A stretch of 64,000 bases of DNA. Source: Rhodospirillaceae bacterium. Lineage in GTDB: Bacteria > Pseudomonadota > Alphaproteobacteria > UBA6615. The notes below the pieces were generated by a model that worked only from the letters and a program-made list of their open reading frames with translations, searched no databases and had not been told where the DNA came from. This document shows positions 1 to 64,000 of the stretch, in pieces. The stretch covers positions 62,001 through 126,000 of the forward strand of contig JABIVD010000049.1 in the NCBI GenBank assembly GCA_018667335.1, in the 5' to 3' direction. The first letter of the stretch is position 1; each line of letters starts with the position of its first letter. A program made the position numbers and the translations under genes.

Positions 1-978
1 ACCCAAAAATGGGGCCGTGTTGGCGCCCTCATCGGCGCCGGCCTGCTGTTCCTCGCCGTGTCCGCCAGCGGCCAGGCCAATCCGGCCTTCTGGCAGCTCG
101 AATGGCCGAATACCGATTTCTCGAAATCGGCCGTGCCGTTTGACGAAATTTTCTCGGGCGGCGTGCCGAAGGATGGCATTCCCCCGATCTACAACCCGCG
201 CTTTGGCACCATTGCCGAGGTGGACCGCCTCTATAAGGGCACCGAACCGGTGATCACCGTCTCGGTCAACGGCGCGGCCCGCGCCTATCCGCTGGGCATC
301 CTGATGACCCATGAGATCGTCAATGACGAGCTCGGCGGCAAGCCGATCGCGGTTACCTTTTGTCCGTTGTGCAACTCGGCGGTCGTCTTCGACCGCAACG
401 TCGATGGCCAGGTCCTCACATTCGGCGTGTCCGGCAAGCTTCGGTTCTCGGACCTGGTGATGTGGGATCATGAGACCGAAAGCTGGTGGCAGCAGTTCGT
501 TGGCGAAGGCATCGTCGGTGAGATGACCGGCACCCAGCTGACCATGCTGCCGGTCCGCGTCGAGGCGTTCGACCTGTTCAAGGAGCGTTTCCCCGAGGGT
601 GAGGTTCTCCTGAGCCCGCGCGGTGGTGCCGGCTTCAACCCCTATGCCGGTTACGACAGCTCGTCGCGTCCGTTCCTGTATCGCGGCAGCTTCCCCGAGG
701 GCATTCGTCCGCTCGACTATGTGGTTGCGGTGGACGGCGAGGCCTGGTCGATGGATCTGCTCGCCAAGGAGAAGCGGGTCGAGACCGATGAACTGGTCCT
801 CACCTGGGAATCCGGCCAGAACTCGGCGATGGACGCCCGCAACATCTCCCAGGGCCGCGACATCGGCAACGTGACGGTGCAGCGCAAGGAAGGCGACAAG
901 CTCGTCGACGAGGTGCACGACGTGACCTTTGCCTTCTCGTTTCATGCGTTCAACCCGGACGGCGCGATCAACAAATAG
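1..978 (+). CDS. DUF3179 family exported protein, copy 1 (5' truncated)
   Basis: The frame is open at base 1, so the real start lies upstream of the window. The first visible residues form a hydrophobic stretch ending near ASGQA, which reads as the end of a Sec signal peptide, so a periplasmic location is likely. The body carries the DUF3179 blocks HEIVND, CPLCNS followed by VVFDR, ESWWQQF and ESGQNS. The cysteine pair CPLC is the obvious candidate for metal binding or redox chemistry, but the family has no established reaction. From memory, RefSeq names the family '(seleno)protein' because some members carry selenocysteine; here both positions are ordinary Cys codons. It is the first of three tandem paralogues, and more copies could lie upstream. 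Confidence 0.85.
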   Translation, partial: TQKWGRVGALIGAGLLFLAVSASGQANPAFWQLEWPNTDFSKSAVPFDEIFSGGVPKDGIPPIYNPRFGTIAEVDRLYKGTEPVITVSVNGAARAYPLGILMTHEIVNDELGGKPIAVTFCPLCNSAVVFDRNVDGQVLTFGVSGKLRFSDLVMWDHETESWWQQFVGEGIVGEMTGTQLTMLPVRVEAFDLFKERFPEGEVLLSPRGGAGFNPYAGYDSSSRPFLYRGSFPEGIRPLDYVVAVDGEAWSMDLLAKEKRVETDELVLTWESGQNSAMDARNISQGRDIGNVTVQRKEGDKLVDEVHDVTFAFSFHAFNPDGAINK

Positions 979-1005
979 CGTCAGCCGACTGCGCCGGATC
1001 AGCTG

Positions 1006-2052
1006 TTGAAAAAACTTCTGAACAAGCATTTGGGCACAGGGGAGGGCCGGTCCCGGTTGGGACTGGCCTTCACCGTTTTTGCGATCGCGGCATTCTCGCT
1101 GTGGTTCGCGCTGCCGGGCGCGTTTGCGCAGGGCATCTCGAAATGGGAGCGGGAGTTTCCCGGCACCAATTTCGAGACCCGGATCATCGAGCTCGACGAG
1201 ATCAATGATGACGGGAATACGCGGGATTCAATTCCGCCGGTGCGGGATCCGAAATATGTGCCCGTCTCGGAGGTCAAGGATATGGGCCCGCTCGAGCCGG
1301 TGCTGTCGGTTGGTATCAATGGTGATTTCCGGGCCTATCCGCTGCGCATCCTGCTCTGGCACGAGATCGTCAATGAGGTGATCGGCGGCACGCCGGTGCT
1401 GATCAGCTACTGCCCGCTGTGCAATTCGGGCGTGGTGTTCGACCGCCGGGTTGGTGAGCAGCTGTTGGAGTTCGGCAATACCGGGCGGCTGCGGCACCGC
1501 GACATGGTCATGTATGACAAGGAGACCGAGAGCTGGTGGCAGCAATTCACCGGCGAGGCGCTCATCGGTGATCTCTCGGGCAAACGCATGACCCCGGTTC
1601 CGGCCCGCCTGGAATCGCTTGCCCGGTTCCGTGAACGCGCGCCGGACGGCCAGGTGCTGGTGCCCGAGAATGATGGCGCGCGGCCCTACGGATCATCACC
1701 CTATGTGGGCATGGACACCCAGCGTATCCCGCGCGCGCTTCAGGCGGTTCACTTCCCTTATCCACTGCCGGAAGGCGTGAGCCCGATGGACCGGGTGGTG
1801 GTCGTGGGTGACGAGGCCTGGACCCTCGCGGCGCTGCGCGAGAATTCGCCTGTCGTGGACGATGATCTGGTGCTGACATGGGAATCCGGCCAGAACTCCA
1901 TCCACGACACGCAACTGATCTTCCGGGGCCGCGACGTGGGAAATGTCGTGGTCCAGAGAAAGTCCGCCGACGGTGCCAAGGACGTGCCCTATGACGTGGT
2001 GTTCGCCTTCTCGTTCCGCGCATTCAATCCGGATGGCACGCTTCACCGCTAG
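1006..2052 (+). CDS. DUF3179 family exported protein, copy 2
   Basis: This is a 348-residue paralogue of its neighbours, with a clear signal peptide: a basic N-terminus, a hydrophobic core at about residues 19-38 and a cleavage site after PGAFA. The family blocks are all present: WHEIVNE, YCPLCNSGVVFDR, ESWWQQF and WESGQNS. No ATG is available. The assumed start is TTG at 1006, which gives a KKLLNK-type basic n-region. A second TTG at 1057 has a GGAGG eleven bases upstream and would give a shorter signal peptide, so the start is uncertain. It lies 27 bases after copy 1 and overlaps copy 3, so all three are probably co-transcribed. Biochemical function is unknown. Confidence 0.85.
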   Translation: MKKLLNKHLGTGEGRSRLGLAFTVFAIAAFSLWFALPGAFAQGISKWEREFPGTNFETRIIELDEINDDGNTRDSIPPVRDPKYVPVSEVKDMGPLEPVLSVGINGDFRAYPLRILLWHEIVNEVIGGTPVLISYCPLCNSGVVFDRRVGEQLLEFGNTGRLRHRDMVMYDKETESWWQQFTGEALIGDLSGKRMTPVPARLESLARFRERAPDGQVLVPENDGARPYGSSPYVGMDTQRIPRALQAVHFPYPLPEGVSPMDRVVVVGDEAWTLAALRENSPVVDDDLVLTWESGQNSIHDTQLIFRGRDVGNVVVQRKSADGAKDVPYDVVFAFSFRAFNPDGTLHR

Positions 2053-3034
2053 CGCGCTCGTGCTGGTGGCCGCGCTGCTCATCGGGACGGCAGGTGCGTC
2101 GGCCGATCTGGCATTGTGGAAGAGCGAGTTTCCGCTGACCGATTTCGCGCGCGCCCAGGTGCCGCTCGCCGAAATCGAGGATGACGGCAACTACCGCGAT
2201 ACAATCTCACCCATCGACGATCCTGTTTTCCAGCCGGTGGCGGCGCTGACCGCGATGGGGCCGCTCGAGCCGGTGCTTTCGCTCATAATCGATGGTGATG
2301 CACGCGCCTACCCGCTGCGCATGCTGCTGTGGCACGAGATCGTCAACGACACAGTCGGCGGCGTGCCGGTCCTCATTAGCTACTGCCCGTTGTGCAATTC
2401 CGGTGTCGTCTATGATCGCCGGGTCGACGGGCAGGCCGTGCAGTTCGGGAACACCGGCCGTATCCGGCATGCGGATATGGTGATGTATGACCGCGCGACG
2501 GAAAGCTGGTGGCAGCAATTCACCGGCGAGGCGATCGTGGGGTCGCAGGCAGGCACGCTGTTGCGGGCATTGCCGGCGCGGCTGGAATCTCTCGCGCGGT
2601 TTCGTGCACGCGCGCCGGACGGCCAGGTGATGATCCCGGCCGACGTGATGCGCCAGCCCTATGGCGAGACGCCGTATTTCCATATGGATTCATTGTGGGA
2701 CACCCAGTCGCGGACCATGGTGCGCGAGCGCTTTCCGTCGGATTTGCCCGACGGGATATCGCCGCTGACCCGGGTCGTCGCCGTCGGCGACCGGGCCTGG
2801 TCGGTGGATCTGGTGCAGGCGCGCGGACGGGTTGAGGCGAACGGCCTGATCCTGACCTGGCATGCCGGGCAGAACTCGATCCATGACAGCCCGTGGATAC
2901 CCGCGGGCCGCGATGTCGGAAATATTTTCGTTCAGAAAGCCGGACCGGACGGGGGACTTCGCGACGTCCCCTATGACGTGACGTTCGCGTTTGCATTCCG
3001 GACGTTTCGCCCGGACGGCGAGATCGCATTCTGA
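2033..3034 (+). CDS. DUF3179 family exported protein, copy 3
   Basis: A 333-residue third paralogue. The ATG at 2033 is chosen because it begins directly with a signal peptide (MARFTASALVLVAALL, cleavage after GASA); the frame is open further upstream but that part is only the shadow of copy 2. The gene overlaps the end of copy 2 by 20 bases, which suggests translational coupling. It keeps WHEIVND, YCPLCNSGVVYDR, ESWWQQF and the conserved QNSIHD block. It resembles copy 2 more than copy 1, for example in the inserted PYGxxPY segment near residue 205, so copies 2 and 3 are probably the younger duplication. Confidence 0.85.
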   Translation: MARFTASALVLVAALLIGTAGASADLALWKSEFPLTDFARAQVPLAEIEDDGNYRDTISPIDDPVFQPVAALTAMGPLEPVLSLIIDGDARAYPLRMLLWHEIVNDTVGGVPVLISYCPLCNSGVVYDRRVDGQAVQFGNTGRIRHADMVMYDRATESWWQQFTGEAIVGSQAGTLLRALPARLESLARFRARAPDGQVMIPADVMRQPYGETPYFHMDSLWDTQSRTMVRERFPSDLPDGISPLTRVVAVGDRAWSVDLVQARGRVEANGLILTWHAGQNSIHDSPWIPAGRDVGNIFVQKAGPDGGLRDVPYDVTFAFAFRTFRPDGEIAF

Positions 3035-3106
3035 TTCTCGGGAATTCGCCGGAAGTTCGACGATTCCGGGCGTTTCCGGTATAGTGCAGGTCTGGAGAAA
3101 CTGGCC

Positions 3107-5233
3107 ATGCCGCTCGATCAAACCCGACCGAATACGCCTGTCGAAGGCCCCGACGCCGGCAGCAATGCTGATGGCGAGGTGAAGCTGTTTCATTCGGCCT
3201 GCCCGCATGATTGCCCGAGCACCTGTGCGCTGGAGGTCGAACGCCTGACGCCGCAGACAATCGGCCGGGTACGCGGGGCGAGCGCCAACACCTACACGGC
3301 GGGCGTGATCTGCGCCAAGGTCGCGCGCTATGCCGAGCGGGTTCATCATCCCGACCGCCTGACCAAACCTCTGCGCCGCGTCGGCAAGAAGGGTGTGGGC
3401 CGGGAGGCCTTCGAGGAAATTTCCTGGGACGAGGCATTGGATACCGTCGCCGAAGCGCTGACCCGCGCCGCGGCGAAGCATGGACCGGAGACGGTCTGGC
3501 CGTTCTTCTATGCCGGCACGATGGGCCTGGTGCAGCGCGACGGGATCGAGCGGCTGCGTCATACGATGGGCTATTCGCGCCAGCACTCGACCTTTTGCAA
3601 CGCCCTGTCGGACGCGGGCTGGATGGCCGGGGTTGGCGCGAAATGGGGTGTGGATGCGCGTGAGATGGCGGATTCCGACCTGATAGTCATCTGGGGGTGC
3701 AACCCGGTGAGCACCCAGGTCAACGTGATGAGCCATGCGACGCGCGCGCGCAAAAACCGCGGCGCGAAGATCGTGGTTGTCGATCCCTATGTGACAGAGA
3801 CCGCCAAGCAGGCGGATATTCACCTGATGCCCAACCCGGGCACCGACGGCGCCCTGGCGTGCGCGGTCATGCATGTCCTGTTTCGCGACGGGCTGGCGGA
3901 CCGGGACTATCTGGCGAAATACACCGCCGATGCCGATGCGCTGGAGGCGCATCTCGCCGCGCGTACACCGGAATGGGCGTCGGAGATCACCGCGATCCCG
4001 GTGGCGGAGATAGAGGCCTTCGCCAAGCTGTATGGCGCGAACAAGCGCAGTTATCTGCGGCTCGGCTTCGGGTTTACCCGGTCGCGAAATGGCGCGGTGC
4101 AGATGTTCTCCGCGAGCTGCCTGCCGGCCGTTACCGGTGCGTGGCAGCACCCCGGCGGCGGCGCGCTTTATTCGCACGGGGCCATCTACGGCATCGACAA
4201 GACGCTGATCGAGGGGCACGACGTCTGCGACACGAAAGTGCGTGTGCTCGATCAGTCGCGGATCGGGCCGATCCTGACGGGCGACCCACGCGATCTTGGG
4301 GATGGGCCGCCGGTGACGGCGTTGTTCATTCAGAACACCAACCCGATGAATGTCGCGCCTGATCTGGGCAAGGTTCGTGCCGGCTTCGGCCGCGACGACT
4401 TGTTTGTCTGCGTGCATGAGCAATTCATGACCGAGACTGCGGAGATGGCGGATATCGTCCTGCCCGCGACGACGTTCCTGGAACATGATGATTTCTACGT
4501 CGCCGGCGGACACACCCATCTTCAGGTGACCCGCGCTGTGATCGAGCCGGTGGGCGAGGCGCGCTCGAACCATGACGTGCTGTGCGCGCTGGCCAGGCGG
4601 TTGGGCGCATCTCATCCGGGTTTTGACATGGATGCGTGGGGCCTGATGGATGAAACCCTGCGCCGGTCGGGTTATTCAGGCGCCGAGGCGGTCTGGGAAG
4701 GGCATTGGGACGACCGGGCACAGGCGTTCGATGAGGCACATTTCATCGATGGTTTCGGGCACCCGAACGGGAAGTTCCACTTCGCGCCCGACTGGTCGAA
4801 GATCGGCGGCAACCATAACGGCATGCCGCGCTTGCCGGATCATGATGCGAACATCGACAACCGCGACGATGACCACCCCTATCGCCTGGTGACCGCGCCG
4901 TCGCGCAACTATCTGAACACCAGCTTCACGGAGACCGCGACCAGCCAGGCGCGCGAGGGAAGGCCAGAAGCACAGATCCATCCCGATATTTGCGCCGAAC
5001 TCGGCCTTGCGGCCGGCGGTCTCGTACGGATTGGCAATACGCAAGGCTCGGTCGTCGTGCATGTGCGCCCGACCGAGGGGATGCGCCGGGGCACCGTGGT
5101 CGTCGAGAGCGTCTGGCCGAACCGGGCCTTCGTGGAAGGGATCGGGATCAATCTGCTGATCAGCGCGGATGCGGGCCGGCCGAACGGTGGTGCTGTGTTC
5201 CACGATACCGCCGTCTGGTTGCGTGGCGCATGA
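3107..5233 (+). CDS. Molybdopterin-dependent oxidoreductase (DMSO reductase family, BisC/anaerobic dehydrogenase-like)
   Basis: A 708-residue catalytic subunit of the Mo-bisMGD superfamily. Cysteines 32, 36 and 40 (CPHDCPSTC) with Cys69 form the pattern Cx3Cx3Cx28C expected for the N-terminal 4Fe-4S cluster. Later segments match the family: a WGCNP block, ETAEMADIVLPATTFLEHDD, and a C-terminal cofactor-binding domain with SRNYLNTSF and a closing NGGAVFHDTAVW. No Tat or other signal peptide is visible, so the enzyme is probably cytoplasmic. A GGAGAA ribosome site precedes the ATG. The substrate cannot be told from sequence. The gene follows three DUF3179 genes after 72 bases and overlaps mipZ by 4 bases. 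No electron-transfer partner subunit is nearby, so it may work alone or with a distant partner. Confidence 0.88.
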   Translation: MPLDQTRPNTPVEGPDAGSNADGEVKLFHSACPHDCPSTCALEVERLTPQTIGRVRGASANTYTAGVICAKVARYAERVHHPDRLTKPLRRVGKKGVGREAFEEISWDEALDTVAEALTRAAAKHGPETVWPFFYAGTMGLVQRDGIERLRHTMGYSRQHSTFCNALSDAGWMAGVGAKWGVDAREMADSDLIVIWGCNPVSTQVNVMSHATRARKNRGAKIVVVDPYVTETAKQADIHLMPNPGTDGALACAVMHVLFRDGLADRDYLAKYTADADALEAHLAARTPEWASEITAIPVAEIEAFAKLYGANKRSYLRLGFGFTRSRNGAVQMFSASCLPAVTGAWQHPGGGALYSHGAIYGIDKTLIEGHDVCDTKVRVLDQSRIGPILTGDPRDLGDGPPVTALFIQNTNPMNVAPDLGKVRAGFGRDDLFVCVHEQFMTETAEMADIVLPATTFLEHDDFYVAGGHTHLQVTRAVIEPVGEARSNHDVLCALARRLGASHPGFDMDAWGLMDETLRRSGYSGAEAVWEGHWDDRAQAFDEAHFIDGFGHPNGKFHFAPDWSKIGGNHNGMPRLPDHDANIDNRDDDHPYRLVTAPSRNYLNTSFTETATSQAREGRPEAQIHPDICAELGLAAGGLVRIGNTQGSVVVHVRPTEGMRRGTVVVESVWPNRAFVEGIGINLLISADAGRPNGGAVFHDTAVWLRGA

Positions 5234-6135
5234 TGACGCAAGCGCCAGAGACCGACGCACCGGACAATTCTCGTCCTGCGGGGGTCGATGCGACCGTCAT
5301 TGTTCTGGGCAATGAGAAGGGCGGGACCGGCAAGTCGACGACGGCGATGCACGTCATCGTCGGCCTGTTGCGCGAAGGCTATACGGTCGGCGCGGTCGAC
5401 CTGGACGCGCGCCAGGGCTCGCTGGCGCGATATTTCGACAATCGCCGGATCTACGCCGCGAAGATGGGGCTGGAACTGCCCCATCCGATCTACCGGGCGA
5501 TCGGTCTCAGCGACTTGCGGGATCGATACCTGGCCAAGAAGGATGACCGCCTGCGGCTCGCCGCAACGCTGGCTGAATTGAGCGAGACCTGTGATGTCAT
5601 CGTCATGGACACGCCGGGCAGCGACAATGCCCTGTCACGCGTCGGCCATTCCTATGCCGATATCCTGATCACGCCGATCAATGACAGCTTCGTCGACCTG
5701 GACCTGCTGGGGCGGGTCGATCACGAGACCAACGAGGTCCGCGCGCTGAGCAGTTATGCGGAGATGGTGTGGGAGCAGAGGAAAGTGCGCGCCCAGCGCG
5801 ATGGTGGTTCGATCGACTGGATCGTGATGCGCAACCGGTTGGCGACCCTCGACACGCGAAACAAGCGCAACATGGATGCAGCACTGGAAGCGCTGTCGAA
5901 GCGGATCGGCTTTCGCCTCGCACACGGGTTCAGCGAGCGTGTGATTTTCCGCGAATTGTTCCTGAAGGGGCTGACCCTTCTTGACGTTCGCGAGCAGGGG
6001 GCCGATGTCACCTTGACCATGTCTCACATGGCGGCCCTGCAGGAGGTGCGAAACCTGTTGCAGGCAGTCGGCGTGCCCGAGGCGGCGGATACACCGGATG
6101 TGACGGCCGCGCGACAGGAGACGATAGCATCGTGA
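5230..6135 (+). CDS. mipZ: Division-plane positioning ATPase MipZ
   Basis: A 301-residue ParA/MinD-type ATPase. The deviant Walker A motif GNEKGGTGKST has the signature Lys30 and Lys35; it is followed by DLDARQGSLARYFDNR, a MipZ hallmark, and a Walker B-like VIVMDTPG. In Caulobacter, MipZ forms a bipolar gradient from ParB at the origins and blocks FtsZ polymerisation away from midcell; alphaproteobacteria use it where other bacteria use MinCD. The ATG at 5230 overlaps the stop of the oxidoreductase gene (ATGA); a second ATG follows immediately. The next gene starts at a GTGA overlap with the mipZ stop. Unlike typical parA, no parB is adjacent, which fits MipZ. Confidence 0.92.
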   Translation: MMTQAPETDAPDNSRPAGVDATVIVLGNEKGGTGKSTTAMHVIVGLLREGYTVGAVDLDARQGSLARYFDNRRIYAAKMGLELPHPIYRAIGLSDLRDRYLAKKDDRLRLAATLAELSETCDVIVMDTPGSDNALSRVGHSYADILITPINDSFVDLDLLGRVDHETNEVRALSSYAEMVWEQRKVRAQRDGGSIDWIVMRNRLATLDTRNKRNMDAALEALSKRIGFRLAHGFSERVIFRELFLKGLTLLDVREQGADVTLTMSHMAALQEVRNLLQAVGVPEAADTPDVTAARQETIAS

Positions 6136-6857
6136 CGGGCACGGAACGCGATCCGAAACTTCCTGCCGACGCTTCGTCGCGCGCGGATATCGACGCGTTT
6201 CTGCAGAAGGTCGCGGCGACGCCTCCGACCAAGCCCGCGGGGCGACCCGGGCGGCTGCTGTTTGCGATCGATGCCACGGCCAGCCGGGAGCCCACCTGGG
6301 ACATGGCGTGCCAGATTCAGTCCGAGATGTTCGCCTCGACGGACGACATTGGCGGGCTGGAGGTGCAACTCGCCTTTTATCGCGGCTTCGGCGAGATGAA
6401 GGTGACCCACTGGCTCGAATCACCCGAAGAGCTGGTCCGGCGCATGATCAAGGTGCGCTGCCTCGCGGGCCGCACGCAGATCCGCAAGCTTTTGCGCCAC
6501 GCGCTCAAGGAAACGAACACGCAGAAAGTGGACGCGCTGGTCTTTGTCGGCGACGTTGTGGAAGAGGATATCGACGAGCTGGGGCATATCGCGGGTCAGC
6601 TCGGGCTGGTGGGAACACCGGTGTTCGTTTTCCATGAGGGCGGGGAGCCGGTTTCCCGGCGCGCATTCGAGCAGATCGCCAAACTGTCCGGCGGTGCCTA
6701 TTGCGGGTTCGATGCGGGCAGCGCCCAGCAACTGCGTGAATTGCTGGCCGCCGTCGCGGTCTTCTCGGCAGGCGGCCGCCGCGCGCTCGAGGATTTCGGG
6801 AAGCGCAAGGGCGGGCGGGTTCTCCAGATTGCCGATCAGATGCGCGGCGGGAAGTAG
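6132..6857 (+). CDS. VWA-like domain protein of unknown function
   Basis: A 241-residue soluble protein. Around residues 42-60 it has LLFAIDATASRE, where DATAS fits a variant MIDAS metal site (DxS/TxS) of von Willebrand A domains; a later strand LVFVGDVVEED and a FDAGSAQQLRELL helix fit the same fold. I recognise no enzyme motif. The GTG start overlaps the mipZ stop by 4 bases, and a membrane J-domain gene begins 9 bases after its stop, so the three are probably one transcript. VWA domains usually mediate protein-protein contact through a bound metal, so a scaffold or adaptor role is a guess. The assignment to the VWA fold is by motif only. Confidence 0.75.
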   Translation: MTGTERDPKLPADASSRADIDAFLQKVAATPPTKPAGRPGRLLFAIDATASREPTWDMACQIQSEMFASTDDIGGLEVQLAFYRGFGEMKVTHWLESPEELVRRMIKVRCLAGRTQIRKLLRHALKETNTQKVDALVFVGDVVEEDIDELGHIAGQLGLVGTPVFVFHEGGEPVSRRAFEQIAKLSGGAYCGFDAGSAQQLRELLAAVAVFSAGGRRALEDFGKRKGGRVLQIADQMRGGK

Positions 6858-6866
6858 GATCGATAT

Positions 6867-7607
6867 ATGTTGCCCTTGCTAGTCCTCGCGATCTTCGTCC
6901 TAGTGGGCTTGTATCTCGTCTCGCGCTGGTATGTCACCGCGCAACCGGCTCAAATCATCCGGGCGATCCGCTGGACGGGTGCGATTTTGCTGGTGGTCGG
7001 CCTGATCGCGATTGTGCTTTCGGGACGCTGGAACTTCATTTGGGCGTTGCTGGTTCCCGCGATGCCATTCCTGACGCGACTGCGCGCGATCAACACGATG
7101 CGCAAGAATGCACGCGGCCCGCGCGCGGGCCAGTCGAGCCAGGTCGAGACGCGTTTTCTGCGGATGGAGCTCGATCACGATACCGGTGAAATGGATGGCG
7201 AGGTCCGCGAAGGGCCGCTGTCCGGACGGATGCTGTCGGCACTCAAGCTCGGTGAGATGGTCGAGCTCTGGCGCCTCTGCGCCGTCGAGGATGAGCAGTC
7301 TCGCAGCGTGCTGGAGAGCTTTATGGACCGAAATCACCCCGATTGGCGCGATGTTGCCGGGGGTGATGCGGGGGCCGGACGGCGCGACGCCGGTGATGGG
7401 GCGTCGGGTAGCGCAAGCCCCTGGACCCAGACTGGCATGAGCGAGGCCGAGGCGCGCGAGATACTGGGTGTGGACGAAAAGGCGTCGGACTCCGACATCG
7501 AGGCCGCCTACCGAACCGAAATGAAACGCGCGCATCCCGACCAGGGTGGTTCCGACTGGATGGCCGCAAAGGTCAATCAGGCAAAAGATACGCTGCACGG
7601 GCGGTAA
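6867..7607 (+). CDS. Membrane-anchored J-domain (DnaJ-like) protein, Tim14/Pam18-like C-terminus
   Basis: A 246-residue protein with two or three N-terminal membrane segments (about residues 1-20 and 35-70), a soluble middle and a C-terminal J domain. The C-terminal 55 residues (GMSEAEAREILGVD ... AHPDQGG ... AAKVNQAKDTLHGR) carry the HPD tripeptide that stimulates DnaK ATPase, and the shape HPDxGGSxxxAAKxNxAKDxL is that of mitochondrial Tim14/Pam18 and its alphaproteobacterial relatives (TimB in Caulobacter). J domains recruit DnaK to a site; here the site would be the inner membrane. It is the last gene of the mipZ group. Its client is unknown. Confidence 0.85.
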   Translation: MLPLLVLAIFVLVGLYLVSRWYVTAQPAQIIRAIRWTGAILLVVGLIAIVLSGRWNFIWALLVPAMPFLTRLRAINTMRKNARGPRAGQSSQVETRFLRMELDHDTGEMDGEVREGPLSGRMLSALKLGEMVELWRLCAVEDEQSRSVLESFMDRNHPDWRDVAGGDAGAGRRDAGDGASGSASPWTQTGMSEAEAREILGVDEKASDSDIEAAYRTEMKRAHPDQGGSDWMAAKVNQAKDTLHGR

Positions 7608-7695
7608 CCACGCACGCTTGCGGGCATCCCGGCGCTATGGCAAAAGTCGCGTATGCGCTTGTCGGTGCTAAGCAAATGGAATTACGGCTCTTTTC

Positions 7696-8577
7696 ATGAC
7701 CAATCGCATCCGCAAGGCGATATTTCCCGTGGGTGGTATGGGAACCCGGTTTCTGCCGGCCACCAAAGCCCTGCCGAAAGAGATGCTGCCGGTCGTTGAC
7801 CGGCCGCTCATTCAGTATGCCGTTGATGAGGCACGCGCCGCAGGCATTGAGCAGTTCATCTTCGTGACAGGCCGCGGCAAGAGCGCGATCGAGGACCATT
7901 TCGATCGCAGCATCGAGCTCGAGGCGTTGCTTGAAGAGAAGGGCAAGTCGGCGGAGCTTACCGACATCCACGAGGCTCTCCTGCAACCTGGCAACATCGC
8001 CTATGTCCGCCAGCAGGAACCGCTAGGCCTGGGCCACGCCGTCTGGTGTGCGCGGCACCTCGTCGGCGACGAACCGTTTGCCGTGTTGCTGGCCGACGAT
8101 TTGATCCAGGCCGAGACGCCGTGCCTGCGCCAGATGGTCGATGTCTTCGAGACCGAAGGCGGGAATGTCATCGCGGCGATGGAAGTGCCCGACGAACACA
8201 CGTCGCGCTACGGCATTATCGATTCCGGCGGCGCCGATGGACGCGTCCGTCCGGTCACGGGGCTGGTCGAAAAGCCTGCGCAGGGAACCGCACCGTCGAA
8301 CCTGGCGGTGATCGGCCGTTATATCCTGACCCCAGATGTGTTCAAGGAGCTGGAGCGCCAGGAGACGGGGGCGGGTGGCGAAATCCAATTGACGGACGCG
8401 ATGGCCAAACTGATCGGCCGGCAGCCGTTCCATGGCCTCGCCTTCGAGGGCCGGCGGTTCGACTGCGGCGACAAGCTCGGGTTTCTTGAGGCGAATTTGG
8501 CGTTTGCGCTTGAACGCGACGATCTGGGCCCCGGTACACGAGAGATGCTGGCGCGCATGGGAGACATTTCCGAATGA
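7696..8577 (+). CDS. galU: UTP-glucose-1-phosphate uridylyltransferase GalU
   Basis: At 293 residues it has the usual GalU length. It makes UDP-glucose from UTP and glucose-1-phosphate. The N-terminal nucleotide-binding motif GGMGTRFLPATKALPKEML is intact, followed by the RPLIQYAVDEA block, the LLADD segment, and VEKP and GGEIQLTDA near the C-terminus. The ATG has no recognisable Shine-Dalgarno sequence. It overlaps ugd by 4 bases, so product and next enzyme are encoded together. Its product feeds UDP-glucuronate and glucosylated surface polymers. Confidence 0.95.
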   Translation: MTNRIRKAIFPVGGMGTRFLPATKALPKEMLPVVDRPLIQYAVDEARAAGIEQFIFVTGRGKSAIEDHFDRSIELEALLEEKGKSAELTDIHEALLQPGNIAYVRQQEPLGLGHAVWCARHLVGDEPFAVLLADDLIQAETPCLRQMVDVFETEGGNVIAAMEVPDEHTSRYGIIDSGGADGRVRPVTGLVEKPAQGTAPSNLAVIGRYILTPDVFKELERQETGAGGEIQLTDAMAKLIGRQPFHGLAFEGRRFDCGDKLGFLEANLAFALERDDLGPGTREMLARMGDISE

Positions 8578-9896
8578 AAATCGCGATGGTGGGAACGGGA
8601 TATGTCGGCCTTGTGTCAGGCGCTTGTTTCTCGGAGTTCGGGTGGGATGTAGTCTGCGTCGATCTCGATGCGGAAAAGATCAAGATGCTCGAGGCAGGCG
8701 AGATGCCGATCTACGAGCCTCGGCTCGATGACCTGGTGGCACGAAATGTAGCCGGAGGCCGCCTGACCTTTACGACCGATTTGGCGGCTGCCGTGTCAGG
8801 CGCCGATGCGGTCTTTATTGCGGTGGGAACGCCGACGCGGCGCGGCGGCGGCCATGCCGATTTGAGCTACGTGTTCCAGGCTGCCGAAGACATTGCCCGA
8901 AACGCCGATGGGCATACCGTCGTCGTGACGAAATCGACCGTTCCGGTGGGAACCGGCCGCGAGGTGTTGAAACGTATCCGCGCCGCGGCCCCCGACGCCG
9001 ACATCGATATTGCGTCGAACCCGGAGTTCCTGCGCGAGGGGTCTGCGATCGAGGATTTCATGCGCCCGGACCGGGTCGTGATCGGCGCCGACACGGATCG
9101 TGCACGCGAGACCGTCGCGAGCCTGTATCGCCCGCTGTTCCTGCGTGACACGCCGATCATTCAGACAAGCCTCGAGACGGCGGAACTGATCAAGTATGCG
9201 GCCAACACATTCCTCGCGACCAAGATCACGTTTATCAACGAGTTTGCGGATCTGTGCGAGAAGGTCGGTGCCGATGTGCAGGAGCTGGCCAAGGGGATCG
9301 GCCTCGATGGCCGGATCGGTGGCAAGTTCCTTCATGCGGGACCCGGTTATGGCGGCTCATGCTTTCCGAAGGATACCGAGGCGCTGGTGCGTTCCGCACG
9401 GGATGCCGAGGCGCCCATTACGATCGTTGAGCAGGTCATCACGGTCAATGCCGAGCGCAAGGAGGCGATGGCCCGCAAGATCATTGCCGCGTGTGGCGGG
9501 AGTGTCGAGGGCAAGACGGTTGCCGTGCTCGGACTGACGTTCAAGCCCAACACGGATGATATGCGTGAATCGCCGAGCCTGGTCATCGTGCCGCGATTGA
9601 TCGAGGCCGGCGCCACGGTTCGTGTATTCGACCCGGTGGGCATGGACGAGGCGCGCAAGATAATGGACGGCCCGGTGTGGTGCCAGGATGCCTATGACGC
9701 CATGGACGGCGCAGATGCCGTGGCGATCCTGACCGAATGGAATGAATTCCGCGGTCTCGATTTCCGGCGCATGGGAGAACTTTTGAAGCAGCCCATCATG
9801 GTTGATCTCCGCAACATCTACCGGCCCGAAGAGATGGCCGCGGCCGGTTTCCAGTACACATCCGTGGGCCGCGCCTCCTTAACACCAGCCAGTTAG
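8574..9896 (+). CDS. ugd: UDP-glucose 6-dehydrogenase
   Basis: At 440 residues this is a standard UDP-glucose/GDP-mannose dehydrogenase. The N-terminal Rossmann motif GTGYVGLVSG binds NAD. The catalytic cysteine sits in GPGYGGSCFPKD (about residue 263), the substrate-binding ELIKYAANTFLATKITFINE helix is intact, and the C-terminal domain has GLTFKPNTDDMRESPS. It oxidises UDP-glucose twice to UDP-glucuronate, a precursor of acidic exopolysaccharide and some lipid A or LPS sugars. It overlaps galU by 4 bases and is followed after 9 bases by a phosphohexomutase, forming a compact nucleotide-sugar operon. Confidence 0.95.
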   Translation: MKIAMVGTGYVGLVSGACFSEFGWDVVCVDLDAEKIKMLEAGEMPIYEPRLDDLVARNVAGGRLTFTTDLAAAVSGADAVFIAVGTPTRRGGGHADLSYVFQAAEDIARNADGHTVVVTKSTVPVGTGREVLKRIRAAAPDADIDIASNPEFLREGSAIEDFMRPDRVVIGADTDRARETVASLYRPLFLRDTPIIQTSLETAELIKYAANTFLATKITFINEFADLCEKVGADVQELAKGIGLDGRIGGKFLHAGPGYGGSCFPKDTEALVRSARDAEAPITIVEQVITVNAERKEAMARKIIAACGGSVEGKTVAVLGLTFKPNTDDMRESPSLVIVPRLIEAGATVRVFDPVGMDEARKIMDGPVWCQDAYDAMDGADAVAILTEWNEFRGLDFRRMGELLKQPIMVDLRNIYRPEEMAAAGFQYTSVGRASLTPAS

Positions 9897-9905
9897 AGGT
9901 TCCGC

Positions 9906-11291
9906 ATGGCGGATGCCCATTCTTTTGATCCCACGATCCTGCGTGAATACGATATTCGCGGGGTCGTCGGCGAATCTCTGACCAAGAGTGATGCCTATGC
10001 GGTCGGCCGCAGTTTCGGGACATGTGTGGTCGAGAAAGGTGGCGACCAGGTCGCGCTGGGATTTGACGGACGCCTGACGTCGCCGGAATTGGCGGAGGCG
10101 GTTCTCGAAGGCCTCATGGCCTGCGGGCTCGCGGTGAAGCGGATCAATATGGGACCGACCCCCATGCTGTCCTTCGCGATCCGCCACCTCGAAACAGGTT
10201 CGGGACTGATGGTGACCGGTAGCCACAATCCGGCAGATTACAACGGGTTCAAGATGACCCTGGCCGGCAAGCCGTTCTTCGGCGATGACATCAAACGACT
10301 TGGCGAGATGGCACGCTCCGCGGGATACTCCGAAGGCAGCGGCAGCGTCGAGGATATCGACGTGCGCGAAGATTATGTGGCGGTGCTCGCGCAAGAGCAC
10401 GAGCCGATGCGCATGGCGCGGGTCGCCTGGGACCCGGGCAACGGGTCAGGGGGAGAAATCCTCAACATGCTCTGCTCACGCATGCCGGGCCATCATCATG
10501 TGGTCAACGGTATCGTCGACGGAACATTTCCCGGGCACCATCCGGACCCGACCGTGGCCGCGAATCTTGTCGATCTGCAGAAACACGTCGCCGAACATGA
10601 TTGCGAACTGGGAATCGCTTTCGATGGAGACGCGGACCGCATCGGCGTGGTGGATGGACGCGGACGTATCCTTTGGGCGGACCAGCTCATGATGCTGTTC
10701 GCCGAAGATGTCCTGCGCGATGATCCCGGTGCGACGATCATCGCCGATGTGAAATCGAGCCAGGTTCTGTTCGATGAGATCGCACGCCATGGCGGTGTGC
10801 CGGTGATGTGGAAGACAGGGCATTCCCTGATCAAGTCGAAGATGGCCGAGACGGGCGCGCCGCTGGCCGGCGAGATGAGCGGGCATATCTTCTTTGCCGA
10901 CCGCTATTTTGGTTTCGATGACGGTCTGTATGCGGCGGTCCGCCTTTTGTCGCTGCTGGAACGCAAGGGTATGACCCTTGCCGAACTGCGCGATGAGTTG
11001 CCCGAGGTTTGCAACACGCCCGAGCTGCGTTTCCCCTGTTCGGAGGACCGGAAGTTCGCGGTGATCACGGAAGTGGAGGCCCGTCTGGCGGAGGCTGGGG
11101 CGGATGTATCGGGCATCGACGGCGTTCGCGTCAGCACAGCCGATGGCTGGTGGCTTCTCCGCGCGTCGAATACGCAGGATGTTTTGGTGGCCCGTTGCGA
11201 GGCCGGTGACGAATCAGGCCTTGCCCGGCTGAAACAAGACTTATCCGGTCAACTCGCGGCAAGCGGTATCGAGGCGCCTGAAGACCTCTGA
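9906..11291 (+). CDS. Phosphomannomutase/phosphoglucomutase (AlgC type)
   Basis: At 461 residues it is an alpha-D-phosphohexomutase. Ser106 in TGSHNPADYNGFK is the phosphoserine that relays phosphate between C1 and C6; FDGDADRIG is the magnesium loop, GEMSGHIFF the sugar-binding loop, and RASNTQ near the C-terminus binds phosphate. Members of this type convert both glucose and mannose phosphates, and sequence alone does not separate them. In this operon it most simply supplies glucose-1-phosphate to GalU; it could also supply mannose-1-phosphate for GDP-mannose. An AGAGGT ribosome site lies upstream of the ATG. Confidence 0.92.
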   Translation: MADAHSFDPTILREYDIRGVVGESLTKSDAYAVGRSFGTCVVEKGGDQVALGFDGRLTSPELAEAVLEGLMACGLAVKRINMGPTPMLSFAIRHLETGSGLMVTGSHNPADYNGFKMTLAGKPFFGDDIKRLGEMARSAGYSEGSGSVEDIDVREDYVAVLAQEHEPMRMARVAWDPGNGSGGEILNMLCSRMPGHHHVVNGIVDGTFPGHHPDPTVAANLVDLQKHVAEHDCELGIAFDGDADRIGVVDGRGRILWADQLMMLFAEDVLRDDPGATIIADVKSSQVLFDEIARHGGVPVMWKTGHSLIKSKMAETGAPLAGEMSGHIFFADRYFGFDDGLYAAVRLLSLLERKGMTLAELRDELPEVCNTPELRFPCSEDRKFAVITEVEARLAEAGADVSGIDGVRVSTADGWWLLRASNTQDVLVARCEAGDESGLARLKQDLSGQLAASGIEAPEDL

Positions 11292-11432
11292 TTGCGGGGC
11301 GTTCGCGTGTTTGGCGCACGTTCATTCTCTGCTCACATGGCAAGATCGGCGTCGTATTTCGGATCGCCGCAGGCGCGGCGAGTGCATACCCTGTTCTGAT
11401 TGAATACACGCCGAGCCAATCAGGCAGAAAAT

Positions 11433-12554
11433 ATGACCATCATGAAATTAGGTTACTTCGCCATGCCGGTGCATCCGCTGCACCGCGACTACACCCAGGT
11501 GCTGCGCGAGGACCGTGAAGCGGTCATTCTTTGCGATGAATTGGGGTTTCATGACGCGTTCATTGGTGAACATCTGACCGACAAAGCGGAAAGCATCACC
11601 AACTCGATGCTGTTCCACGCGACGCTGATTCATTCGACCAAGCAGATCAAGCTTGCAACCGGGACGACCAATCTCTCGCATATGCATCCGGTCCTGGTCG
11701 CGGCCCATGCCGCCATGTTCGACCATCTCGCCGAAGGTCGGTTCATCATGGGCATCAGCCCTGGCGCGCTGCGGTCCGATGCGGAAGCGTTGGGGATGAT
11801 CGACGAGGACCGCAACCAGATATTTGCCGAAGCCATCGACGTGATTCTGGAAATATGGGAGCGCGATCCGCCCTACAGCATCGATCTGCCGGACAACCGA
11901 TTCAAGGTCTCGACCGAGGTATCGATTTTCGAGGAGGTCGGTGTCGGGATTATGCCAAAACCCTACCAGCAGCCGCGCCCGGAAATTGTCGGCACGGTCG
12001 TTGCGCCCTTCTCCAAGGGTGTCATCGCCATGGGCGCGCGGGATTTTCACCCCCTGTCGGCAAACTTCCTGATCGACAAATGGGCGGCAACCCATTGGAT
12101 AAATTACAAAAAAGGCAAGGAAAGCGCCGGTGTGGTTGCCAATCCGGCCGACTGGCGTGTCGCACGAACATTGTTCGTGGCCGACGACGACGCGACGGCG
12201 AAAAGCTATGGCAAGGACGACGCGAACAGCCCGTATCGGTTCTATTACAGCCAGCTTTTCAAGAAACTGAAGCGCTCGAACCGGCACACGGTTTTTGCGC
12301 ATGACCGTGACGAGCCCACGGAGGCGATCACGCTCGATCGCATTCTCGATGACCTGGTCATTTGCGGGACCGTGAATGAGGTCGTCGACCAGATCCTCGC
12401 CCTGCGTGAGGTCACCGGTGATTTTGGAGAGTTGGTCTATGCAGGCACGGACTGGGTCGACGAGACATTGTCCCGGCGCTCGATGCAACTGATGGCCGAA
12501 GAGGTTATGCCTCGGGTCAACGACGCGATCGGAAATGCGAAAGCTGCGGAGTAG
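11433..12554 (+). CDS. LLM-class (luciferase-like) flavin-dependent oxidoreductase
   Basis: A 373-residue TIM-barrel monooxygenase of the bacterial luciferase family. The N-terminal strand KLGYFAMPVHP, GFHDAFIGEHL, the substrate/FMN block LATGTTNLSHMHPVLVAAHAAMFDHLAEGRFIMG split over strands 3 and 4, and GISPGALRSDAEALG are characteristic. Such enzymes use reduced flavin to oxidise small organic substrates; this one resembles the limonene or alkane-monooxygenase branch, but the substrate cannot be named. The ATG at 11433 is chosen; another ATG three codons later is also possible. The frame also remains open to a TTG at 11400. It stands alone on this strand. Confidence 0.85.
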   Translation: MTIMKLGYFAMPVHPLHRDYTQVLREDREAVILCDELGFHDAFIGEHLTDKAESITNSMLFHATLIHSTKQIKLATGTTNLSHMHPVLVAAHAAMFDHLAEGRFIMGISPGALRSDAEALGMIDEDRNQIFAEAIDVILEIWERDPPYSIDLPDNRFKVSTEVSIFEEVGVGIMPKPYQQPRPEIVGTVVAPFSKGVIAMGARDFHPLSANFLIDKWAATHWINYKKGKESAGVVANPADWRVARTLFVADDDATAKSYGKDDANSPYRFYYSQLFKKLKRSNRHTVFAHDRDEPTEAITLDRILDDLVICGTVNEVVDQILALREVTGDFGELVYAGTDWVDETLSRRSMQLMAEEVMPRVNDAIGNAKAAE

Positions 12555-12572
12555 GCGCAGAAAAGGCGAAGT

Positions 12573-13031
12573 TCAGCCTGCGGGTTCTGCGCGGCGGCGT
12601 ATCATCAGAGGCGCGCGCAGCGTGAAGACTTCGGCGGCATCCTGATTGGTCAGAACTGCGCGTGTCGTGATGAATCCACGATCCGGGCGGCTTTTCGAGG
12701 GGCGCACTTCCTCGATATGCAGTGTGGCCGTCAGGACATCCCCCGGGCGCACTGGCGCGAGCCAACGCAATTCGTCGACCCCAGGTGATCCCATCGATGC
12801 GCAGTGCGCCAGCAGGCCGTCAACGAGCAGGCGCATGAACACCGAACCGGTGTGCCAGCCACTGGCGATCAGACCATCGAAATTGGATGCCGCGGCGGCT
12901 TCCGGGTCGACATGGAATGGTTGCGGGTCGAACTGGGTCGCGAATTCGATGATCTCGTCCTCGGCGAACATATGCTGTCCGAGGTCGTATACCTGTCCGG
13001 TTTCGAAATCGTCGAGATGAAGGAGGGACAT
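12573..13031 (-). CDS. MaoC family dehydratase (enoyl hydratase-like)
   Basis: A 152-residue single hot-dog domain. FDPQPFHVD gives the catalytic Asp35 and His40 of R-specific enoyl-CoA hydratases, followed by GLIASGWHT and the DELRWLAPVRPGD segment seen in MaoC proteins. The likely reaction is hydration of an enoyl-CoA or a related thioester. Given the phasin 3 kb away, a link to hydroxyacyl-CoA supply for polyhydroxyalkanoate is possible but unproven. The gene is convergent with the luciferase-like gene and 24 bases from the neighbouring carboxypeptidase gene on the same strand. Confidence 0.85.
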   Translation of the reverse strand: MSLLHLDDFETGQVYDLGQHMFAEDEIIEFATQFDPQPFHVDPEAAAASNFDGLIASGWHTGSVFMRLLVDGLLAHCASMGSPGVDELRWLAPVRPGDVLTATLHIEEVRPSKSRPDRGFITTRAVLTNQDAAEVFTLRAPLMIRRRAEPAG

Positions 13032-13055
13032 GACGGTTCGCGAACGGTGGACGCG

Positions 13056-14333
13056 CTACCGGTGCGCCTGGGCCAGCTGAATATTGCCGTTCGGCTTGAC
13101 CATGGCGCAGGCGGAGCCGGAGCTTTGAAGCTCCCGGCAGATATTACGGGCGATGTCTTGTTCCATACCCACGATACGGGCCCGAAACAGGGTCGTACCC
13201 TTGCTGTTCAGCGGCAGAATTTCGATGGTTGCGGTGGCCGGCAGCCCCCGCAGACGTTGGGCGGCTTGTCCCGCGGCCAGATGGGCGCGGCTGTAACCCT
13301 TGAAGGCGCCGACCTGGACGCCCCATTCGAGCATATTTCCTGTGCGACTGGCCGTGTTCACAGGGGCTGAAACGGGGGCGAGCGGAAGCTGCGCTGTTGT
13401 ATCGGCCTGCCCGGGTATTGCCGGCTTCGACAGGGGTAGGGCAGCGAACGTGGAATTGGTGGAATTGGACTGTGCACGGCCCCAAGAGCGGTTCAGCAGA
13501 GATGCCATGTGGGTGTCGCGCGACTTTCCTGTCTTACCGCCGAAGACGACCCCGATGAGGCGCACGCCATTGCGCTCGGCCGACGCGACCAGATTGAAGC
13601 CCGAGGCACGAATATATCCGGTCTTGATGCCGTCCATGCCCTCGTAGGTTTTCAGCAGCTTGTTGTGATTGCTGTAAGTCCGCTTGCCATACGCGAAGGT
13701 CAGATCCGAGAAGTGAGCATACTGGTTGGGAAACCGGACAAGCATTGCTTTGCCCAGGACCGCCATATCCCGGGCCGTGCTGAGCTGGCCGCGATTGGGC
13801 AGGCCCGATGCATTCTTGAACGTCGTCCGATGCATGCCGATTTCCCGTGCCCGCCGGGTCATCATCTGCGCGAATTTAATCTCGGTCCCGCCGATTGCTT
13901 CGGCAACCACGGTTGCAACATCATTGGCTGATTTCACCGAGAGCGCACCGATTGCCTCTCTGACGGAGATGGTCTGGCCGACCAGCAGCCCGAGTTTGGA
14001 AGGAGCCTGGCCCGCGGCACGTCGCGAAACCGGCAACGCCTGATCGAGTTTGAGGCGCCCGGTTTCAAGCGCTTCGAAGACCATGAACAAGGTCATGATC
14101 TTGGTGAGCGAGGCCGGGAAGTTCCGTGTGTCCGCATTGCGCGCGTGAAAGACTTCGCCGCTTTGTGCGTCCATCACGAAGGAGGCATAGCCTGCCTGCG
14201 CCGGCTGGGTTGCCAGCATAGCCGCGGCCGCGAACAGGCCCGCGGCCATGATTCGAGATGGGTGTCGCAGGAGGCCTGCGCGTGCCTTGCGGCGCGCGAG
14301 CCATCCATTGCCGAAACCAGAACACATGCCCAT
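13056..14333 (-). CDS. D-alanyl-D-alanine carboxypeptidase with C-terminal SPOR-like domain
   Basis: A 425-residue serine DD-peptidase (low-molecular-mass PBP). The long basic N-terminus and hydrophobic stretch end in a cleavage site after QPAQA (about residue 47). The catalytic triad of motifs is complete: SLTK (Ser75, Lys78), SAN in LSVKSANDVA, and KTG in GMDGIKTGY. After a proline-rich linker the last 80 residues (WGVQVGAFKGYSRAHLAAGQAAQ and onward) look like a SPOR domain, which binds denuded septal glycan. The enzyme would trim pentapeptide side chains at the division site. The ATG at 14333 is preceded by GGGGGCG at good spacing; a TTG two codons upstream is less likely. Confidence 0.9.
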   Translation of the reverse strand: MGMCSGFGNGWLARRKARAGLLRHPSRIMAAGLFAAAAMLATQPAQAGYASFVMDAQSGEVFHARNADTRNFPASLTKIMTLFMVFEALETGRLKLDQALPVSRRAAGQAPSKLGLLVGQTISVREAIGALSVKSANDVATVVAEAIGGTEIKFAQMMTRRAREIGMHRTTFKNASGLPNRGQLSTARDMAVLGKAMLVRFPNQYAHFSDLTFAYGKRTYSNHNKLLKTYEGMDGIKTGYIRASGFNLVASAERNGVRLIGVVFGGKTGKSRDTHMASLLNRSWGRAQSNSTNSTFAALPLSKPAIPGQADTTAQLPLAPVSAPVNTASRTGNMLEWGVQVGAFKGYSRAHLAAGQAAQRLRGLPATATIEILPLNSKGTTLFRARIVGMEQDIARNICRELQSSGSACAMVKPNGNIQLAQAHR

Positions 14334-14463
14334 CAACAATCGCCCCCAGACGATTTTTTCAATTGAATCAATGTGATTCTAGTGAATGTACCGAATCCAT
14401 GTAAATACAATCTTGGAATTATCTCATCACTAACCATGTTGGAACGGCAACCCGCGAGGAAAC

Positions 14464-15117
14464 ATGCGCCATATTGCCTTCTCAATTGTCGCCGCCCTGG
14501 GGCTTGCTGCCTGCACCACATTTGATGGTTCAGCCGACAATCCCGCTGAAAGATCACTGACCTGGTTCAGTTATGTCGCCGGCGACGATATTCGCGCCGC
14601 CTGCACGGCGGATTCTCCTGACCAGTATCGCTTCGTCTACAACGCGGTCTATGAGCGCCAGATCAGGGCCTATGACCTGCGCCTGGGCGCGGTCGGCGCT
14701 GACCAGAACTCGCGCGCGCGCAACAGGGCGGGCAATGTCGCCAACTTTCAATTTCGCAATCCACTGGGGCCTTGGGAACTGCGTCGATCAGACGCCCGGC
14801 TGGCGGACGTCGAGGTGGCGGCCATTGTCGATGGTCTGCAGCGCGACGTGGCGAATGCGCCGGCATCGGCCGGACAACGGCTTCGCAGCAACAAGTTCTA
14901 CTGGGCGGTCGCCGCGTGCCAGTCGGGGGAATTCCGGTTGCACGCGTTTGAGCAGGACCGGGTCGCGATCCAGTCGCTGGCATTTCGCACGCCGCTGCTG
15001 GCCCATGATATGACCGGAGTAGAATTCCTCGAGGCCGAACAAATTGAGGGCTTTGCTGACAATGCGTTCGAGATCAAAATAAACCGAACGGGTGACGGGA
15101 TCGTCGGCTTGTTCTAG
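14464..15117 (+). CDS. Hypothetical lipoprotein
   Basis: A 217-residue protein that I do not recognise. It has a short signal peptide with a lipobox (LGLAAC, Cys18), so it is probably a lipid-anchored envelope protein. The ATG follows GAGGAA at ideal spacing. The mature part is soluble, with a conserved-looking FSYVAGDDIRAACTADSPDQYRFVYNA segment split by an internal turn, and ends in VGLF directly at the first unit of a 14-base tandem repeat that contains the stop codon. It is divergent from the carboxypeptidase gene and faces the esterase gene in the same direction, 75 bases away. Confidence 0.75.
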   Translation: MRHIAFSIVAALGLAACTTFDGSADNPAERSLTWFSYVAGDDIRAACTADSPDQYRFVYNAVYERQIRAYDLRLGAVGADQNSRARNRAGNVANFQFRNPLGPWELRRSDARLADVEVAAIVDGLQRDVANAPASAGQRLRSNKFYWAVAACQSGEFRLHAFEQDRVAIQSLAFRTPLLAHDMTGVEFLEAEQIEGFADNAFEIKINRTGDGIVGLF

Positions 15118-15158
15118 GCGGCCTGTTCCAGGCGGCTTGTTCCAGGCGGCCTGTTCCA
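15103..15158 (+). repeat. Four 14-base tandem repeats across a stop codon
   Basis: Four consecutive 14-base units, consensus GGCGGCYTGTTCCA, occupy 15103-15116, 15117-15130, 15131-15144 and 15145-15158. The first unit (GTCGGCTTGTTCTA) is the last coding sequence of the lipoprotein gene and supplies its TAG together with the next base. The later copies have C in place of T at the stop position. Because 14 is not a multiple of three, the copies do not preserve the frame. This looks like replication slippage outward from the gene end. Confidence 0.9.
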
Positions 15159-15192
15159 GTCGCAGTCAGATACACGTATGGGAGTTGGGGAC

Positions 15193-16023
15193 ATGACATT
15201 GTTGAGGCAAGAGGATTATCCGCCGCAGTTGCAACGGCCGGAAGCCGTGCTGGCCTATCAGCAACTTTGCTGGGACAAGAGTCGAGACGTCGAAGGCGAC
15301 GACGTCCCCTGGGGCGACGATATCTATCAGCGGATCTCGATCTATCCGGCCCCCAACCCCAACGGTGATGTGTTTGCCTTCATCCATGGCGGGCGCTGGA
15401 CGAGCGGGCACAAGGAAGCCATGGCCTTCATGGCACCGGGTTTCCATGCGGCCGGGATCACGTTTGCAAGCCTGGGGCACCGCCTTGCGCCTGCGACCTA
15501 TGACGACGGGTTCCCCGATTTGTGTAACGGGCTGGCTTGTCTGTCCGCCAATGTCGATCGGGTCGGGGGCGACCCGCAGCGGATCTTCATCGGCGGGCAT
15601 TCATCCGGTGGGCACTACGCCGCGCAGCTCGCCGTGACCCGAGACTGGCAGTCTCGCCACGGCCTGCCCCGGGATGTCATCAAGGGCTGCCTGCCAATAT
15701 CCGGGGTCTATGACGTGTCGTCGGGAGCCGATTTCGACGATTGGCCGCCGCCGTGCCTGCCGGAGGGTGATGAGGGGCGCGAAAAGAGCCCGCTCTACCG
15801 GATCGCGGAGGCACCGCCGCCATGCCTGGTGACGTGGGGCGGCGAGGATTATCCGTTCCTGATTCCCCAGGGCAAGGCGTTTGCGCAGTCGTTGGCCGAT
15901 GGCGGGGGTGATGTTGAGACCCTTGAAATTCCGGGGAAGACCCATTTCACGGTGCTGGGTGACGGCGCCGACCCTGCCGGCGCGTGGAACAAGCGCGCCG
16001 TAAGCTGGATCTCCGCGCACTAG
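15193..16023 (+). CDS. Alpha/beta hydrolase (esterase, kynurenine formamidase-like fold)
   Basis: A 276-residue hydrolase of the BD-FAE/kynurenine-formamidase-like type. HGGRW forms the oxyanion hole, GHSSGGH carries the nucleophilic serine, GGEDYPF the acid and KTHF the histidine. No signal peptide is visible, so it is cytoplasmic. The ATG at 15193 is preferred because GGAG lies eight bases upstream; an ATG at 15178 would place that site inside the gene. Substrate unknown; no tryptophan-degradation genes are nearby to support kynurenine formamidase. It begins shortly after the 14-base tandem repeats. Confidence 0.82.
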   Translation: MTLLRQEDYPPQLQRPEAVLAYQQLCWDKSRDVEGDDVPWGDDIYQRISIYPAPNPNGDVFAFIHGGRWTSGHKEAMAFMAPGFHAAGITFASLGHRLAPATYDDGFPDLCNGLACLSANVDRVGGDPQRIFIGGHSSGGHYAAQLAVTRDWQSRHGLPRDVIKGCLPISGVYDVSSGADFDDWPPPCLPEGDEGREKSPLYRIAEAPPPCLVTWGGEDYPFLIPQGKAFAQSLADGGGDVETLEIPGKTHFTVLGDGADPAGAWNKRAVSWISAH

Positions 16024-16156
16024 ATACCCATTGTTGCCGATGGCTGAATCGCCCCGGCGAATGCCGGTTGGTGGCTGTTGTGTGCCATTATTACTGTTGT
16101 TAATCAGCAGGTTATGGCGTACGAAGACAAAAAATGGTGCAGCGCACAATAATTCG

Positions 16157-16185
16157 TTGACATCCCCTCGGGCCGCTCCCATATT
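16157..16185 (+). promoter_or_regulatory. Sigma-70-type promoter of the phasin gene
   Basis: A consensus -35 TTGACA at 16157-16162 is followed by a 17-base spacer and CATATT at 16180-16185, four of six matches to TATAAT. Transcription would begin near 16192, at the edge of the probable PhaR operator, leaving a leader of roughly 100 bases before the phasin ATG. Confidence 0.6.
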
Positions 16186-16192
16186 CACGTCA

Positions 16193-16207
16193 TGTTGCAT
16201 TGCAGCA
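16193..16207. promoter_or_regulatory. Probable PhaR operator
   Basis: TGTTGCATTGCAGCA is a 7-1-7 near-palindrome with one mismatch (TGTTGCA against TGCAGCA). PhaR, the repressor of phasin genes in Paracoccus and Rhodobacter, binds TGC/GCA-rich palindromes of this kind. It sits at the expected transcription start of the phasin promoter, where bound repressor would block initiation. The match is by eye to the known site type. Confidence 0.55.
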
Positions 16208-16256
16208 TAACGAATTAATCAAGGGCTTGGTTCAAACGTATCCCGGTCCTCGGCGC

Positions 16257-16276
16257 ATGTGCACCGAAATGCACAT
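16257..16276. repeat. Inverted repeat upstream of the phasin ribosome site
   Basis: Perfect 7-base arms ATGTGCA (16257-16263) and TGCACAT (16270-16276) surround a six-base loop, 20 bases before the phasin start. It may be a second PhaR contact, since the arms contain TGCA, or a small hairpin in the leader that affects translation or mRNA stability. Confidence 0.4.
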
Positions 16277-16295
16277 AAACGAAAGGAAGTCAGAC

Positions 16296-16832
16296 ATGGC
16301 CACCACGAAAAAGAATGGTGCGGCGAACGCGGCTCAGGAAACCCTGGAATCCGCCGCTGCGGCACAGAAGAAGACGATCGAAGACGCCGTTCAGGCAGGT
16401 ACCGAGGCCTTCGCCCAGAGCTACGAGCAGTTCTACACGACCGCCCGTGAGCAGATGGACAAGGCACAGAAGTCCGCGATGGAGAACCTCGATCAGCTGA
16501 CCGACGTCAGCCGCGAGAATGCCGAAGCGTTCGTCGTTTCAGGCAACATCTTCGCCAAGGGCTTCGAGATCGTTGGCAAGGAATTCGCCGCTTACGCGGA
16601 GAAGACGATCGAGGCCAACATGGCCGCGGCCCAGAAGCTTGGTGCGATCAAGAACCCGCAGGAGTTCATGGACCTGCAGACCGAGCTCGCGAAGGCTGCG
16701 TATGACGATTTCGTCGCAGAATCCGCCAAGCTCCAGGACCTGTCGGTCAAGGTTTCCAATGAAGCCGCACAGCCTCTGAACGAGCGCCTCAACAAGGCCG
16801 TTGAGACGTTCTCGAAGACAGTCGCCGCGTAA
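16296..16832 (+). CDS. Phasin family protein (PHA granule-associated)
   Basis: A 178-residue, strongly helical, Ala/Glu/Lys-rich protein. The first segment (MATTKKNGAAN) is disordered; the rest is amphipathic helix with EQFYTTAREQMDKA, NLDQLTDVSRENAEAFVVSG and FMDLQTELAKAAYDDFVAES, all typical of phasin_2 proteins. Phasins coat polyhydroxyalkanoate granules and control their number and size. AAGGAAG precedes the ATG at 16296; the frame is open further upstream but lacks a ribosome site. It is a single-gene unit with its own promoter, operator and terminator, as expected for an abundant protein made only when polymer is present. No PHA synthase is in the window. Confidence 0.9.
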   Translation: MATTKKNGAANAAQETLESAAAAQKKTIEDAVQAGTEAFAQSYEQFYTTAREQMDKAQKSAMENLDQLTDVSRENAEAFVVSGNIFAKGFEIVGKEFAAYAEKTIEANMAAAQKLGAIKNPQEFMDLQTELAKAAYDDFVAESAKLQDLSVKVSNEAAQPLNERLNKAVETFSKTVAA

Positions 16833-16858
16833 CTCTCCTCCCTTTACGACGGCGGTTT

Positions 16859-16900
16859 GACGGCCCGGCCCAGGATTTCTGGCCGGGCCGTCCCTATTTC
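16859..16900 (+). terminator. Rho-independent terminator of the phasin gene
   Basis: A perfect 12-base stem, GACGGCCCGGCC (16859-16870) with GGCCGGGCCGTC (16881-16892), ten-base loop, followed by a short CCTATTTC tract. The stem is very stable though the T-run is weak. Confidence 0.8.
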
Positions 16901-16952
16901 GGCTCCTTGCCTTTCATGGCGGGCCACCTCAATTATCTGAATAACTGCGCCA

Positions 16953-16974
16953 CATGCATTCACGAACGTGCATG
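16953..16974. repeat. Inverted repeat upstream of clpS
   Basis: CATGCA (16953-16958) and TGCATG (16969-16974) form perfect six-base arms around a ten-base spacer, 47 bases before the clpS start. It could be an operator or a leader hairpin for clpSA. Arms this short occur by chance, so the call is weak. Confidence 0.3.
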
Positions 16975-17021
16975 GCTCGGCTACAATGGCGCGTGAGTGA
17001 AAGAGGAAGTCCGAACACAAG

Positions 17022-17411
17022 ATGTTAAGCAGTCTCAACGTGTTGCTTGAGAAATTCGCCGTCGCACCGCGCGCGTCGGATGATGATTCCGATGATGCGA
17101 TCGGCGGTGACGGTGATAACAGCACCGGTATTGCGACCAAGACCCGGTCAAAGACGAAAAAGCCGTCGATGTACAAGGTCTTGATGCTGAACGACGACTA
17201 CACACCTATGGAATTCGTGGTGTTGGTCCTTGAGCAGTTTTTCGAGAAACAGCATGAGGAAGCCATCCAGATCATGCTGCACGTCCACCAGAAGGGCGTC
17301 GGCATCTGCGGTGTGTTTACCTATGAAGTGGCCGAGACCAAGGTCACGCAAGTGATGGATTTTGCGCGCAAGCATGAGCATCCATTGCAATGCACGCTGG
17401 AAAAGGAATAA
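17022..17411 (+). CDS. clpS: ATP-dependent Clp protease adaptor ClpS
   Basis: At 129 residues, ClpS delivers N-degron substrates to ClpAP. The core is well conserved: [23 protein letters not shown], with the Asn-Asp pair and Met that shape the N-terminal amino-acid pocket, then [21 protein letters not shown]. The N-terminal arm, which enters the ClpA pore, is about 50 residues long and unusually acidic ([14 protein letters not shown]), longer than the roughly 25 residues of E. coli ClpS. GAGGAA lies 13 bases before the ATG. clpA follows after 62 bases. Confidence 0.95.
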
Positions 17412-17473
17412 CACGCGACTATTTGATGTTGAACCGGATGACGAAGCCCTGACGCAGAAGGTAACCTTCGCAA

Positions 17474-19843
17474 ATGCTGTCTCAGAATTTGGAACAATCG
17501 CTTCACCGTGCATTGTCGCTCGCCAACGAGCGGCATCACGAATACGCAACGCTCGAGCATCTCCTGCTCTCGCTGACCGAAGACCAGGATGCGGTCGCCG
17601 TGTTGCGGGCCTGTGGTGTCGATATCGATCACCTGCGCCGGGATCTCTCTCAGTATATTGATGAGGAGCTCTCGAGCCTGATCACCAGCCGCACGGAGGA
17701 ATCCAAGCCGACGGCCGGGTTCCAGCGTGTCCTTCAACGCGCCGCAATCCATGTCCAGTCGTCCGGCCGCGAAGAGGTCACGGGCGCGAATGTGCTGGTC
17801 GCCATTTTCTCGGAACGCGAAAGCCACGCGGTTTATTTCCTGCAGCAGCAGGAGATGACCCGTCTTGATGCGGTGAATTATATCTCGCACGGCATCGCCA
17901 AGGTGCCCGGCCAGGAAGACAACCGGCCCGTGCACGGCGCCGACGAAGAGGGCCTCGACGGCGAGGCGAGTATCAAGAAGGGGCAGGAGGCGCTGGGCGC
18001 CTATTGTGTCAACCTCAACCAGAAGGCCGAGGATGGTGACATCGACCCTCTGATCGGGCGCGAGGCCGAGGTTGAGCGCACGATCCAGATTCTCGCCCGG
18101 CGGACCAAGAACAACCCGCTTTATGTGGGTGATCCCGGGGTCGGCAAGACGGCCATCGCCGAGGGCCTGGCCAGGCGTATCGTCGAAGGTGATGTGCCCG
18201 AGGTCCTGGCCGATGCCACGATCTTCGCGCTCGATATGGGCGCATTGCTCGCCGGCACACGCTATCGCGGCGACTTCGAGGAACGGCTCAAGGCCGTGAT
18301 GACCGAGCTCCAGGAGACCGAGGGCGCGGTGCTGTTCATCGACGAGATCCATACGGTCATCGGCGCCGGCGCCACATCGGGCGGTGCCATGGACGCGTCG
18401 AACCTGCTGAAGCCGGCGCTCGCCGGCGGCAAGCTGCGCTGCATCGGCTCGACCACCTACAAGGAATACCGGAACTATTTCGAGAAGGACCGGGCGCTCG
18501 TCCGCCGGTTCCAGAAGATCGACGTCTACGAGCCGTCGGTCGAGGACACGGTCAAGATCCTGCGCGGGTTGAAGCCCTACTACGAAGAGCATCACGATAT
18601 CCGCTACACCGAACAGGCGATCCGCACTGCGGTCGAGCTCTCGGCGCGCTACATCAACGACCGCAAGCTGCCCGACAGCGCCATCGACGTGATTGACGAG
18701 ACGGGCGCGGCCCAGTCGCTGCTCTCGCCGTCGAAGCGCAAGAAGACCGTCGGCGTGAAGGATGTGGAGGCCGTGGTCGCCAAGATCGCGCGTATCCCGC
18801 CGAAGACGGTCAGCCGCGACGACAAGACCGCGCTCGAGAATCTCGAACGCGACCTGAAGACGATGGTGTTCGGCCAGGACCAGGCGATCACCGCGCTGTC
18901 GAGTGCGATCAAGCTGGCCCGTGCGGGCCTGCGCGAGCCCGAAAAGCCCATCGGTGCCTACCTGTTCTCCGGCCCCACCGGCGTCGGCAAGACCGAGGCG
19001 GCGCGGCAACTCGCCCATTCGCTCGGGGTCGAGCTCACCCGCTTCGATATGTCGGAATATATGGAGCGCCATTCGATCTCACGCCTGATCGGCGCGCCGC
19101 CGGGGTATGTCGGCTTTGATCAGGGTGGTCTTTTGACCGATGCCGTCGATCAGCACCCCCATTCGGTGCTGCTGCTCGACGAAATCGAGAAGGCGCATCC
19201 CGATCTGTTCAACATCCTCCTGCAGGTGATGGATTACGGGAAGCTGACCGATCACAACGGCAAGAATGTCGATTTCCGCAACGTCATCCTGATCATGACG
19301 ACCAACGCCGGTGCGGCCGATATGGCCAAGCCCGCCATGGGCTTCGGATCCGACGAGCGCGTAGGCGAAGACGAGGAAGCGATCAACCGGCTGTTTACAC
19401 CGGAGTTTCGCAATCGCCTCGATGCCGTCATCGGCTTCAACAGCCTGTCGCCCGATGTCATGGGCAAGGTGGTCGAGAAGTTCGTCATTCAGCTGGAGGC
19501 CCAGCTCGACGACCGCAACGTTTCCATCGTGCTCGACGATGCTTCGCGCGATTGGCTGGCGAAGAAGGGTTATGATTCGAAGTTCGGCGCCCGGCCGCTG
19601 GCCCGCATGATCCAGGAGCATCTCAAGCAGCCGCTGGCCGAGGAACTGCTGTTCGGCAAGCTGACCAAGGGCGGCACCGTCAGGATCGGCGTGAAGGACG
19701 ATGCGTTGACCTTCGACCTGGAGCAGGACAAGCCATCCGGCAAGGATGGCGGCAAGCCGAAGCGCAAGCGCAAGAGCCCAAGCAAGGGCGATTCCGATGG
19801 TGATGGCGGCGGCGACAAGAAACCGGCGCTCGTCGAGAAGTAG
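17474..19843 (+). CDS. clpA: ATP-dependent Clp protease ATP-binding subunit ClpA
   Basis: At 789 residues, this AAA+ unfoldase feeds ClpP. The N-terminal repeat domain (about 1-145) binds ClpS. D1 has Walker A GDPGVGKT near residue 219 and [10 protein letters not shown]2 has GPTGVGKT near residue 500 and [12 protein letters not shown], with an intact sensor region [15 protein letters not shown]. The C-terminus ends in a basic, Lys/Arg/Gly-rich tail ([11 protein letters not shown] and onward) that is longer than in E. coli. AGAAGGT lies upstream of the start. Together with ClpS it is the proteolytic end of the N-degron pathway whose transferases, Aat and Bpt, lie elsewhere in the window; ClpP is not present here. 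Confidence 0.96.
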
Positions 19844-19872
19844 CGGGCTTCAGGAAATCAGAAATATTGCAG

Positions 19873-19899
19873 GGGCGGGCTTGGACCCGCCCTTTGCTT
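19873..19899 (+). terminator. Terminator between convergent clpA and acyltransferase genes
   Basis: GGGCGGG (19873-19879), six-base loop, CCCGCCC (19886-19892), then TTTGCTTG. It is placed between two convergent genes and probably stops clpA transcription. The T-tract is short. Confidence 0.65.
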
Positions 19900-19908
19900 G
19901 TGCGCCGC

Positions 19909-21069
19909 TTAGTCTTCCTGCCGGTAGGGCAGGTGGTCGGCGTAGTTCTCGATCTCCCAGTCGACTTCGCGTTCTTCCTCGCGGCAGAAGCGCTCGACCG
20001 CTTCGCGGAAGCTCTCATTGGGAATGTAGTGGCCGGAGTAAGTCTGCACCGGCTCATAGCCGCGCTGGATCTTGTGGGGGCCCTGGGTGCCGGCCTCGAC
20101 GGTCTGGAGGCCGTTGTCGATCGCGAACTCGATCGCCTGATAATAGCAGGCCTCGAAATGCAGGAAGCGGAAGTCGCCGAGGCAGCCCCAGTTGCGGCCA
20201 TACAGCGCCGTGGCACCACGTAGGTTGAGCGCGCCGGCGACCGGCAGGCCTTCCATGTCGGCCATGACCAGCACGATCTGATCGCCCATCCGGTCCTGGG
20301 CCGCCTCGAAGAACGCGCGGGTCAGATACGGGGCGCCCCACTTGCGGTCATAGGTGTCGACGTAGAATTGATAGAAGGCGTCCCAGTGCAGAGACGTGAT
20401 GTCGTCGCCCGTCAGCGCGCGGACCGTGATGCCCTGATCGGCGACCTGGCGCCGTTCCTTGCGGATCATCTTGCGCTTGCGGCTGGTCAGCGCGCCGAGG
20501 AAATCGTCGAAGGTCTCGTAGCCGCGATTGTGCCAGTGGAACTGGCGGCCGATCCGCTGGATCCAGCCGGCGAGGCCCATCACGTCGTAATCCTGTTGGG
20601 TGCAGAAGGTCACATGCACCGACGACATATCGAGCTTCTGGCAGACCGTTTCCAGCGCGCGCAGGAGCGTGAGCCGGGCGTCGTTTGAGTCCGGCGCGTC
20701 ACCGGCCAGCAAGCGAGGGCCGCTGACGGGCGAGAAGGGGGCTGCGACCTGCATCTTCGGGTAGTAGCGCCCACCCGCGCGTTCCCACGCATGGGCCCAG
20801 CCATGGTCGAACACATACTCGCCCTGGGAATGGCTCTTCAGATAGAGCGGTGCTGCGGCGATGACGTCGCCATTCGCCTCCTCGACCACCACATGATGGG
20901 GCAGCCAGCCGGCCTCGTTCGACGCGCAGCCGGTCTCCTCCAGCGCCAACAGGAACGGGTAGCTGACGAACGGGTTGTCGCGTCCGGCAAGCCGGTCCCA
21001 GGTGTCGGGCGGAATGTTCGCGATATTCTCGACGACGCGGGCGGAAAGTGCTGTGTCTCCGTCGGGCAT
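19909..21069 (-). CDS. GNAT-fold acyltransferase, COG3146/DUF482 family
   Basis: A 386-residue cytoplasmic protein of the family annotated as 'GNAT family N-acetyltransferase, peptidogalycan biosynthesis/recognition'. Typical blocks are NPFVSYPFLLALEETGCAS, SGPRLL, SSVHVTFC, RKRKMIRKERR, GRNWGC near residue 296 and the C-terminal GTQGPHKIQRGYEP. The chain has the FemAB-like double GNAT arrangement. No substrate has been established to my knowledge. It is the last gene of a minus-strand group RidA - CDF transporter - acyltransferase, starting 9 bases after the transporter stop. Confidence 0.82.
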   Translation of the reverse strand: MPDGDTALSARVVENIANIPPDTWDRLAGRDNPFVSYPFLLALEETGCASNEAGWLPHHVVVEEANGDVIAAAPLYLKSHSQGEYVFDHGWAHAWERAGGRYYPKMQVAAPFSPVSGPRLLAGDAPDSNDARLTLLRALETVCQKLDMSSVHVTFCTQQDYDVMGLAGWIQRIGRQFHWHNRGYETFDDFLGALTSRKRKMIRKERRQVADQGITVRALTGDDITSLHWDAFYQFYVDTYDRKWGAPYLTRAFFEAAQDRMGDQIVLVMADMEGLPVAGALNLRGATALYGRNWGCLGDFRFLHFEACYYQAIEFAIDNGLQTVEAGTQGPHKIQRGYEPVQTYSGHYIPNESFREAVERFCREEEREVDWEIENYADHLPYRQED

Positions 21070-21078
21070 GGCGACAGT

Positions 21079-22020
21079 CTAGTGGTCCGTGGCGGCGTCA
21101 CCAAGCGGCGCGTCGTCAGATGTAGTGGCGGGGTCGGGATACTCGAATTCAAGCGTCGAATGGCCGATCCCGAATTGCGCTGACAGCAGACCCTTGAGGG
21201 CAGCTTTGACCTCTTCCATCCGGTCCATATCCACCGGATCGATCACCACATGGGCCTCGAGTGAGCGGCGGTGTTCGTCGATGTGCCAGATGTGGACATG
21301 GTGGATGTCATGGACACCCGGCACCTCCTGCAGCGCCGCGGTGACATCCGCGATATCCAGGCCCGCCGGGACACCCTGCATCAGGATGTGAATGGCCTTG
21401 GGAATCTCGATCGCGGCGTGGCCGAGAATATAGGCGGCGATCACGATAGTGACGAGCGCGTCCACGAACAGCCAGTCGTACAGGATGATCAGCGTGCCGG
21501 CGACGATCACGCCGACGGACGCCATGGCATCCGACAGATTGTGGATGAACGCCGCGCGGATGTTCATCGAAGTTTTCGACATGCGGTAGGTCAGCATCAC
21601 GGTTGCGATATCGACCGCCAATGCGATGGCGGCGATGATGACCACGGTCCAGCCAGCGATCGGCTGCGGATTGAAGAAGCGCTCGACCGCCTCAACGACC
21701 AGGAAAATCCCGATGAATATCAACCATGCGAGGTTGAAGACGGCGGCGATCATCTCTGCGCGCCCGTGCCCGTATGTGTGTTTGGCGTCGGCCGGGTGCC
21801 GGGCGATCCGCCGGGCGATCAACGCGATGGCGAGGGCGGCGGCGTCGGACAGATTGTGGATGGCGTCGGCCACCAGCGCGAGACTGCCGGACAAGACCCC
21901 GCCGATGATCTGGGCCACGGTCAGGAGAACATTGACCGCGATGGCGAAGACCAGGCGCTTGTCGCCGCCCGGGGTGTCGGCCGGCGCCGGTCCGTGAGAA
22001 TGGCTGTGATGGAGACCCAT
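21079..22020 (-). CDS. Cation diffusion facilitator family metal exporter (ZitB/CzcD-like)
   Basis: A 313-residue inner-membrane proton/divalent-metal antiporter. The N-terminus starts MGLHHSHSHG, a His-rich metal-binding stretch. About six membrane segments follow, with the two metal-site helices marked by ADAIHNLSDA and AAFIHNLSDA (HxxxD each), which favours zinc. The cytosolic C-terminal domain (VPGVHDIHHVHIWHID) is the CDF dimerisation fold with its own metal ligands. The frame is open 59 codons further upstream, but the ATG at 22020 starts the family N-terminus. The next upstream gene, RidA, is 19 bases away. Confidence 0.92.
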   Translation of the reverse strand: MGLHHSHSHGPAPADTPGGDKRLVFAIAVNVLLTVAQIIGGVLSGSLALVADAIHNLSDAAALAIALIARRIARHPADAKHTYGHGRAEMIAAVFNLAWLIFIGIFLVVEAVERFFNPQPIAGWTVVIIAAIALAVDIATVMLTYRMSKTSMNIRAAFIHNLSDAMASVGVIVAGTLIILYDWLFVDALVTIVIAAYILGHAAIEIPKAIHILMQGVPAGLDIADVTAALQEVPGVHDIHHVHIWHIDEHRRSLEAHVVIDPVDMDRMEEVKAALKGLLSAQFGIGHSTLEFEYPDPATTSDDAPLGDAATDH

Positions 22021-22039
22021 GGTTTGATGTCTCTGCGGG

Positions 22040-22507
22040 TCAGTCGATTTCGAAGATGGCCTCGACCTCGACCGCGACACCGAGGGGTAGGGACGCCATG
22101 CCCACGGCCGCGCGGGCATGGCGGCCGGCATCGCCGAAGACCTCCGCGAACAGATCCGACGCGCCGTTGACGACCTTCGGGTGATCGGGGAAATCATGAG
22201 TCGCGGCGACGAAGCCCGTGAGTTTCACCACCCGGCTGATCCGGTCGAGATCGCCGCCGAGTGCGTCCTTGGCCTGGGCGATGAGCGCGAGTGCGCAGAC
22301 CCGGGCGGCTGCCGCGCCGTCATCGACCCCGAATTCCGCGCCGAGGCGTCCGATGAAGCCCGGCTTGCCGTCGACGATGGGAATCTGGCCCGATACGAAG
22401 AGCAGGTTCCCCGTCTGCACATAGGGGACATAGTTGCCGGCGGGCGCGTTGGCGGGCGGCAATTCGATGCCGAGTTCGGCGAGGCGGGCGTCGATGGTTC
22501 CGGACAT
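22040..22507 (-). CDS. RidA/YjgF family protein
   Basis: A 155-residue member of the longer RidA subgroup. It keeps NYVPYVQTGNLLFVSGQIP and the C-terminal GRHARAAVGMASLPLGVAVEVEAIFEI, in which the Arg of HARAAVG is the residue that defines active imine deaminases. RidA hydrolyses reactive 2-aminoacrylate and related enamines produced by PLP enzymes such as threonine dehydratase, which is also in the window (55152-56387). A GGAG-type site precedes the ATG. It starts a three-gene minus-strand group. Confidence 0.9.
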   Translation of the reverse strand: MSGTIDARLAELGIELPPANAPAGNYVPYVQTGNLLFVSGQIPIVDGKPGFIGRLGAEFGVDDGAAAARVCALALIAQAKDALGGDLDRISRVVKLTGFVAATHDFPDHPKVVNGASDLFAEVFGDAGRHARAAVGMASLPLGVAVEVEAIFEID

Positions 22508-22612
22508 GATGGGGTTCTCCTGTGATGCCCGTTTGTGAACCCGGGCGGATGTTGGCCGACAGCATAACCGGGCGGCGCGCGCAGGTTAAGAAACCGGGAG
22601 ATAGATTTCGTC

Positions 22613-22649
22613 AAAAAAACCGGGGTGCGCCTACCTTTGCACACCCCGG
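22613..22649 (-). terminator. Rho-independent terminator of nrdJ
   Basis: On the minus strand, CCGGGGTGTGC (22649-22639) and GCGCACCCCGG (22630-22620) form an eleven-base stem with an eight-base loop and a single G-T pair, followed by seven T residues (22619-22613). A textbook intrinsic terminator about 90 bases after the nrdJ stop. Confidence 0.9.
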
Positions 22650-22737
22650 AGGTCAGGGAGGAGAGTGACCCGGCGCCAAGCGGACTGGCGCGGGGTCGAC
22701 TATTCAGGCCATTGGGGTCCGACCCGGCCCGAATTCC

Positions 22738-25700
22738 TCAGCTACACCCGCTGGTGCCCCCGCAGGTGTCGCATTTGAGACAGGTTCCATTCCTCACAAG
22801 TGTGAAGTTGCCGCATTCGCCGCAAGCATCGCCCTCATAGCCCTGGAGCCGGGCCTGGCGGATGCGCATCGAACGCTCTTCCTGAACCACATATTCGAGA
22901 TCGAGTTGCTGGCCAGTCGGCGTGCCCATCGGGGCCACAACCTGCTCGATTTCGCCGGTCGGCATGCCGTCGGTGCCGGTTGCCGTGGCTTCCGGTGCGC
23001 GTTCGACGGGTTCCAGTTCGCGCAGGCCGCCCTCGATCACCGACAGGGTGCTTCTGCGGACATAACCGGTGCTGACGACGGATTCCGTCAGCTTGCTGCG
23101 CGGCGGCAGCCCGTCGTCGGATTCCCCGCGGCCCATCGTGTCGGGCTCGAGGTCATCGATCTCCACATGGGCCAGGTCGTTGCGGCCCAGATAGCTGATC
23201 GCGAGCTCACGGAAGATGTAGTCGAGGATCGAACTCGCCATCTTGATGGTCTCGTTGCCCTCGACCGGGCCCGAGGGCTCGAACCGGGTGAAGGTGTAGG
23301 CGTCGACGAACTCTTCGAGGGGAACGCCGTATTGCAGGCCGATCGAGACCGCGATGGCGAAGTTGTTCATCAGCGAGCGGAACGCGGCACCTTCCTTGTG
23401 CATGTCGAGGAACACCTCGCCGATCGTCCCGTCGTCATACTCACCGGTGCGGATATAGACTTTGTGACCGCCGACGATCGCCTTCTGGGTGTAGCCCTTG
23501 CGACGATGCGGCAGTTTGTGGCGATCGACCTCGCGCTCGACGACCCGTTCGACGATCCGCTCGGCAATGATTTCCGCGCGGCGCCCGTTCGGCGCGTCGA
23601 GGAGTTCTTCGAGCGCATCCGCCGCCTCGTCGGCATCATCTGCCAGGAGTTGCGACTGCAGCGGCTGGCTCAGTTTCGAGCCATCGCGATAGAGCGCATT
23701 CGCCTTGAGGCCAAGCCGCCATGACAGCATGTAGGCGTCGGCACAGTCTTTGATGTTGGCGGCGTTGGGCATGTTGATGGTCTTCGAGATGGCGCCCGAG
23801 ATGAACGGCTGTGCGGCCGCCATCATGTGGATGTGGCTGTCGACCGACAGGAACCGCTTGCCGATCTTCCCGCACGGGTTGGCGCAGTCGAAGATGGCAA
23901 GATGCTCATCCTTCATGTGCGGCGCACCTTCGAGGGTCATCGTTCCGCAGGCGTGGTTGTTGGCCTCGTCAATCTGCTCCTCGGTGAATCCGATGGCGGA
24001 CAGCAGGTCGAAGGACATATCGTTGAGCTGCGCCACCTCAAGACCTAGCGTCTCGGTGCAGAATGCCTTGCCCAAAGTCCATTTGTTGAACGCGAAGCGA
24101 ATGTCGAACGCCGTGCCTAGTCCTTCCTCGATCGCGGTGATCTGTTCGTCGCCGAAACCTTTCTCGGCCAGGGTCGCGTGGTTGATCCCTGTTGCGTCGG
24201 CCAGAGAACCGTAACCGACGGCATAGTTGGCGATCTCGTCGACCTGCTTCGGCGTGTAGCCGAGGTTTTGAAGCGCCTCGGGAACCATCCGGTTGATGAT
24301 CTTGAAATAGCCGCCGCCGGCCAGCTTCTTGAACTTGACCAGGGCGAAGTCCGGCTCGATGCCGGTCGTGTCACAATCCATGACCAGCCCGATCGTGCCT
24401 GTAGGCGCGACCACCGTGGTCTGGGCGTTGCGATAGCCGTGGGCCTCGCCAAGTTCGAGCGCGAGGTCCCAGGCACGCTTTGCTGCCTCGGCGATGGTCT
24501 TGTCCGGGCAGTTCGCATGGTCGAGTGCGACGGGCAGCGTCGACAGGCCCTCGTAGCCGGTCGTGGTGCCGTGTGCCGCACGGCGATGGTTGCGGATGAC
24601 CCGCAGCATGCTCGGCGCGTTCTTGGCATGCCCCGGGAATGCCCCGAGTTCCTCGGCCATTTCGGCCGACGTCGCATAGCAGACGCCGGTCATGAGGGCG
24701 CTGATGGAGGCACACAGTGCGCGTCCCTCGTCGCTGTCATAGGGAAGTCCCGACGCCATCAGCAGGCCGCCGATGTTGGCAAAGCCCAGGCCCAATGTGC
24801 GGAACTCGTAGCTTAGACGTGCGATTTCCTTGGACGGGAACTGCGCCATCAGCACCGAGATTTCGAGGGTGACAGTCCACAGGCGGACTGCATGCTCGAA
24901 CCCGTCGACATCGAAGCTGCCGTCGTTGTCACGGAAGGTCATGAGGTTCAGCGAAGCGAGGTTACAGGCCGTGTCATCGAGGAACATGTATTCCGAACAC
25001 GGGTTGGACGCATTGATCCGTCCCGATTCAGGGCATGTGTGCCAGTCGTTGATCGTGGTGTCGTACTGAATTCCCGGGTCGGCGCATGACCATGCGGCGT
25101 AGGAAATCTTGTCCCAGAGCTCGCCCGCATCGACGGTCTTCGCAACTTCCCCATCCGTACGGCGCTTCAGATCCCAGGAACCACCGTCTTCGACGGCCTT
25201 CAGGAAGTCGTCGGTTACGCGCACGGAGTTGTTCGAGTTCTGGCCCGAGACCGTTAGGTAGGCCTCGGAATCCCAATCCGTGTCGTAGGTCGGGAATTCC
25301 ATCTCGGAGTATCCCTGGCGCGCGAACTGGATCACACGCTGGGCGTAATTGTCCGGGACCATTGCCTTGCGGGATTCGCGGATGGCTTTCTTCAGGGCCG
25401 GATTCTCGGCCGGCTCGAACCGCTCGTCGCCCTCGGGCGCGTCCGCGTCGTTGCAGGCGGCCATGATTGCCGTCAGGTGCTTCTGGCAGGTGATCGAACC
25501 CGTGACGAGCGCCGCCACCTTCTGTTCCTCGGTGACCTTCCAGTCGATATAGGATTCGATGTCGGGATGGTCGACATCAACCACGACCATCTTGGCCGCG
25601 CGGCGTGTGGTGCCGCCGGACTTGATGGCGCCGGCCGCGCGATCACCGATCTTGAGGAAGCTCATCAGGCCCGATGATTTGCCGCCACCCGACAGGGATT

Positions 25701-26427
25701 CACTCTCGCCACGAATATGGGAGAAGTTTGAACCCGTGCCCGAGCCGTACTTGAACAGGCGCGCTTCGCGAACCCAGAGGTCCATGATGCCGCCGTCATT
25801 CACCAGATCGTCGGAGACCGACTGGATGAAGCAGGCATGCGGCTGGGGGTGTTCGTAGGAGCTCTTGGACTTGGTCAGGCGACCGGTCTGATAGTCGACA
25901 TAGTGATGACCCTGGCCGGGGCCGTCGATTCCATAGGCCCAATGCAGGCCGGTGTTGAACCATTGCGGGCTGTTTGGCGCCGCGATCTGGGCCGCCAGCA
26001 TGTAGCGCATTTCGTCGTAATAGGCGCTGGCATCCTCGGCGCTGTCGAAATAGCCGCCTTTCCAGCCCCAATAGGCCCAGGTGCCGGCCAGCCGGTCGAA
26101 GACCTGGCGGGCGTCGGTCTCGCCGCCTTGGCGCTTGTCCTTGCCGAGGCGCTTAAGCTTGGCTTCATCGGCGGCATGTCGCCACAGAAACTCGGGAACA
26201 TCGTCTTCCTTGACGGGCTTCAACCGTGCCGGGACCCCGGCCTTGCGGAAGTATTTCTGGGCCAGGATATCGCAGGCGACCTGGGTCCATGCCGCAGGCA
26301 CTTCGATATCCGCGGCCGAAAACACAACTGAACCGTCAGGATTGCGAATTTCGCTCGATGTGGTGCGAAACTCGATCGCGGTGTAAGGACTCTCGCCTTC
26401 GTTCGTAAAGCGGCGCTGGATCCGCAT
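22738..26427 (-). CDS. nrdJ: Vitamin B12-dependent ribonucleotide reductase (class II)
   Basis: A 1229-residue adenosylcobalamin-dependent reductase that converts ribonucleotides to deoxyribonucleotides with or without oxygen. Landmarks: [17 protein letters not shown] near 240-255, the [21 protein letters not shown] loop carrying the active-site cysteine (quoted over two strands), the [18 protein letters not shown] block, and [24 protein letters not shown] domain ([19 protein letters not shown]) follows, and the chain ends in a Cys-rich tail, CGECGNF and CLKCDTCGG, which shuttles electrons from thioredoxin. The ATG at 26427 is preceded by GGGGGG; a TTG four codons upstream is unlikely. No class I or III enzyme is in the window, and no cobalamin riboswitch is visible upstream. 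Confidence 0.95.
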
Positions 26428-26773
26428 GTAACCCCCCAAAACCGACGCGCAGCACGCGCCGTAATCAAAAAAAATGAGCCAGGGTGGCCGCGCCTAAATC
26501 CACTTACTCGCCAAAGGCGACCCCCGCCGAGTCCAAGGTTATTTCGTGACAAAAACGACGAAAAACACCAAATCTCGGTAATTAAGGACGGTAGACCACA
26601 AGATATTTGCGCCGCAACCACATTTTGGGTTCAGTGCTCATCTATTGACCATATCATGTGTCTGGATCCGCAATTCCAATCCGCGCGAACGTGACATCAT
26701 GGCTCTGGCCAAATTCAGGGGCTGGTGCCATAGTCCCGCGAAACGTCAGTGCACATAGGGATTTGGAAGCTCA
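26428..26773. other. Divergent intergenic region, nrdJ / NDUFA12
   Basis: These 346 bases hold no credible gene. The composition is clearly more AT-rich than the flanks, as expected for promoters. The part nearest nrdJ has its ribosome site and an A-tract at 26467-26474; the middle contains two candidate NrdR boxes. I found no B12-box-like CAGTGGC/GCCACTG element and no convincing sigma-70 pair, although TTGACC at 26645-26650 could be a -35 for the NDUFA12 side. Confidence 0.6.
26566..26612. promoter_or_regulatory. Candidate tandem NrdR boxes upstream of nrdJ
   Basis: Two 16-base sites resemble the NrdR consensus acaCwAtATaTwGtgt: ACACCAAATCTCGGTA at 26566-26581 keeps all six core positions, and CCACAAGATATTTGCG at 26597-26612 keeps most of them. 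Their starts are exactly 31 bases apart, three helical turns, which is the usual arrangement of paired NrdR boxes before ribonucleotide reductase genes. NrdR represses when dATP or ATP is bound. Individual matches are partial, and the spacing is the stronger argument. Confidence 0.5.
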
Positions 26774-27127
26774 ATGGCCACGTTGGGAACGCTGCTTAAG
26801 ACCATGGTCTCAGGGCAACTTGTCGGCTCCGACAAGTTCGGCAACCGCTATTATCGGGGGCGTAACCGCAACCGCTACAATCGTGAGCGCCGTTGGGTTG
26901 TCTATAAAGGCAGGCCCGAGGCGAGCAAGGTGCCGCCTGAGTGGCACAGTTGGCTGCACCACATGACGGAATCGCCGCTCGATGAGGCCCATCGTCATGA
27001 TTGGCAGCAGGAGCATGTTCCGAATCTCACGGGCACGCGCGCCGCGTATCACCCGCCGGGTAGCGTTTTGCGCGATGGTGAGCGCAGACGAGGCACCGGT
27101 GACTACGAGCCCTGGACCCCCCAATAG
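26774..27127 (+). CDS. NADH:ubiquinone oxidoreductase accessory subunit, NDUFA12 (B17.2) family
   Basis: A 117-residue homologue of the mitochondrial complex I subunit NDUFA12, found in alphaproteobacteria. It keeps GSDKFGNRYYRGR, the RRWVVYKG turn, VPPEWHSWLHH and a C-terminal YEPWTP. In bacteria the protein binds complex I on the matrix (cytoplasmic) side and stabilises assembly; it is not catalytic. GGAAG lies six bases upstream of the ATG. It is encoded away from the nuo operon, which is not in this window, next to the MCE pair, the usual alphaproteobacterial neighbourhood. Confidence 0.93.
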   Translation: MATLGTLLKTMVSGQLVGSDKFGNRYYRGRNRNRYNRERRWVVYKGRPEASKVPPEWHSWLHHMTESPLDEAHRHDWQQEHVPNLTGTRAAYHPPGSVLRDGERRRGTGDYEPWTPQ

Positions 27128-27183
27128 CGCGGTCATTGCGCAGCCCGTTTTCGTGATCAGGTCATTTCGATGAACGCATCAGG

Positions 27184-27660
27184 ATGAACAAGTCGTCGAA
27201 GCGTGAACTCCGGGACGTCACCGTTGGTCTGGCGGTCGTGATTTTGGTCGTCGGCATTCTGGGCGTGGTTTTTGGTCCGGCCCGGACAACCGACGGTTCA
27301 ACTGTCGACATAAGCGCGGTGTTCGGGCGGGCGGACGGTCTCCGGATTGGCAATCCCGTTCACGCCGCCGGCGTGCAGGTGGGTGAAGTTGCCGATCTTG
27401 AACTCGTCCAACAATTCCGGGTGCGCGCCACCCTGCGGATCGACGCATCGGTCGAACTGGATACCGACGCGACCGCAGCGATCATTACCGACGGTATATT
27501 CGGCGGCAAAGTCGTGCAGGTCGATATCGGCGGGGGCGATCAGATGATTAGCGATGGCGGCCGGATCAGCTACACGGAAGATGCGATCGTCATCGACGAT
27601 CTTCTGGGGCTCATCATATCTCAGGCAAAATCAGCACGTGAAGCGGGAGCGAAACAATGA
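27184..27660 (+). CDS. MCE-domain lipid transport protein, copy 1 (MlaD-like)
   Basis: A 158-residue protein with a single N-terminal membrane anchor (about residues 11-30) and one MCE domain in the periplasm (about 40-130). The MCE core FGRADGLRIGNPVHAAGVQVG, then ITDGIFGGKVVQVDIGG, matches MlaD-type proteins, which form hexameric rings that carry phospholipid between membranes. The start has no good ribosome site. It overlaps the second MCE gene by 4 bases (ATGA). The partners MlaE and MlaF are not in the window. Confidence 0.85.
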   Translation: MNKSSKRELRDVTVGLAVVILVVGILGVVFGPARTTDGSTVDISAVFGRADGLRIGNPVHAAGVQVGEVADLELVQQFRVRATLRIDASVELDTDATAAIITDGIFGGKVVQVDIGGGDQMISDGGRISYTEDAIVIDDLLGLIISQAKSAREAGAKQ

Positions 27661-28106
27661 AACGCGGTGCCGTTGAAACGATCCTTGGCGCGGTCGTTCT
27701 TTTGATCGCGATCGGATTTGTGTTTTTTGGAGCGCGGTCCATCGATCTGCAGGACGATGATGGCTATCACCTGACCGCGCGATTCCTGAAGGTCGGCGGG
27801 CTCGATCGGGGAAGCGATGTGCGTATCTCCGGCGTGAAGGTCGGTTCGGTGATTGCGCGTACGCTCGATGACGAGACCTTCGAGGCTGTCGTGACTTTCT
27901 CCGTGCGCAGCGACCTTCGCCTGCCGACCGATACCGAAGCCGGCGTGACGGCCGAGGGGCTGCTCGGCGGCAAATATCTTCGCTTGTTCCCGGGTACGTC
28001 GGCTGAGACGCTGGCGCCGCAGGGCGAAATTGCGCGAACCCGCGATTTTCGGGCAATCGAGGATACGGTCTCGGAAATCATCTTCCTGGCGACCGATACG
28101 AAATGA
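27657..28106 (+). CDS. mlaD: Outer membrane lipid asymmetry protein MlaD
   Basis: A 149-residue second MCE protein with the same layout: one membrane segment (about 7-25), then a single MCE domain with LDRGSDVRISGVKVGSV and AEGLLGGKYLRL. This copy is the closer match to MlaD, whose characteristic C-terminal region is RxFRAIEDTVSEIIF-like in alphaproteobacteria. It would sit in the inner membrane and bind MlaFEB to move phospholipid. The immediate upstream copy overlaps it, so the two are made together and could form a mixed ring. DUF2155 follows after 49 bases. Confidence 0.88.
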   Translation: MKRGAVETILGAVVLLIAIGFVFFGARSIDLQDDDGYHLTARFLKVGGLDRGSDVRISGVKVGSVIARTLDDETFEAVVTFSVRSDLRLPTDTEAGVTAEGLLGGKYLRLFPGTSAETLAPQGEIARTRDFRAIEDTVSEIIFLATDTK

Positions 28107-28155
28107 TGTTGTCCGTGGCACCTCTGATGCCCCGTGGCAGCGCAACTGAATTCTG

Positions 28156-28569
28156 ATGCAGAAATTCCTGGCGACCGGTGCACTTGCTCTGATCATTGCG
28201 GCAGGTGCGCCCATCGGCCTGCAGGCCCAGGACGAGAGCGCGTCTTCAGTCGGCGCGGTTCTTCAGGGGCTGGATAAGGTCACCGCCAGAATCTCAACTT
28301 TTGAGGCGCCTTTCGATGTGCCGGTTCGGTTCGGGTCGCTGTTGATCCAGGCCCGCGCCTGTCACAAGGCGCCGCCGACCGAGCCACCAGAGAGTACGGT
28401 GTTTCTCGAAATTGACGAGACGTTTGAAACGGCACGGCCGCGCGATCTGTTCACCGGATGGATGTTCGCGTCGAGCCCCGCAGTCTCGGCGCTCGAGCAC
28501 CCGGTCTACGATGTCTGGGTCGTGGATTGTATGAAGGCCTCGAACTCGGCGTCCGACAACTCCGGCTGA
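28156..28569 (+). CDS. DUF2155 family exported protein
   Basis: A 137-residue protein with a signal peptide (cleavage after LQAQ, about residue 24). The mature part matches DUF2155: LDKVTARISTFEAPFDVPVRFGSL, ARACHKAPPTEPPEST, a FTGWMFASSP motif, and HPVYDVWVVDC near the end, with two cysteines that could form a disulfide. It lies in the standard alphaproteobacterial place after the MCE genes, which suggests an envelope role, but no function is known. Its last 64 bases overlap the end of aat on the other strand. Confidence 0.85.
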   Translation: MQKFLATGALALIIAAGAPIGLQAQDESASSVGAVLQGLDKVTARISTFEAPFDVPVRFGSLLIQARACHKAPPTEPPESTVFLEIDETFETARPRDLFTGWMFASSPAVSALEHPVYDVWVVDCMKASNSASDNSG

Positions 28570-29156
28570 AAATCAGCGTCAACCTTGAGGGCCGCCGCAA
28601 GGCGCTGCTTGTAGTCTGCGCGGTCGATCTCCGTAGCGCCGAACTGGCGTAAATGGTCGGTGACGAACTGGCTGTCGAGGAGTACGAATCCGCTCTTCTG
28701 CAGCCGCGCAGCGAGATGGCAAAGCGCGACCTTGCTGGCATCACGTGCACGCGAAAACATGCTTTCGCCAAAGAATGCGCCACCGAGGCTGACGCCATAG
28801 AGCCCGCCAATGAGCGCGCCGTCATCCCAGCATTCGACCGAATGGGCGAACCCCATCTCGAACAGAGCACTGTAGAGGTGCTCGATTTCATCGTTGATCC
28901 AGGTGTCAGGTCGATTGCCCTGCGGTTCGGCACAGGCGCGCACCGTGCCGATGAAATCGCTGTCGCAGCGTATCTCGAAGGGGCAGGTCCGGATGGTTTT
29001 TCGCAAACGGCGTGGAATGTGAAATGCATCGAGCGGCAACACGCCGCGCATGTCGGGATCGATCCAGTACAGATCGGTGTCGTGCCGACTCTCCGCCATC
29101 GGAAATATTCCGCTGGCATAGGCACCCAGTAGAAGTTGCGGCGTCAGTCCCGTCAT
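28506..29156 (-). CDS. aat: Leucyl/phenylalanyl-tRNA-protein transferase Aat
   Basis: A 216-residue enzyme that adds Leu or Phe from charged tRNA to proteins with N-terminal Lys or Arg, marking them for ClpS. Family blocks are clear: LLLGAYASGIFPM, ESRHDTDLYWIDPDMRGVLP, the acceptor-binding SVECWDDGALIGGLYGVSLGG split across two strands, GESMFSR and LLDSQFVTDHLRQFGA. It begins 9 bases after the accC stop in the same direction, the usual alphaproteobacterial order aroQ-accB-accC-aat. Its 3' end overlaps the DUF2155 gene by 64 bases. Confidence 0.95.
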   Translation of the reverse strand: MTGLTPQLLLGAYASGIFPMAESRHDTDLYWIDPDMRGVLPLDAFHIPRRLRKTIRTCPFEIRCDSDFIGTVRACAEPQGNRPDTWINDEIEHLYSALFEMGFAHSVECWDDGALIGGLYGVSLGGAFFGESMFSRARDASKVALCHLAARLQKSGFVLLDSQFVTDHLRQFGATEIDRADYKQRLAAALKVDADFQPELSDAEFEAFIQSTTQTS

Positions 29157-29165
29157 GCGGCAAGC

Positions 29166-30506
29166 CTAGTCGCTCGCAACGAAACTTTCGAGCCAGTGAA
29201 TGTCATAGTCGCCCGCGATGAATGACGGGTTGCCAGCGAGGCGCTGGTGCAACGGGATCGTTGTGGAGACGCCGGACACGACCATCTCTCCCAGGGCGCG
29301 CCGCAGCCGCATCAATGCTTCATCACGCGTGCGCCCGTGGACGATCAGCTTGGCCACGAGGCTGTCGTAGTAGGGCGGGATGCTGTAGCCGGCGTACAAC
29401 GCGGAATCGACGCGGACGCCGAGCCCGCCCGGCGCGTGAAACTCGTTGATCCGGCCGGGTGAGGGCGTGAACGTCTCGGGGTCTTCCGCGTTGATCCGGC
29501 ATTCGAATGCGTGGCCGTTGATTTTGATGTCCTCCTGCCGCAGGGACATTTCCTCACCCGCCGCAATTCGGATCATCTCGGCGACGATATCAATGTCGCA
29601 GATCATTTCGGTGATCGGATGCTCCACCTGCACGCGGGTGTTCATCTCGATGAAGTAGAACTCATCATTCTCGTAGAGAAACTCGAACGTCCCGGCGCTG
29701 CGGTAGCCGATATCGGCGGCTGCGTCGGCGCAGACCTTGCCGATGCGCTGGCGGGTCGCCTCGTCGAGGATCGGGCAGGGGGCCTCCTCGAGCACCTTCT
29801 GGTGCTTGCGCTGGAGCGAGCAATCGCGCTCGAACAGGTGGACGGCATTGCCCTTGCCGTCGGCGATGACCTGGACTTCCACATGGCGCGGATGGCCGAG
29901 ATATTTCTCGAGGTAGACCGTCGCATCACCGAAGCCGGCCAGCGCCTCGGTCGATGCCATGTTGAATGCGTTCTCGAGGTCCTCGGGGCGCTCGACCACT
30001 TTCATGCCGCGCCCGCCGCCACCGGATGCGGCTTTGACGATGACCGGGTAACCAATGTCTGCGGCGATCGGAACGGCATCCCTGGCCGACCTCACGGCGC
30101 CGTCCGATCCGGGGACGACCGGCACGCCGGCGCGCTTCATCGCGTCCTTTGCGGCGACCTTGTCACCCATCGTCGCGATCAGATCCGAGCTCGGCCCGAT
30201 GAAGGCGAGCCCATGTTCCTCGACGATCCGCGCGAAGTTGGCATTCTCCGAAAGGAAGCCGTAGCCGGGATGAATGGCGTCGGCATCCGTGACAGTTGCG
30301 GCCGACAGGATTGCGTGGATGTTGAGGTAGCTGTCCGCCGCGGGTGGTGGCCCGATACACACGCTCTCGTCGGCCAGACGGACATGCATGGCATTCGAAT
30401 CCGCCGTCGAGTGAACCGCGACCGTCGAGATGCCCATCTCTTTGCACGCGCGATGGATGCGCAGGGCAATTTCGCCGCGGTTGGCGATCAGGACCTTGTT
30501 GAACAT
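29166..30506 (-). CDS. accC: Acetyl-CoA carboxylase, biotin carboxylase subunit AccC
   Basis: At 446 residues it is of standard length. It carboxylates biotin on AccB with ATP and bicarbonate, the first step of fatty-acid synthesis. [17 protein letters not shown] opens the biotin-carboxylase fold, [10 protein letters not shown] is the ATP glycine loop, [13 protein letters not shown] and [11 protein letters not shown] follow, and [16 protein letters not shown] carries the catalytic Glu/Arg. It is the third gene of the minus-strand group aroQ-accB-accC-aat; the carboxyltransferase subunits AccA and AccD are elsewhere. Confidence 0.97.
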
Positions 30507-30524
30507 CGGGGCCGCCGGCCTGGC

Positions 30525-30974
30525 TTATTCGATAATGGCGAGAACTTCGCCAAACTCGACCGGCTGGCCGCTTGCGACAGCGATGCTTTGCAACGTGCCT
30601 GCGCGGGGCGCCTTGACCTCGTTGAAGGTCTTCATGGCCTCGATCAGCAACAGCGTCTGGCCTTCGCGCACTGCGTCGCCCGCTTTGACAAACGGTGGGT
30701 CCTCGGGGGCCTGGGCGAGATAAACCGTGCCAACCATCGGCGACGTGACGGCACCCGGATGTGCCGCTGTGTCTCCTGCTGGGGCCGCTGCCGTTGCAGG
30801 CGCAGCGGTAGGTGCGCCGGCAGACACAGGGGCGGGAGCGATCGCGACACCGGGCATCGCCACGCGCACACGCTTGCCGTTGTCCTCATACTCGATTTCG
30901 GCCAGGCCGGTTTCGTTCAGCAGGTCGGCCAGTTTGCGGACGAGGTCCGGATCAATGTCAAAGGGATCGCTCAT
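30525..30974 (-). CDS. accB: Biotin carboxyl carrier protein AccB
   Basis: A 149-residue protein: an N-terminal helix-rich part, an Ala/Pro/Thr-rich flexible linker (about residues 43-75) and the biotinyl domain. The biotin attachment site is Lys115 in [11 protein letters not shown]. coli has EAMKMMN, and a Thr after Lys is common in this class, while Phe at the next position is less usual. The lysine is intact. It lies 18 bases upstream of accC and 3 bases after aroQ. Confidence 0.95.
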
Positions 30975-30977
30975 TCG

Positions 30978-31424
30978 CTACAAATCCATTCGCGCCGCGA
31001 GCGCGGAAATCGCCAGCACATAGCTGTGGGAACCAAAGCCGCACACGACACCGGTCGCAGCCGCGCTGATATAGGATTTATGCCGAAACTCCTCGCGCGC
31101 GAAGATGTTCGACAAATGCACTTCGACGATCGGAATGTCGAGCAGGCGCAGCGCGTCGTGCACGGCGACCGATGTGTGGGTGTAGGCGCCGGCGTTGATC
31201 GCCAGCCCGGCCGCGCCCGTGCGGGCCTCCTGGACCCACGCCACCAGCTCGCCCTCATGATTGGTTTGGCGGAAGTCCAAAGTGAAACCCGCCACCTTGG
31301 CAGCGTCGGCGCAGAGCGCCTCGATATCGGCGAGCGAATCCCCGCCATAGATGCCGGGCTCGCGTTCGCCGAGCAAATTGAGGTTGGGTCCGTTCAAGAC
31401 CCATATGGAACCGTGCTCTGTCAC
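30978..31424 (-). CDS. aroQ: Type II 3-dehydroquinate dehydratase
   Basis: A 148-residue enzyme that dehydrates 3-dehydroquinate to 3-dehydroshikimate in the shikimate pathway. [20 protein letters not shown] carries the active-site Tyr and Arg; [23 protein letters not shown] and [17 protein letters not shown] match the family. The GTG at 31424 is chosen because GGAAGAG lies five bases before it and the length fits the usual 145-150; in-frame ATGs further upstream (31499, 31544) would add a tail with no family similarity. First gene of the aroQ-accB-accC-aat group. Confidence 0.92.
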
Positions 31425-31529
31425 CCGACTCTTCCAATCAGCGTGTGGAAGCTCGCCGGTTAACACAGGCCGCGATTCAGGGCAATTGACGTGGGACATC
31501 GATTGGCGGCGATTGGGCACGAATTTCGG

Positions 31530-31557
31530 TTGGTTTGTCGCCAAATTGAACTATAAG
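31530..31557 (+). promoter_or_regulatory. Putative promoter of the ornithine/lysine decarboxylase gene
   Basis: TTGGTT (31530-31535), a 16-base spacer and TATAAG (31552-31557) would start transcription about 28 bases before the decarboxylase ATG. A small hairpin-capable palindrome AAGGC/GCCTT (31556-31568) overlaps the -10. No longer structured leader such as a polyamine-sensing element can be recognised in so short a leader. Confidence 0.35.
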
Positions 31558-31591
31558 GCGGCGCCTTAGCATCCGGCGGAACGGCAACGCG

Positions 31592-32725
31592 ATGACCAAG
31601 AAAATCGAGCGTTTCTTCGACGACGCGGAAACGCGGACACCGTGTCTGGTGGTTGATCTGGACCGGGTCGTCGAAAACCATGCCTGCATGGCGGAACTGA
31701 TGACCTGGGGTGAGATTTTCTATGCCGTCAAAGCGAACCCGGCGCCGGAAATTATCGCGCGCCTGGCGGCGTCCGGCTGCGCCTTCGATGCAGCGAGCCC
31801 GTCGGAAGTCGCGGCATGTCTGAAGGCGGGGATCGCGCCGGACCGCATTTCATACGGGAACACGGTCAAAAAGCTGTCGGACATTTCTTTTGCAGCCGGG
31901 CAGGGTGTTGATCTGTTCGCCTTCGATAGCGTCGGCGAGATCGAGAAGTTGGCGGCGGGTGCGCCGGGGTCATCGGTAGTCTGCCGGGTCGTCGTGTCCA
32001 ATGACGGCGCACGGTGGCCGCTGACCCGAAAGTTTGGCTGTCATTCCGATGAAGCCGTCGCGCTTCTGAAGTGCGCTGCTGGGGCCGGATTGCGACCCGC
32101 AGGAATTTCGTTTCATGTCGGCAGCCAGCAAACCGACCCCGCGCGCTGGTGCGAGGCCATCACACTCTGCGCCGATCTGTTCGCACGCGCCGCAGACGCC
32201 GGCTTGTCTCTTGATGTGCTGAATCTGGGGGGCGGGTTTCCCGTGCCCTATGGCGACGGCGCAGTGCCCGAACTGGAGACGCTGTCCAACATGATCGATC
32301 AGGCGCTTGATGAAGCGTTTTCGGGTGCGCGCCCGCGGGTGATCGTCGAGCCCGGTCGCGCGATCGTGGCCAATGCAGGGGTCATACGCAGCGAAGTGAT
32401 CCTGGTGGCCGAACGCGCCTATGACACGACGGAACGCTGGGTCTATCTCGATGTCGGGCGGTATGGCGGGCTCGCGGAATCCGAAGGCGAGGCGATCCGC
32501 TATCGCATGGATGCCGTTGGCTGCGACGGTCCGTCAGGGCCCGTTGTGGTCGCGGGGCCAACCTGCGACAGCCATGACGTGTTGTATGAGAATGCCATGT
32601 GCGTCCTGCCGCTCGTATTGAAGGCAGGTGATATCGTCACGCTCCATGACACCGGCGCCTACACCTCTACCTACGCATCCGTGGGCTTCAACGGCTTCGC
32701 ACCCCTCGAAGAGCACTACATTTAG
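31592..32725 (+). CDS. Fold III PLP-dependent ornithine/lysine decarboxylase
   Basis: A 377-residue alanine-racemase-fold decarboxylase of the eukaryotic ODC type. Lys47 in FYAVKAN binds PLP; FHVGSQ, LNLGGGFP and EPGRAIV are the phosphate and ring contacts; the catalytic cysteine is in GPTCDSHDVLYE. The last motif is found in enzymes that act on ornithine, lysine or both, giving putrescine or cadaverine, so the substrate is not decided. It is divergent from aroQ across 167 bases. No other polyamine gene is in the window. Confidence 0.92.
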   Translation: MTKKIERFFDDAETRTPCLVVDLDRVVENHACMAELMTWGEIFYAVKANPAPEIIARLAASGCAFDAASPSEVAACLKAGIAPDRISYGNTVKKLSDISFAAGQGVDLFAFDSVGEIEKLAAGAPGSSVVCRVVVSNDGARWPLTRKFGCHSDEAVALLKCAAGAGLRPAGISFHVGSQQTDPARWCEAITLCADLFARAADAGLSLDVLNLGGGFPVPYGDGAVPELETLSNMIDQALDEAFSGARPRVIVEPGRAIVANAGVIRSEVILVAERAYDTTERWVYLDVGRYGGLAESEGEAIRYRMDAVGCDGPSGPVVVAGPTCDSHDVLYENAMCVLPLVLKAGDIVTLHDTGAYTSTYASVGFNGFAPLEEHYI

Positions 32726-32874
32726 TTCGGATCGCCTGCACCAAGTCGCTGATTTCCTGAAGCCGGTGGGAGTAGGAGGGCGCTGCCCTCTCACCCGAAC
32801 AGGAGGGCCGTTTCTGGCCCAAAGTTACCCATCGTCGCGTTCGCGACGAACGACCTTTTCGCCCCTCATCTTGT

Positions 32875-33450
32875 TCAATCGCGTCTGTAGATGCTCATCA
32901 CCACGCCATTCGAAGTGGATGCAGTTTTCCTGAGACCTACGTTCGTGGGGACGGAACCTTCGTCGAATAAGCGTTTTCCCGAACCCACCACGACGGGAAA
33001 CGTCCATAGCCGAAACTCATCAATGAGCTGGTGAGTGAGTAGGGTCTGGAGGAGTTGCGCGCTGCCGTGAACTTGTAGCAGCGGACCATCGCTTTCCTTC
33101 AGTTTCGCGATTTCTGCCGGCACGTCTCCTGTGATTTGCACCGAGTTTTCCCAATCGAGGCCATTTGTGCGCGATGTCGCGACATACTTGGTTGCGTCAT
33201 TGAGCTTTTTTCGATGGGCTGACTCGGGGGCGTTTGGCCAGTACCCGGCAAAGGCATCGTATGTATTGCGACCAAACAGAAGGTCAAACGGTTGCGACAT
33301 CGCCTCGCGCTCTACCTGCTCCATCACCTCGGGCCAGTAGCTGGTTGCCCAGCCGAAGTCACCAGAAGTGTCTTCCTCACGCATGCCAGGTGCCTGCATC
33401 TCCATGACACCGTCGAGCGTGATAAACGTCAAAATGGCGAGGTCTCTCAT
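32875..33450 (-). CDS. Dihydrofolate reductase family protein (RibD C-terminal fold)
   Basis: A 191-residue DHFR-fold protein. FITLDGVME near the start, LLFGRNTYDAFAGYWP, and GSAQLLQTLLTHQLIDEFRLWTFPVVVGSGKRLF match the RibD_C family common in Gram-positive bacteria and on plasmids. The natural substrate of stand-alone members is not known; they are not ordinary folate DHFRs. The gene and its surroundings (about 32830-33590) are visibly richer in A and T than both neighbours, and no operon partner is present, so recent acquisition is likely. Confidence 0.85.
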   Translation of the reverse strand: MRDLAILTFITLDGVMEMQAPGMREEDTSGDFGWATSYWPEVMEQVEREAMSQPFDLLFGRNTYDAFAGYWPNAPESAHRKKLNDATKYVATSRTNGLDWENSVQITGDVPAEIAKLKESDGPLLQVHGSAQLLQTLLTHQLIDEFRLWTFPVVVGSGKRLFDEGSVPTNVGLRKTASTSNGVVMSIYRRD

Positions 33451-33593
33451 TTTCGACTCCCTAGTTCACGTTTCTTTTTCATTTTCGGTTTTTTAGGCGG
33501 AAGTGCTTGAACCGGTATTCCCCAGATGGCTCCTCGCAATCGTCGAGAGTTGAGGTCAGACCGCGTTAAAAGACAGGCTCATGTGGGGATTGG

Positions 33594-34061
33594 CTAGGCC
33601 CCGGTCAGAATACCGGCCCGGTCCTGAAGCTTGGCCAGTAGCCGGTCGAGTGTCGCAGCTTCCCCGGGTTCCAGCGCCGCCAGAAGATTGCGCTCATGCG
33701 CCAGGGCGACCGGTACGATCTTGTCGTGGATCGATTTCCCCTTGCGAGTCAGCCGGGCAATAACGCGTCTGCGGTCATCGGAATCAGAGCTTCGTGTGAT
33801 CAGTCCATGATCGATGAGGCGGTTCATGGCGCGGCTGACCGTGACCTTGTCCATCGCCGTCCTGGCACAGAGTTCCGTCGCAGCATCGGGGCCGAAACGC
33901 CCGAGAACCGCCATCACGCGCCATTCCGGGACCGTCAGGCCGAATTGATCGTGATAGTCGCGGGCAATTGCGTTGCTGACCGTGTTCGAGAGGATCGACA
34001 TCCGGTAGGGGAGGAATGCCTCCAGTGCGAGATGCGGCTTCGCGGAACCGTGAGCGGTCAT
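33594..34061 (-). CDS. MarR family transcriptional regulator (probable hpd repressor)
   Basis: A 155-residue winged-helix regulator. GLTVPEWRVMAVLGRFGP, ELCARTAMDKVTVSRAMNRLIDHGLI (recognition helix) and SSDSDDRRRVIARLTRKG (wing with DxRR) are typical of MarR. The ATG at 34061 has AAGG eight bases upstream; a TTG two codons earlier is possible. It is divergent from hpd, and an 18-base palindrome lies in the hpd promoter, so it probably represses hpd and itself and responds to an aromatic ligand from tyrosine breakdown. Confidence 0.88.
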   Translation of the reverse strand: MTAHGSAKPHLALEAFLPYRMSILSNTVSNAIARDYHDQFGLTVPEWRVMAVLGRFGPDAATELCARTAMDKVTVSRAMNRLIDHGLITRSSDSDDRRRVIARLTRKGKSIHDKIVPVALAHERNLLAALEPGEAATLDRLLAKLQDRAGILTGA

Positions 34062-34070
34062 GGACAAACC

Positions 34071-34098
34071 TTGAAATAGTTACATATGAAACTAAAAT
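34071..34098 (+). promoter_or_regulatory. hpd promoter with MarR-type operator in the spacer
   Basis: -35 TTGAAA (34071-34076), 16-base spacer and -10 TAAAAT (34093-34098). The spacer is filled by TAGTTACATATGAAACTA (34077-34094), a palindrome matching at 16 of 18 positions, the size and symmetry expected for a MarR dimer. Bound repressor would cover the space between the two promoter elements. The palindrome also lies 16 bases from the marR start, allowing autoregulation. Confidence 0.7.
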
Positions 34099-34156
34099 AG
34101 ATAGCTGTCCGCGCCGGGTCAATCGCGCGCATCTCAGGTGACCGGAAAGAAGCAGC

Positions 34157-35233
34157 ATGGCCGACCAGGCGAACGACTTGTGGGAAAACCCGATCGGGAC
34201 CGACGGTTTCGAGTTTGTGGAATACTGCTCTCCCGAGCCGGAGGCGCTTGGTCGTCTGTTCGAACAGATGGGCTTCGCTGCAGTCGCGCGGCATCGCTCC
34301 AAGGATGTCACGCTCTACCGTCAGGGGGGCGTCAATTTCATCCTGAACAACGAGCCGGGAAGTTTCGCTGCGGAATTCGCGCGCGAGCATGGGCCGAGCG
34401 CCTGTGCCATGGCATTTCGGGTGCGCGACGCCGCGGCGGCCTTCGACAAGGCGCTGGACCGCGGCGGCGCCGAAGTGCCCAACCATGTGGGTCCTATGGA
34501 GCTAAATATCCCGACGCTCCAGGGTATCGGCCACAGCCGGTTATATCTGGTTGATCGTTACGGCGCGAAGGGGACGATCTACGACGTGGATTTCGAGCCC
34601 ATTGCCGGTGCGGCGGCGGCGCCCGCGGGGCTGACCTATATCGATCACCTCACCCACAATGTTTACCAGGGCAACATGGACCAGTGGGCCGGCTTCTACG
34701 AAGACGTCTTCAACTTCCGCGAAGTTCGCTACTTCGACATTGAGGGCAAGCTCACCGGGTTGCGCTCACGCGCCATGACGAGCGCGGACGGAAAAATCCG
34801 GATCCCGATCAACGAATCCGCCGACGACAAGAGCCAGATTGCCGAGTATCTCCGCGACTATCGCGGTGAGGGGATCCAGCATATTGCGCTGGGTACGGGT
34901 GATATCTTCGCGGCTGTCGAGGCGTTGGCAGCCCGCGGGGTCAACTTCATGAACACGCCCGATTCCTATTACGAGGCGCTCGACACACGGGTTCCCGGGC
35001 ATGGCGAGGATGTGACCCGGTTGCGCGCGAACAACATTCTGCTCGATGGCGCACCGACCGAAGACCAGGGGCTGCTGTTGCAGATATTCACCGATACGGT
35101 GATCGGCCCGATCTTCTTCGAACTCATTCAACGCAAGGGCAACGAGGGTTTCGGCGAAGGCAATTTCAAGGCGTTGTTCGATGCGATCGAGGAAGACCAG
35201 ATCAGCCGGGGCGTTCTGCGCGACGAGGACTAG
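34157..35233 (+). CDS. hpd: 4-hydroxyphenylpyruvate dioxygenase
   Basis: A 358-residue Fe(II) enzyme that converts 4-hydroxyphenylpyruvate to homogentisate in tyrosine catabolism. It has two vicinal-oxygen-chelate domains; the iron ligands are in the C-terminal one: the His of YIDHLTHNV, the His of GEGIQHIAL and the Glu of IFFELIQRKG. NPDSYYEALxxR-type and TEDQGLLLQIFTD blocks are present. Transcription probably depends on the adjacent MarR regulator. Homogentisate dioxygenase is not in the window. The gene ends in a 4-base tail-to-tail overlap with the glycosylase gene. Confidence 0.95.
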   Translation: MADQANDLWENPIGTDGFEFVEYCSPEPEALGRLFEQMGFAAVARHRSKDVTLYRQGGVNFILNNEPGSFAAEFAREHGPSACAMAFRVRDAAAAFDKALDRGGAEVPNHVGPMELNIPTLQGIGHSRLYLVDRYGAKGTIYDVDFEPIAGAAAAPAGLTYIDHLTHNVYQGNMDQWAGFYEDVFNFREVRYFDIEGKLTGLRSRAMTSADGKIRIPINESADDKSQIAEYLRDYRGEGIQHIALGTGDIFAAVEALAARGVNFMNTPDSYYEALDTRVPGHGEDVTRLRANNILLDGAPTEDQGLLLQIFTDTVIGPIFFELIQRKGNEGFGEGNFKALFDAIEEDQISRGVLRDED

Positions 35234-35886
35234 TCGCCGCTCGCCTCGAGATGGCCGCGTATCGCGGTGAAGACGTCTTCGAACATCTCGGTCGTCAGGC
35301 GGCCCGTGTTCGTGTTGTAGCGCGAGCAGTGATAGCTGTTCATCAGCAGGAGAGGCCGTCCGTTCTGGGCGATCTCATGTTGGGAGCAGTGGCCGAACTT
35401 GAATGCCGATTGTTTGTAGCCGAGCGTCGCGAGGGTGGCGTTGTGGGCGAGCCCGCCGAGCGCAAGGATGACCCGAAGCTCGGTCATGGCATCGAACTCT
35501 GAGATCAGAAATGGACGGCAGGCCTTCACCTCGGCACCGACCGGCTTGTTCTGTGGTGGCACACAGCGCACTGCGTTGGTAATCCGGCAGTCCGCCAATT
35601 CGATGCCGTCGTCGGGCCGTGCGGCGTATGTGCCATGCGCGAATCCGAACTTCACGAGTGTTGGGTAAAGCAGGTCGCCGGCATAGTCGCCGGTGAACGG
35701 ACGCGCCGTGCGGTTCGCCCCCTTCAGGCCCGGTGCGAGTCCGACAATCAGCATGCGCGCATCCGTCGCGCCGAAGCTGGGAACAGGCCCGTTGTGGAAA
35801 TCAGGAAACTTCGCCTGATTGTCCATCCTGAATTCAACCAGGCGCGGACAGAGTGGGCAGTCGGGGGTGGGCGCATCCATGGGCAT
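35230..35886 (-). CDS. Uracil-DNA glycosylase, family 5 (UDGb)-like
   Basis: A 218-residue iron-sulfur glycosylase that removes uracil and other deaminated bases. The N-terminal CPLCPRL begins the 4Fe-4S site, completed by cysteines near residues 99 and 120. Motif A, GLAPGLKGANRTARPFTGD, is of the family 5 type, which lacks the Asn/Asp water activator of other families. The second motif, usually HPS followed by QNT, reads HCSRYNTNTGRLT, so the proline is a cysteine here. Both motifs are otherwise intact. The ATG at 35886 is used; a TTG one codon upstream is unlikely. Confidence 0.88.
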   Translation of the reverse strand: MPMDAPTPDCPLCPRLVEFRMDNQAKFPDFHNGPVPSFGATDARMLIVGLAPGLKGANRTARPFTGDYAGDLLYPTLVKFGFAHGTYAARPDDGIELADCRITNAVRCVPPQNKPVGAEVKACRPFLISEFDAMTELRVILALGGLAHNATLATLGYKQSAFKFGHCSQHEIAQNGRPLLLMNSYHCSRYNTNTGRLTTEMFEDVFTAIRGHLEASGD

Positions 35887-35993
35887 CAATCGCCGTCGAC
35901 TAAAAATACGGTTATCTCATCGGTGTCCGGCATGTCCTGAAATCCTGGTCTGAAATGCTAAAACACGCCAAAGAGATCAGGAAGCCGATGTCT

Positions 35994-36016
35994 CCATTCT
36001 GCGTGGTTTAGAATGG
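35994..36016. repeat. Inverted repeat between glycosylase and folK genes
   Basis: CCATTCT (35994-36000) and AGAATGG (36010-36016) are perfect seven-base arms with a nine-base loop, followed by CGTTTTCC. It lies in the divergent region about 80 bases before folK and could be an operator or a leader hairpin. Nothing else stands out in this 209-base gap. Confidence 0.4.
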
Positions 36017-36098
36017 CGTTTTCCAACGTTTGTCTAGATAACTCGCGGTCGTCGGGCTGTCCAGATGCCGGCAGGCGCGGGCAATTTGGAGAATTTGC

Positions 36099-36590
36099 AT
36101 GATCCTGATCGGTCTTGGCGCCAATCTACCCGGCGCCGATCACAGCACACCGCGTGACACGCTTGCGACCGCGCTTCGGGAAATCGAGGCTGCGGGCGTC
36201 ACGCTGGTCGACCGATCCAGTTGGTATTCGAGCGCACCGGTGCCGGCATCTGACCAACCGGATTATGTGAACGCAGTTGCCGCACTGGAAACGGACTTGC
36301 CACCGGGGCCGTTGCTGACATTGCTGCATGAGATCGAAAGCCGGATGGGGCGGATCCGGACGGAGCGTGACGCCGCCAGGGTCATCGATATCGACCTGCT
36401 GGATTATCACGGGAGGATTGATGCCGGATGGCCGATCCTGCCCCATCCTCGTATGGCGGACCGGGCCTTCGTGCTCCGTCCATTGCAGGATATCGCGCCC
36501 GACTGGAGCCACCCGGTGACCGGGAAAGGCGTCGCTGCATTGCTGGCGGAAGCGGCAGATCGTGCAGATGTGCAGCCCCTGAAGCCATAA
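36099..36590 (+). CDS. folK: 2-amino-4-hydroxy-6-hydroxymethyldihydropteridine diphosphokinase
   Basis: A 163-residue enzyme that transfers pyrophosphate from ATP to 6-hydroxymethyl-dihydropterin in folate synthesis. LIGLGANLPG, SSWYSSAPVPASDQPDYVNAV, the RIRTERDAARVIDIDLLDYHG signature with its Asp-x-Asp metal ligands (given here in two parts) and LPHPRMADRAFVLRPL are all present. GGAGAA precedes the ATG. folP and folB are not adjacent. Confidence 0.95.
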   Translation: MILIGLGANLPGADHSTPRDTLATALREIEAAGVTLVDRSSWYSSAPVPASDQPDYVNAVAALETDLPPGPLLTLLHEIESRMGRIRTERDAARVIDIDLLDYHGRIDAGWPILPHPRMADRAFVLRPLQDIAPDWSHPVTGKGVAALLAEAADRADVQPLKP

Positions 36591-36691
36591 TTCGCATTCC
36601 CAACCTTATTGCGGCGCACCCAAGCGCTTGGCATTTCGTGATTTTGTGCCTATATACAGGCCGAATTTCACGAAGGTCCGGAGACATCTGA

Positions 36692-37090
36692 ATGGCCCGC
36701 GTTACAGTTGAAGATTGCATCGATAAGGTTCCGAACCGGTTTGATCTGGTCATGCTCGCGTCTCAGCGCGCGCGCGAAGTGTCGGCCGGCGCGCCGATCA
36801 CGGTTGAGCGCGACAATGACAAGAACCCGGTGATCGCGTTGCGCGAAATCGCGGACGAGACGGTCGAGCTGGAGAATCTCCAGGAATCCCTGATCGTCAG
36901 CCAGCAGAAGCATGTCGAGTTCGATCTCCCCGAAGAGGATGAGGTCATCGAGCTGCTCGAGTCCGAATCAAACATTGCCGGCGTCACGCCGGATATGCCC
37001 GAGGCCGACGCGGAGCCGGGCGCGGACTCGGATATGCCGGAGATGCGCTTCGAGGATGCGGTGGACGAAAGCCAGGATTCCAAGAGCTGA
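36692..37090 (+). CDS. rpoZ: RNA polymerase omega subunit
   Basis: A 132-residue small subunit that helps assemble RNA polymerase and carries one ppGpp-binding site. [20 protein letters not shown], the ASQRARE helix and [15 protein letters not shown] are diagnostic. The C-terminal half is an acidic tail ([13 protein letters not shown] ... [16 protein letters not shown]), longer than in E. coli. GGAGA precedes the ATG. The ppGpp synthetase gene follows immediately, the normal pairing, but with a terminator in between. Confidence 0.95.
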
Positions 37091-37151
37091 ACCGGCGTTT
37101 CAAACGGCGCGCTGCGCCGCCCCGACATAGCGCGGGAGCCATTCTAGATTT

Positions 37152-37186
37152 AGCCCGGACGCACGTGAGTGCAGCCGGGCTTTTTC
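37152..37186 (+). terminator. Rho-independent terminator between rpoZ and rsh
   Basis: AGCCCGG (37152-37158) pairs with CCGGGCT (37175-37181), with an inner GCAC/GTGC stem, followed by TTTTTC. It is a strong intrinsic terminator 62 bases after rpoZ and only 40 bases before the rsh start. Confidence 0.85.
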
Positions 37187-37225
37187 GTGGGGCTCGGGCA
37201 CGCGCAACGGGGTTATGATGTTGCG

Positions 37226-39403
37226 ATGATGCGGCAAGTGGAACTGGTTGAACGGGTGCGAGCCTACGATCCGAGCGCAGACGAGGATGCGCTTAATCGT
37301 GCTTATGTGTTTTCGATGCAGGCGCACGGATCCCAGACGCGTGCATCCGGGGATCCGTACTTCAGCCATCCGCTCGAAGTTGCCGGCATCCTGACCAATT
37401 ACCACCTCGATACAGCGTCGATCATCACGGCGTTGCTGCACGACACGATCGAGGATACCGACACGACTAGCGAGCAAATCGCGGAGTTATTCGGCGAGGA
37501 AGTGGCGCAGCTGGTCGATGGTGTGACCAAGCTGACCCAGCTTGAGCTGCAATCCGATCGCGCCAAGCAGGCGGAGAATTTCCGCAAGCTGTTGCTGGCG
37601 ATGAGCCGGGACATTCGCGTTTTGCTGGTGAAGCTCGCCGATCGACTTCACAACATGCGCACCCTCGAACATGTGGGCAGCGAGGAGCGGCGCACGCGGA
37701 TCGCGCGTGAGACCATGGATATCTATGCGCCGTTGGCCGAACGCATCGGCATGCATGACATCAAGGACGAACTTGAGGATCGGGCGTTTCGCGAGCTCAA
37801 CGGCGAGGCGCGTGATTCCATTTCGAGGCGGCTGGGGTTCCTGCGTGCCGAGGGAGAGGATGTCGTCGAAAAGGTCGTGCGGGAACTGCGCGACGTGCTT
37901 GCAGAGGCTGGAATCGAAGCGGATATCGCCGGGCGCGAGAAGTCTCCCTATTCGATCTGGCGGAAGATGCAACGCCAGCAATCGTCGCTCGAACAATTGT
38001 CCGACATCATCGCCTTTCGCGTTGTCGTTTCGGACGTTCCCCAGTGTTATCAGGCACTTGGGGTCGTCCACAGTCGCTATCGGGTCGTGCCGGGCCGTTT
38101 CAAGGACTACGTCTCAAATCCGAAACCGAATGGGTACCGCTCGCTGCACACGAGCGTCGTGGGCCTGGTCGACCAGAGGGTCGAAATCCAGTTTCGCACC
38201 CGTGAAATGCATGACGTCGCCGAACGGGGTGTCGCGGCACACTGGATATACAAGGACATTGGGTCGGGTCCGGGGTCGAGTGCGACGAAGGCCGAAAGCC
38301 AGCAATACCGATGGCTGCAGGAGCTGTTGGAAATTCTGGAGAATGCGTCCGCGCCGGAGGATTTTCTGGCCCACACACGCCTGGAGATGTTCTCCGATCA
38401 GGTGTTTTGTTTCTCACCTCGAGGCGATGTGTATTCGTTGCCGCGCGGCGCGACACCGATCGACTTTGCCTATGCCGTGCACACCGAGATCGGTGACCGG
38501 GCGGTCGGGGCCAAGATCAACGGCCGCAATCTACCCCTGCGCACGGCCCTGCAGAACGGCGATCAGGTCGAGATTCTGACATCCAAGAATCAGACCCCGT
38601 CGCCGGAGTGGGAGAAGCTGGTGATCACCGGCAAGGCACGGTCGCGCATTCGCCGGGTCTTGCGCGAAGATCAGATGCGCCAGTATGTCGATCTGGGCCG
38701 CAACATCGTTGAAAAGGCATTTGGGCGCTTCGGCGAGACACTCGCGGACATCAACCTCGACACGGCCTTTCGAGAGTTCCATGCAGACTCACGCGACGAT
38801 TTGTTCGCCATGGTCGGGCAGGGGGTCTACACCGGCAGCGATGTGGTGCGATCGATTTTTCCCGGCCGCACCGACGAAATCAGCGGCAAGAAATCGGGTG
38901 GGTCGATTTTTTCGCTACGCCGGCGGCGCCCGCAACTTTCAGACGGCGAATATGCCGTCCCGATCAGCGGTTTGACCCCCGGGATCGCGGTGCATATGGC
39001 GAAATGCTGCTATCCGCTTCCGGGAGACCGCATTGTCGGGATCATGACCACCGGCAAAGGCGCCACGGTCCACACGATTGACTGCATGACCCTCGAAGCC
39101 TTCGCGGACAGCCCCGAGCGCTGGATCGATGTTGACTGGGATCGTGAACAGGAGGGGATTGGCGCGCAGGTCAGTCGCCTGAATATCACCCTGATGAACG
39201 AACCGGGCAGCCTGGCCGAGATGGCGGAGACCATTGCGTCTGCACGCGGCAACATCACAAACCTGAAGTTCACGAACCGCACGGCTGACTTCTTCGACAT
39301 GGTGGTCGATATCGAGGTTGAGGATGCGAAACATCTGAACAATATCGTCACCAGCCTTCGCGGCCGCCGCCCGGTCAGCACCGTCGAACGCGCGCGCAGC
39401 TAG
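37226..39403 (+). CDS. rsh: Bifunctional (p)ppGpp synthetase/hydrolase (Rel/SpoT family)
   Basis: A 725-residue stringent-response enzyme. The hydrolase domain keeps its metal site (His48, His72-Asp73 in LLHDTIED, and ADRLHNMRTL). The synthetase domain has GRFKDYVSNPKPNGYRSLHTS; the RFKD form is that of bifunctional enzymes rather than the EFDD of RelA. A TGS domain (VFCFSPRGDVYSLPRGATPIDFAY), a zinc-finger-like AKCCYPLPGD region and a C-terminal ACT domain (NEPGSLAEMAE) follow. ATG at 37226 and at 37229 are both possible; the frame is open upstream into the terminator hairpin, so those starts are rejected. Confidence 0.95.
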   Translation: MMRQVELVERVRAYDPSADEDALNRAYVFSMQAHGSQTRASGDPYFSHPLEVAGILTNYHLDTASIITALLHDTIEDTDTTSEQIAELFGEEVAQLVDGVTKLTQLELQSDRAKQAENFRKLLLAMSRDIRVLLVKLADRLHNMRTLEHVGSEERRTRIARETMDIYAPLAERIGMHDIKDELEDRAFRELNGEARDSISRRLGFLRAEGEDVVEKVVRELRDVLAEAGIEADIAGREKSPYSIWRKMQRQQSSLEQLSDIIAFRVVVSDVPQCYQALGVVHSRYRVVPGRFKDYVSNPKPNGYRSLHTSVVGLVDQRVEIQFRTREMHDVAERGVAAHWIYKDIGSGPGSSATKAESQQYRWLQELLEILENASAPEDFLAHTRLEMFSDQVFCFSPRGDVYSLPRGATPIDFAYAVHTEIGDRAVGAKINGRNLPLRTALQNGDQVEILTSKNQTPSPEWEKLVITGKARSRIRRVLREDQMRQYVDLGRNIVEKAFGRFGETLADINLDTAFREFHADSRDDLFAMVGQGVYTGSDVVRSIFPGRTDEISGKKSGGSIFSLRRRRPQLSDGEYAVPISGLTPGIAVHMAKCCYPLPGDRIVGIMTTGKGATVHTIDCMTLEAFADSPERWIDVDWDREQEGIGAQVSRLNITLMNEPGSLAEMAETIASARGNITNLKFTNRTADFFDMVVDIEVEDAKHLNNIVTSLRGRRPVSTVERARS

Positions 39404-39494
39404 GCGACGGCGTTGGCCGGCATAATCCGCGGGTTGACCTCGCATGCACGAACGCCAATTGTACCGGCGAACGTGAGAATAACGAGATACTCCA

Positions 39495-40262
39495 ATGGCT
39501 TCTGATTTGCGCCTGGGCGTCAATGTCGATCATGTCGCGACCATTCGCAACGCGCGTGGCGGCGGGCATCCGGATCCGGTGAGCGCCGCGGCTGCGGCGG
39601 CCGCGGCGGGTGCAGACAGCATCGTCGCGCACTTGCGTGAAGACCGGCGGCACATTTCCGATGATGATCTGGCCCGCCTGATGGACACGATCAGAATTCC
39701 ACTGACACTGGAAATGGCCGCAACGGACGAGATGCTGGAGATTGCGCTTCGGCACGCGCCACACGCCGTTTGTATCGTGCCGGAGCGCCGCGAGGAACGG
39801 ACGACGGAAGGCGGCCTCGATGTCGCGTCGGGTCACAATCATCTGAAGCATTTCGTCGACCGACTGACGGGGAACAAGGCGATTGTCTCGATGTTCATCG
39901 AGCCGGACCGCCGCCAGATGGATGCCTCTCATTCGATCGGTGCGCCCGCCGTTGAAATTCACGTCGGGGCCTATTGCGATGCCGTGATCGATGGTGACGA
40001 TAATGCCGCCGCAGCGCAGCTGACACGGATCGTTGATGCGGCCGCATATGGTGCGGGCCTTGGATTGCAGATCCATGCCGGGCATGGAATCACGTTCGAC
40101 ACGGTCTCTCCTGTCGCCGCGATCCTGGAGATTGTCGAGCTGAACATCGGGCATTTCATCATCGGTGAGGCGATCTTCGGCGGGCTCGACAGCTCAATCA
40201 AACGCATGCGCTCCCTGATGGATACGGCTCGCGCCGAGGCCCGGGGTGAGGTGAGCGCATGA
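39495..40262 (+). CDS. pdxJ: Pyridoxine 5'-phosphate synthase
   Basis: A 255-residue TIM-barrel enzyme that condenses 1-deoxy-xylulose 5-phosphate with 3-amino-2-oxopropyl phosphate to pyridoxine 5'-phosphate. [51 protein letters not shown] and the C-terminal [11 protein letters not shown] and [12 protein letters not shown] are diagnostic (catalytic Glu and His included). It overlaps acpS by 4 bases, a conserved pairing in proteobacteria. Confidence 0.96.
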
Positions 40263-40714
40263 GCGAGGACGACGCGCAAAGTCCACCTGCGCTTCCCATG
40301 TATCCGATGATCATTGGCCTGGGGAGCGACCTGATCGATATCACCCGTATCGAACGCACCCTGGAACGGTTTGGCGACAAGTTTGTGCAACGCTGCTTCA
40401 CCGAGACGGAACGGGAGAAGTCCGACCGCCGGGCCAATCGGGCCGACAGCTACGCAAAGCGCTATGCGGCAAAAGAGGCCTGCTCGAAGGCACTCGGCAC
40501 AGGCTTTCGCAGAGGCGTCTTCTGGCGTGATATGGGCGTGGTGAACCTGCCGTCCGGCAAGCCGACCATGGCGCTGACCAACGGGGCGGCTGCGCGCCTG
40601 GCGGAGATCACGCCACCGGGCATGAAACCTCTGATCGATTTGTCGCTCACCGACGAGCCACCGATCGCCCAGGCCATCGTAATTATCTCGGCAATCCCCG
40701 ATCTGGGCGAGTGA
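40259..40714 (+). CDS. acpS: Holo-[acyl-carrier-protein] synthase
   Basis: A 151-residue enzyme that moves phosphopantetheine from CoA to apo-[20 protein letters not shown] has the metal-binding Asp, and [16 protein letters not shown] the catalytic Glu/Lys pair. The ATG at 40259 overlaps pdxJ (ATGA) behind GAGGTGAG and adds about 16 residues before the usual start at MIIG (40307); that internal ATG has no ribosome site. Confidence 0.93.
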
Positions 40715-40836
40715 TCGCAGGGGCATTCATCGCGTTGCCTCAATTCGTGACTGGCGAAAAACCGGTCAGACAGTTAGAACCCGCGTCACTGCGCCCCACC
40801 CGGCGGCCATCGGACACATAATCGAAACGGGCAGGC

Positions 40837-41580
40837 ATGGCGAAAGACCGCAACAAGAAAACCGGCGGCACCATGGAAACGGTGCGCACGATCATCTATG
40901 CGCTGCTGATCGCAGGCGTGGTGCGCACGTTCCTGTTTCAGCCCTTCAACATTCCGTCGGGGTCGATGATCCCGACCCTGTTGATTGGCGACTACCTGTT
41001 CGTGTCCAAATTCTCCTACGGCTATAGCCGCTTCTCTCTGCCTTTGGGGCTCGGCTTTTTTGAAGGCCGGATTTTCGGCAGCGCCCCGGATCGCGGCGAC
41101 GTGGCGGTGTTTCGGCATCCGCCGACCAACCGGGAAGACTTCATCAAGCGGATCGTCGGAATGCCGGGCGACCGGATTCAGATGGCCGGCGGCCGGTTGA
41201 ACATCAACGGGCAAGAGGTGCTCCGGCGGCGCATTGATGACCATATCTCGCGCGACCGTGGCGGCCAGGTGCGCCGGGTCCCGCAGTATGAGGAAACTCT
41301 ACCGAACGGCCGAACCTATATTATCCGCGAGAGCTTCGGGGATCGCGGCCCGTCGGACAACACCCGTGAATTCGTGGTGCCGGCAGGAAACTATTTCGCG
41401 ATGGGCGACAATCGTGATGACAGCAATGACAGCCGGGGCTGGGGTTTCGTGCCGGCAGACAATCTGATCGGCCGGGCGGAGATTTTGTTCTTTTCGACTG
41501 ACGGCACGGCCGGTTGGCTGCAGCCATGGCGTTGGATCCAGGCCACCCGCTTCAATCGCATATTCGATTCCGTGGACTGA
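40837..41580 (+). CDS. lepB: Signal peptidase I
   Basis: A 247-residue inner-membrane protease that cleaves Sec and Tat signal peptides. One membrane segment (about 17-34) is followed by NIPSGSMIPTLLIGD with the nucleophile Ser43, the general-base Lys in DFIKRIVGMPGD, and the GDNRDDSNDSRGWGFV box. It overlaps rnc by one base (TGATG), so it leads the tight run lepB-rnc-era-recO. Confidence 0.95.
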   Translation: MAKDRNKKTGGTMETVRTIIYALLIAGVVRTFLFQPFNIPSGSMIPTLLIGDYLFVSKFSYGYSRFSLPLGLGFFEGRIFGSAPDRGDVAVFRHPPTNREDFIKRIVGMPGDRIQMAGGRLNINGQEVLRRRIDDHISRDRGGQVRRVPQYEETLPNGRTYIIRESFGDRGPSDNTREFVVPAGNYFAMGDNRDDSNDSRGWGFVPADNLIGRAEILFFSTDGTAGWLQPWRWIQATRFNRIFDSVD

Positions 41581-42248
41581 TGGCGGTCGCGTCGGATCTT
41601 GAAGCACTCGAGCGCTTGCTCGGCCATGATTTTGCAAAGCGTGTGCTCCTGGAACGCGCGCTGACCCATGCCAGTCTCGATCCGGCTCAGTCCTACGAGC
41701 GCCTCGAGTTTCTCGGGGACCGGGTGCTCGGCCTTGTCGTCGCGCAAATGTTGCTCGATCGGTTCCCCGAGGAAAACGAGGGCCAGATCAGCCGGCGGTT
41801 CGCGGCGCTGGTGAATGCTGGCTCCCTATCGCAGATTGGTGCGGCGCTGGGGCTCGCCCATCATATCCGCGCAGGAGCAGGCGTCACGAATGAAGCGATC
41901 GTTGCCGATGTGGTCGAGGCGCTGATCGCCGCTATCTACCGCGATGGCGGATTTGCAGCGGCGGAACAATTTGTGCGCCGAATCTGGGCGCCACGCATCG
42001 AAACGGTATCGCGGCCACCGCGCGACCCGAAGACGGCATTGCAGGAATGGGCACAGGCGGGCACACACGGCTTGCCCAGCTATCACGATACCAGCCGTGA
42101 GGGACCAGACCATGCGCCGTCGTTTACGGTCGAGGTCCGAATCGAGGGATTCGAGCCGGTGCAGGCGGTCGGTGCGAGTAAACGTGCGGCCGAACGCGAT
42201 GCCGCAGCTATAATGCTGCGGATGCTCGGGATTGATCCAGATGAGTGA
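41580..42248 (+). CDS. rnc: Ribonuclease III
   Basis: A 222-residue double-strand RNA endonuclease. The catalytic signature ERLEFLGDRVLGLVV and the second metal site in VADVVEALIAAIYRDGG are intact; the C-terminal dsRNA-binding domain runs from PKTALQEWAQ to GASKRAAERDAAAIML. The ATG at 41580 shares a base with the lepB stop. It processes rRNA precursors and some mRNAs. Confidence 0.96.
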   Translation: MAVASDLEALERLLGHDFAKRVLLERALTHASLDPAQSYERLEFLGDRVLGLVVAQMLLDRFPEENEGQISRRFAALVNAGSLSQIGAALGLAHHIRAGAGVTNEAIVADVVEALIAAIYRDGGFAAAEQFVRRIWAPRIETVSRPPRDPKTALQEWAQAGTHGLPSYHDTSREGPDHAPSFTVEVRIEGFEPVQAVGASKRAAERDAAAIMLRMLGIDPDE

Positions 42249-43191
42249 CACGTCAAACGAGACCCCAACCGATCCCCCGGCCGACCCCCCGGCCGAGAAG
42301 GCAACCCGTTGCGGGTTCGTCTCCGTATTGGGGGCGCCGAACGCCGGGAAGTCGACGCTGGTCAATCGACTGGTGGGCTCCAAGGTGACGATCGTCAGCC
42401 CGAAGGTGCAGACCACGCGCATGCGCGTACGCGGCATCGCGATCAAGGACGAGACCCAGATTATCTACACGGATACACCGGGTATCTTCACCCCGAAGCG
42501 CCGGCTCGATCGCGCGATGGTGGACGCCGCCTGGGGCGGGGCCTCGGACGGCGATGTGATCGCGGTGCTGGTCGATGCCAAGCGCGGTGTCGATCGGGAC
42601 GTCGAGCGGATCATCGAAGGCCTGGAGATGCATTCCAGCCCCACGGCCCTGGTTCTGAACAAGGTGGACGGGCTCAAGCGCGAAGTCCTGCTGGCCCTGT
42701 CTGAGACCTTGAATGGCATGGCGCGGTTCGATTCTACGTTCATGATCTCCGCCCTGAATGGCAGCGGCGTGGACGATCTGGAGAGGTATTTTTACGGCCT
42801 GATGGCGCCGGGGCCCTGGCTGTTTCCAGAAGACGAGATTTCAGACCTTCCCCAGCGGCTGTTTGCGGCCGAGCTCACCCGTGAGAAGGCGTATTTCGTG
42901 CTGCATCAGGAGATTCCCTACGCCCTCACGGTCGAGACCGAGAGCTGGGAAGAATTCAAAAATGGCAGCGTGCGCATTGAGCAGAACTTGACCGTGGCGC
43001 GAGATTCCCAGAAGGGCATCGTCCTGGGCAAGGGCGGGCAAATGATCAAGCGCATCCGGGCCGAGGCACAGGAAGAGCTGGCCGAAATTCTCGGGCGCCC
43101 CGTGCATTTGTTCGTGCGGGTTCGGGTGCGCGAGAAATGGGCAGAGGATCCCAGTCATTTCCGCGACTGGGGCCTGCGCTACGATGCATAG
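42241..43191 (+). CDS. era: GTPase Era
   Basis: A 316-residue GTPase for 30S subunit assembly. G1 GAPNAGKST, G2/G3 with TTRMRV and YTDTPG, G4 NKVD and G5 SALNG are present; the KH domain (GKGGQMIKRIRAEAQEEL) binds 16S rRNA. The N-terminus has a Pro-rich tail built from a doubled DPPA unit, encoded by a 12-base tandem repeat (42271-42294). It overlaps rnc by 8 bases, as in most proteobacteria. Confidence 0.96.
   Translation: MSDTSNETPTDPPADPPAEKATRCGFVSVLGAPNAGKSTLVNRLVGSKVTIVSPKVQTTRMRVRGIAIKDETQIIYTDTPGIFTPKRRLDRAMVDAAWGGASDGDVIAVLVDAKRGVDRDVERIIEGLEMHSSPTALVLNKVDGLKREVLLALSETLNGMARFDSTFMISALNGSGVDDLERYFYGLMAPGPWLFPEDEISDLPQRLFAAELTREKAYFVLHQEIPYALTVETESWEEFKNGSVRIEQNLTVARDSQKGIVLGKGGQMIKRIRAEAQEELAEILGRPVHLFVRVRVREKWAEDPSHFRDWGLRYDA
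42271..42294 (+). repeat. 12-base tandem duplication in era
   Basis: GATCCCCCGGCC and GACCCCCCGGCC stand head to tail, differing by one base, and encode DPPA twice in frame. It is one of three 12-14-base tandem duplications at gene ends in the window. Confidence 0.8.
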
Positions 43192-43211
43192 ATACGGACG
43201 ATCCCGGCGAC

Positions 43212-43991
43212 ATGGAGTGGCGTGACGAGGGATTTGTGTTGGCGGCCCGGCCCCATGGCGAGGGTGCGGCCGTCGTCCAGATTCTGACGCGCGAACACGG
43301 CCGTCATGCCGGCCTCGTACACGGTGGGGCCTCGCGCAGCAAACGCGCCACGGTCGAGCCGGGAAACCTGGTCGACGCCGTCTGGCGGGCGCGCCTGACC
43401 GAGCATCTCGGCCGGTTCACGATTGAACCGTCCCGACATACCGCCGCCCAGATCATGGATGATCCCGCGCGGTTGGCTGCCCTGTCTGCGGCATGCGCTG
43501 TCACCGAGACAGTCATCCCGGAGCGCGAGCCGCATCCCGGCCTGTTCGACGCGACTGCCGCGCTGTTTGCTGCACTCACCCACGGTGATCAGGAGATCTG
43601 GCCTGCCGTGTATATCCAGTGGGAAATGGGCTTGCTGGCCGAATTGGGGTTTGGACTCGACCTGCAGGCCTGCGCGGCGACGGGAATGACGACGGAATTG
43701 GTCTATGTGAGCCCGAAAACGGGCCGGGCCGTCTCGCGCGAGGCCGGTGCACCCTATGCCGAGCGTATGCTGGCGCTACCCCGGTTTCTCCAGCCTGATG
43801 GTCGCGGCCATGGCGCCACGGCGGAGGATTTCACCGCCGGGCTGCGTTTGACGGGGCATTTCCTGGCCCGGCATGCATTCGACCCGCTGGACCGACCGTT
43901 GCCGCCTGCGCGTACGCGGCTCGAATCTCTCGTAAGTCGAAAACTGGACACGGCCAAGGACGGTGACGAGAAAGATACGCCGGTTTCTTGA
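43212..43991 (+). CDS. recO: DNA repair protein RecO
   Basis: A 259-residue recombination mediator that helps load RecA onto SSB-coated DNA. MEWRDEGFVLAARPHGEGAAVV is the N-terminal OB fold; LTEHLGRFTIEP and the C-terminal helix-rich part with YIQWEMGLLAELGFGLDLQACAATG, cited in halves, match alphaproteobacterial RecO. The ATG at 43212 starts the family N-terminus; the open frame upstream overlaps era and is not coding. Confidence 0.92.
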   Translation: MEWRDEGFVLAARPHGEGAAVVQILTREHGRHAGLVHGGASRSKRATVEPGNLVDAVWRARLTEHLGRFTIEPSRHTAAQIMDDPARLAALSAACAVTETVIPEREPHPGLFDATAALFAALTHGDQEIWPAVYIQWEMGLLAELGFGLDLQACAATGMTTELVYVSPKTGRAVSREAGAPYAERMLALPRFLQPDGRGHGATAEDFTAGLRLTGHFLARHAFDPLDRPLPPARTRLESLVSRKLDTAKDGDEKDTPVS

Positions 43992-44044
43992 GGTGACTCA
44001 CGCGCACCCCCTAAAAGGGCGTGTCGTGTAACGGAGCATTGAGA

Positions 44045-46270
44045 ATGACGGTTATTGGTGGTGAGATTCGTCAGGAGGCGTTCAAGGACGCCCTGAGCGA
44101 GCGCTATCTGAGCTATGCGCTCTCAACCATCATGGCGCGGTCCCTGCCGGACGTGCGCGATGGGTTGAAGCCGGTGCATCGCCGATTGCTGCATGCGATG
44201 CGCCAGCTTCGCCTGGATCCCGATCAGGGATACAAGAAATGCGCGCGCGTCGTGGGCGACGTGATGGGCAAGTACCATCCCCATGGTGACCAGGCGATCT
44301 ATGACGCGATGGTGCGCCTGGCCCAGGAATTTGCGGTTCGCTATCCACTGGTGGACGGGCAGGGCAATTTCGGCAACATCGACGGCGATAACGCCGCGGC
44401 GATGCGCTACACCGAGGCGCGGATGACCGCGGTCGCCCAAGCGCTGCTCGACGGAATCGACGAGAACGCGGTCGACTTTCGTGACACCTATGATGGCGAA
44501 GGCGACGAGCCCGTCGTCCTGCCATCCAATTTCCCGAACCTGCTGGCCAATGGCGCAACCGGTATCGCAGTCGGCATGGCGACGAGCATCCCGCCGCACA
44601 ATGTGGGCGAAATATGTGACGCCCTGGCGCATCTGCTGAAGACGCCCAACGCGACGATCGCCAAGCTGGTGGCGCTGATGCCGGGGCCGGACTTCCCGAC
44701 GGGTGGCGTGCTTGTCGAGGATCGCGAGACCGTGGTCGAGGCCTATACCAGCGGGCGCGGCAGTTTTCGCATTCGCGCGCGCTGGGTGGAGGAGTCCCTG
44801 GGCCGCGGTCAGTATCAGGTCGTTGTCACGGAAATTCCCTACCAGGTCCAGAAATCGCGCCTCGTGGAGCGGATCGCGGAGTTGATGCATGCGCGCAAGC
44901 TGCCGTTGCTCGGAGACATCCGCGAAGAATCTGCCGATGACATCCGGCTCGTTCTGGAACCGAAGAGCCGGAACGTCACCGCCGAAATGCTCATGGAAAG
45001 CCTGTTCCGGAACACGGATATGGAATCGCGTTTCGGGCTGAACATGAACGTGCTCGACGCGGAGACCGTGCCGCGGGTCATGGACCTGCGCGAGGTGCTC
45101 CAGGCCTATCTGGACCACCGTCACAACGTGCTGGTGCGCCGGACGAAGTTCCGGCTGGAGAAGATCGCGGACCGGCTCGACGTTCTGAAAGGCTACATGG
45201 TTGTCTTCCTCAACCTCGACGAGGTGATCGCGGTTATTCGCGAGGAAGATGATCCGCGCGCCGTGATGAAGAAGCGCTGGGACCTGAATGATGCGCAAGT
45301 CGATGCGATCCTGAATATGCGCCTGCGCTCGCTGCGCCGGCTCGAGGAGATAGCCATTCGCGAGGAGATAGGGGGTCTCGAGGGGGAGCAGAAATCCCTC
45401 AAGGCCCTGCTGCGCGACAAGGCCGGGCGCACGAAACGTCTCGCAGAGGAAATCGCCGCCCTCAAGAAGGCCTTCGGACCCAAGACGGAGCTGGGTCGCC
45501 GGCGCACGGAAATTGCCGATGCGCCGGAACCTGTCGCCGTGCCGCTCGAGGCGATGATCGAGCGTGAGCCCGTGACAATCGTGTGTTCGGAAAAGGGCTG
45601 GGTGCGCACCATCAAGGGGCAGGGTATCGACCCCAAGGAACTGAAGTTCAAGGAAGGCGATGCCGGCAAATTCCTGATCCCGGCCGAGACGACCGACAAG
45701 CTGCTGGTGTTTGGAACGAACGGACGCTTCTACACCGTGGGCGTGGATAAGCTTCCCGGTGGGCGCGGGCATGGTGAGCCGCTGCGCTTGATGTTCGATC
45801 TCGGCAACGATGCCGATATCGTCACGCTCAAGGTCCACAAGCCGGGCGACAAGCTGGTGGTGGCATCCAGCGATGGGCGCGGGTTCATAGTGCCCGAAGA
45901 CGAGGTTATTGCGCAGACGAAGAGCGGCAAACAGGTGCTCAACGTGCGTGGAGCTATCGAGGCGGTGGGTTGTGCGCCGGCCGTCGGCGACCACATCGCG
46001 ATTCTTGGCCGCAAGCGAAAGATGCTGGTGTTCCCGCTGTCGGAACTACCGGAAATGTCGCGCGGCCGCGGGGTGAAACTGCAGAGTTACGCTTCAGGCG
46101 ATAGTCTGGCGGATGTCGCGACGTTCGCGATGTCGGAGGGACTCACCACACGGACCGGTGATCGGCACCGGACCTTTGCGGCGGATGAGCTCAAGGATTG
46201 TATTGGAAAACGGGCCCAGTCGGGCCGCAAGGTGCCGAAAGGCTTTCCCAGCGCACCGCGGTTTTCATAA
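44045..46270 (+). CDS. parC: DNA topoisomerase IV subunit A
   Basis: A 741-residue type II topoisomerase subunit that decatenates daughter chromosomes. [19 protein letters not shown], the catalytic tyrosine in [11 protein letters not shown] and [14 protein letters not shown] are present; a shortened C-terminal beta-propeller follows. In the quinolone region the Ser of E. coli ParC (Ser80) is Gln83 ([11 protein letters not shown]). GGAG lies 13 bases and GAG five bases before the ATG. It closes the rpoZ-to-parC cluster; parE is elsewhere. Confidence 0.96.
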
Positions 46271-46356
46271 GTTTGCCGAGACCGGGAATTATTGGCACCG
46301 GGGCGGGAAGCTGTTAACAGACAGCGAACCCTAGTTTGGTGAATTGGAGGCATGAA

Positions 46357-46947
46357 ATGCAGGTAACGGCAGGCACAGCGCCCACATTGATCGATGCGAT
46401 TTGGCCACGGCAGTCCGGCGGGTTGCTCCGCATGGCTCTCTTGGCGGTTGTCGGTAGTGTCCTGATGGCGCTGTCGGCACGGACCCAGGTCCCGATGTGG
46501 CCGGTCCCGATGACGATGCAGACCTTTGCAGTGCTCGTGATCGGCATGGCCTATGGCTACCGCCTCGCAGGGGCGACACTTTTGCTGTATCTCGCCGAAG
46601 GTGCGGTCGGCTTGCCCGTTTTCGCCAGTGGCGGTGGCATCGCGTACTTCGCAGGCCCGACGACCGGATACCTTGTCGGCTTCTTCGTGGCGGCCGTGCT
46701 TGTGGGGTGGCTTGGCGAACGTGGCTGGGACCGCAGTGTCCCGCTCACCTTTGTGGCCATGTTCGGCGGCACCGTCGTGATATTTGCGCTGGGCGTCGCC
46801 TGGCTTTCGATCTTCCTGAATGATTTTCAAGCCGCATTGGCAAACGGGTTCAGCCCTTTCATTATCGGCGGGTTCGTGAAAATCGCACTCGCAGCCGCGG
46901 TCCTGCCGCTGGTCTGGAAGCTCGCGATCGGGAAACGCAGCGTCTGA
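46357..46947 (+). CDS. bioY: Biotin transporter BioY
   Basis: A 196-residue S-component with about six membrane segments. LSARTQVPMWPVPMTMQTFAVL, YLAEGAVGLPVFASGGG and GPTTGYLVGFFVAAVLVGWL are the BioY signature stretches. It binds biotin and works alone or with a shared ECF module. GGAGG lies six bases before the ATG at 46357. It is a monocistronic unit. I found no BioR-like TTAT-palindrome in its 86-base upstream gap. Biotin is needed for AccB in this window. Confidence 0.93.
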   Translation: MQVTAGTAPTLIDAIWPRQSGGLLRMALLAVVGSVLMALSARTQVPMWPVPMTMQTFAVLVIGMAYGYRLAGATLLLYLAEGAVGLPVFASGGGIAYFAGPTTGYLVGFFVAAVLVGWLGERGWDRSVPLTFVAMFGGTVVIFALGVAWLSIFLNDFQAALANGFSPFIIGGFVKIALAAAVLPLVWKLAIGKRSV

Positions 46948-46969
46948 TTTCACGCACATGCGGGAACGC

Positions 46970-47015
46970 AAACGGCCGTCCGACCTCATGACGAGGGGGC
47001 GGCCGTTTTGTTTTG
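46970..47015 (+). terminator. Rho-independent terminator of bioY
   Basis: AAACGGCCG (46970-46978) pairs with CGGCCGTTT (47000-47008), ending TTTTGTTTTGG. It separates bioY from the convergent TRAP operon; the long loop (21 bases) makes it somewhat weaker than the phasin terminator. Confidence 0.8.
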
Positions 47016-47045
47016 GTCGTCTGTCCTGACGTCGACGGCGTCGAC

Positions 47046-49706
47046 TTAGAAGTTCAGGGAGATATCCCGGTGGATCGCGAGGCAGCTTGCGATGTCGCTG
47101 GTGATTTCCTTGGGAAGCCGATCCTGTAGGCGCAGTCCGATGGACGTTTGGATGGCTTGGTCATAAACGGTCAGGTCTGCAAACAATGCGGTCTCCGCTC
47201 GTTTACGCCATTCCAGTTCGGACGTGTAGGCCACGATGGATTTGGCGATCTCGGCGTTGGCCGTGTCCCGGTTGAGACGTCGCGGGCTCAACGCGCGCCG
47301 TGCCTTCGACAGCGGGCTGCGGATGTCATTCACTTGCGCCAGCCCCGACAGATTGTCGGTGATGAAGGCGCGGATTGCCGCCGAGGCGTCTTCCGGGCTG
47401 GCGGTGCGCACGAGATCCTGTAGGCCTGCGTATTTGTCCCCGATGGCTTCGAGGGCGCTTGTATCGGCGAGGATTGCGCGAATATCGCGGACCGGGCCGT
47501 AGGCGTCATCCACAGTCCGGCGATACGTCTGACGGGCTTTGCGCTCCGTTGACGTCAATCCGACGAATTGTTTCCGGAGATCCTTCCATTCGGCTGGTAT
47601 ACGCGTCAGCAGTTCGGCTTGGTGTGCGAGGAGATCTTCGATCTTCTGCTCGGCATCGCGGATGCCCTGGGTGTCGCCATCGCGTTTGAGTTGGAAAATC
47701 CCCGTCCGAATTTCGTCGACTTCCTCGTCGACATCGCGCGCGTCGGATTCCAGCCGGCGGACTTCGCGATGCAGCGGTTCATATCCTGGCGTAAAGCTCT
47801 CAACCTTGGCTGCCGCCGTGCGGACGCTCTCGACCAAGGCGAAGACGCTTCCTGCCTTGTCCAGGCCTGTCCGCAACGCATTGGCGTGGGCGTCCGGCAG
47901 GGCCGAGAGGTTGAGCTGATGGGCATTGTCGATGGCGGCCTGAATCTGGTTGCCGTTCTGATCGTAGAAGCTGAACAGATGCTCCTCGATGCAGGCCTGT
48001 AGGCGCGGGTTCTGCGGTGGTGGTGCTGTGTCCGCGGTCAGGAACGACTTGTTCGGTAGGAAGTTCACGAGGCTCGGGAAGAAGCCCACGATGGTGAGGC
48101 CGACGAGCTGCAGTCCGATGAACGCGGTCACGCCCTTGTACATATCGGTGGTTTTGACTTCCGGCGGTGCAACGCCGCGCAGATAGAACAATGCGAACCC
48201 GAACGGCGGCGTCAGGAACGACGTCTGCATGTTCACGCCTATCATGACACCAAGCCAGACGGCCGTGATGTTGGCCGAGGGGTCGGCGAGCAGGATCGGT
48301 GCGATAATCGGGACCACGACGACGGCGATCTCGATGAAATCGAGGAAGAAGCCGAGGACGAAGATTACGGCCATCACGACGATGAACTGGGCCCAGAATC
48401 CACCCGGAAGCCCGCCGAGAAATTCTTTGACGAGTTCTTCGCCGCCGAAGGACCTGAACGCCGCGGTCAGCATGGCCGCACCCAGTAGAATGATGAAGAC
48501 CATCGACGTGGTCTTGGCGGTCTCGACCATCACCCCCTGCAGGGTCTCGTCGATCTTGAGGGTGCGCCAGGCGCTCCAGATGACCCCGACCAGCAGCCCG
48601 ACCACCGCAATGGCCGCGAGACCGACTCCCAGCGCATCGGTGCTGTTGTCGATCGATTTGACGTTCAGGTCGAACTGACTGATCAGGAACAGGATCGCGG
48701 CGATCGAAACCACCGCCAGGATCGCGGGATAGAAGGCGCCGCGCTTGCCGTCCATCAGGCGATAACCGGCCATGATCATGGCGCCGATCGCACCGATGGC
48801 ACCGGCCTGGTTCACCGTGGCGATGCCCATGATGATCGAGCCCAGAACGGCGAGGATCAGGGTCAGCGGCGGGACCAAGGCGAGGACGACGCGTCCGGCG
48901 AAGCGAATATCGTATCGCCCCTCATAGGGCACGGGCGGCGCGGAACCCTTCTTCAGGAAGGCGAAGATAAGGATGTAAGCGGCGTAGAGGCCGACCAGAA
49001 CGATCCCGGGAAGCAGGGCGCCCAGGAACATGTCGCCGGCGCTGGTTGACGTGATGTCGAACGCGCTCGGCATGGAGATTTCGCCGGTTCCGAACTTGTA
49101 CTCGAGCTTGCGTGCCGTGCTTGCCTGATCGGTCGCATTCGACAACTGATCGGCCAGGATGATCAGCACAATCGAGGGCGGGATGATCTGCCCGAGCGTA
49201 CCCGACGCGGCGATGGTGCCGGTGGCGAGCGGCTTGGAGTAATTGTTGCGCAGCATCGCGGGGAGCGAGATCAGCCCCATCGCGACGACCGTGGCACCAA
49301 CGATGCCGGTGGTCGCGGCCAGCAGTGCGCCGACGAAGACCACCGAAATGCCGAGGCCGCCCGGGACCGGGCCGAACAGCTGTGCCATCGTGACGAGCAG
49401 ATCTTCGGCGATCTTCGAGCGCTGGAGCATGATGCCCATGAACACGAACAGCGGCACTGCGATCAGCGTGTCGCGTTCGACTTCCCAGTACACCCCGCGG
49501 AAGTTGGTCACCCCGGCCGTCAGCCACTGGACCGGTCCGTCTTGCGCGAAATAGGCGCCGACATCACCGGCGAAAACGGCACCGGTCAGCGAGGCGATGC
49601 CGATGGTGAGGATGGCCGCGCCAGGCAGTGCGAAGGCGACCGGGAAGCCCATGCCCAGGGCGCCCGCCATGATCAGGACCAGCAATGCTACGAAGAAGAG
49701 TTCCAT
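47046..49706 (-). CDS. dctM: TRAP transporter large permease with C-terminal extension
   Basis: An 886-residue protein. Residues 1-560 are a DctM-type permease with about 12-14 membrane segments (GMGFPVAFALPGAA, QRSKIAEDLL, GATVVAMGLISLPAML, QIIPPSIVLIILADQ, SFLTPPFGFALFYLRGVAP), driving sodium-dependent uptake. An inserted soluble loop follows QIIPPSIVL at about 190-225. Residues 561-886 are a hydrophilic, charged, helical tail with heptad-like stretches (HREVRRLESDARDVDEEVDEI) and no family I recognise; ordinary DctM proteins end soon after the last membrane helix. It is the third gene of the TRAP set in transcription order. Confidence 0.92.
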   Translation of the reverse strand: MELFFVALLVLIMAGALGMGFPVAFALPGAAILTIGIASLTGAVFAGDVGAYFAQDGPVQWLTAGVTNFRGVYWEVERDTLIAVPLFVFMGIMLQRSKIAEDLLVTMAQLFGPVPGGLGISVVFVGALLAATTGIVGATVVAMGLISLPAMLRNNYSKPLATGTIAASGTLGQIIPPSIVLIILADQLSNATDQASTARKLEYKFGTGEISMPSAFDITSTSAGDMFLGALLPGIVLVGLYAAYILIFAFLKKGSAPPVPYEGRYDIRFAGRVVLALVPPLTLILAVLGSIIMGIATVNQAGAIGAIGAMIMAGYRLMDGKRGAFYPAILAVVSIAAILFLISQFDLNVKSIDNSTDALGVGLAAIAVVGLLVGVIWSAWRTLKIDETLQGVMVETAKTTSMVFIILLGAAMLTAAFRSFGGEELVKEFLGGLPGGFWAQFIVVMAVIFVLGFFLDFIEIAVVVVPIIAPILLADPSANITAVWLGVMIGVNMQTSFLTPPFGFALFYLRGVAPPEVKTTDMYKGVTAFIGLQLVGLTIVGFFPSLVNFLPNKSFLTADTAPPPQNPRLQACIEEHLFSFYDQNGNQIQAAIDNAHQLNLSALPDAHANALRTGLDKAGSVFALVESVRTAAAKVESFTPGYEPLHREVRRLESDARDVDEEVDEIRTGIFQLKRDGDTQGIRDAEQKIEDLLAHQAELLTRIPAEWKDLRKQFVGLTSTERKARQTYRRTVDDAYGPVRDIRAILADTSALEAIGDKYAGLQDLVRTASPEDASAAIRAFITDNLSGLAQVNDIRSPLSKARRALSPRRLNRDTANAEIAKSIVAYTSELEWRKRAETALFADLTVYDQAIQTSIGLRLQDRLPKEITSDIASCLAIHRDISLNF

Positions 49707-49724
49707 CAGTGCCGATCCCGCGCG

Positions 49725-50768
49725 CTAGTCGTTGAGGCCGGCAGGGCGCGCCGGGCGGCCCGGCTCTTCGCGCAATTCGGCGGCGTTGGCGAGGAAATAG
49801 TTCATGAACTGGACCAGCATGGATACGGCGAACACGGCGAGGAACCCGGCCATGAGATATTTGACGAACATGCCGAAGCCGGCCTGAGTCGTCTCGAAGG
49901 CGAGGATCGGGCTGTTGATGACGGCGGCCTTCGACCACATGCCGAGCGAGATGATCACCCAGCACAGCGGCGCGCCGAGAAGGAGGCATCCGAGCACATT
50001 GACCCACGCTTTGCCGCGCGGCCCGAGGCCTGCATAGACGACATCGACACGGACATGGCCTTCTTCGACCAGGGCGTAGGCGCTGGCGAACAGGAACAGG
50101 CCCGCATACCAGAAGCGCACCAGGTCGCCCATGAAGGCCTGCTCATAGGAAAACACGAAGCGGGCGATCACGATCTGCAGTTCCGCGACCACCACCAGCA
50201 GGGCAAGCCAGCTGAATCCCAGTGTTTTCTTGAAATAGGCGATGACACAGGCCAGGCCGATCAGCGGCATGTGGAAATAGGTGCCGCGGAAGCGCGACTG
50301 GCCGAGTTGCTTCTCGAGATCGGCGCCAACGAAATAGCCGAGAAATCCCTCGACGCGCAGAAAGGACATGATGGCGTCACCCAGGCCGACGATAAAGACG
50401 GCCCAGAAGGCGGCACGGACGATGTAGGCGGCGATGGCACCCAGCCGGGCCGCCTCCACATGCATGAGGCGTTGGGGTGTCTTGATGACAAAACCGATAA
50501 CGCCGAGGACCAGCACGAGGTAGCTGGCCAACTGAACCCAGCCGAGCGTGATGGACAGTCCGGACAATGGTTTGCGCAATGGATCGAAGCCGAACCAGCC
50601 CTGGTGGGCAAACAGGTTCGAGAGGCCGGGCCAGTCCTGCCAGAAAATCAGGTAATTGTTCAGGACAAACAGAAACCCAAGACCGACGACCGAAAGCGCG
50701 AAGGACCGCAACGCGAGCGGTGCGAAGTCGCTGTCGAGTGATGGTGACGCTGCCGTTGTATCCGTCAT
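49725..50768 (-). CDS. dctQ: TRAP transporter small permease (large DctQ variant)
   Basis: A 347-residue membrane protein; the C-terminal half (LGFSWLALLVVVAELQIVIARFVFSYEQAFMGDLVRFWYAG onward, given as a range only) is the four-helix DctQ domain with the EEGHVRVDVVY motif. The N-terminal half adds three or four membrane helices and makes the protein nearly twice the usual DctQ length. Long small permeases like this accompany TakP/FcbT1-type binding proteins. It lies 18 bases upstream of dctM and is separated from the binding-protein gene by a stable hairpin. Confidence 0.88.
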   Translation of the reverse strand: MTDTTAASPSLDSDFAPLALRSFALSVVGLGFLFVLNNYLIFWQDWPGLSNLFAHQGWFGFDPLRKPLSGLSITLGWVQLASYLVLVLGVIGFVIKTPQRLMHVEAARLGAIAAYIVRAAFWAVFIVGLGDAIMSFLRVEGFLGYFVGADLEKQLGQSRFRGTYFHMPLIGLACVIAYFKKTLGFSWLALLVVVAELQIVIARFVFSYEQAFMGDLVRFWYAGLFLFASAYALVEEGHVRVDVVYAGLGPRGKAWVNVLGCLLLGAPLCWVIISLGMWSKAAVINSPILAFETTQAGFGMFVKYLMAGFLAVFAVSMLVQFMNYFLANAAELREEPGRPARPAGLND

Positions 50769-50847
50769 GGATTCCGCGAGGCTCGCTGTCCGGGAACAGG
50801 CTCGGACCCGAATGAGGTCCGTACCAAAAGACTAACGCAACATGGAA

Positions 50848-50869
50848 AGCGGAGCCCGAGGGCTCCGCT
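50848..50869 (-). terminator. Hairpin between TRAP binding-protein and permease genes
   Basis: AGCGGAGCC and GGCTCCGCT form a perfect nine-base stem with a four-base loop, followed on the minus strand by TTTCC. Between the binding-protein gene and the permease genes such hairpins often stabilise or partly terminate the transcript so that more binding protein than permease is made. Confidence 0.6.
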
Positions 50870-50895
50870 CCACATTGTCGCTATTGTCGTCGCAC

Positions 50896-51996
50896 CTACA
50901 GGCCGAGGACGCGGTTACGCTGCTGGACATAGGCCTGGTCCGAAATGTTGGTCCAGGCGCCGACATCGGCACGTGACTTGAGGAAGCTGTTGTAGATGCG
51001 GCTCGACAGATCGCTGTGGGCCTGCACCTCCTCAAACACCTCTTCAGCGGCTTCGCTGAAGCTGTCGTAGATCTCATCCGAGAACTGACGAAGCTGGACG
51101 CCCTGATTGGTGATCAGGTCCTGGAGTGCCGCGCCGGACTTGGCGTTGTACTCAGACATCATCCAGTCATTCTCGGATGCGGCGGCTGCTTCGATGATGG
51201 CCTGGTCGGACTTCGACAGCTTGCCCCAGAACGAAGCGTTCAGGCCGAGTGCGAGCATGGCGCCCGGCTCGTGCATGCCCGGATAGTAGTAGAACTTGGC
51301 CGCTTCATAGAATTTCATGAAGGCGTCGTTCCATGGGCCAACCCATTCGGTGGCGTCGATCGCGCCGGAAACCAGGTTTTCATAAATCTGACCACCCGGG
51401 AGGGAGACCGGCGAGGCGCCGAGCTTGGCCATGACGTCGCCGCCAAGACCCGGGATACGCATTTTGAGACCCTTGAGATCGTCGGCTGAATTGATTTCCT
51501 TGCGGAACCAGCCACCCATCTGGACGCCCGTGTTGCCGGCCATCAACCCCTTGAGGCCGAATTCACTGCCGAGCTCGTCCCAGAGTTCCTGGCCGCCGCC
51601 AAAGCGGATCCAGGCATTCATCTCGGTGTAGGTCAGGCCAAACGGGACGGCGGTGAAGAACGCCCAGCCCGGATTCTTGCCTTTCCAGTAATAGTCGGCG
51701 GCGTGATAGCCCTGTGCGTTGTTCGATGCGACTTCGTCGAAGCTGTCGAACGCGCCCACGCGCTCGCCGGCGGCGAAATACTGCATCTGGATGCGGCCTT
51801 CACTCATGACCCCAATACGCTCGGCGAGGCGCTGTGCGCCGGTGCCCAGACCGGGGAAGTCGCGCGGCCATGTCGAGACCATCGCGAACTCAATCCGCTC
51901 CTGCGCGATTGCCGGTTTCGGGAAGGCTGAAGCCGCAGCGGCTGCGCCGGTGACGCCGGCGATACCGGCGGCTTTGATAAATTTACGTCGTTCCAT
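50896..51996 (-). CDS. TRAP transporter substrate-binding protein, TakP/FcbT1-like
   Basis: A 366-residue periplasmic protein with a Tat signal (ERRKFIKAAG, cleavage after AIAQ). It closely resembles TakP of Rhodobacter, which binds 2-oxo acids with sodium: NTGVQMGGWFRKEI, DLKGLKMRIPGLGGDVMAKLG broken after PGL, DATEWVGPWND and YYYPGMHEPG with the ligand-contacting aromatic residues. A 2-oxo acid ligand is a reasonable inference, but FcbT1-type relatives bind aromatic acids. The ATG at 51996 follows AAGGAGC; the open frame upstream has no ribosome site. First gene of the TRAP set. Confidence 0.92.
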   Translation of the reverse strand: MERRKFIKAAGIAGVTGAAAAASAFPKPAIAQERIEFAMVSTWPRDFPGLGTGAQRLAERIGVMSEGRIQMQYFAAGERVGAFDSFDEVASNNAQGYHAADYYWKGKNPGWAFFTAVPFGLTYTEMNAWIRFGGGQELWDELGSEFGLKGLMAGNTGVQMGGWFRKEINSADDLKGLKMRIPGLGGDVMAKLGASPVSLPGGQIYENLVSGAIDATEWVGPWNDAFMKFYEAAKFYYYPGMHEPGAMLALGLNASFWGKLSKSDQAIIEAAAASENDWMMSEYNAKSGAALQDLITNQGVQLRQFSDEIYDSFSEAAEEVFEEVQAHSDLSSRIYNSFLKSRADVGAWTNISDQAYVQQRNRVLGL

Positions 51997-52193
51997 GAAT
52001 TGCTCCTTGGGGTGGGTTTTTTTGTGTTTGATTCCCTGACCGGATTTACAGACGTCCGCAAGGCCAGAGATATGCGAAATTTGACGATCGTGCATCGACC
52101 GCAAACGGTTGCAGAAACCTTAAGCCAGCGGGTGTATGGGCGCAACGGCACGTGACGCCATCCAAAAGTATGACGATCACGTATTTGTGGATT

Positions 52194-52937
52194 TCAGCGG
52201 GGCGGTTCGCTGGTGGGAAGCGGGTCGTCAGTCCAGCCTTTTGGCCCCAGATGCTCGATGGGCTGATAGCGGCTCTTGTACGTCATTTTGTCACAGCCCT
52301 CGATCCAGTAGCCCAGATAGACATAGGGCCGCTCGCGCGCCATTGCTTCGCGGACGAGTTGCAGGATGCTGAATGTGCCGAGGCTTCGACTATCAGCAGT
52401 TGGCTCGAAATAGCTGTACACCGCCGACAGACCTGTCGAGAGAATGTCTGTCAGGCACGCGCCCAGAAGGGCGCCCGATGCGTCGCGGATCGACATCAAC
52501 TCGGTGTCGACGACCGAATCCTCGACCATGGCGCGGAAGTCCGAGAACGACATCGCGGCCATCTCGCCACCGCTGTGGCGCGCACGCTGGTACCGGAAGA
52601 AGAGATCGTAATGCTCGTCAGTTGCGAGCGCGGCCTCGGTGTTGACGATCAGGTCCGTATTCTTCTTCCAGACGCGCTGTTGCGAGCGGGTGGGTGTAAA
52701 CCTCGCAACCGGGACCCGGATCGGAACGCAGCCATTGCAACCCGGACAAGCAGGCCGATACACGATGTGGTGTGACCGGCGGAATCCGGCCAACGCGAGC
52801 TGATCATGAAGGTCTTGCGCCTGTGCGCCGCGCAGTTCGGTAAAGAGGTTCCGCTCGACACGGCCGTCGAGATACGGACAGGGCATCGGACCCGTCCGGT
52901 AGAAAACAAGCGGAGGTTTTGGCGCTTGGGTGGTCAT
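52194..52937 (-). CDS. bpt: Aspartate/glutamate leucyltransferase Bpt (arginyltransferase family)
   Basis: A 247-residue enzyme of the ATE1 superfamily that transfers Leu to proteins starting with Asp or Glu, making them ClpS substrates. The N-terminal cysteine cluster (CPYLDGRVERNLF, RPACPGCNGCVPIRV) and the C-terminal VYLGYWIEGCDKMTYKSRYQP block are diagnostic; the charge pattern is the bacterial Bpt type. The ATG at 52937 is used; a TTG two codons upstream is unlikely. It lies downstream of motAB on the minus strand. Confidence 0.94.
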   Translation of the reverse strand: MTTQAPKPPLVFYRTGPMPCPYLDGRVERNLFTELRGAQAQDLHDQLALAGFRRSHHIVYRPACPGCNGCVPIRVPVARFTPTRSQQRVWKKNTDLIVNTEAALATDEHYDLFFRYQRARHSGGEMAAMSFSDFRAMVEDSVVDTELMSIRDASGALLGACLTDILSTGLSAVYSYFEPTADSRSLGTFSILQLVREAMARERPYVYLGYWIEGCDKMTYKSRYQPIEHLGPKGWTDDPLPTSEPPR

Positions 52938-53028
52938 GCACAAATCCGGATGGAAAATCGCGAAACAGTGCGAATTCTAGCGATATCGAACGTGTCGCGC
53001 AAAGCGCTCCGCGTGGTGATTGCGGTGG

Positions 53029-54171
53029 TCAGCCGGAAGTTTGTCGGTCGTCGATCTCGGTCTTCCGGGCCGGCGTGATAGCGCCGGGTTCGTTCTTGTC
53101 GTTGACCCCGACGTCGCTGGGCCCGGGGGCGGCAGGCTCTGGTGCCGCCGGTAATGTGCCGCTGCCCAGATTTTCCACATCGAGTTCGAGGGGGAGTTCG
53201 TTCTCGCGCAGAAGGACGATGCTGATGCGACGATTCTGTTCGCTCTCCGGCTCGTTCGGCAGCAAGGGATCGGTGTCGGCGCGCCCCTGGACCAGCGCGA
53301 TGCGTTTGGAACCGAGGCCGGATTCGATCAGGAGTCGACGCGCGGCGTTCGCCCGGTCGGAACTGAGCTCCCAGTTGGTATAGCCTTCGGCAGACCGATA
53401 GCCGCGCGAGTCCGTGTGCCCGCTGATTGAAATCTTGTTGGACAGCTGATTGACGACCCGTGAGACGAGCTGGACGAGCTTACGGGTCTCGGCATTTGGC
53501 TGCGAGCTGCCCAGCGCGAACATCGAATAGCCGGCCTGGTCAACCAACTGGATACGCAAACCTTCGGGCGTTTGCTCGATCATCAGGCTGTCTTCCAGCT
53601 GGGCAAGTTCGGGAACGGTCTCGATCGCCTGGCGGAGCGCGTCTGCGGCCGCTTCGAACTGGGCCTGTTCGCGCTTGGCCATCGCTTGTTGTATGGCGGC
53701 CTCGTCGACGTTGCCATCGGCGGCCTTGTCGGTCTCACCATTTTCGGCGAACTCGGTAGAGCCGTCCTGGGCGAATTCAGACTCGCCACCGTCACCGGCC
53801 GTAACCTCTTCACCCTCGACACCACCATCGCCGTCTCCTGACGGAAGCGGCGGCAGGGGTACGCTCGCGCCATCACTCTCGGCAGCGGCCGAGATCTTGT
53901 TGCCATCGATCGCAACGGTCTTGCCGCCGAGAATACCGCCCGAGCCGCTGCCCGGTGACGCGATGGATTCCGGCGAAAAATAGTCAGCAATGCCCGAGCG
54001 CTGTTCCTCGGTCGTTGCGTTCAGCAACCAGAGCAACAGGAAGAACGCCATCATCGCGGTTACAAAATCGGCGTAGGCAACTTTCCAGGCGCCGCCATGG
54101 TGGGCGTGTCCGCCTTTCTTCACCTTCTTGATGATGATGGTTTGCTGGTTTGGATTGCCTGCTTCAGCCAT
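53029..54171 (-). CDS. motB: Flagellar motor protein MotB
   Basis: A 380-residue stator subunit. The single membrane helix AYADFVTAMMAFFLLLWLLN carries the proton-binding Asp35. A long acidic, Gly/Ser-rich linker (about 75-165) leads to the OmpA-like peptidoglycan-binding domain (ISISGHTDSRGYRS ... NRRISIVLL, about 235-325), then a Pro/Ala-rich tail of about 50 residues that most MotB proteins lack. It anchors MotA to the cell wall. The gene follows motA after 27 bases. Confidence 0.93.
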   Translation of the reverse strand: MAEAGNPNQQTIIIKKVKKGGHAHHGGAWKVAYADFVTAMMAFFLLLWLLNATTEEQRSGIADYFSPESIASPGSGSGGILGGKTVAIDGNKISAAAESDGASVPLPPLPSGDGDGGVEGEEVTAGDGGESEFAQDGSTEFAENGETDKAADGNVDEAAIQQAMAKREQAQFEAAADALRQAIETVPELAQLEDSLMIEQTPEGLRIQLVDQAGYSMFALGSSQPNAETRKLVQLVSRVVNQLSNKISISGHTDSRGYRSAEGYTNWELSSDRANAARRLLIESGLGSKRIALVQGRADTDPLLPNEPESEQNRRISIVLLRENELPLELDVENLGSGTLPAAPEPAAPGPSDVGVNDKNEPGAITPARKTEIDDRQTSG

Positions 54172-54198
54172 ATCCGCGCTCGCTGTGCCGGCGCCGGA

Positions 54199-55056
54199 CT
54201 AGGCGGGCACGTTCTCGGTCGCTTCCTCGAGCTCGGCGAAGGTCGGACGGACGCTGCTGAGCAGCGTCTTGCGTGCGAATTCGACCGAGACCGCCGGCGC
54301 ATTGCCCGCGACATGGGCGAGGATGCCGGCCTTGAGGCAGACCAGATATTTGCTGTTGGCTTCCTGCGCCATCTTGATGGCACTCGCCAGCGGGCCGACG
54401 AAGCCGTAGGCAAGGAGAATGCCGAGGAATGTGCCGACCAGGGCGCCACCGATCAGCTTGCCGAGAATCTCCGGCGGCTCGGTGATCGAACCCATGGTTT
54501 TGATGATGCCCAGCACGGCGGCGACGATACCCAGTGCGGGAAAACCGTCACCGAGGAGCTGCATCGCAGTCGCGATCTGCTCGTCTTCGAGATGGTGGAC
54601 GTCGAGCTCTTCATCCATCAGGGCTTCGAGTTCGTGCGGGTTTTCCGAGCCGAGGGTCACGAGGCGCAGATAGTCGCAGAAGAATTCGATGCCGTGGTGA
54701 TTGCTGACGAAACCCGGGAAGTTTGCGAAGAGCTCGCTGTCATGGGGATTCTCGATGTGCTGTTCGAGTGCGAGGTTCCCCTTCGCCTTGGCCAGCTTGA
54801 ACGTGACGTACATCATCGACAGGAGTTCGAGATAATCCTGTTTGGTGCTCGAGGGGCCTTTGAGGGCGGTCTTGAAGCCTTTGCCGGTGGATTTCAGGAC
54901 GCTCTTCGGGTTGGACGTAATGTAGGCGCCCACACCAGCACCGCCGATGATCACCAGTTCAAAGGGTTGAAAGAGAACAGCCAGCTTGCCGCCCATGGCG
55001 ACGTAGCCGCCGAGCACACTACCAAGCACAACCAACCATCCAACTAGTACAAGCAT
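54199..55056 (-). CDS. motA: Flagellar motor protein MotA
   Basis: A 285-residue stator subunit with four membrane helices (about 1-18, 31-50, 170-190 and 200-220). MGGKLAVLFQPFELVIIGGAG, the cytoplasmic loop charges that touch FliG, and LGDGFPALGIVAAVLGIIKTMGSI, given in parts, match MotA. With MotB it forms the proton channel of the motor. No other flagellar gene is in the window. A CtrA-like site lies about 60 bases upstream. Confidence 0.94.
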   Translation of the reverse strand: MLVLVGWLVVLGSVLGGYVAMGGKLAVLFQPFELVIIGGAGVGAYITSNPKSVLKSTGKGFKTALKGPSSTKQDYLELLSMMYVTFKLAKAKGNLALEQHIENPHDSELFANFPGFVSNHHGIEFFCDYLRLVTLGSENPHELEALMDEELDVHHLEDEQIATAMQLLGDGFPALGIVAAVLGIIKTMGSITEPPEILGKLIGGALVGTFLGILLAYGFVGPLASAIKMAQEANSKYLVCLKAGILAHVAGNAPAVSVEFARKTLLSSVRPTFAELEEATENVPA

Positions 55057-55115
55057 CGCATCACTGGCCCAATGAGAGCGGGGAAATCCGCTGGACCTAG
55101 ATTGACGAGGATAGG

Positions 55116-55130
55116 TTAAGAAGCGGTTTA
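55116..55130 (-). promoter_or_regulatory. Possible CtrA site upstream of motA
   Basis: TTAA (55116-55119), seven bases and TTTA (55127-55130) match the CtrA half-site pair TTAA-N7-TTAA at seven of eight positions; on the minus strand the second half reads TTAACC as in the consensus. CtrA controls flagellar genes in many alphaproteobacteria. Short sites like this are frequent by chance. Confidence 0.3.
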
Positions 55131-55159
55131 GGTCCGGCTCTAGGTCCGGCTCTAGGTCC
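55131..55159 (-). repeat. 12-base tandem repeats across the ilvA stop codon
   Basis: GGTCCGGCTCTA is repeated at 55131-55142 and 55143-55154, with a partial third copy GGTCC to 55159. Read in the ilvA direction, each unit contains an in-frame TAG (55154-55152 and 55142-55140) and a TAA follows at 55130-55128, so three stop codons stand 12 bases apart. Confidence 0.9.
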
Positions 55160-56387
55160 TGTGGGTTCCGGGGGGGGCGGCGACGTCGCTCAACAGGCGC
55201 GTGGGCAGGCCGGCCTCTTCCAGTTTGGCCACGATTTCCGCGGCGTGCGCGGCATTTCGCGTCTCGACCACCGCGTCGAGATCGGTTTCCTTCACCGGCA
55301 CATCAAAGAACATCCTTTGATGCACGATTTCGACAATATTTCCACCGGCATCGCCGATCAGCTGACTCACCTGCGCAAGATTGCCGGGCGCATCGGTGAT
55401 CTGCACGCGCAGACGCACCATCTGGCCACCCCGCACGAGTCCGCGCAGCAGGACGGAGGCGTAGAGACGCATGTCGATGTTGCCGCCGCTGACCAGCAGC
55501 CCGACACGGCGCCCTGCGAATCGAGGTCGGTCCTGCATCACTGCCGCGAGTGGAACGGCGCCCGCACCTTCGACGATGACCCCGCCTGTATCAGCCATCA
55601 GTTCGACCGCCGCCTCGATTGCGGGTTCGTCCACCGCCACCATGTCGTCCACGAGGTCTTTGACGATTGGCAAGGTCCGCGCTCCGGGCGTTTTCACGGC
55701 GATTCCTTCGGCCAGCGTCGCGCCCGTGCCTTCTATATGTTTGCCGGCGAGCGCGGCCTTCATCGACGCATAGAGCTCGGCCTCGACCCCGATAATCTCA
55801 ACCGACGGCATGCGCGCCTTGAGTGCGATGGCGCAGCCCGCGATCAAGCCGCCGCCGCCGACCGGGATCAGGACCACGTCCAGGTCCGGCGCATCCTCGG
55901 CCATCTCGAGCCCCGCTGTTCCCTGGCCGGCGATGATCTGGTCGTCGTCATAGGGATGCACGAAGGTCAGGCTCTCGGACGCCGCGAGTTCGGTAGTGTG
56001 GCTCTGGGCGGCCGCGAAACTGTCGCCCTCGAGGATGACCCGGGCGCCATATCGTTCCGTGCGGGTCACCTTGGCGAAGGGCGTTTCACGCGGCATGACG
56101 ATGGTCGCCGCGATGCCCATCCGTTCGGCAAAGTAGGCGACCCCCTGGGCATGGTTGCCGGCCGAGCAGGCGATGACGCCGCGGCTGGTTGCGGGGTCGA
56201 TCACGCCCAGCCGGTTTCGTGCACCGCGCGCCTTGAATGATCCGGTGAGTTGCAGGCTCTCGAGCTTGAGATAGATCTCGCACCCCGCCTCACGCGACAG
56301 ACCGGGTGCCGCGACCGTTGGCGTACGCACGACATCGCCGGCGATCACATCCGCGGCGGCTTCGATATCTGCGATGGTTACCGTCAT
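55152..56387 (-). CDS. ilvA: Threonine ammonia-lyase with ACT domain
   Basis: A 411-residue PLP enzyme that deaminates threonine to 2-oxobutyrate. The PLP lysine is in LTGSFKARGARN; SAGNHAQGVA, PVGGGGLIAG and the serine-rich end SGGNIDMRLY are family motifs. A C-terminal ACT domain (VQITDAPGNLAQVSQLIGDAGG, residues about 330-400, stated as a range) suggests allosteric control. The ATG at 56387 overlaps the stop of the penicillin-acylase gene (ATGA); the open frame further upstream is inside that gene. Its stop lies in a tandem repeat. RidA (22040) detoxifies this enzyme's intermediate. Confidence 0.93.
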   Translation of the reverse strand: MTVTIADIEAAADVIAGDVVRTPTVAAPGLSREAGCEIYLKLESLQLTGSFKARGARNRLGVIDPATSRGVIACSAGNHAQGVAYFAERMGIAATIVMPRETPFAKVTRTERYGARVILEGDSFAAAQSHTTELAASESLTFVHPYDDDQIIAGQGTAGLEMAEDAPDLDVVLIPVGGGGLIAGCAIALKARMPSVEIIGVEAELYASMKAALAGKHIEGTGATLAEGIAVKTPGARTLPIVKDLVDDMVAVDEPAIEAAVELMADTGGVIVEGAGAVPLAAVMQDRPRFAGRRVGLLVSGGNIDMRLYASVLLRGLVRGGQMVRLRVQITDAPGNLAQVSQLIGDAGGNIVEIVHQRMFFDVPVKETDLDAVVETRNAAHAAEIVAKLEEAGLPTRLLSDVAAPPGTHRT

Positions 56388-58768
56388 GGCGTCAGCTTGA
56401 GCTCGGATGTAGCAGCGCGCCGGACTTCGTCGCGCGTGCCATTTAACACGATGTAGCGACCATCCCGCCATGCCGGCGCCAGGTCGCCAAAATGGGGTGA
56501 TGCGATATGCCCCGACTGGCCCGGCGCGATCATGAACCGCGCCTCGCCGGGGTTGGCCATATCGAAGATCGCGCGCAGGCCGGGACCGTGCACATGGGGA
56601 AACAGCCCGTTTCCCGGCGAAGCATAGGTGCCCCGGTTGATCGTGTGATTTCCCCCGCCCGTCGAAACGCGCGGTGCGAACAGGCCGGAAAAGGGGCCGG
56701 CAAACCGCAGCAGGATGTGTTTGAAGGCGGCTCTGTGTGCGTCTCCCCAGCGCCACTTCTGCCGGTCGGTCCCGTGTTTGTCGCCGATATCGTCCAACGC
56801 CGTGATGAGCGCGTTGACGGCGATCGTCTCGCAGGCTTCGGCGTTCGGGGTCCTGGCGTCATCGCACCAGCTACGCCGTTGCGTCAGCATGTTCGTGAGG
56901 GCCCGAACCGGAACACCGCGATACGCCGTTGCCAGTTCACCAAGTTCGTCGTCGATCAGGCGGGCGCGCAAGGCGTTGGACCATGCCGCGTAGACGAGGG
57001 GCTCACGCCGGTCGGCCGACATGGCACCGTCCCATTGTTTGAGCGCCGCAACAGCCGGTGTTGTGGCGTCGTCCGGGCGCAGGCTGTCGAACATGGCCTG
57101 TGCGAGGGACTGCGCACCCAGGGACACGACATCATTCTGGATTGCGGCGAAACTGTCGGACGTGTGAACGGGTGTTTGCGCCAGGAGATCGACGATCCGT
57201 TGTGCGCGGAAACCCTCCGGCCAGTCATTGGCGATCGTGTGCGGATAGTCGCGCGCGGCCACGCGGTTGTTCGCATTCACGACGATGCCGGATTCCGGAT
57301 TCTGGCTTTGCGGCAGGTCGTCGAACGGGACGAAGCCTAACCAGTCATGCTCGCCGGTCCAGCCGACGTGGGGGCGGTTGCCCGGCCCGCCGGGTCGAAT
57401 GGGAAGACGGCCCGCGCTCACGAAGCCAAATGTCCCGTCGCGATGGGCGTAGGCGATGTTCTGCATCGGCGCATGAAACCCGCGAATCGCTGCGAGGAAT
57501 TCGGCCACCGTATGTGCAGCATTTATCCCGTGGACTGCGTCGGCGGTGGCATCATCCTCGCGCAAGGCCGCGAAGGCGAGCGACACCACCGTGTCCGCTC
57601 CCGCAACCGATCGCGCTCCGGGAGAGATGTCCGAGATGACAGGGCCATGGCGCGTGGTCCGCACAGTCAGGAGCTCGGGTGCGGCCCGGCCGCGAACCCG
57701 AATGGTCTCGACGCGGGTCTCGAACGGTAGGCTGCCGCCCGGTGTCAGGTACCGGTTCGGGTCGGCGGGGTTGAGCCGTTCGATAAACAGGTCTTGCGTG
57801 TCCGCATGGGTCGTCGTTAGGCCCCAGGCGAGGTGGCTGTTCTGTCCAATCATGAAAAATGGCTGGCCGGGCAGGGCCGCACCTGAAGCCGAAAAGTCCG
57901 GCGCCACGATCCGGGCGAGGTGCCACATGCCCGGCGCGTTCAGGCCAAGATGGGGGTCGTTGGCCAGGAGGGGCTTGCCCGATTGGCTGCGCGATCCGCC
58001 GACCACCCATTCGTTCGAGGCGCTGGCGGCCGGGAAAAAATCGGGAATCGCGGCGGCCAGGTCGGTGAGTTGCGCACGCGTCTCTGGAGACATCGCCAAT
58101 GTTGTCGGGCTGCTGTCGGGCTCGTCGGGCCAAAGGTCGCGAATTTGCTCGGCGCTGAGCGTTCCCGACAATTGCGCCTTCAGGATTTCGGTGCGCCAGT
58201 CACCAGCCAGCAGAATCGCCATCAGGCGAACCCAGGCGGCGCTGTCTGCCGGGCGCCAAGGCTCCGGTTCGATGCCCAGCACGATCATCTCGGCGGGGCG
58301 GCGGGTGTCGGGGCTCGTGAGCCAGGCATTGACCCCTTGTGAATAGGCCTCGACCACAGCGCGGGCTTCCGGTGACAGCGATCCGACGGAGGCCTCGGCC
58401 AGCTTGTAGATGCCGAGGGTTCGCATGAACCTGTCGCCAGGCAGCCCCAATGGCCCAATGACCTCCGACAGCCGTCCAGCGGCGGTGCGACGGGTGAACT
58501 CCATCTGGAAGAAGCGATCCTGTGCGTGCACGAAGCCGAGCGCGCGATAGGCATCGAGCTGGCTGTCGGCGAAAATATGTGGCACCGCATGCGTGTCGCG
58601 AAGGATGGTCACAGGCCCGTCGAGCCCGGCCAGTTGCGCATCGCCGCCCGTGTCTGTTTGGGCGGTTGCGAAGATCAGCACTACGATTGCGCCGGCCAGC
58701 ACCACCAGCCCGGCCGGCAGTGCAATCAGCGCCGCGACGGCACCAGCGATCCCGTAGATGTTCCGCAT
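56384..58768 (-). CDS. Penicillin acylase family protein (Ntn hydrolase)
   Basis: A 794-residue N-terminal-nucleophile amidohydrolase. An uncleaved-looking membrane segment or signal (about 7-36) precedes the alpha part (GFVHAQDRFFQMEFTRR). Autocleavage before Ser251 in ASASNEWVVGG would create the nucleophile of the beta subunit; KPLLANDPHLGL and VVNANNR are further conserved blocks. Such enzymes cut side-chain amides, for example of beta-lactams or acyl-homoserine lactones; the substrate is not known. It is coupled to ilvA by a 4-base overlap. Confidence 0.92.
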   Translation of the reverse strand: MRNIYGIAGAVAALIALPAGLVVLAGAIVVLIFATAQTDTGGDAQLAGLDGPVTILRDTHAVPHIFADSQLDAYRALGFVHAQDRFFQMEFTRRTAAGRLSEVIGPLGLPGDRFMRTLGIYKLAEASVGSLSPEARAVVEAYSQGVNAWLTSPDTRRPAEMIVLGIEPEPWRPADSAAWVRLMAILLAGDWRTEILKAQLSGTLSAEQIRDLWPDEPDSSPTTLAMSPETRAQLTDLAAAIPDFFPAASASNEWVVGGSRSQSGKPLLANDPHLGLNAPGMWHLARIVAPDFSASGAALPGQPFFMIGQNSHLAWGLTTTHADTQDLFIERLNPADPNRYLTPGGSLPFETRVETIRVRGRAAPELLTVRTTRHGPVISDISPGARSVAGADTVVSLAFAALREDDATADAVHGINAAHTVAEFLAAIRGFHAPMQNIAYAHRDGTFGFVSAGRLPIRPGGPGNRPHVGWTGEHDWLGFVPFDDLPQSQNPESGIVVNANNRVAARDYPHTIANDWPEGFRAQRIVDLLAQTPVHTSDSFAAIQNDVVSLGAQSLAQAMFDSLRPDDATTPAVAALKQWDGAMSADRREPLVYAAWSNALRARLIDDELGELATAYRGVPVRALTNMLTQRRSWCDDARTPNAEACETIAVNALITALDDIGDKHGTDRQKWRWGDAHRAAFKHILLRFAGPFSGLFAPRVSTGGGNHTINRGTYASPGNGLFPHVHGPGLRAIFDMANPGEARFMIAPGQSGHIASPHFGDLAPAWRDGRYIVLNGTRDEVRRAATSELKLTP

Positions 58769-58777
58769 CGGCGTGGC

Positions 58778-59227
58778 CTAGATATCGACCTGATAGGTCT
58801 TCCAGGGCGTGACATGGGCAACCCGGTCATAGAACCCCCGGCCGCGGTAATTGTCTTCGGCGGTGAACCAGCGTAGCCAGGACCAGCCCCGGCTGCGACC
58901 GATCTCTGCGATGGCGTTGATCAGCGCGTCGGCCGCGCCGCTGCCGCGCGCGTCTTCCGATACAAACAGATCGTCGAGGAAGCCGGCCTCGGTGCCGGAC
59001 AATGGTCGGGCGAGGCTGCGGAAATGCGCGAGACCGATTGGCTGGCCGCTCGCATCGCGCGCGAGAAGGCATTCGGTCTGCTGGGCGGGGTCATGTATCC
59101 AGCCCCAGACGCGTTCGATGACATCCGGATCGTCGGGCATTTCGTAAAAACGCCTGTATCCCTGAAACAAAGTTGCCCACGCAGCCTTGTCTTCGGGTGC
59201 TGGTGGTTCGATTTGAATGGTCGCCAT
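58778..59227 (-). CDS. GNAT family N-acetyltransferase
   Basis: A 149-residue acetyltransferase. DDLFVSEDARGSGAADALINAI contains the acetyl-CoA pyrophosphate loop (ARGSGAA, a variant of RxxGxG/A), and AEDNYRGRGFYDRV is the usual C-terminal acceptor-side motif. The substrate is unknown. The ATG at 59227 starts the fold; upstream codons are unlikely. It is 9 bases from the penicillin-acylase gene in the same direction. Confidence 0.86.
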   Translation of the reverse strand: MATIQIEPPAPEDKAAWATLFQGYRRFYEMPDDPDVIERVWGWIHDPAQQTECLLARDASGQPIGLAHFRSLARPLSGTEAGFLDDLFVSEDARGSGAADALINAIAEIGRSRGWSWLRWFTAEDNYRGRGFYDRVAHVTPWKTYQVDI

Positions 59228-59333
59228 GAGAGGTCTCGCCGGCCGTTTGATTGTTGGTGACGTGGGTGAGCGTGCGCTAGGTTCGCGCGCCATTTCGACA
59301 CCCAGTAGGACACGACGTTAGAGGCATGATGAG

Positions 59334-60173
59334 ATGCGGTCACGGTCTTTCCGAGGATTAAGCCAAAAGGGCTTCCATCGCCTGCACTACACCGAGTGGG
59401 GCGAGCCGGATGCGCCTGTTGTTCTGTGTGTGCATGGGCTGACCCAGACGGCGCGGTCGTTCGACCGGCTGGCCGAGGTCCTGGCTGCTGATCGGCGTGT
59501 GATCTGCCTGGATGTCGTCGGGCGCGGTCGAAGCGGCTGGCTCGCCGACCCCGCGGGTTATGACTTCCCGCAATATCTTGCCGACGTGAACGCACTAGTG
59601 GCCAGGCTCGGGGTGGACCGCGTCGATTTTGTCGGAACCTCGATGGGCGGGCTCATGGGCATGCTCCTTGCTGCGATGCCGAATACGCCCATTCACAAGC
59701 TGGTCGTCAACGATGTGGGGCCGTTCATTCCGAAAGCTGCGCTGGAGTGGATTCGCGACTATGTGGGCACCGATCCCGAGTTTCCCGATCTGACGGCTCT
59801 GGAGGCCTATCTGCGGCAAATCTGGGCACCATTCGGAGACCTGGATGACAGCGAATGGGCGCATCTTGCAGAAACCTCTGCCCGCAAGGCCGAGGATGGT
59901 TCGTTTGCGTTGGCATATGATCCGGCAATCGCCGTGCCAATGAAGGCAGCTCCGGCGACGGACGCGAACCTTTGGCCTGTGTGGGATGCGATCGCCTGCG
60001 ACACGCTCGTGGTACGCGGTGCCAAGTCCTTGCTGCTCCCCGCTGACACGGCCCGGCAAATGACCGAGCGCGGTCCGAAGGCGGCCCTGGTCGAGATCGC
60101 CGGTGTCGGGCATGCGCCGACGTTTTCGCGAGCTTCAGAGATCGAGCCGGTTGTGGCGTTCTTGCGCAAATGA
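59334..60173 (+). CDS. Alpha/beta fold hydrolase
   Basis: A 279-residue hydrolase with HGLTQTARSFDRLA (oxyanion region), the nucleophile in VGTSMGGLMG and a C-terminal VGHAPTF histidine; the acid is probably in LVVRGAKSLLL or nearby. No signal peptide. Members range from esterases to haloalkane and dienelactone enzymes, so no substrate is claimed. It overlaps the next hydrolase gene by 4 bases and is divergent from the GNAT gene. Confidence 0.86.
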   Translation: MRSRSFRGLSQKGFHRLHYTEWGEPDAPVVLCVHGLTQTARSFDRLAEVLAADRRVICLDVVGRGRSGWLADPAGYDFPQYLADVNALVARLGVDRVDFVGTSMGGLMGMLLAAMPNTPIHKLVVNDVGPFIPKAALEWIRDYVGTDPEFPDLTALEAYLRQIWAPFGDLDDSEWAHLAETSARKAEDGSFALAYDPAIAVPMKAAPATDANLWPVWDAIACDTLVVRGAKSLLLPADTARQMTERGPKAALVEIAGVGHAPTFSRASEIEPVVAFLRK

Positions 60174-61162
60174 TCGAGCGGTTGGCCGGTCTCGCTCCAT
60201 TTCGCGCCCGCACGCCCTGGTTCGGCGGCGATATGCAGACCCTCCGTAATACGTTCATGCGTGACCATGCGGATCTCGATCCATGGCCGGGGGAGCGCGT
60301 GTTCTTTCGGGCGAGCAATGGCGATCGCCTCAACGGCGTGCTGCATGCTGCTCGCGATGATCGACACGCGCTGGTCGTTCTCGTGCATGGCCTGACCGGT
60401 TGCGAGGACAGCGCCTATGTGCGCGCCAGTGCGCGCCATTTTCTGGAAGCGGGATATGGGGTGCTGCGTTTGAACCTGCGCGGCGCACAGCCGTCGCGTT
60501 CGGACTGCCGCCAGATGTATCACTCCGGGCGGAGCGAGGATTTGGCACTGGTGTTCGCGTACCTGGCCGAACAGGGATATGGCGCGGACCGGATGTTCGC
60601 GGTCGGATATTCGCTTGGCGGGAACATTCTGCTCAAATATCTGGCGGAAGCCGGACCAGATGCATGCGTGTCACTTGCTGTCTCGGTTTCCGCGCCGTTG
60701 GACCTGTCGGCCGTGTCGCGTCGCCTGGAGGCGCCGCGCAACAGGCTCTATCACCGCTGGCTATTGGACCGGATGAAGCTGGATTGGGGTGGCGGGCCGC
60801 TTGACCTCGGTCCGGCACAGCTTGCAGCGTTGGAACGATCCACGTCGATTCGCGAATTCGATGACGGCGTGGTGGCACCGAGCAACGGGTACGCGGACGC
60901 CGAAGATTATTACGCACATTGCGCGGCGGGGCCGCGTCTCGGCGAGATCGCCGTCCCTACGCTATTGGTTCACGCGGCCGACGACCCGTGGATACCGGCC
61001 GAGATTTACCGGCGCTATGAAATGACCACGCCATCAATTGTCTCGATCGCGCTGGCGTCGGGTGGGGGGCATGTCGGATTTCACGGCAAGGATGGTCGCT
61101 GGCATGACAAGGCCGCGCTGGGATTCTTCGCTGACGCCGGTGGTTGCGCTGCCCACCAATAG
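60170..61162 (+). CDS. YheT-like alpha/beta hydrolase
   Basis: A 330-residue hydrolase of the COG0429 group. WFGGDMQTLRN, VLVHGLTGCEDSAYVRA, LNLRGAQPSR and GYSLGGNILLKYLAE (nucleophile Ser) are typical, with the acid in HAADDPWIP and His in GGGHVGF. It is soluble. The in vivo substrate of this group is not settled. The ATG overlaps the upstream hydrolase stop by 4 bases. Confidence 0.88.
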   Translation: MIERLAGLAPFRARTPWFGGDMQTLRNTFMRDHADLDPWPGERVFFRASNGDRLNGVLHAARDDRHALVVLVHGLTGCEDSAYVRASARHFLEAGYGVLRLNLRGAQPSRSDCRQMYHSGRSEDLALVFAYLAEQGYGADRMFAVGYSLGGNILLKYLAEAGPDACVSLAVSVSAPLDLSAVSRRLEAPRNRLYHRWLLDRMKLDWGGGPLDLGPAQLAALERSTSIREFDDGVVAPSNGYADAEDYYAHCAAGPRLGEIAVPTLLVHAADDPWIPAEIYRRYEMTTPSIVSIALASGGGHVGFHGKDGRWHDKAALGFFADAGGCAAHQ

Positions 61163-61171
61163 AGCCCGCGC

Positions 61172-61203
61172 AAAGAAAAAGGGCGCCCCGACCGGGGACG
61201 CCC
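61172..61203 (-). terminator. Terminator of the peroxiredoxin gene
   Basis: On the minus strand GGGCGTCCCC and GGGGCGCCC (61203-61181) form a nine-pair stem with one bulged base, followed by TTTTTCTTTG (61180-61171). It ends the minus-strand peroxiredoxin transcript. Confidence 0.85.
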
Positions 61204-61225
61204 CTGAATTCAAACCCGGAATGGG

Positions 61226-61885
61226 CTACTTCGGTTGCGGGACGATCCGCAGATACGGGCGCGGCGCGTTCCAGCCGTCCGGGTAGGCGGCCTTGGCGTC
61301 TTCGTCGGACACGGCCGGCAGGATGATGACGTCTTCGCCATTTTTCCAATTTACCGGCGTTGCCACCTTGTGATTGGCGGTGAGCTGCAGCGAATCGATG
61401 ACCCGCAGGATCTCGTCGAAGTTACGACCCGTGCTCATCGGATAGGAGATCATCAGTTTGACCTGCTTGTCGGGTCCGATGATGTAGACGTTGCGGACGG
61501 TCGCGTTCGTGGCCGCGGTGCGGCCTTCGGAGGTGCCTTCCTCGGTCGCGGGCAGCATGCCGTAGGCTTTTGCTACCGTAAGCTCACTGTCGCCGATCAG
61601 CGGGTAGGTGACCTTGGCGCCCTGGGTTTCTTCGATGTCGGCGAGCCATTTTTCATGGTTGTCCACCGGGTCGACACTCAGGCCGATGATCTTGACGTCG
61701 CGCTTGTCGAACTCGGGCTTGAGCTTCGCCATGTAGCCGAGTTCGGTCGTGCAAACCGGGGTGAAATCCTTGGGATGCGAAAACAACACGCCCCAGCTGT
61801 CGCCCAGCCAATCGTGAAAATTGATCGTGCCTTGTGTCGTCTGTGCCTCGAAGTCGGGCGCAGTATTTCCGATCTGTACCGTCAT
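61226..61885 (-). CDS. 1-Cys peroxiredoxin (Prx6 type)
   Basis: A 219-residue peroxidase. The peroxidatic Cys45 lies in DFTPVCTTELGYMA; DNHEKWLADIEE and the C-terminal arm (NWKNGEDVIILP ... DGWNAPRPYLR) are those of the Prx6 group, which uses one conserved cysteine and an outside reductant. It removes hydrogen peroxide and organic peroxides in the cytoplasm. The ATG at 61885 is preceded by GAGGAGA. Monocistronic, with its own terminator. Confidence 0.93.
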   Translation of the reverse strand: MTVQIGNTAPDFEAQTTQGTINFHDWLGDSWGVLFSHPKDFTPVCTTELGYMAKLKPEFDKRDVKIIGLSVDPVDNHEKWLADIEETQGAKVTYPLIGDSELTVAKAYGMLPATEEGTSEGRTAATNATVRNVYIIGPDKQVKLMISYPMSTGRNFDEILRVIDSLQLTANHKVATPVNWKNGEDVIILPAVSDEDAKAAYPDGWNAPRPYLRIVPQPK

Positions 61886-62061
61886 GTTGGTCTCTCCTCG
61901 TTCTTGATCCCCACCGGCGGCCGGGTATCGACCACCGCGTCGCATATTTGCGCAGTCAAAATGACAACCTGATGGTTAGTTAGAGCGCAGGGCCACTAAT
62001 GACAAGATAGATGCGTGAATTGAGAAATTTACGCAGAAATCACGTGAAATTGATGAGACGA

Positions 62062-62709
62062 CTAACCATCCGTCTCGGGCGGGATTTGTCCTGGCTTTTC
62101 TTGACCGGGTTGTTCGTCTTCAAGGATGTCGTGTTCTGTTTGCCAGTGCGCGATGTGCTGCTGGATTGAGGCCAGGATGTCATTCACGGGGGTATCGAGG
62201 CCGTACTGTTGCAGGATCGGTTCCTGGATCGCGAATTCCGCACGCACGAACTGCAACCACTTGAACGGTATCGGGGCCGTGGGGCGCACCTTGGGCAGTT
62301 CGATGAACTTGAACATCAGGTAGGGCTTTTTGCGGGTGCGGGTGATCGAGGCGACGATGCCACGGCGCACCTGGCTTGAGTGGGCAATGAACTGAATATT
62401 CTCCCAGGGAATCGTGCCGACCAGCCATTCGCGGAAGAAGACGCCATTCTCATCGATCAGCACCTGGGGGCTGCGGTCGCGCAACCGAAAGACAGTGACG
62501 ACCGCCCAGATCAGCGCCGCGGCAATCAACACGCCGGCAAATCGCCAGGAATCCTCGATCGGTCCCTCCGCCGCGAACGGGATGATCAGGCACATGGCCG
62601 CCAGGGCCAGGATCGCGAGCAACCGCCAGGAATGTACCTGGCGGTTGTACCGGACGATCAGGGGTTCGGGCGCCTCGGTTGATGCCGGCGCTTCGTCGTC
62701 AGTGGTCAT
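62062..62709 (-). CDS. Membrane protein with PH-like domain, unknown function
   Basis: A 215-residue protein that I do not recognise. Two membrane segments at about residues 30-50 and 55-75 are followed by a soluble part resembling the bacterial PH-like fold (QVLIDENGVFFREWLVGTIPWENI, shown as a landmark over the range 80-105) and a long acidic, Gln-rich tail. The ATG at 62709 overlaps the end of hemB by 11 bases, so it is probably translated with it; the link to haem synthesis is only positional. Confidence 0.7.
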   Translation of the reverse strand: MTTDDEAPASTEAPEPLIVRYNRQVHSWRLLAILALAAMCLIIPFAAEGPIEDSWRFAGVLIAAALIWAVVTVFRLRDRSPQVLIDENGVFFREWLVGTIPWENIQFIAHSSQVRRGIVASITRTRKKPYLMFKFIELPKVRPTAPIPFKWLQFVRAEFAIQEPILQQYGLDTPVNDILASIQQHIAHWQTEHDILEDEQPGQEKPGQIPPETDG

Positions 62710-63715
62710 TGAGGAGCCGCGCGGCATCGATCGCGAAATAGGTCAGCACGCCGCTGCAACCCGCGCGCTTGAACGCCATCAGGGTTTCCATCATCACCCG
62801 TTCATAGTCGAGAGCGCCGTTGTCGGCTGCGAAGCGCAGCATCGCGTACTCGCCGCTGACATTGTAGGCGAAGGTCGGGATGCCGAACTGCGACTTCACC
62901 CGCTGGATGATATCGAGATAGGGAAGGCCGGGTTTCACCATGATCATGTCGGCGCCTTCGTCGATATCGAGCGCAACTTCGCGCAGCGCCTCGTCGCTGT
63001 TGGCCGGATCCATCTGGTAGGTATCCTTGCTCTCGCCCTTCAGGAACCCGGCGCTGTCGATCGCGTCGCGGAACGGGCCGTAGAAACCCGATGAGAACTT
63101 CGCTGCGTAGGACATCAGCAGCACGCGGTCATATCCGCCCGCGTCGAGCGCCTTGCGCAGCGCGCCGATGCGCCCATCCATCATGTCCGATGGCGCGATG
63201 ATGTCGCAGCCGGCTTCCACCTGGACCAACGCCTGGCGGCACAGCGCCTCGATGGTCTCGTCATTGACCACATGGCCGTCGCGTACAATCCCGTCATGGC
63301 CGTCCGAGTTGAACGGGTCCAGCGCGACATCGCACATGACGCCGATATCCGGGTGCGCGTCCTTGATCGCCCGGATCGCCTGGCACATGAGATTGTCAGG
63401 GTTCCATGCCTCCGCGCCGTCGGGCGTCTTCAGCTCGGCCGGCGTCGCGGGAAACAGCGCGACGGACGGAATGCCCAGCGCCTTGGCCTCGCCGACGGCG
63501 GCCGGCAGGCGATCGGGTGAATAGCGGATGACGCCCGGCATGGTCGGGATCTCTTCGGTCCGGTCCTTGCCGTCACACACGAAGATGGGCCAGATGAAGT
63601 CATCCGGGGACAGGTGATTTTCGCGCACCATACGGCGCGTCCAATCCCAGCGTCGGTTTCGACGCATGCGTGTCTGCGGGAAGACACCAACCGGTGTCGA
63701 GGGGCCGCGGGCCAT
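62699..63715 (-). CDS. hemB: Delta-aminolevulinic acid dehydratase (porphobilinogen synthase)
   Basis: A 338-residue enzyme that joins two 5-aminolevulinates into porphobilinogen for haem and B12 synthesis. The Schiff-base lysines are in YAAKFSSGFYGPF and MVKPGLPYLD. The metal region reads CDVALDPFNSDGHDG, the aspartate-rich magnesium-type form of alphaproteobacteria and plants rather than the Cys-rich zinc form. It leads a two-gene minus-strand unit with the membrane protein. B12 made downstream would serve nrdJ. Confidence 0.96.
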   Translation of the reverse strand: MARGPSTPVGVFPQTRMRRNRRWDWTRRMVRENHLSPDDFIWPIFVCDGKDRTEEIPTMPGVIRYSPDRLPAAVGEAKALGIPSVALFPATPAELKTPDGAEAWNPDNLMCQAIRAIKDAHPDIGVMCDVALDPFNSDGHDGIVRDGHVVNDETIEALCRQALVQVEAGCDIIAPSDMMDGRIGALRKALDAGGYDRVLLMSYAAKFSSGFYGPFRDAIDSAGFLKGESKDTYQMDPANSDEALREVALDIDEGADMIMVKPGLPYLDIIQRVKSQFGIPTFAYNVSGEYAMLRFAADNGALDYERVMMETLMAFKRAGCSGVLTYFAIDAARLLNDH

Positions 63716-63891
63716 GACCGCTCCTGAGCAATGTCTGAAAGGGCCGGAAACATAGCCGCAACCGGCCGCAGGACCAAGCCCCGCACACTTTCCCTGGCGA
63801 GCTATCTGCGCCTATAGTTTTGGAAGGGATTTATGTGGTTTTCAGGAGTAACCCGCGCTCGGGTGAGCGCAACAAGATTTGGGGGCAGAAC

Positions 63892-64000
63892 ATGGCGAAG
63901 CCGAAAGTCATTGTGAACATGTATCCGGTGTTGCCGGCCACGGGTGAGGCGGACCGCGCCGCCAAGCGGCCGATCGGGCGAAATTCCGAGATCTACAACA
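63892..64000 (+). CDS. Start of a gene, possibly LLM-class oxidoreductase (3' truncated)
   Basis: Thirty-six codons from an ATG preceded by GGGGG; the gene runs off the window. The visible residues (KVIVNMYPVLPATGE ... RPIGRNSEIY) resemble the first strand of luciferase-like oxidoreductases, but this is too short to be sure. It is divergent from hemB. Confidence 0.5.
   Translation, partial: MAKPKVIVNMYPVLPATGEADRAAKRPIGRNSEIYN

Follow-up and report, generated by a model that had tools for sequence, protein, structure and literature searches.

A candidate co-chaperone pair of a divergent VWA protein and a Tim14-like membrane J protein beside mipZ in Alphaproteobacteria

Behind mipZ, the gene for a division-site P-loop ATPase, the window (the whole 64,000-nucleotide stretch of DNA analysed here) carries a gene for a VWA-like protein and a gene for a membrane J protein, and the close packing of the three raises the question of which of them belong together and what they do. 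The initial annotation had tentatively read the trio as a unit, with the J and VWA proteins providing a membrane chaperone step for MipZ or a divisome client and the VWA protein as adaptor.

Layout of the locus and character of the two proteins

The gene order, the four-base overlap and the short gap first noted for the three genes are borne out by their coordinates on the + strand: mipZ runs from an ATG at 5230 to a TGA at 6133-6135, the VWA gene starts at a GTG at 6132, sharing GTGA with mipZ, and stops with TAG at 6855-6857, and the J gene begins with an ATG at 6867 after a gap of 9 nt (6858-6866), its stop ending at 7607 (Table 1). An ATGA overlap (5230-5233) joins the upstream molybdopterin oxidoreductase gene to mipZ, a detail absent from the initial annotation; this oxidoreductase gene was found upstream of mipZ mainly in close relatives, and at 5 of 54 loci sampled more widely. 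Downstream of J, the window carries galU and ugd. MipZ is a full-length member of PF09140 (359.6 bits against a cut-off of 20.7, residues 23-283), the Pfam family of Caulobacter MipZ.

Table 1 Features of the mipZ-VWA-J locus in window coordinates
Feature	Position	Strand	Evidence
Molybdopterin oxidoreductase; context, lineage-limited	3107..5233	+	PF00384, 1.1e-46
mipZ, division-site P-loop ATPase	5230..6135	+	PF09140, 1.2e-107
Protein of VWA fold (241 aa) with a DxTxS variant of the MIDAS; core member	6132..6857	+	Fold, MIDAS residues
VWA protein, MIDAS stretch D47-A-T49-A-S51	6270..6284	+	Invariant, 31 relatives
MIDAS T115 and D141 of the VWA protein	6474-6476; 6552-6554	+	Invariant, 31 relatives
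J protein with predicted membrane anchor (246 aa); core member	6867..7607	+	PF00226; TIM14 top PDB match
J protein, hydrophobic helices at the N-terminus (residues 2-82), predicted to anchor it in the membrane	6870..7112	+	Sequence, model mebdb32c829a6
J protein, middle domain (residues 88-165), candidate site of VWA docking	7128..7361	+	Co-variation with VWA
J domain of Tim14 type (residues 190-246), with its HPD at 7533-7541	7434..7604	+	Invariant HPD/GG, TIM14 match
galU, conserved downstream neighbour; context	7696..8577	+	TIGR01099

The window VWA protein was matched by no Pfam or NCBIfam model. At E ≤ 0.001, a fold search with its AlphaFold model (ma59d89b50047, pLDDT 81) gave 182 matches in the PDB, most of the top ones being VWA or I domains, with Rpn10, TRAP and integrin I domains matched at E values of ~1e-7 to 1e-6. 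In an alignment of 31 relatives, all five MIDAS positions (D47-x-T49-x-S51...T115...D141) were invariant, as was cysteine C110, so that the predicted metal site is complete and of a DxTxS variant with threonine at the second position. Weak matches to VWA_2 were obtained for 16 of the 31 relatives (4.3e-4 at best) and to VWA_CoxE for three. Because the MIDAS is invariant, the predicted fold is that of solved VWA domains and the relatives match VWA_2 weakly, the gene product is, judged from sequence and model, a genuine but divergent VWA family for which the libraries searched hold no model, and the early label "VWA-like" was correct.

The model of the J protein (mebdb32c829a6, pLDDT 87) consists of three long N-terminal helices (residues 2-82, hydrophobic by sequence) followed by a beta/alpha middle domain (~88-170) and the J domain. 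PF00226 matched the J domain at 6.9e-7 (29.7 bits against a cut-off of 27.8); its motif in the window protein reads HPDQGGSDWMAAKVNQAKD, and the HPD and the GG after it were invariant in the aligned relatives. By profile, the top PDB match of the J domain was yeast TIM14 (1.5e-16), with 64 bits against 35 for the runner-up. Taken together with a profile of short J forms described below, TIM14 scored 64-70 bits and the second-best J domain of known structure 35-43, a margin of 26-29 bits. In the reverse search of TIM14 against the five J domains of the genome, the window J protein scored 31.6 bits and the runner-up 12.3, the other four proteins being, by eye, DnaJ, CbpA, DjlA and a small soluble J protein. 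Co-chaperones of the DjlA type likewise sit in the membrane and end in a J domain, but in this genome the DjlA-like protein has a gene of its own (L098, identified by eye), and its J domain, at 9.5 bits, does not resemble that of Tim14. In a J-domain tree of 61 columns, too few to place Tim14 exactly, the J family and TIM14 were split from the other J proteins of the genome with a branch support of 91. The profile margin and the reverse search thus uphold the initial assignment of a Tim14/Pam18-type J domain.

The predicted layout of the protein, a hydrophobic N-terminal anchor and a C-terminal J domain ending in HPDxGGSxxxAxKxNxAKD, is that of Tim14/Pam18 (yeast Pam18; human DNAJC19 and DNAJC15), from which the window protein differs in its extra middle domain of ~80 residues and its VWA partner. 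A fold search with the whole model returned matches to essentially the J domain only and did not place the middle domain, and in the neighbourhood of the J locus no gene for Pam16 or Tim44 was recognised. The Tim14 kinship is itself probably not new, since a 2009 PNAS study by Clements et al. is said to have reported alphaproteobacterial relatives of import-motor parts. That study is cited in PMC7064343.

The VWA-J pair and the J middle domain across genomes

The distribution of these genes was surveyed in 337 alphaproteobacterial genomes, each at least 90% complete, in which some gene absences may reflect assembly gaps. The VWA gene was present in 131 genomes, leaving out two very weak extra matches, and MipZ, counted from strong matches only, in 168. 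Of the 134 VWA copies, 126 had the J gene directly behind them, on the same strand and no more than 600 nt away, with a median gap of 19 nt; seven of the remaining eight copies occurred in genomes with a long J protein elsewhere. Three genomes had two VWA copies each, and there J adjoined both copies. VWA and MipZ occurred together in 70 genomes, VWA only in 61, MipZ only in 98 and neither in 108, with no association between the two (odds ratio 1.26, p = 0.32, 337 genomes). Of the 70 genomes with both, 43 had mipZ immediately upstream of VWA, and a further 16 had the two genes no more than 10 kb apart. Among an initial set of 64 loci, some of them cut by contig ends, J was present at 60 and mipZ at 42, and in Gammaproteobacteria the VWA-J pair was found with mipZ not nearby. 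The three-gene order emphasised at the outset, far from being absent in relatives, recurs across many alphaproteobacterial families well beyond chance, but the stable unit across Alphaproteobacteria is the VWA-J pair and not the trio, with 61 of the 131 VWA genomes lacking MipZ. Roseospira (L061), which may be free of MipZ, is one carrier of the pair. The VWA and J proteins probably work together.

A profile HMM built on J residues 88-165 was used to follow the middle domain. It was found in the J protein at all 167 loci that carry VWA and have J in the stretch, loci that are partly redundant; among the 54 genomes with a Tim14-like J protein and no VWA, the domain was missing in 44, leaving a short J protein, and kept in 10. 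Six families (f10, f30, f75, f98, f110 and f111) contained a VWA genome with the domain beside genomes lacking both, giving within-family contrasts of 6:0 (two-sided sign test, ~0.03, on a small number of contrasts), while genomes that had no VWA and retained the domain came from four families (f61, f34, f48 and f68). The combination of VWA with a short J protein was not found in any genome examined. The J-domain tree, whose columns are too few to count independent changes, held three supported independent pairs of VWA/middle-domain change and added no power. In one genome of f68 (G187), the middle domain was retained and the HPD lost.

Because its presence tracks that of VWA, the ~80-residue middle domain is the best candidate for the site at which the VWA protein would dock, and its presence in J is most simply read as serving VWA. 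This co-variation fits the VWA protein as a partner dedicated to J. The ten genomes that keep the domain without VWA make another role for it possible, and the co-variation could also have arisen from joint loss of a pathway rather than from physical contact.

Proposed function of the pair

We consider it somewhat probable (roughly 0.6) that the VWA-J pair is a membrane-anchored DnaK recruiter whose dedicated VWA partner docks on the J middle domain, with mipZ as a dispensable neighbour. An HPD-bearing J domain stimulates Hsp70, and one tethered to the inner membrane would bring DnaK there; VWA domains with a MIDAS usually bind an acidic ligand via their metal. The J protein would accordingly act as an inner-membrane co-chaperone of the Tim14/Pam18 type, held by its hydrophobic N-terminus in the predicted topology, and its C-terminal J domain, on the cytosolic side, would recruit and stimulate DnaK at the membrane, as HPD-bearing J domains do in general. 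The soluble VWA protein would bind the extra middle domain and, through its MIDAS-type metal site, may pick or present a client or gate contact with J. In the lineage of the window, mipZ would probably be co-expressed with the pair, which would not require it.

On this reading, two hypothetical genes that lack names and occur in more than one-third of the sampled alphaproteobacterial genomes would form a co-chaperone/adaptor unit that is open to testing, its candidate interface lying between VWA and the J middle domain. The Tim14-like bacterial J family also gains a concrete gene context (VWA, mipZ and galU), which offers a route to ask about the role of a bacterial Pam18 relative and any contact with division-site control. 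A comparable pairing of a VWA protein with a chaperone factor is RavA-ViaA, tied to membrane complexes (PMC10585395); the partner there is a MoxR AAA+ ATPase and here a J-domain protein, and we found no sequence kinship between VWA-J and systems of this type beyond the VWA fold. A literature search found no account of the VWA-J pair or of its mipZ link, in agreement with the earlier statement that no function had been described for the trio, although subscription journals were thinly covered and the search is thus weak evidence of novelty. Searching by Caulobacter locus tags returned unrelated papers only.

The place of mipZ and alternative readings

The link of J to mipZ was followed in genomes with MipZ and no VWA, of which 80 of 98 were scanned for J, the other 18 having no strong J match. 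A clear Tim14-like J protein was present in 24 of the 80, and in 22 of these 24, all but G083 and G173, its gene came immediately after mipZ in the same orientation. With few exceptions these proteins were short, consisting of hydrophobic helices, a linker and the J domain, close to Pam18 in size and layout; the C-terminal end of one, from G221, reads MTRSEALNILGLSENASKEDIKKAHRRLILSLHPDKGGSAYLAAKINQAREVLLKG. A profile of the short form matched TIM14 at 3.1e-18, 26 bits over the next match. The mipZ-J adjacency thus outlasts the loss of VWA, just as VWA-J outlasts the loss of mipZ, making J the common element. Since 61 VWA genomes lack MipZ, yet the adjacencies of 43 of 70 and 22 of 24 genomes recur, mipZ is an old neighbour of J and VWA and not an obligate partner; in the window, too, it is a neighbour rather than a defining part of the pair. 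The ancestral segment was likely mipZ-VWA-J-galU-ugd-pgm-dacF-clpS-clpA, in which dacF, clpS and clpA were named by eye from sequence.

We give even odds to the reading that mipZ is a hitch-hiker in an inherited, co-transcribed segment (mipZ-VWA-J-galU-ugd-pgm) and that MipZ and J are functionally unconnected. The unrelated genes galU, ugd and pgm are linked to J as stably, being found behind the J locus at 39, 36 and 15 of 54 loci, respectively, and the independence of VWA and MipZ across genomes agrees with it; against it, mipZ and J have stayed adjacent after the departure of galU in many genomes without VWA, beyond what passive gene order would give. This account of mipZ is compatible with a co-chaperone role of the VWA-J pair.

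A more elaborate proposal, which we hold only tentatively, is that VWA-J serves membrane-tethered Hsp70 client delivery with a MIDAS-gated VWA protein as the receptor for the client, that its J family is ancestral to the J protein of the mitochondrial import motor, and that J is tied to MipZ in some Alphaproteobacteria.

The chaperone step for MipZ or a divisome client proposed in the initial annotation appears unlikely. The contiguity of mipZ, VWA and J in 43 genomes, and the position of J directly behind mipZ where VWA is missing and galU often gone, argue for it. Against it stand the 61 genomes with VWA-J and no MipZ, in 49 of which a MinC match was also missing (the HMM may miss divergent copies), and the similar frequency of J with and without MipZ (94 of 168 against 100 of 169 genomes), such a J protein being missing from 74 of the 168 MipZ genomes. 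A division or MipZ role therefore cannot be the general function of the pair, and MipZ as the target of the module is not supported, given these intact MipZ-free pairs and the independent occurrence of VWA and MipZ. Dependence of VWA-J on MipZ as a general rule was ruled out by the 61 genomes, and dependence on either MipZ or MinC by the 49, within the reach of that HMM. A MipZ-specific role for the pair is possible and weakly indicated.

Least probable, and in our view very doubtful, is a cofactor or metal insertion function akin to MoxR/VWA systems (CbbO, NorD and CoxE) that would serve the adjoining molybdoenzyme, as no MoxR gene was recognised among the annotated recurrent neighbours, the NCBIfam search gave no NorD or CbbO match and the oxidoreductase is lineage-limited, set against its place ahead of mipZ in close relatives, the three weak VWA_CoxE matches and, as a weak lead, a large C-terminal VWA protein encoded behind J at two gammaproteobacterial loci (L053 and L056).

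Gene order around mipZ

In the window, the stop codon of the molybdopterin oxidoreductase gene overlaps the start of mipZ in an ATGA sequence, and mipZ may therefore be translationally coupled to the oxidoreductase gene in this lineage. Further 5′ lie three DUF3179-like genes, a name taken over from a relative, and in the count of recurrent neighbours DUF3179 genes were present upstream of the VWA gene and its adjoining J-protein gene in 14 of 54 loci. On the contig of genome G021 (loci L028, L030, and L063), the oxidoreductase, mipZ, and VWA genes are each broken across frames, which looks like an assembly error rather than gene decay. A second strong MipZ-family match, distant from the first, was found in several alphaproteobacterial genomes.

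Positions of the genes and residue discussed
Feature	Location	Placement
DUF3179-like genes, in a row	window 58-978, 1006-2052, about 1943-3034	5′ of oxidoreductase gene
Molybdopterin oxidoreductase gene	window 3107-5233	
C110 of VWA protein	window 6459-6461	
~760-aa C-terminal-VWA protein	L053 6398-8704; L056 6433-8721	directly after J, overlapping
MipZ-family second copies	G012:C2:305494, G024:C90:95341, G030:C521:1125, G202:C1:878685, G060:C64:45205	

Variation in the VWA and J proteins

Two gammaproteobacterial loci, L053 and L056, each encode a large protein (~760 aa) that carries a VWA domain at its C-terminus and resembles CbbO/NorD in its layout; neither protein matched the CbbO/NorD models. 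The J protein of locus L238 (G187), from a genome without the VWA protein, retains the middle domain and has lost the HPD motif. In the VWA protein, C110, five residues N-terminal to the MIDAS threonine, is invariant (31/31 aligned relatives).
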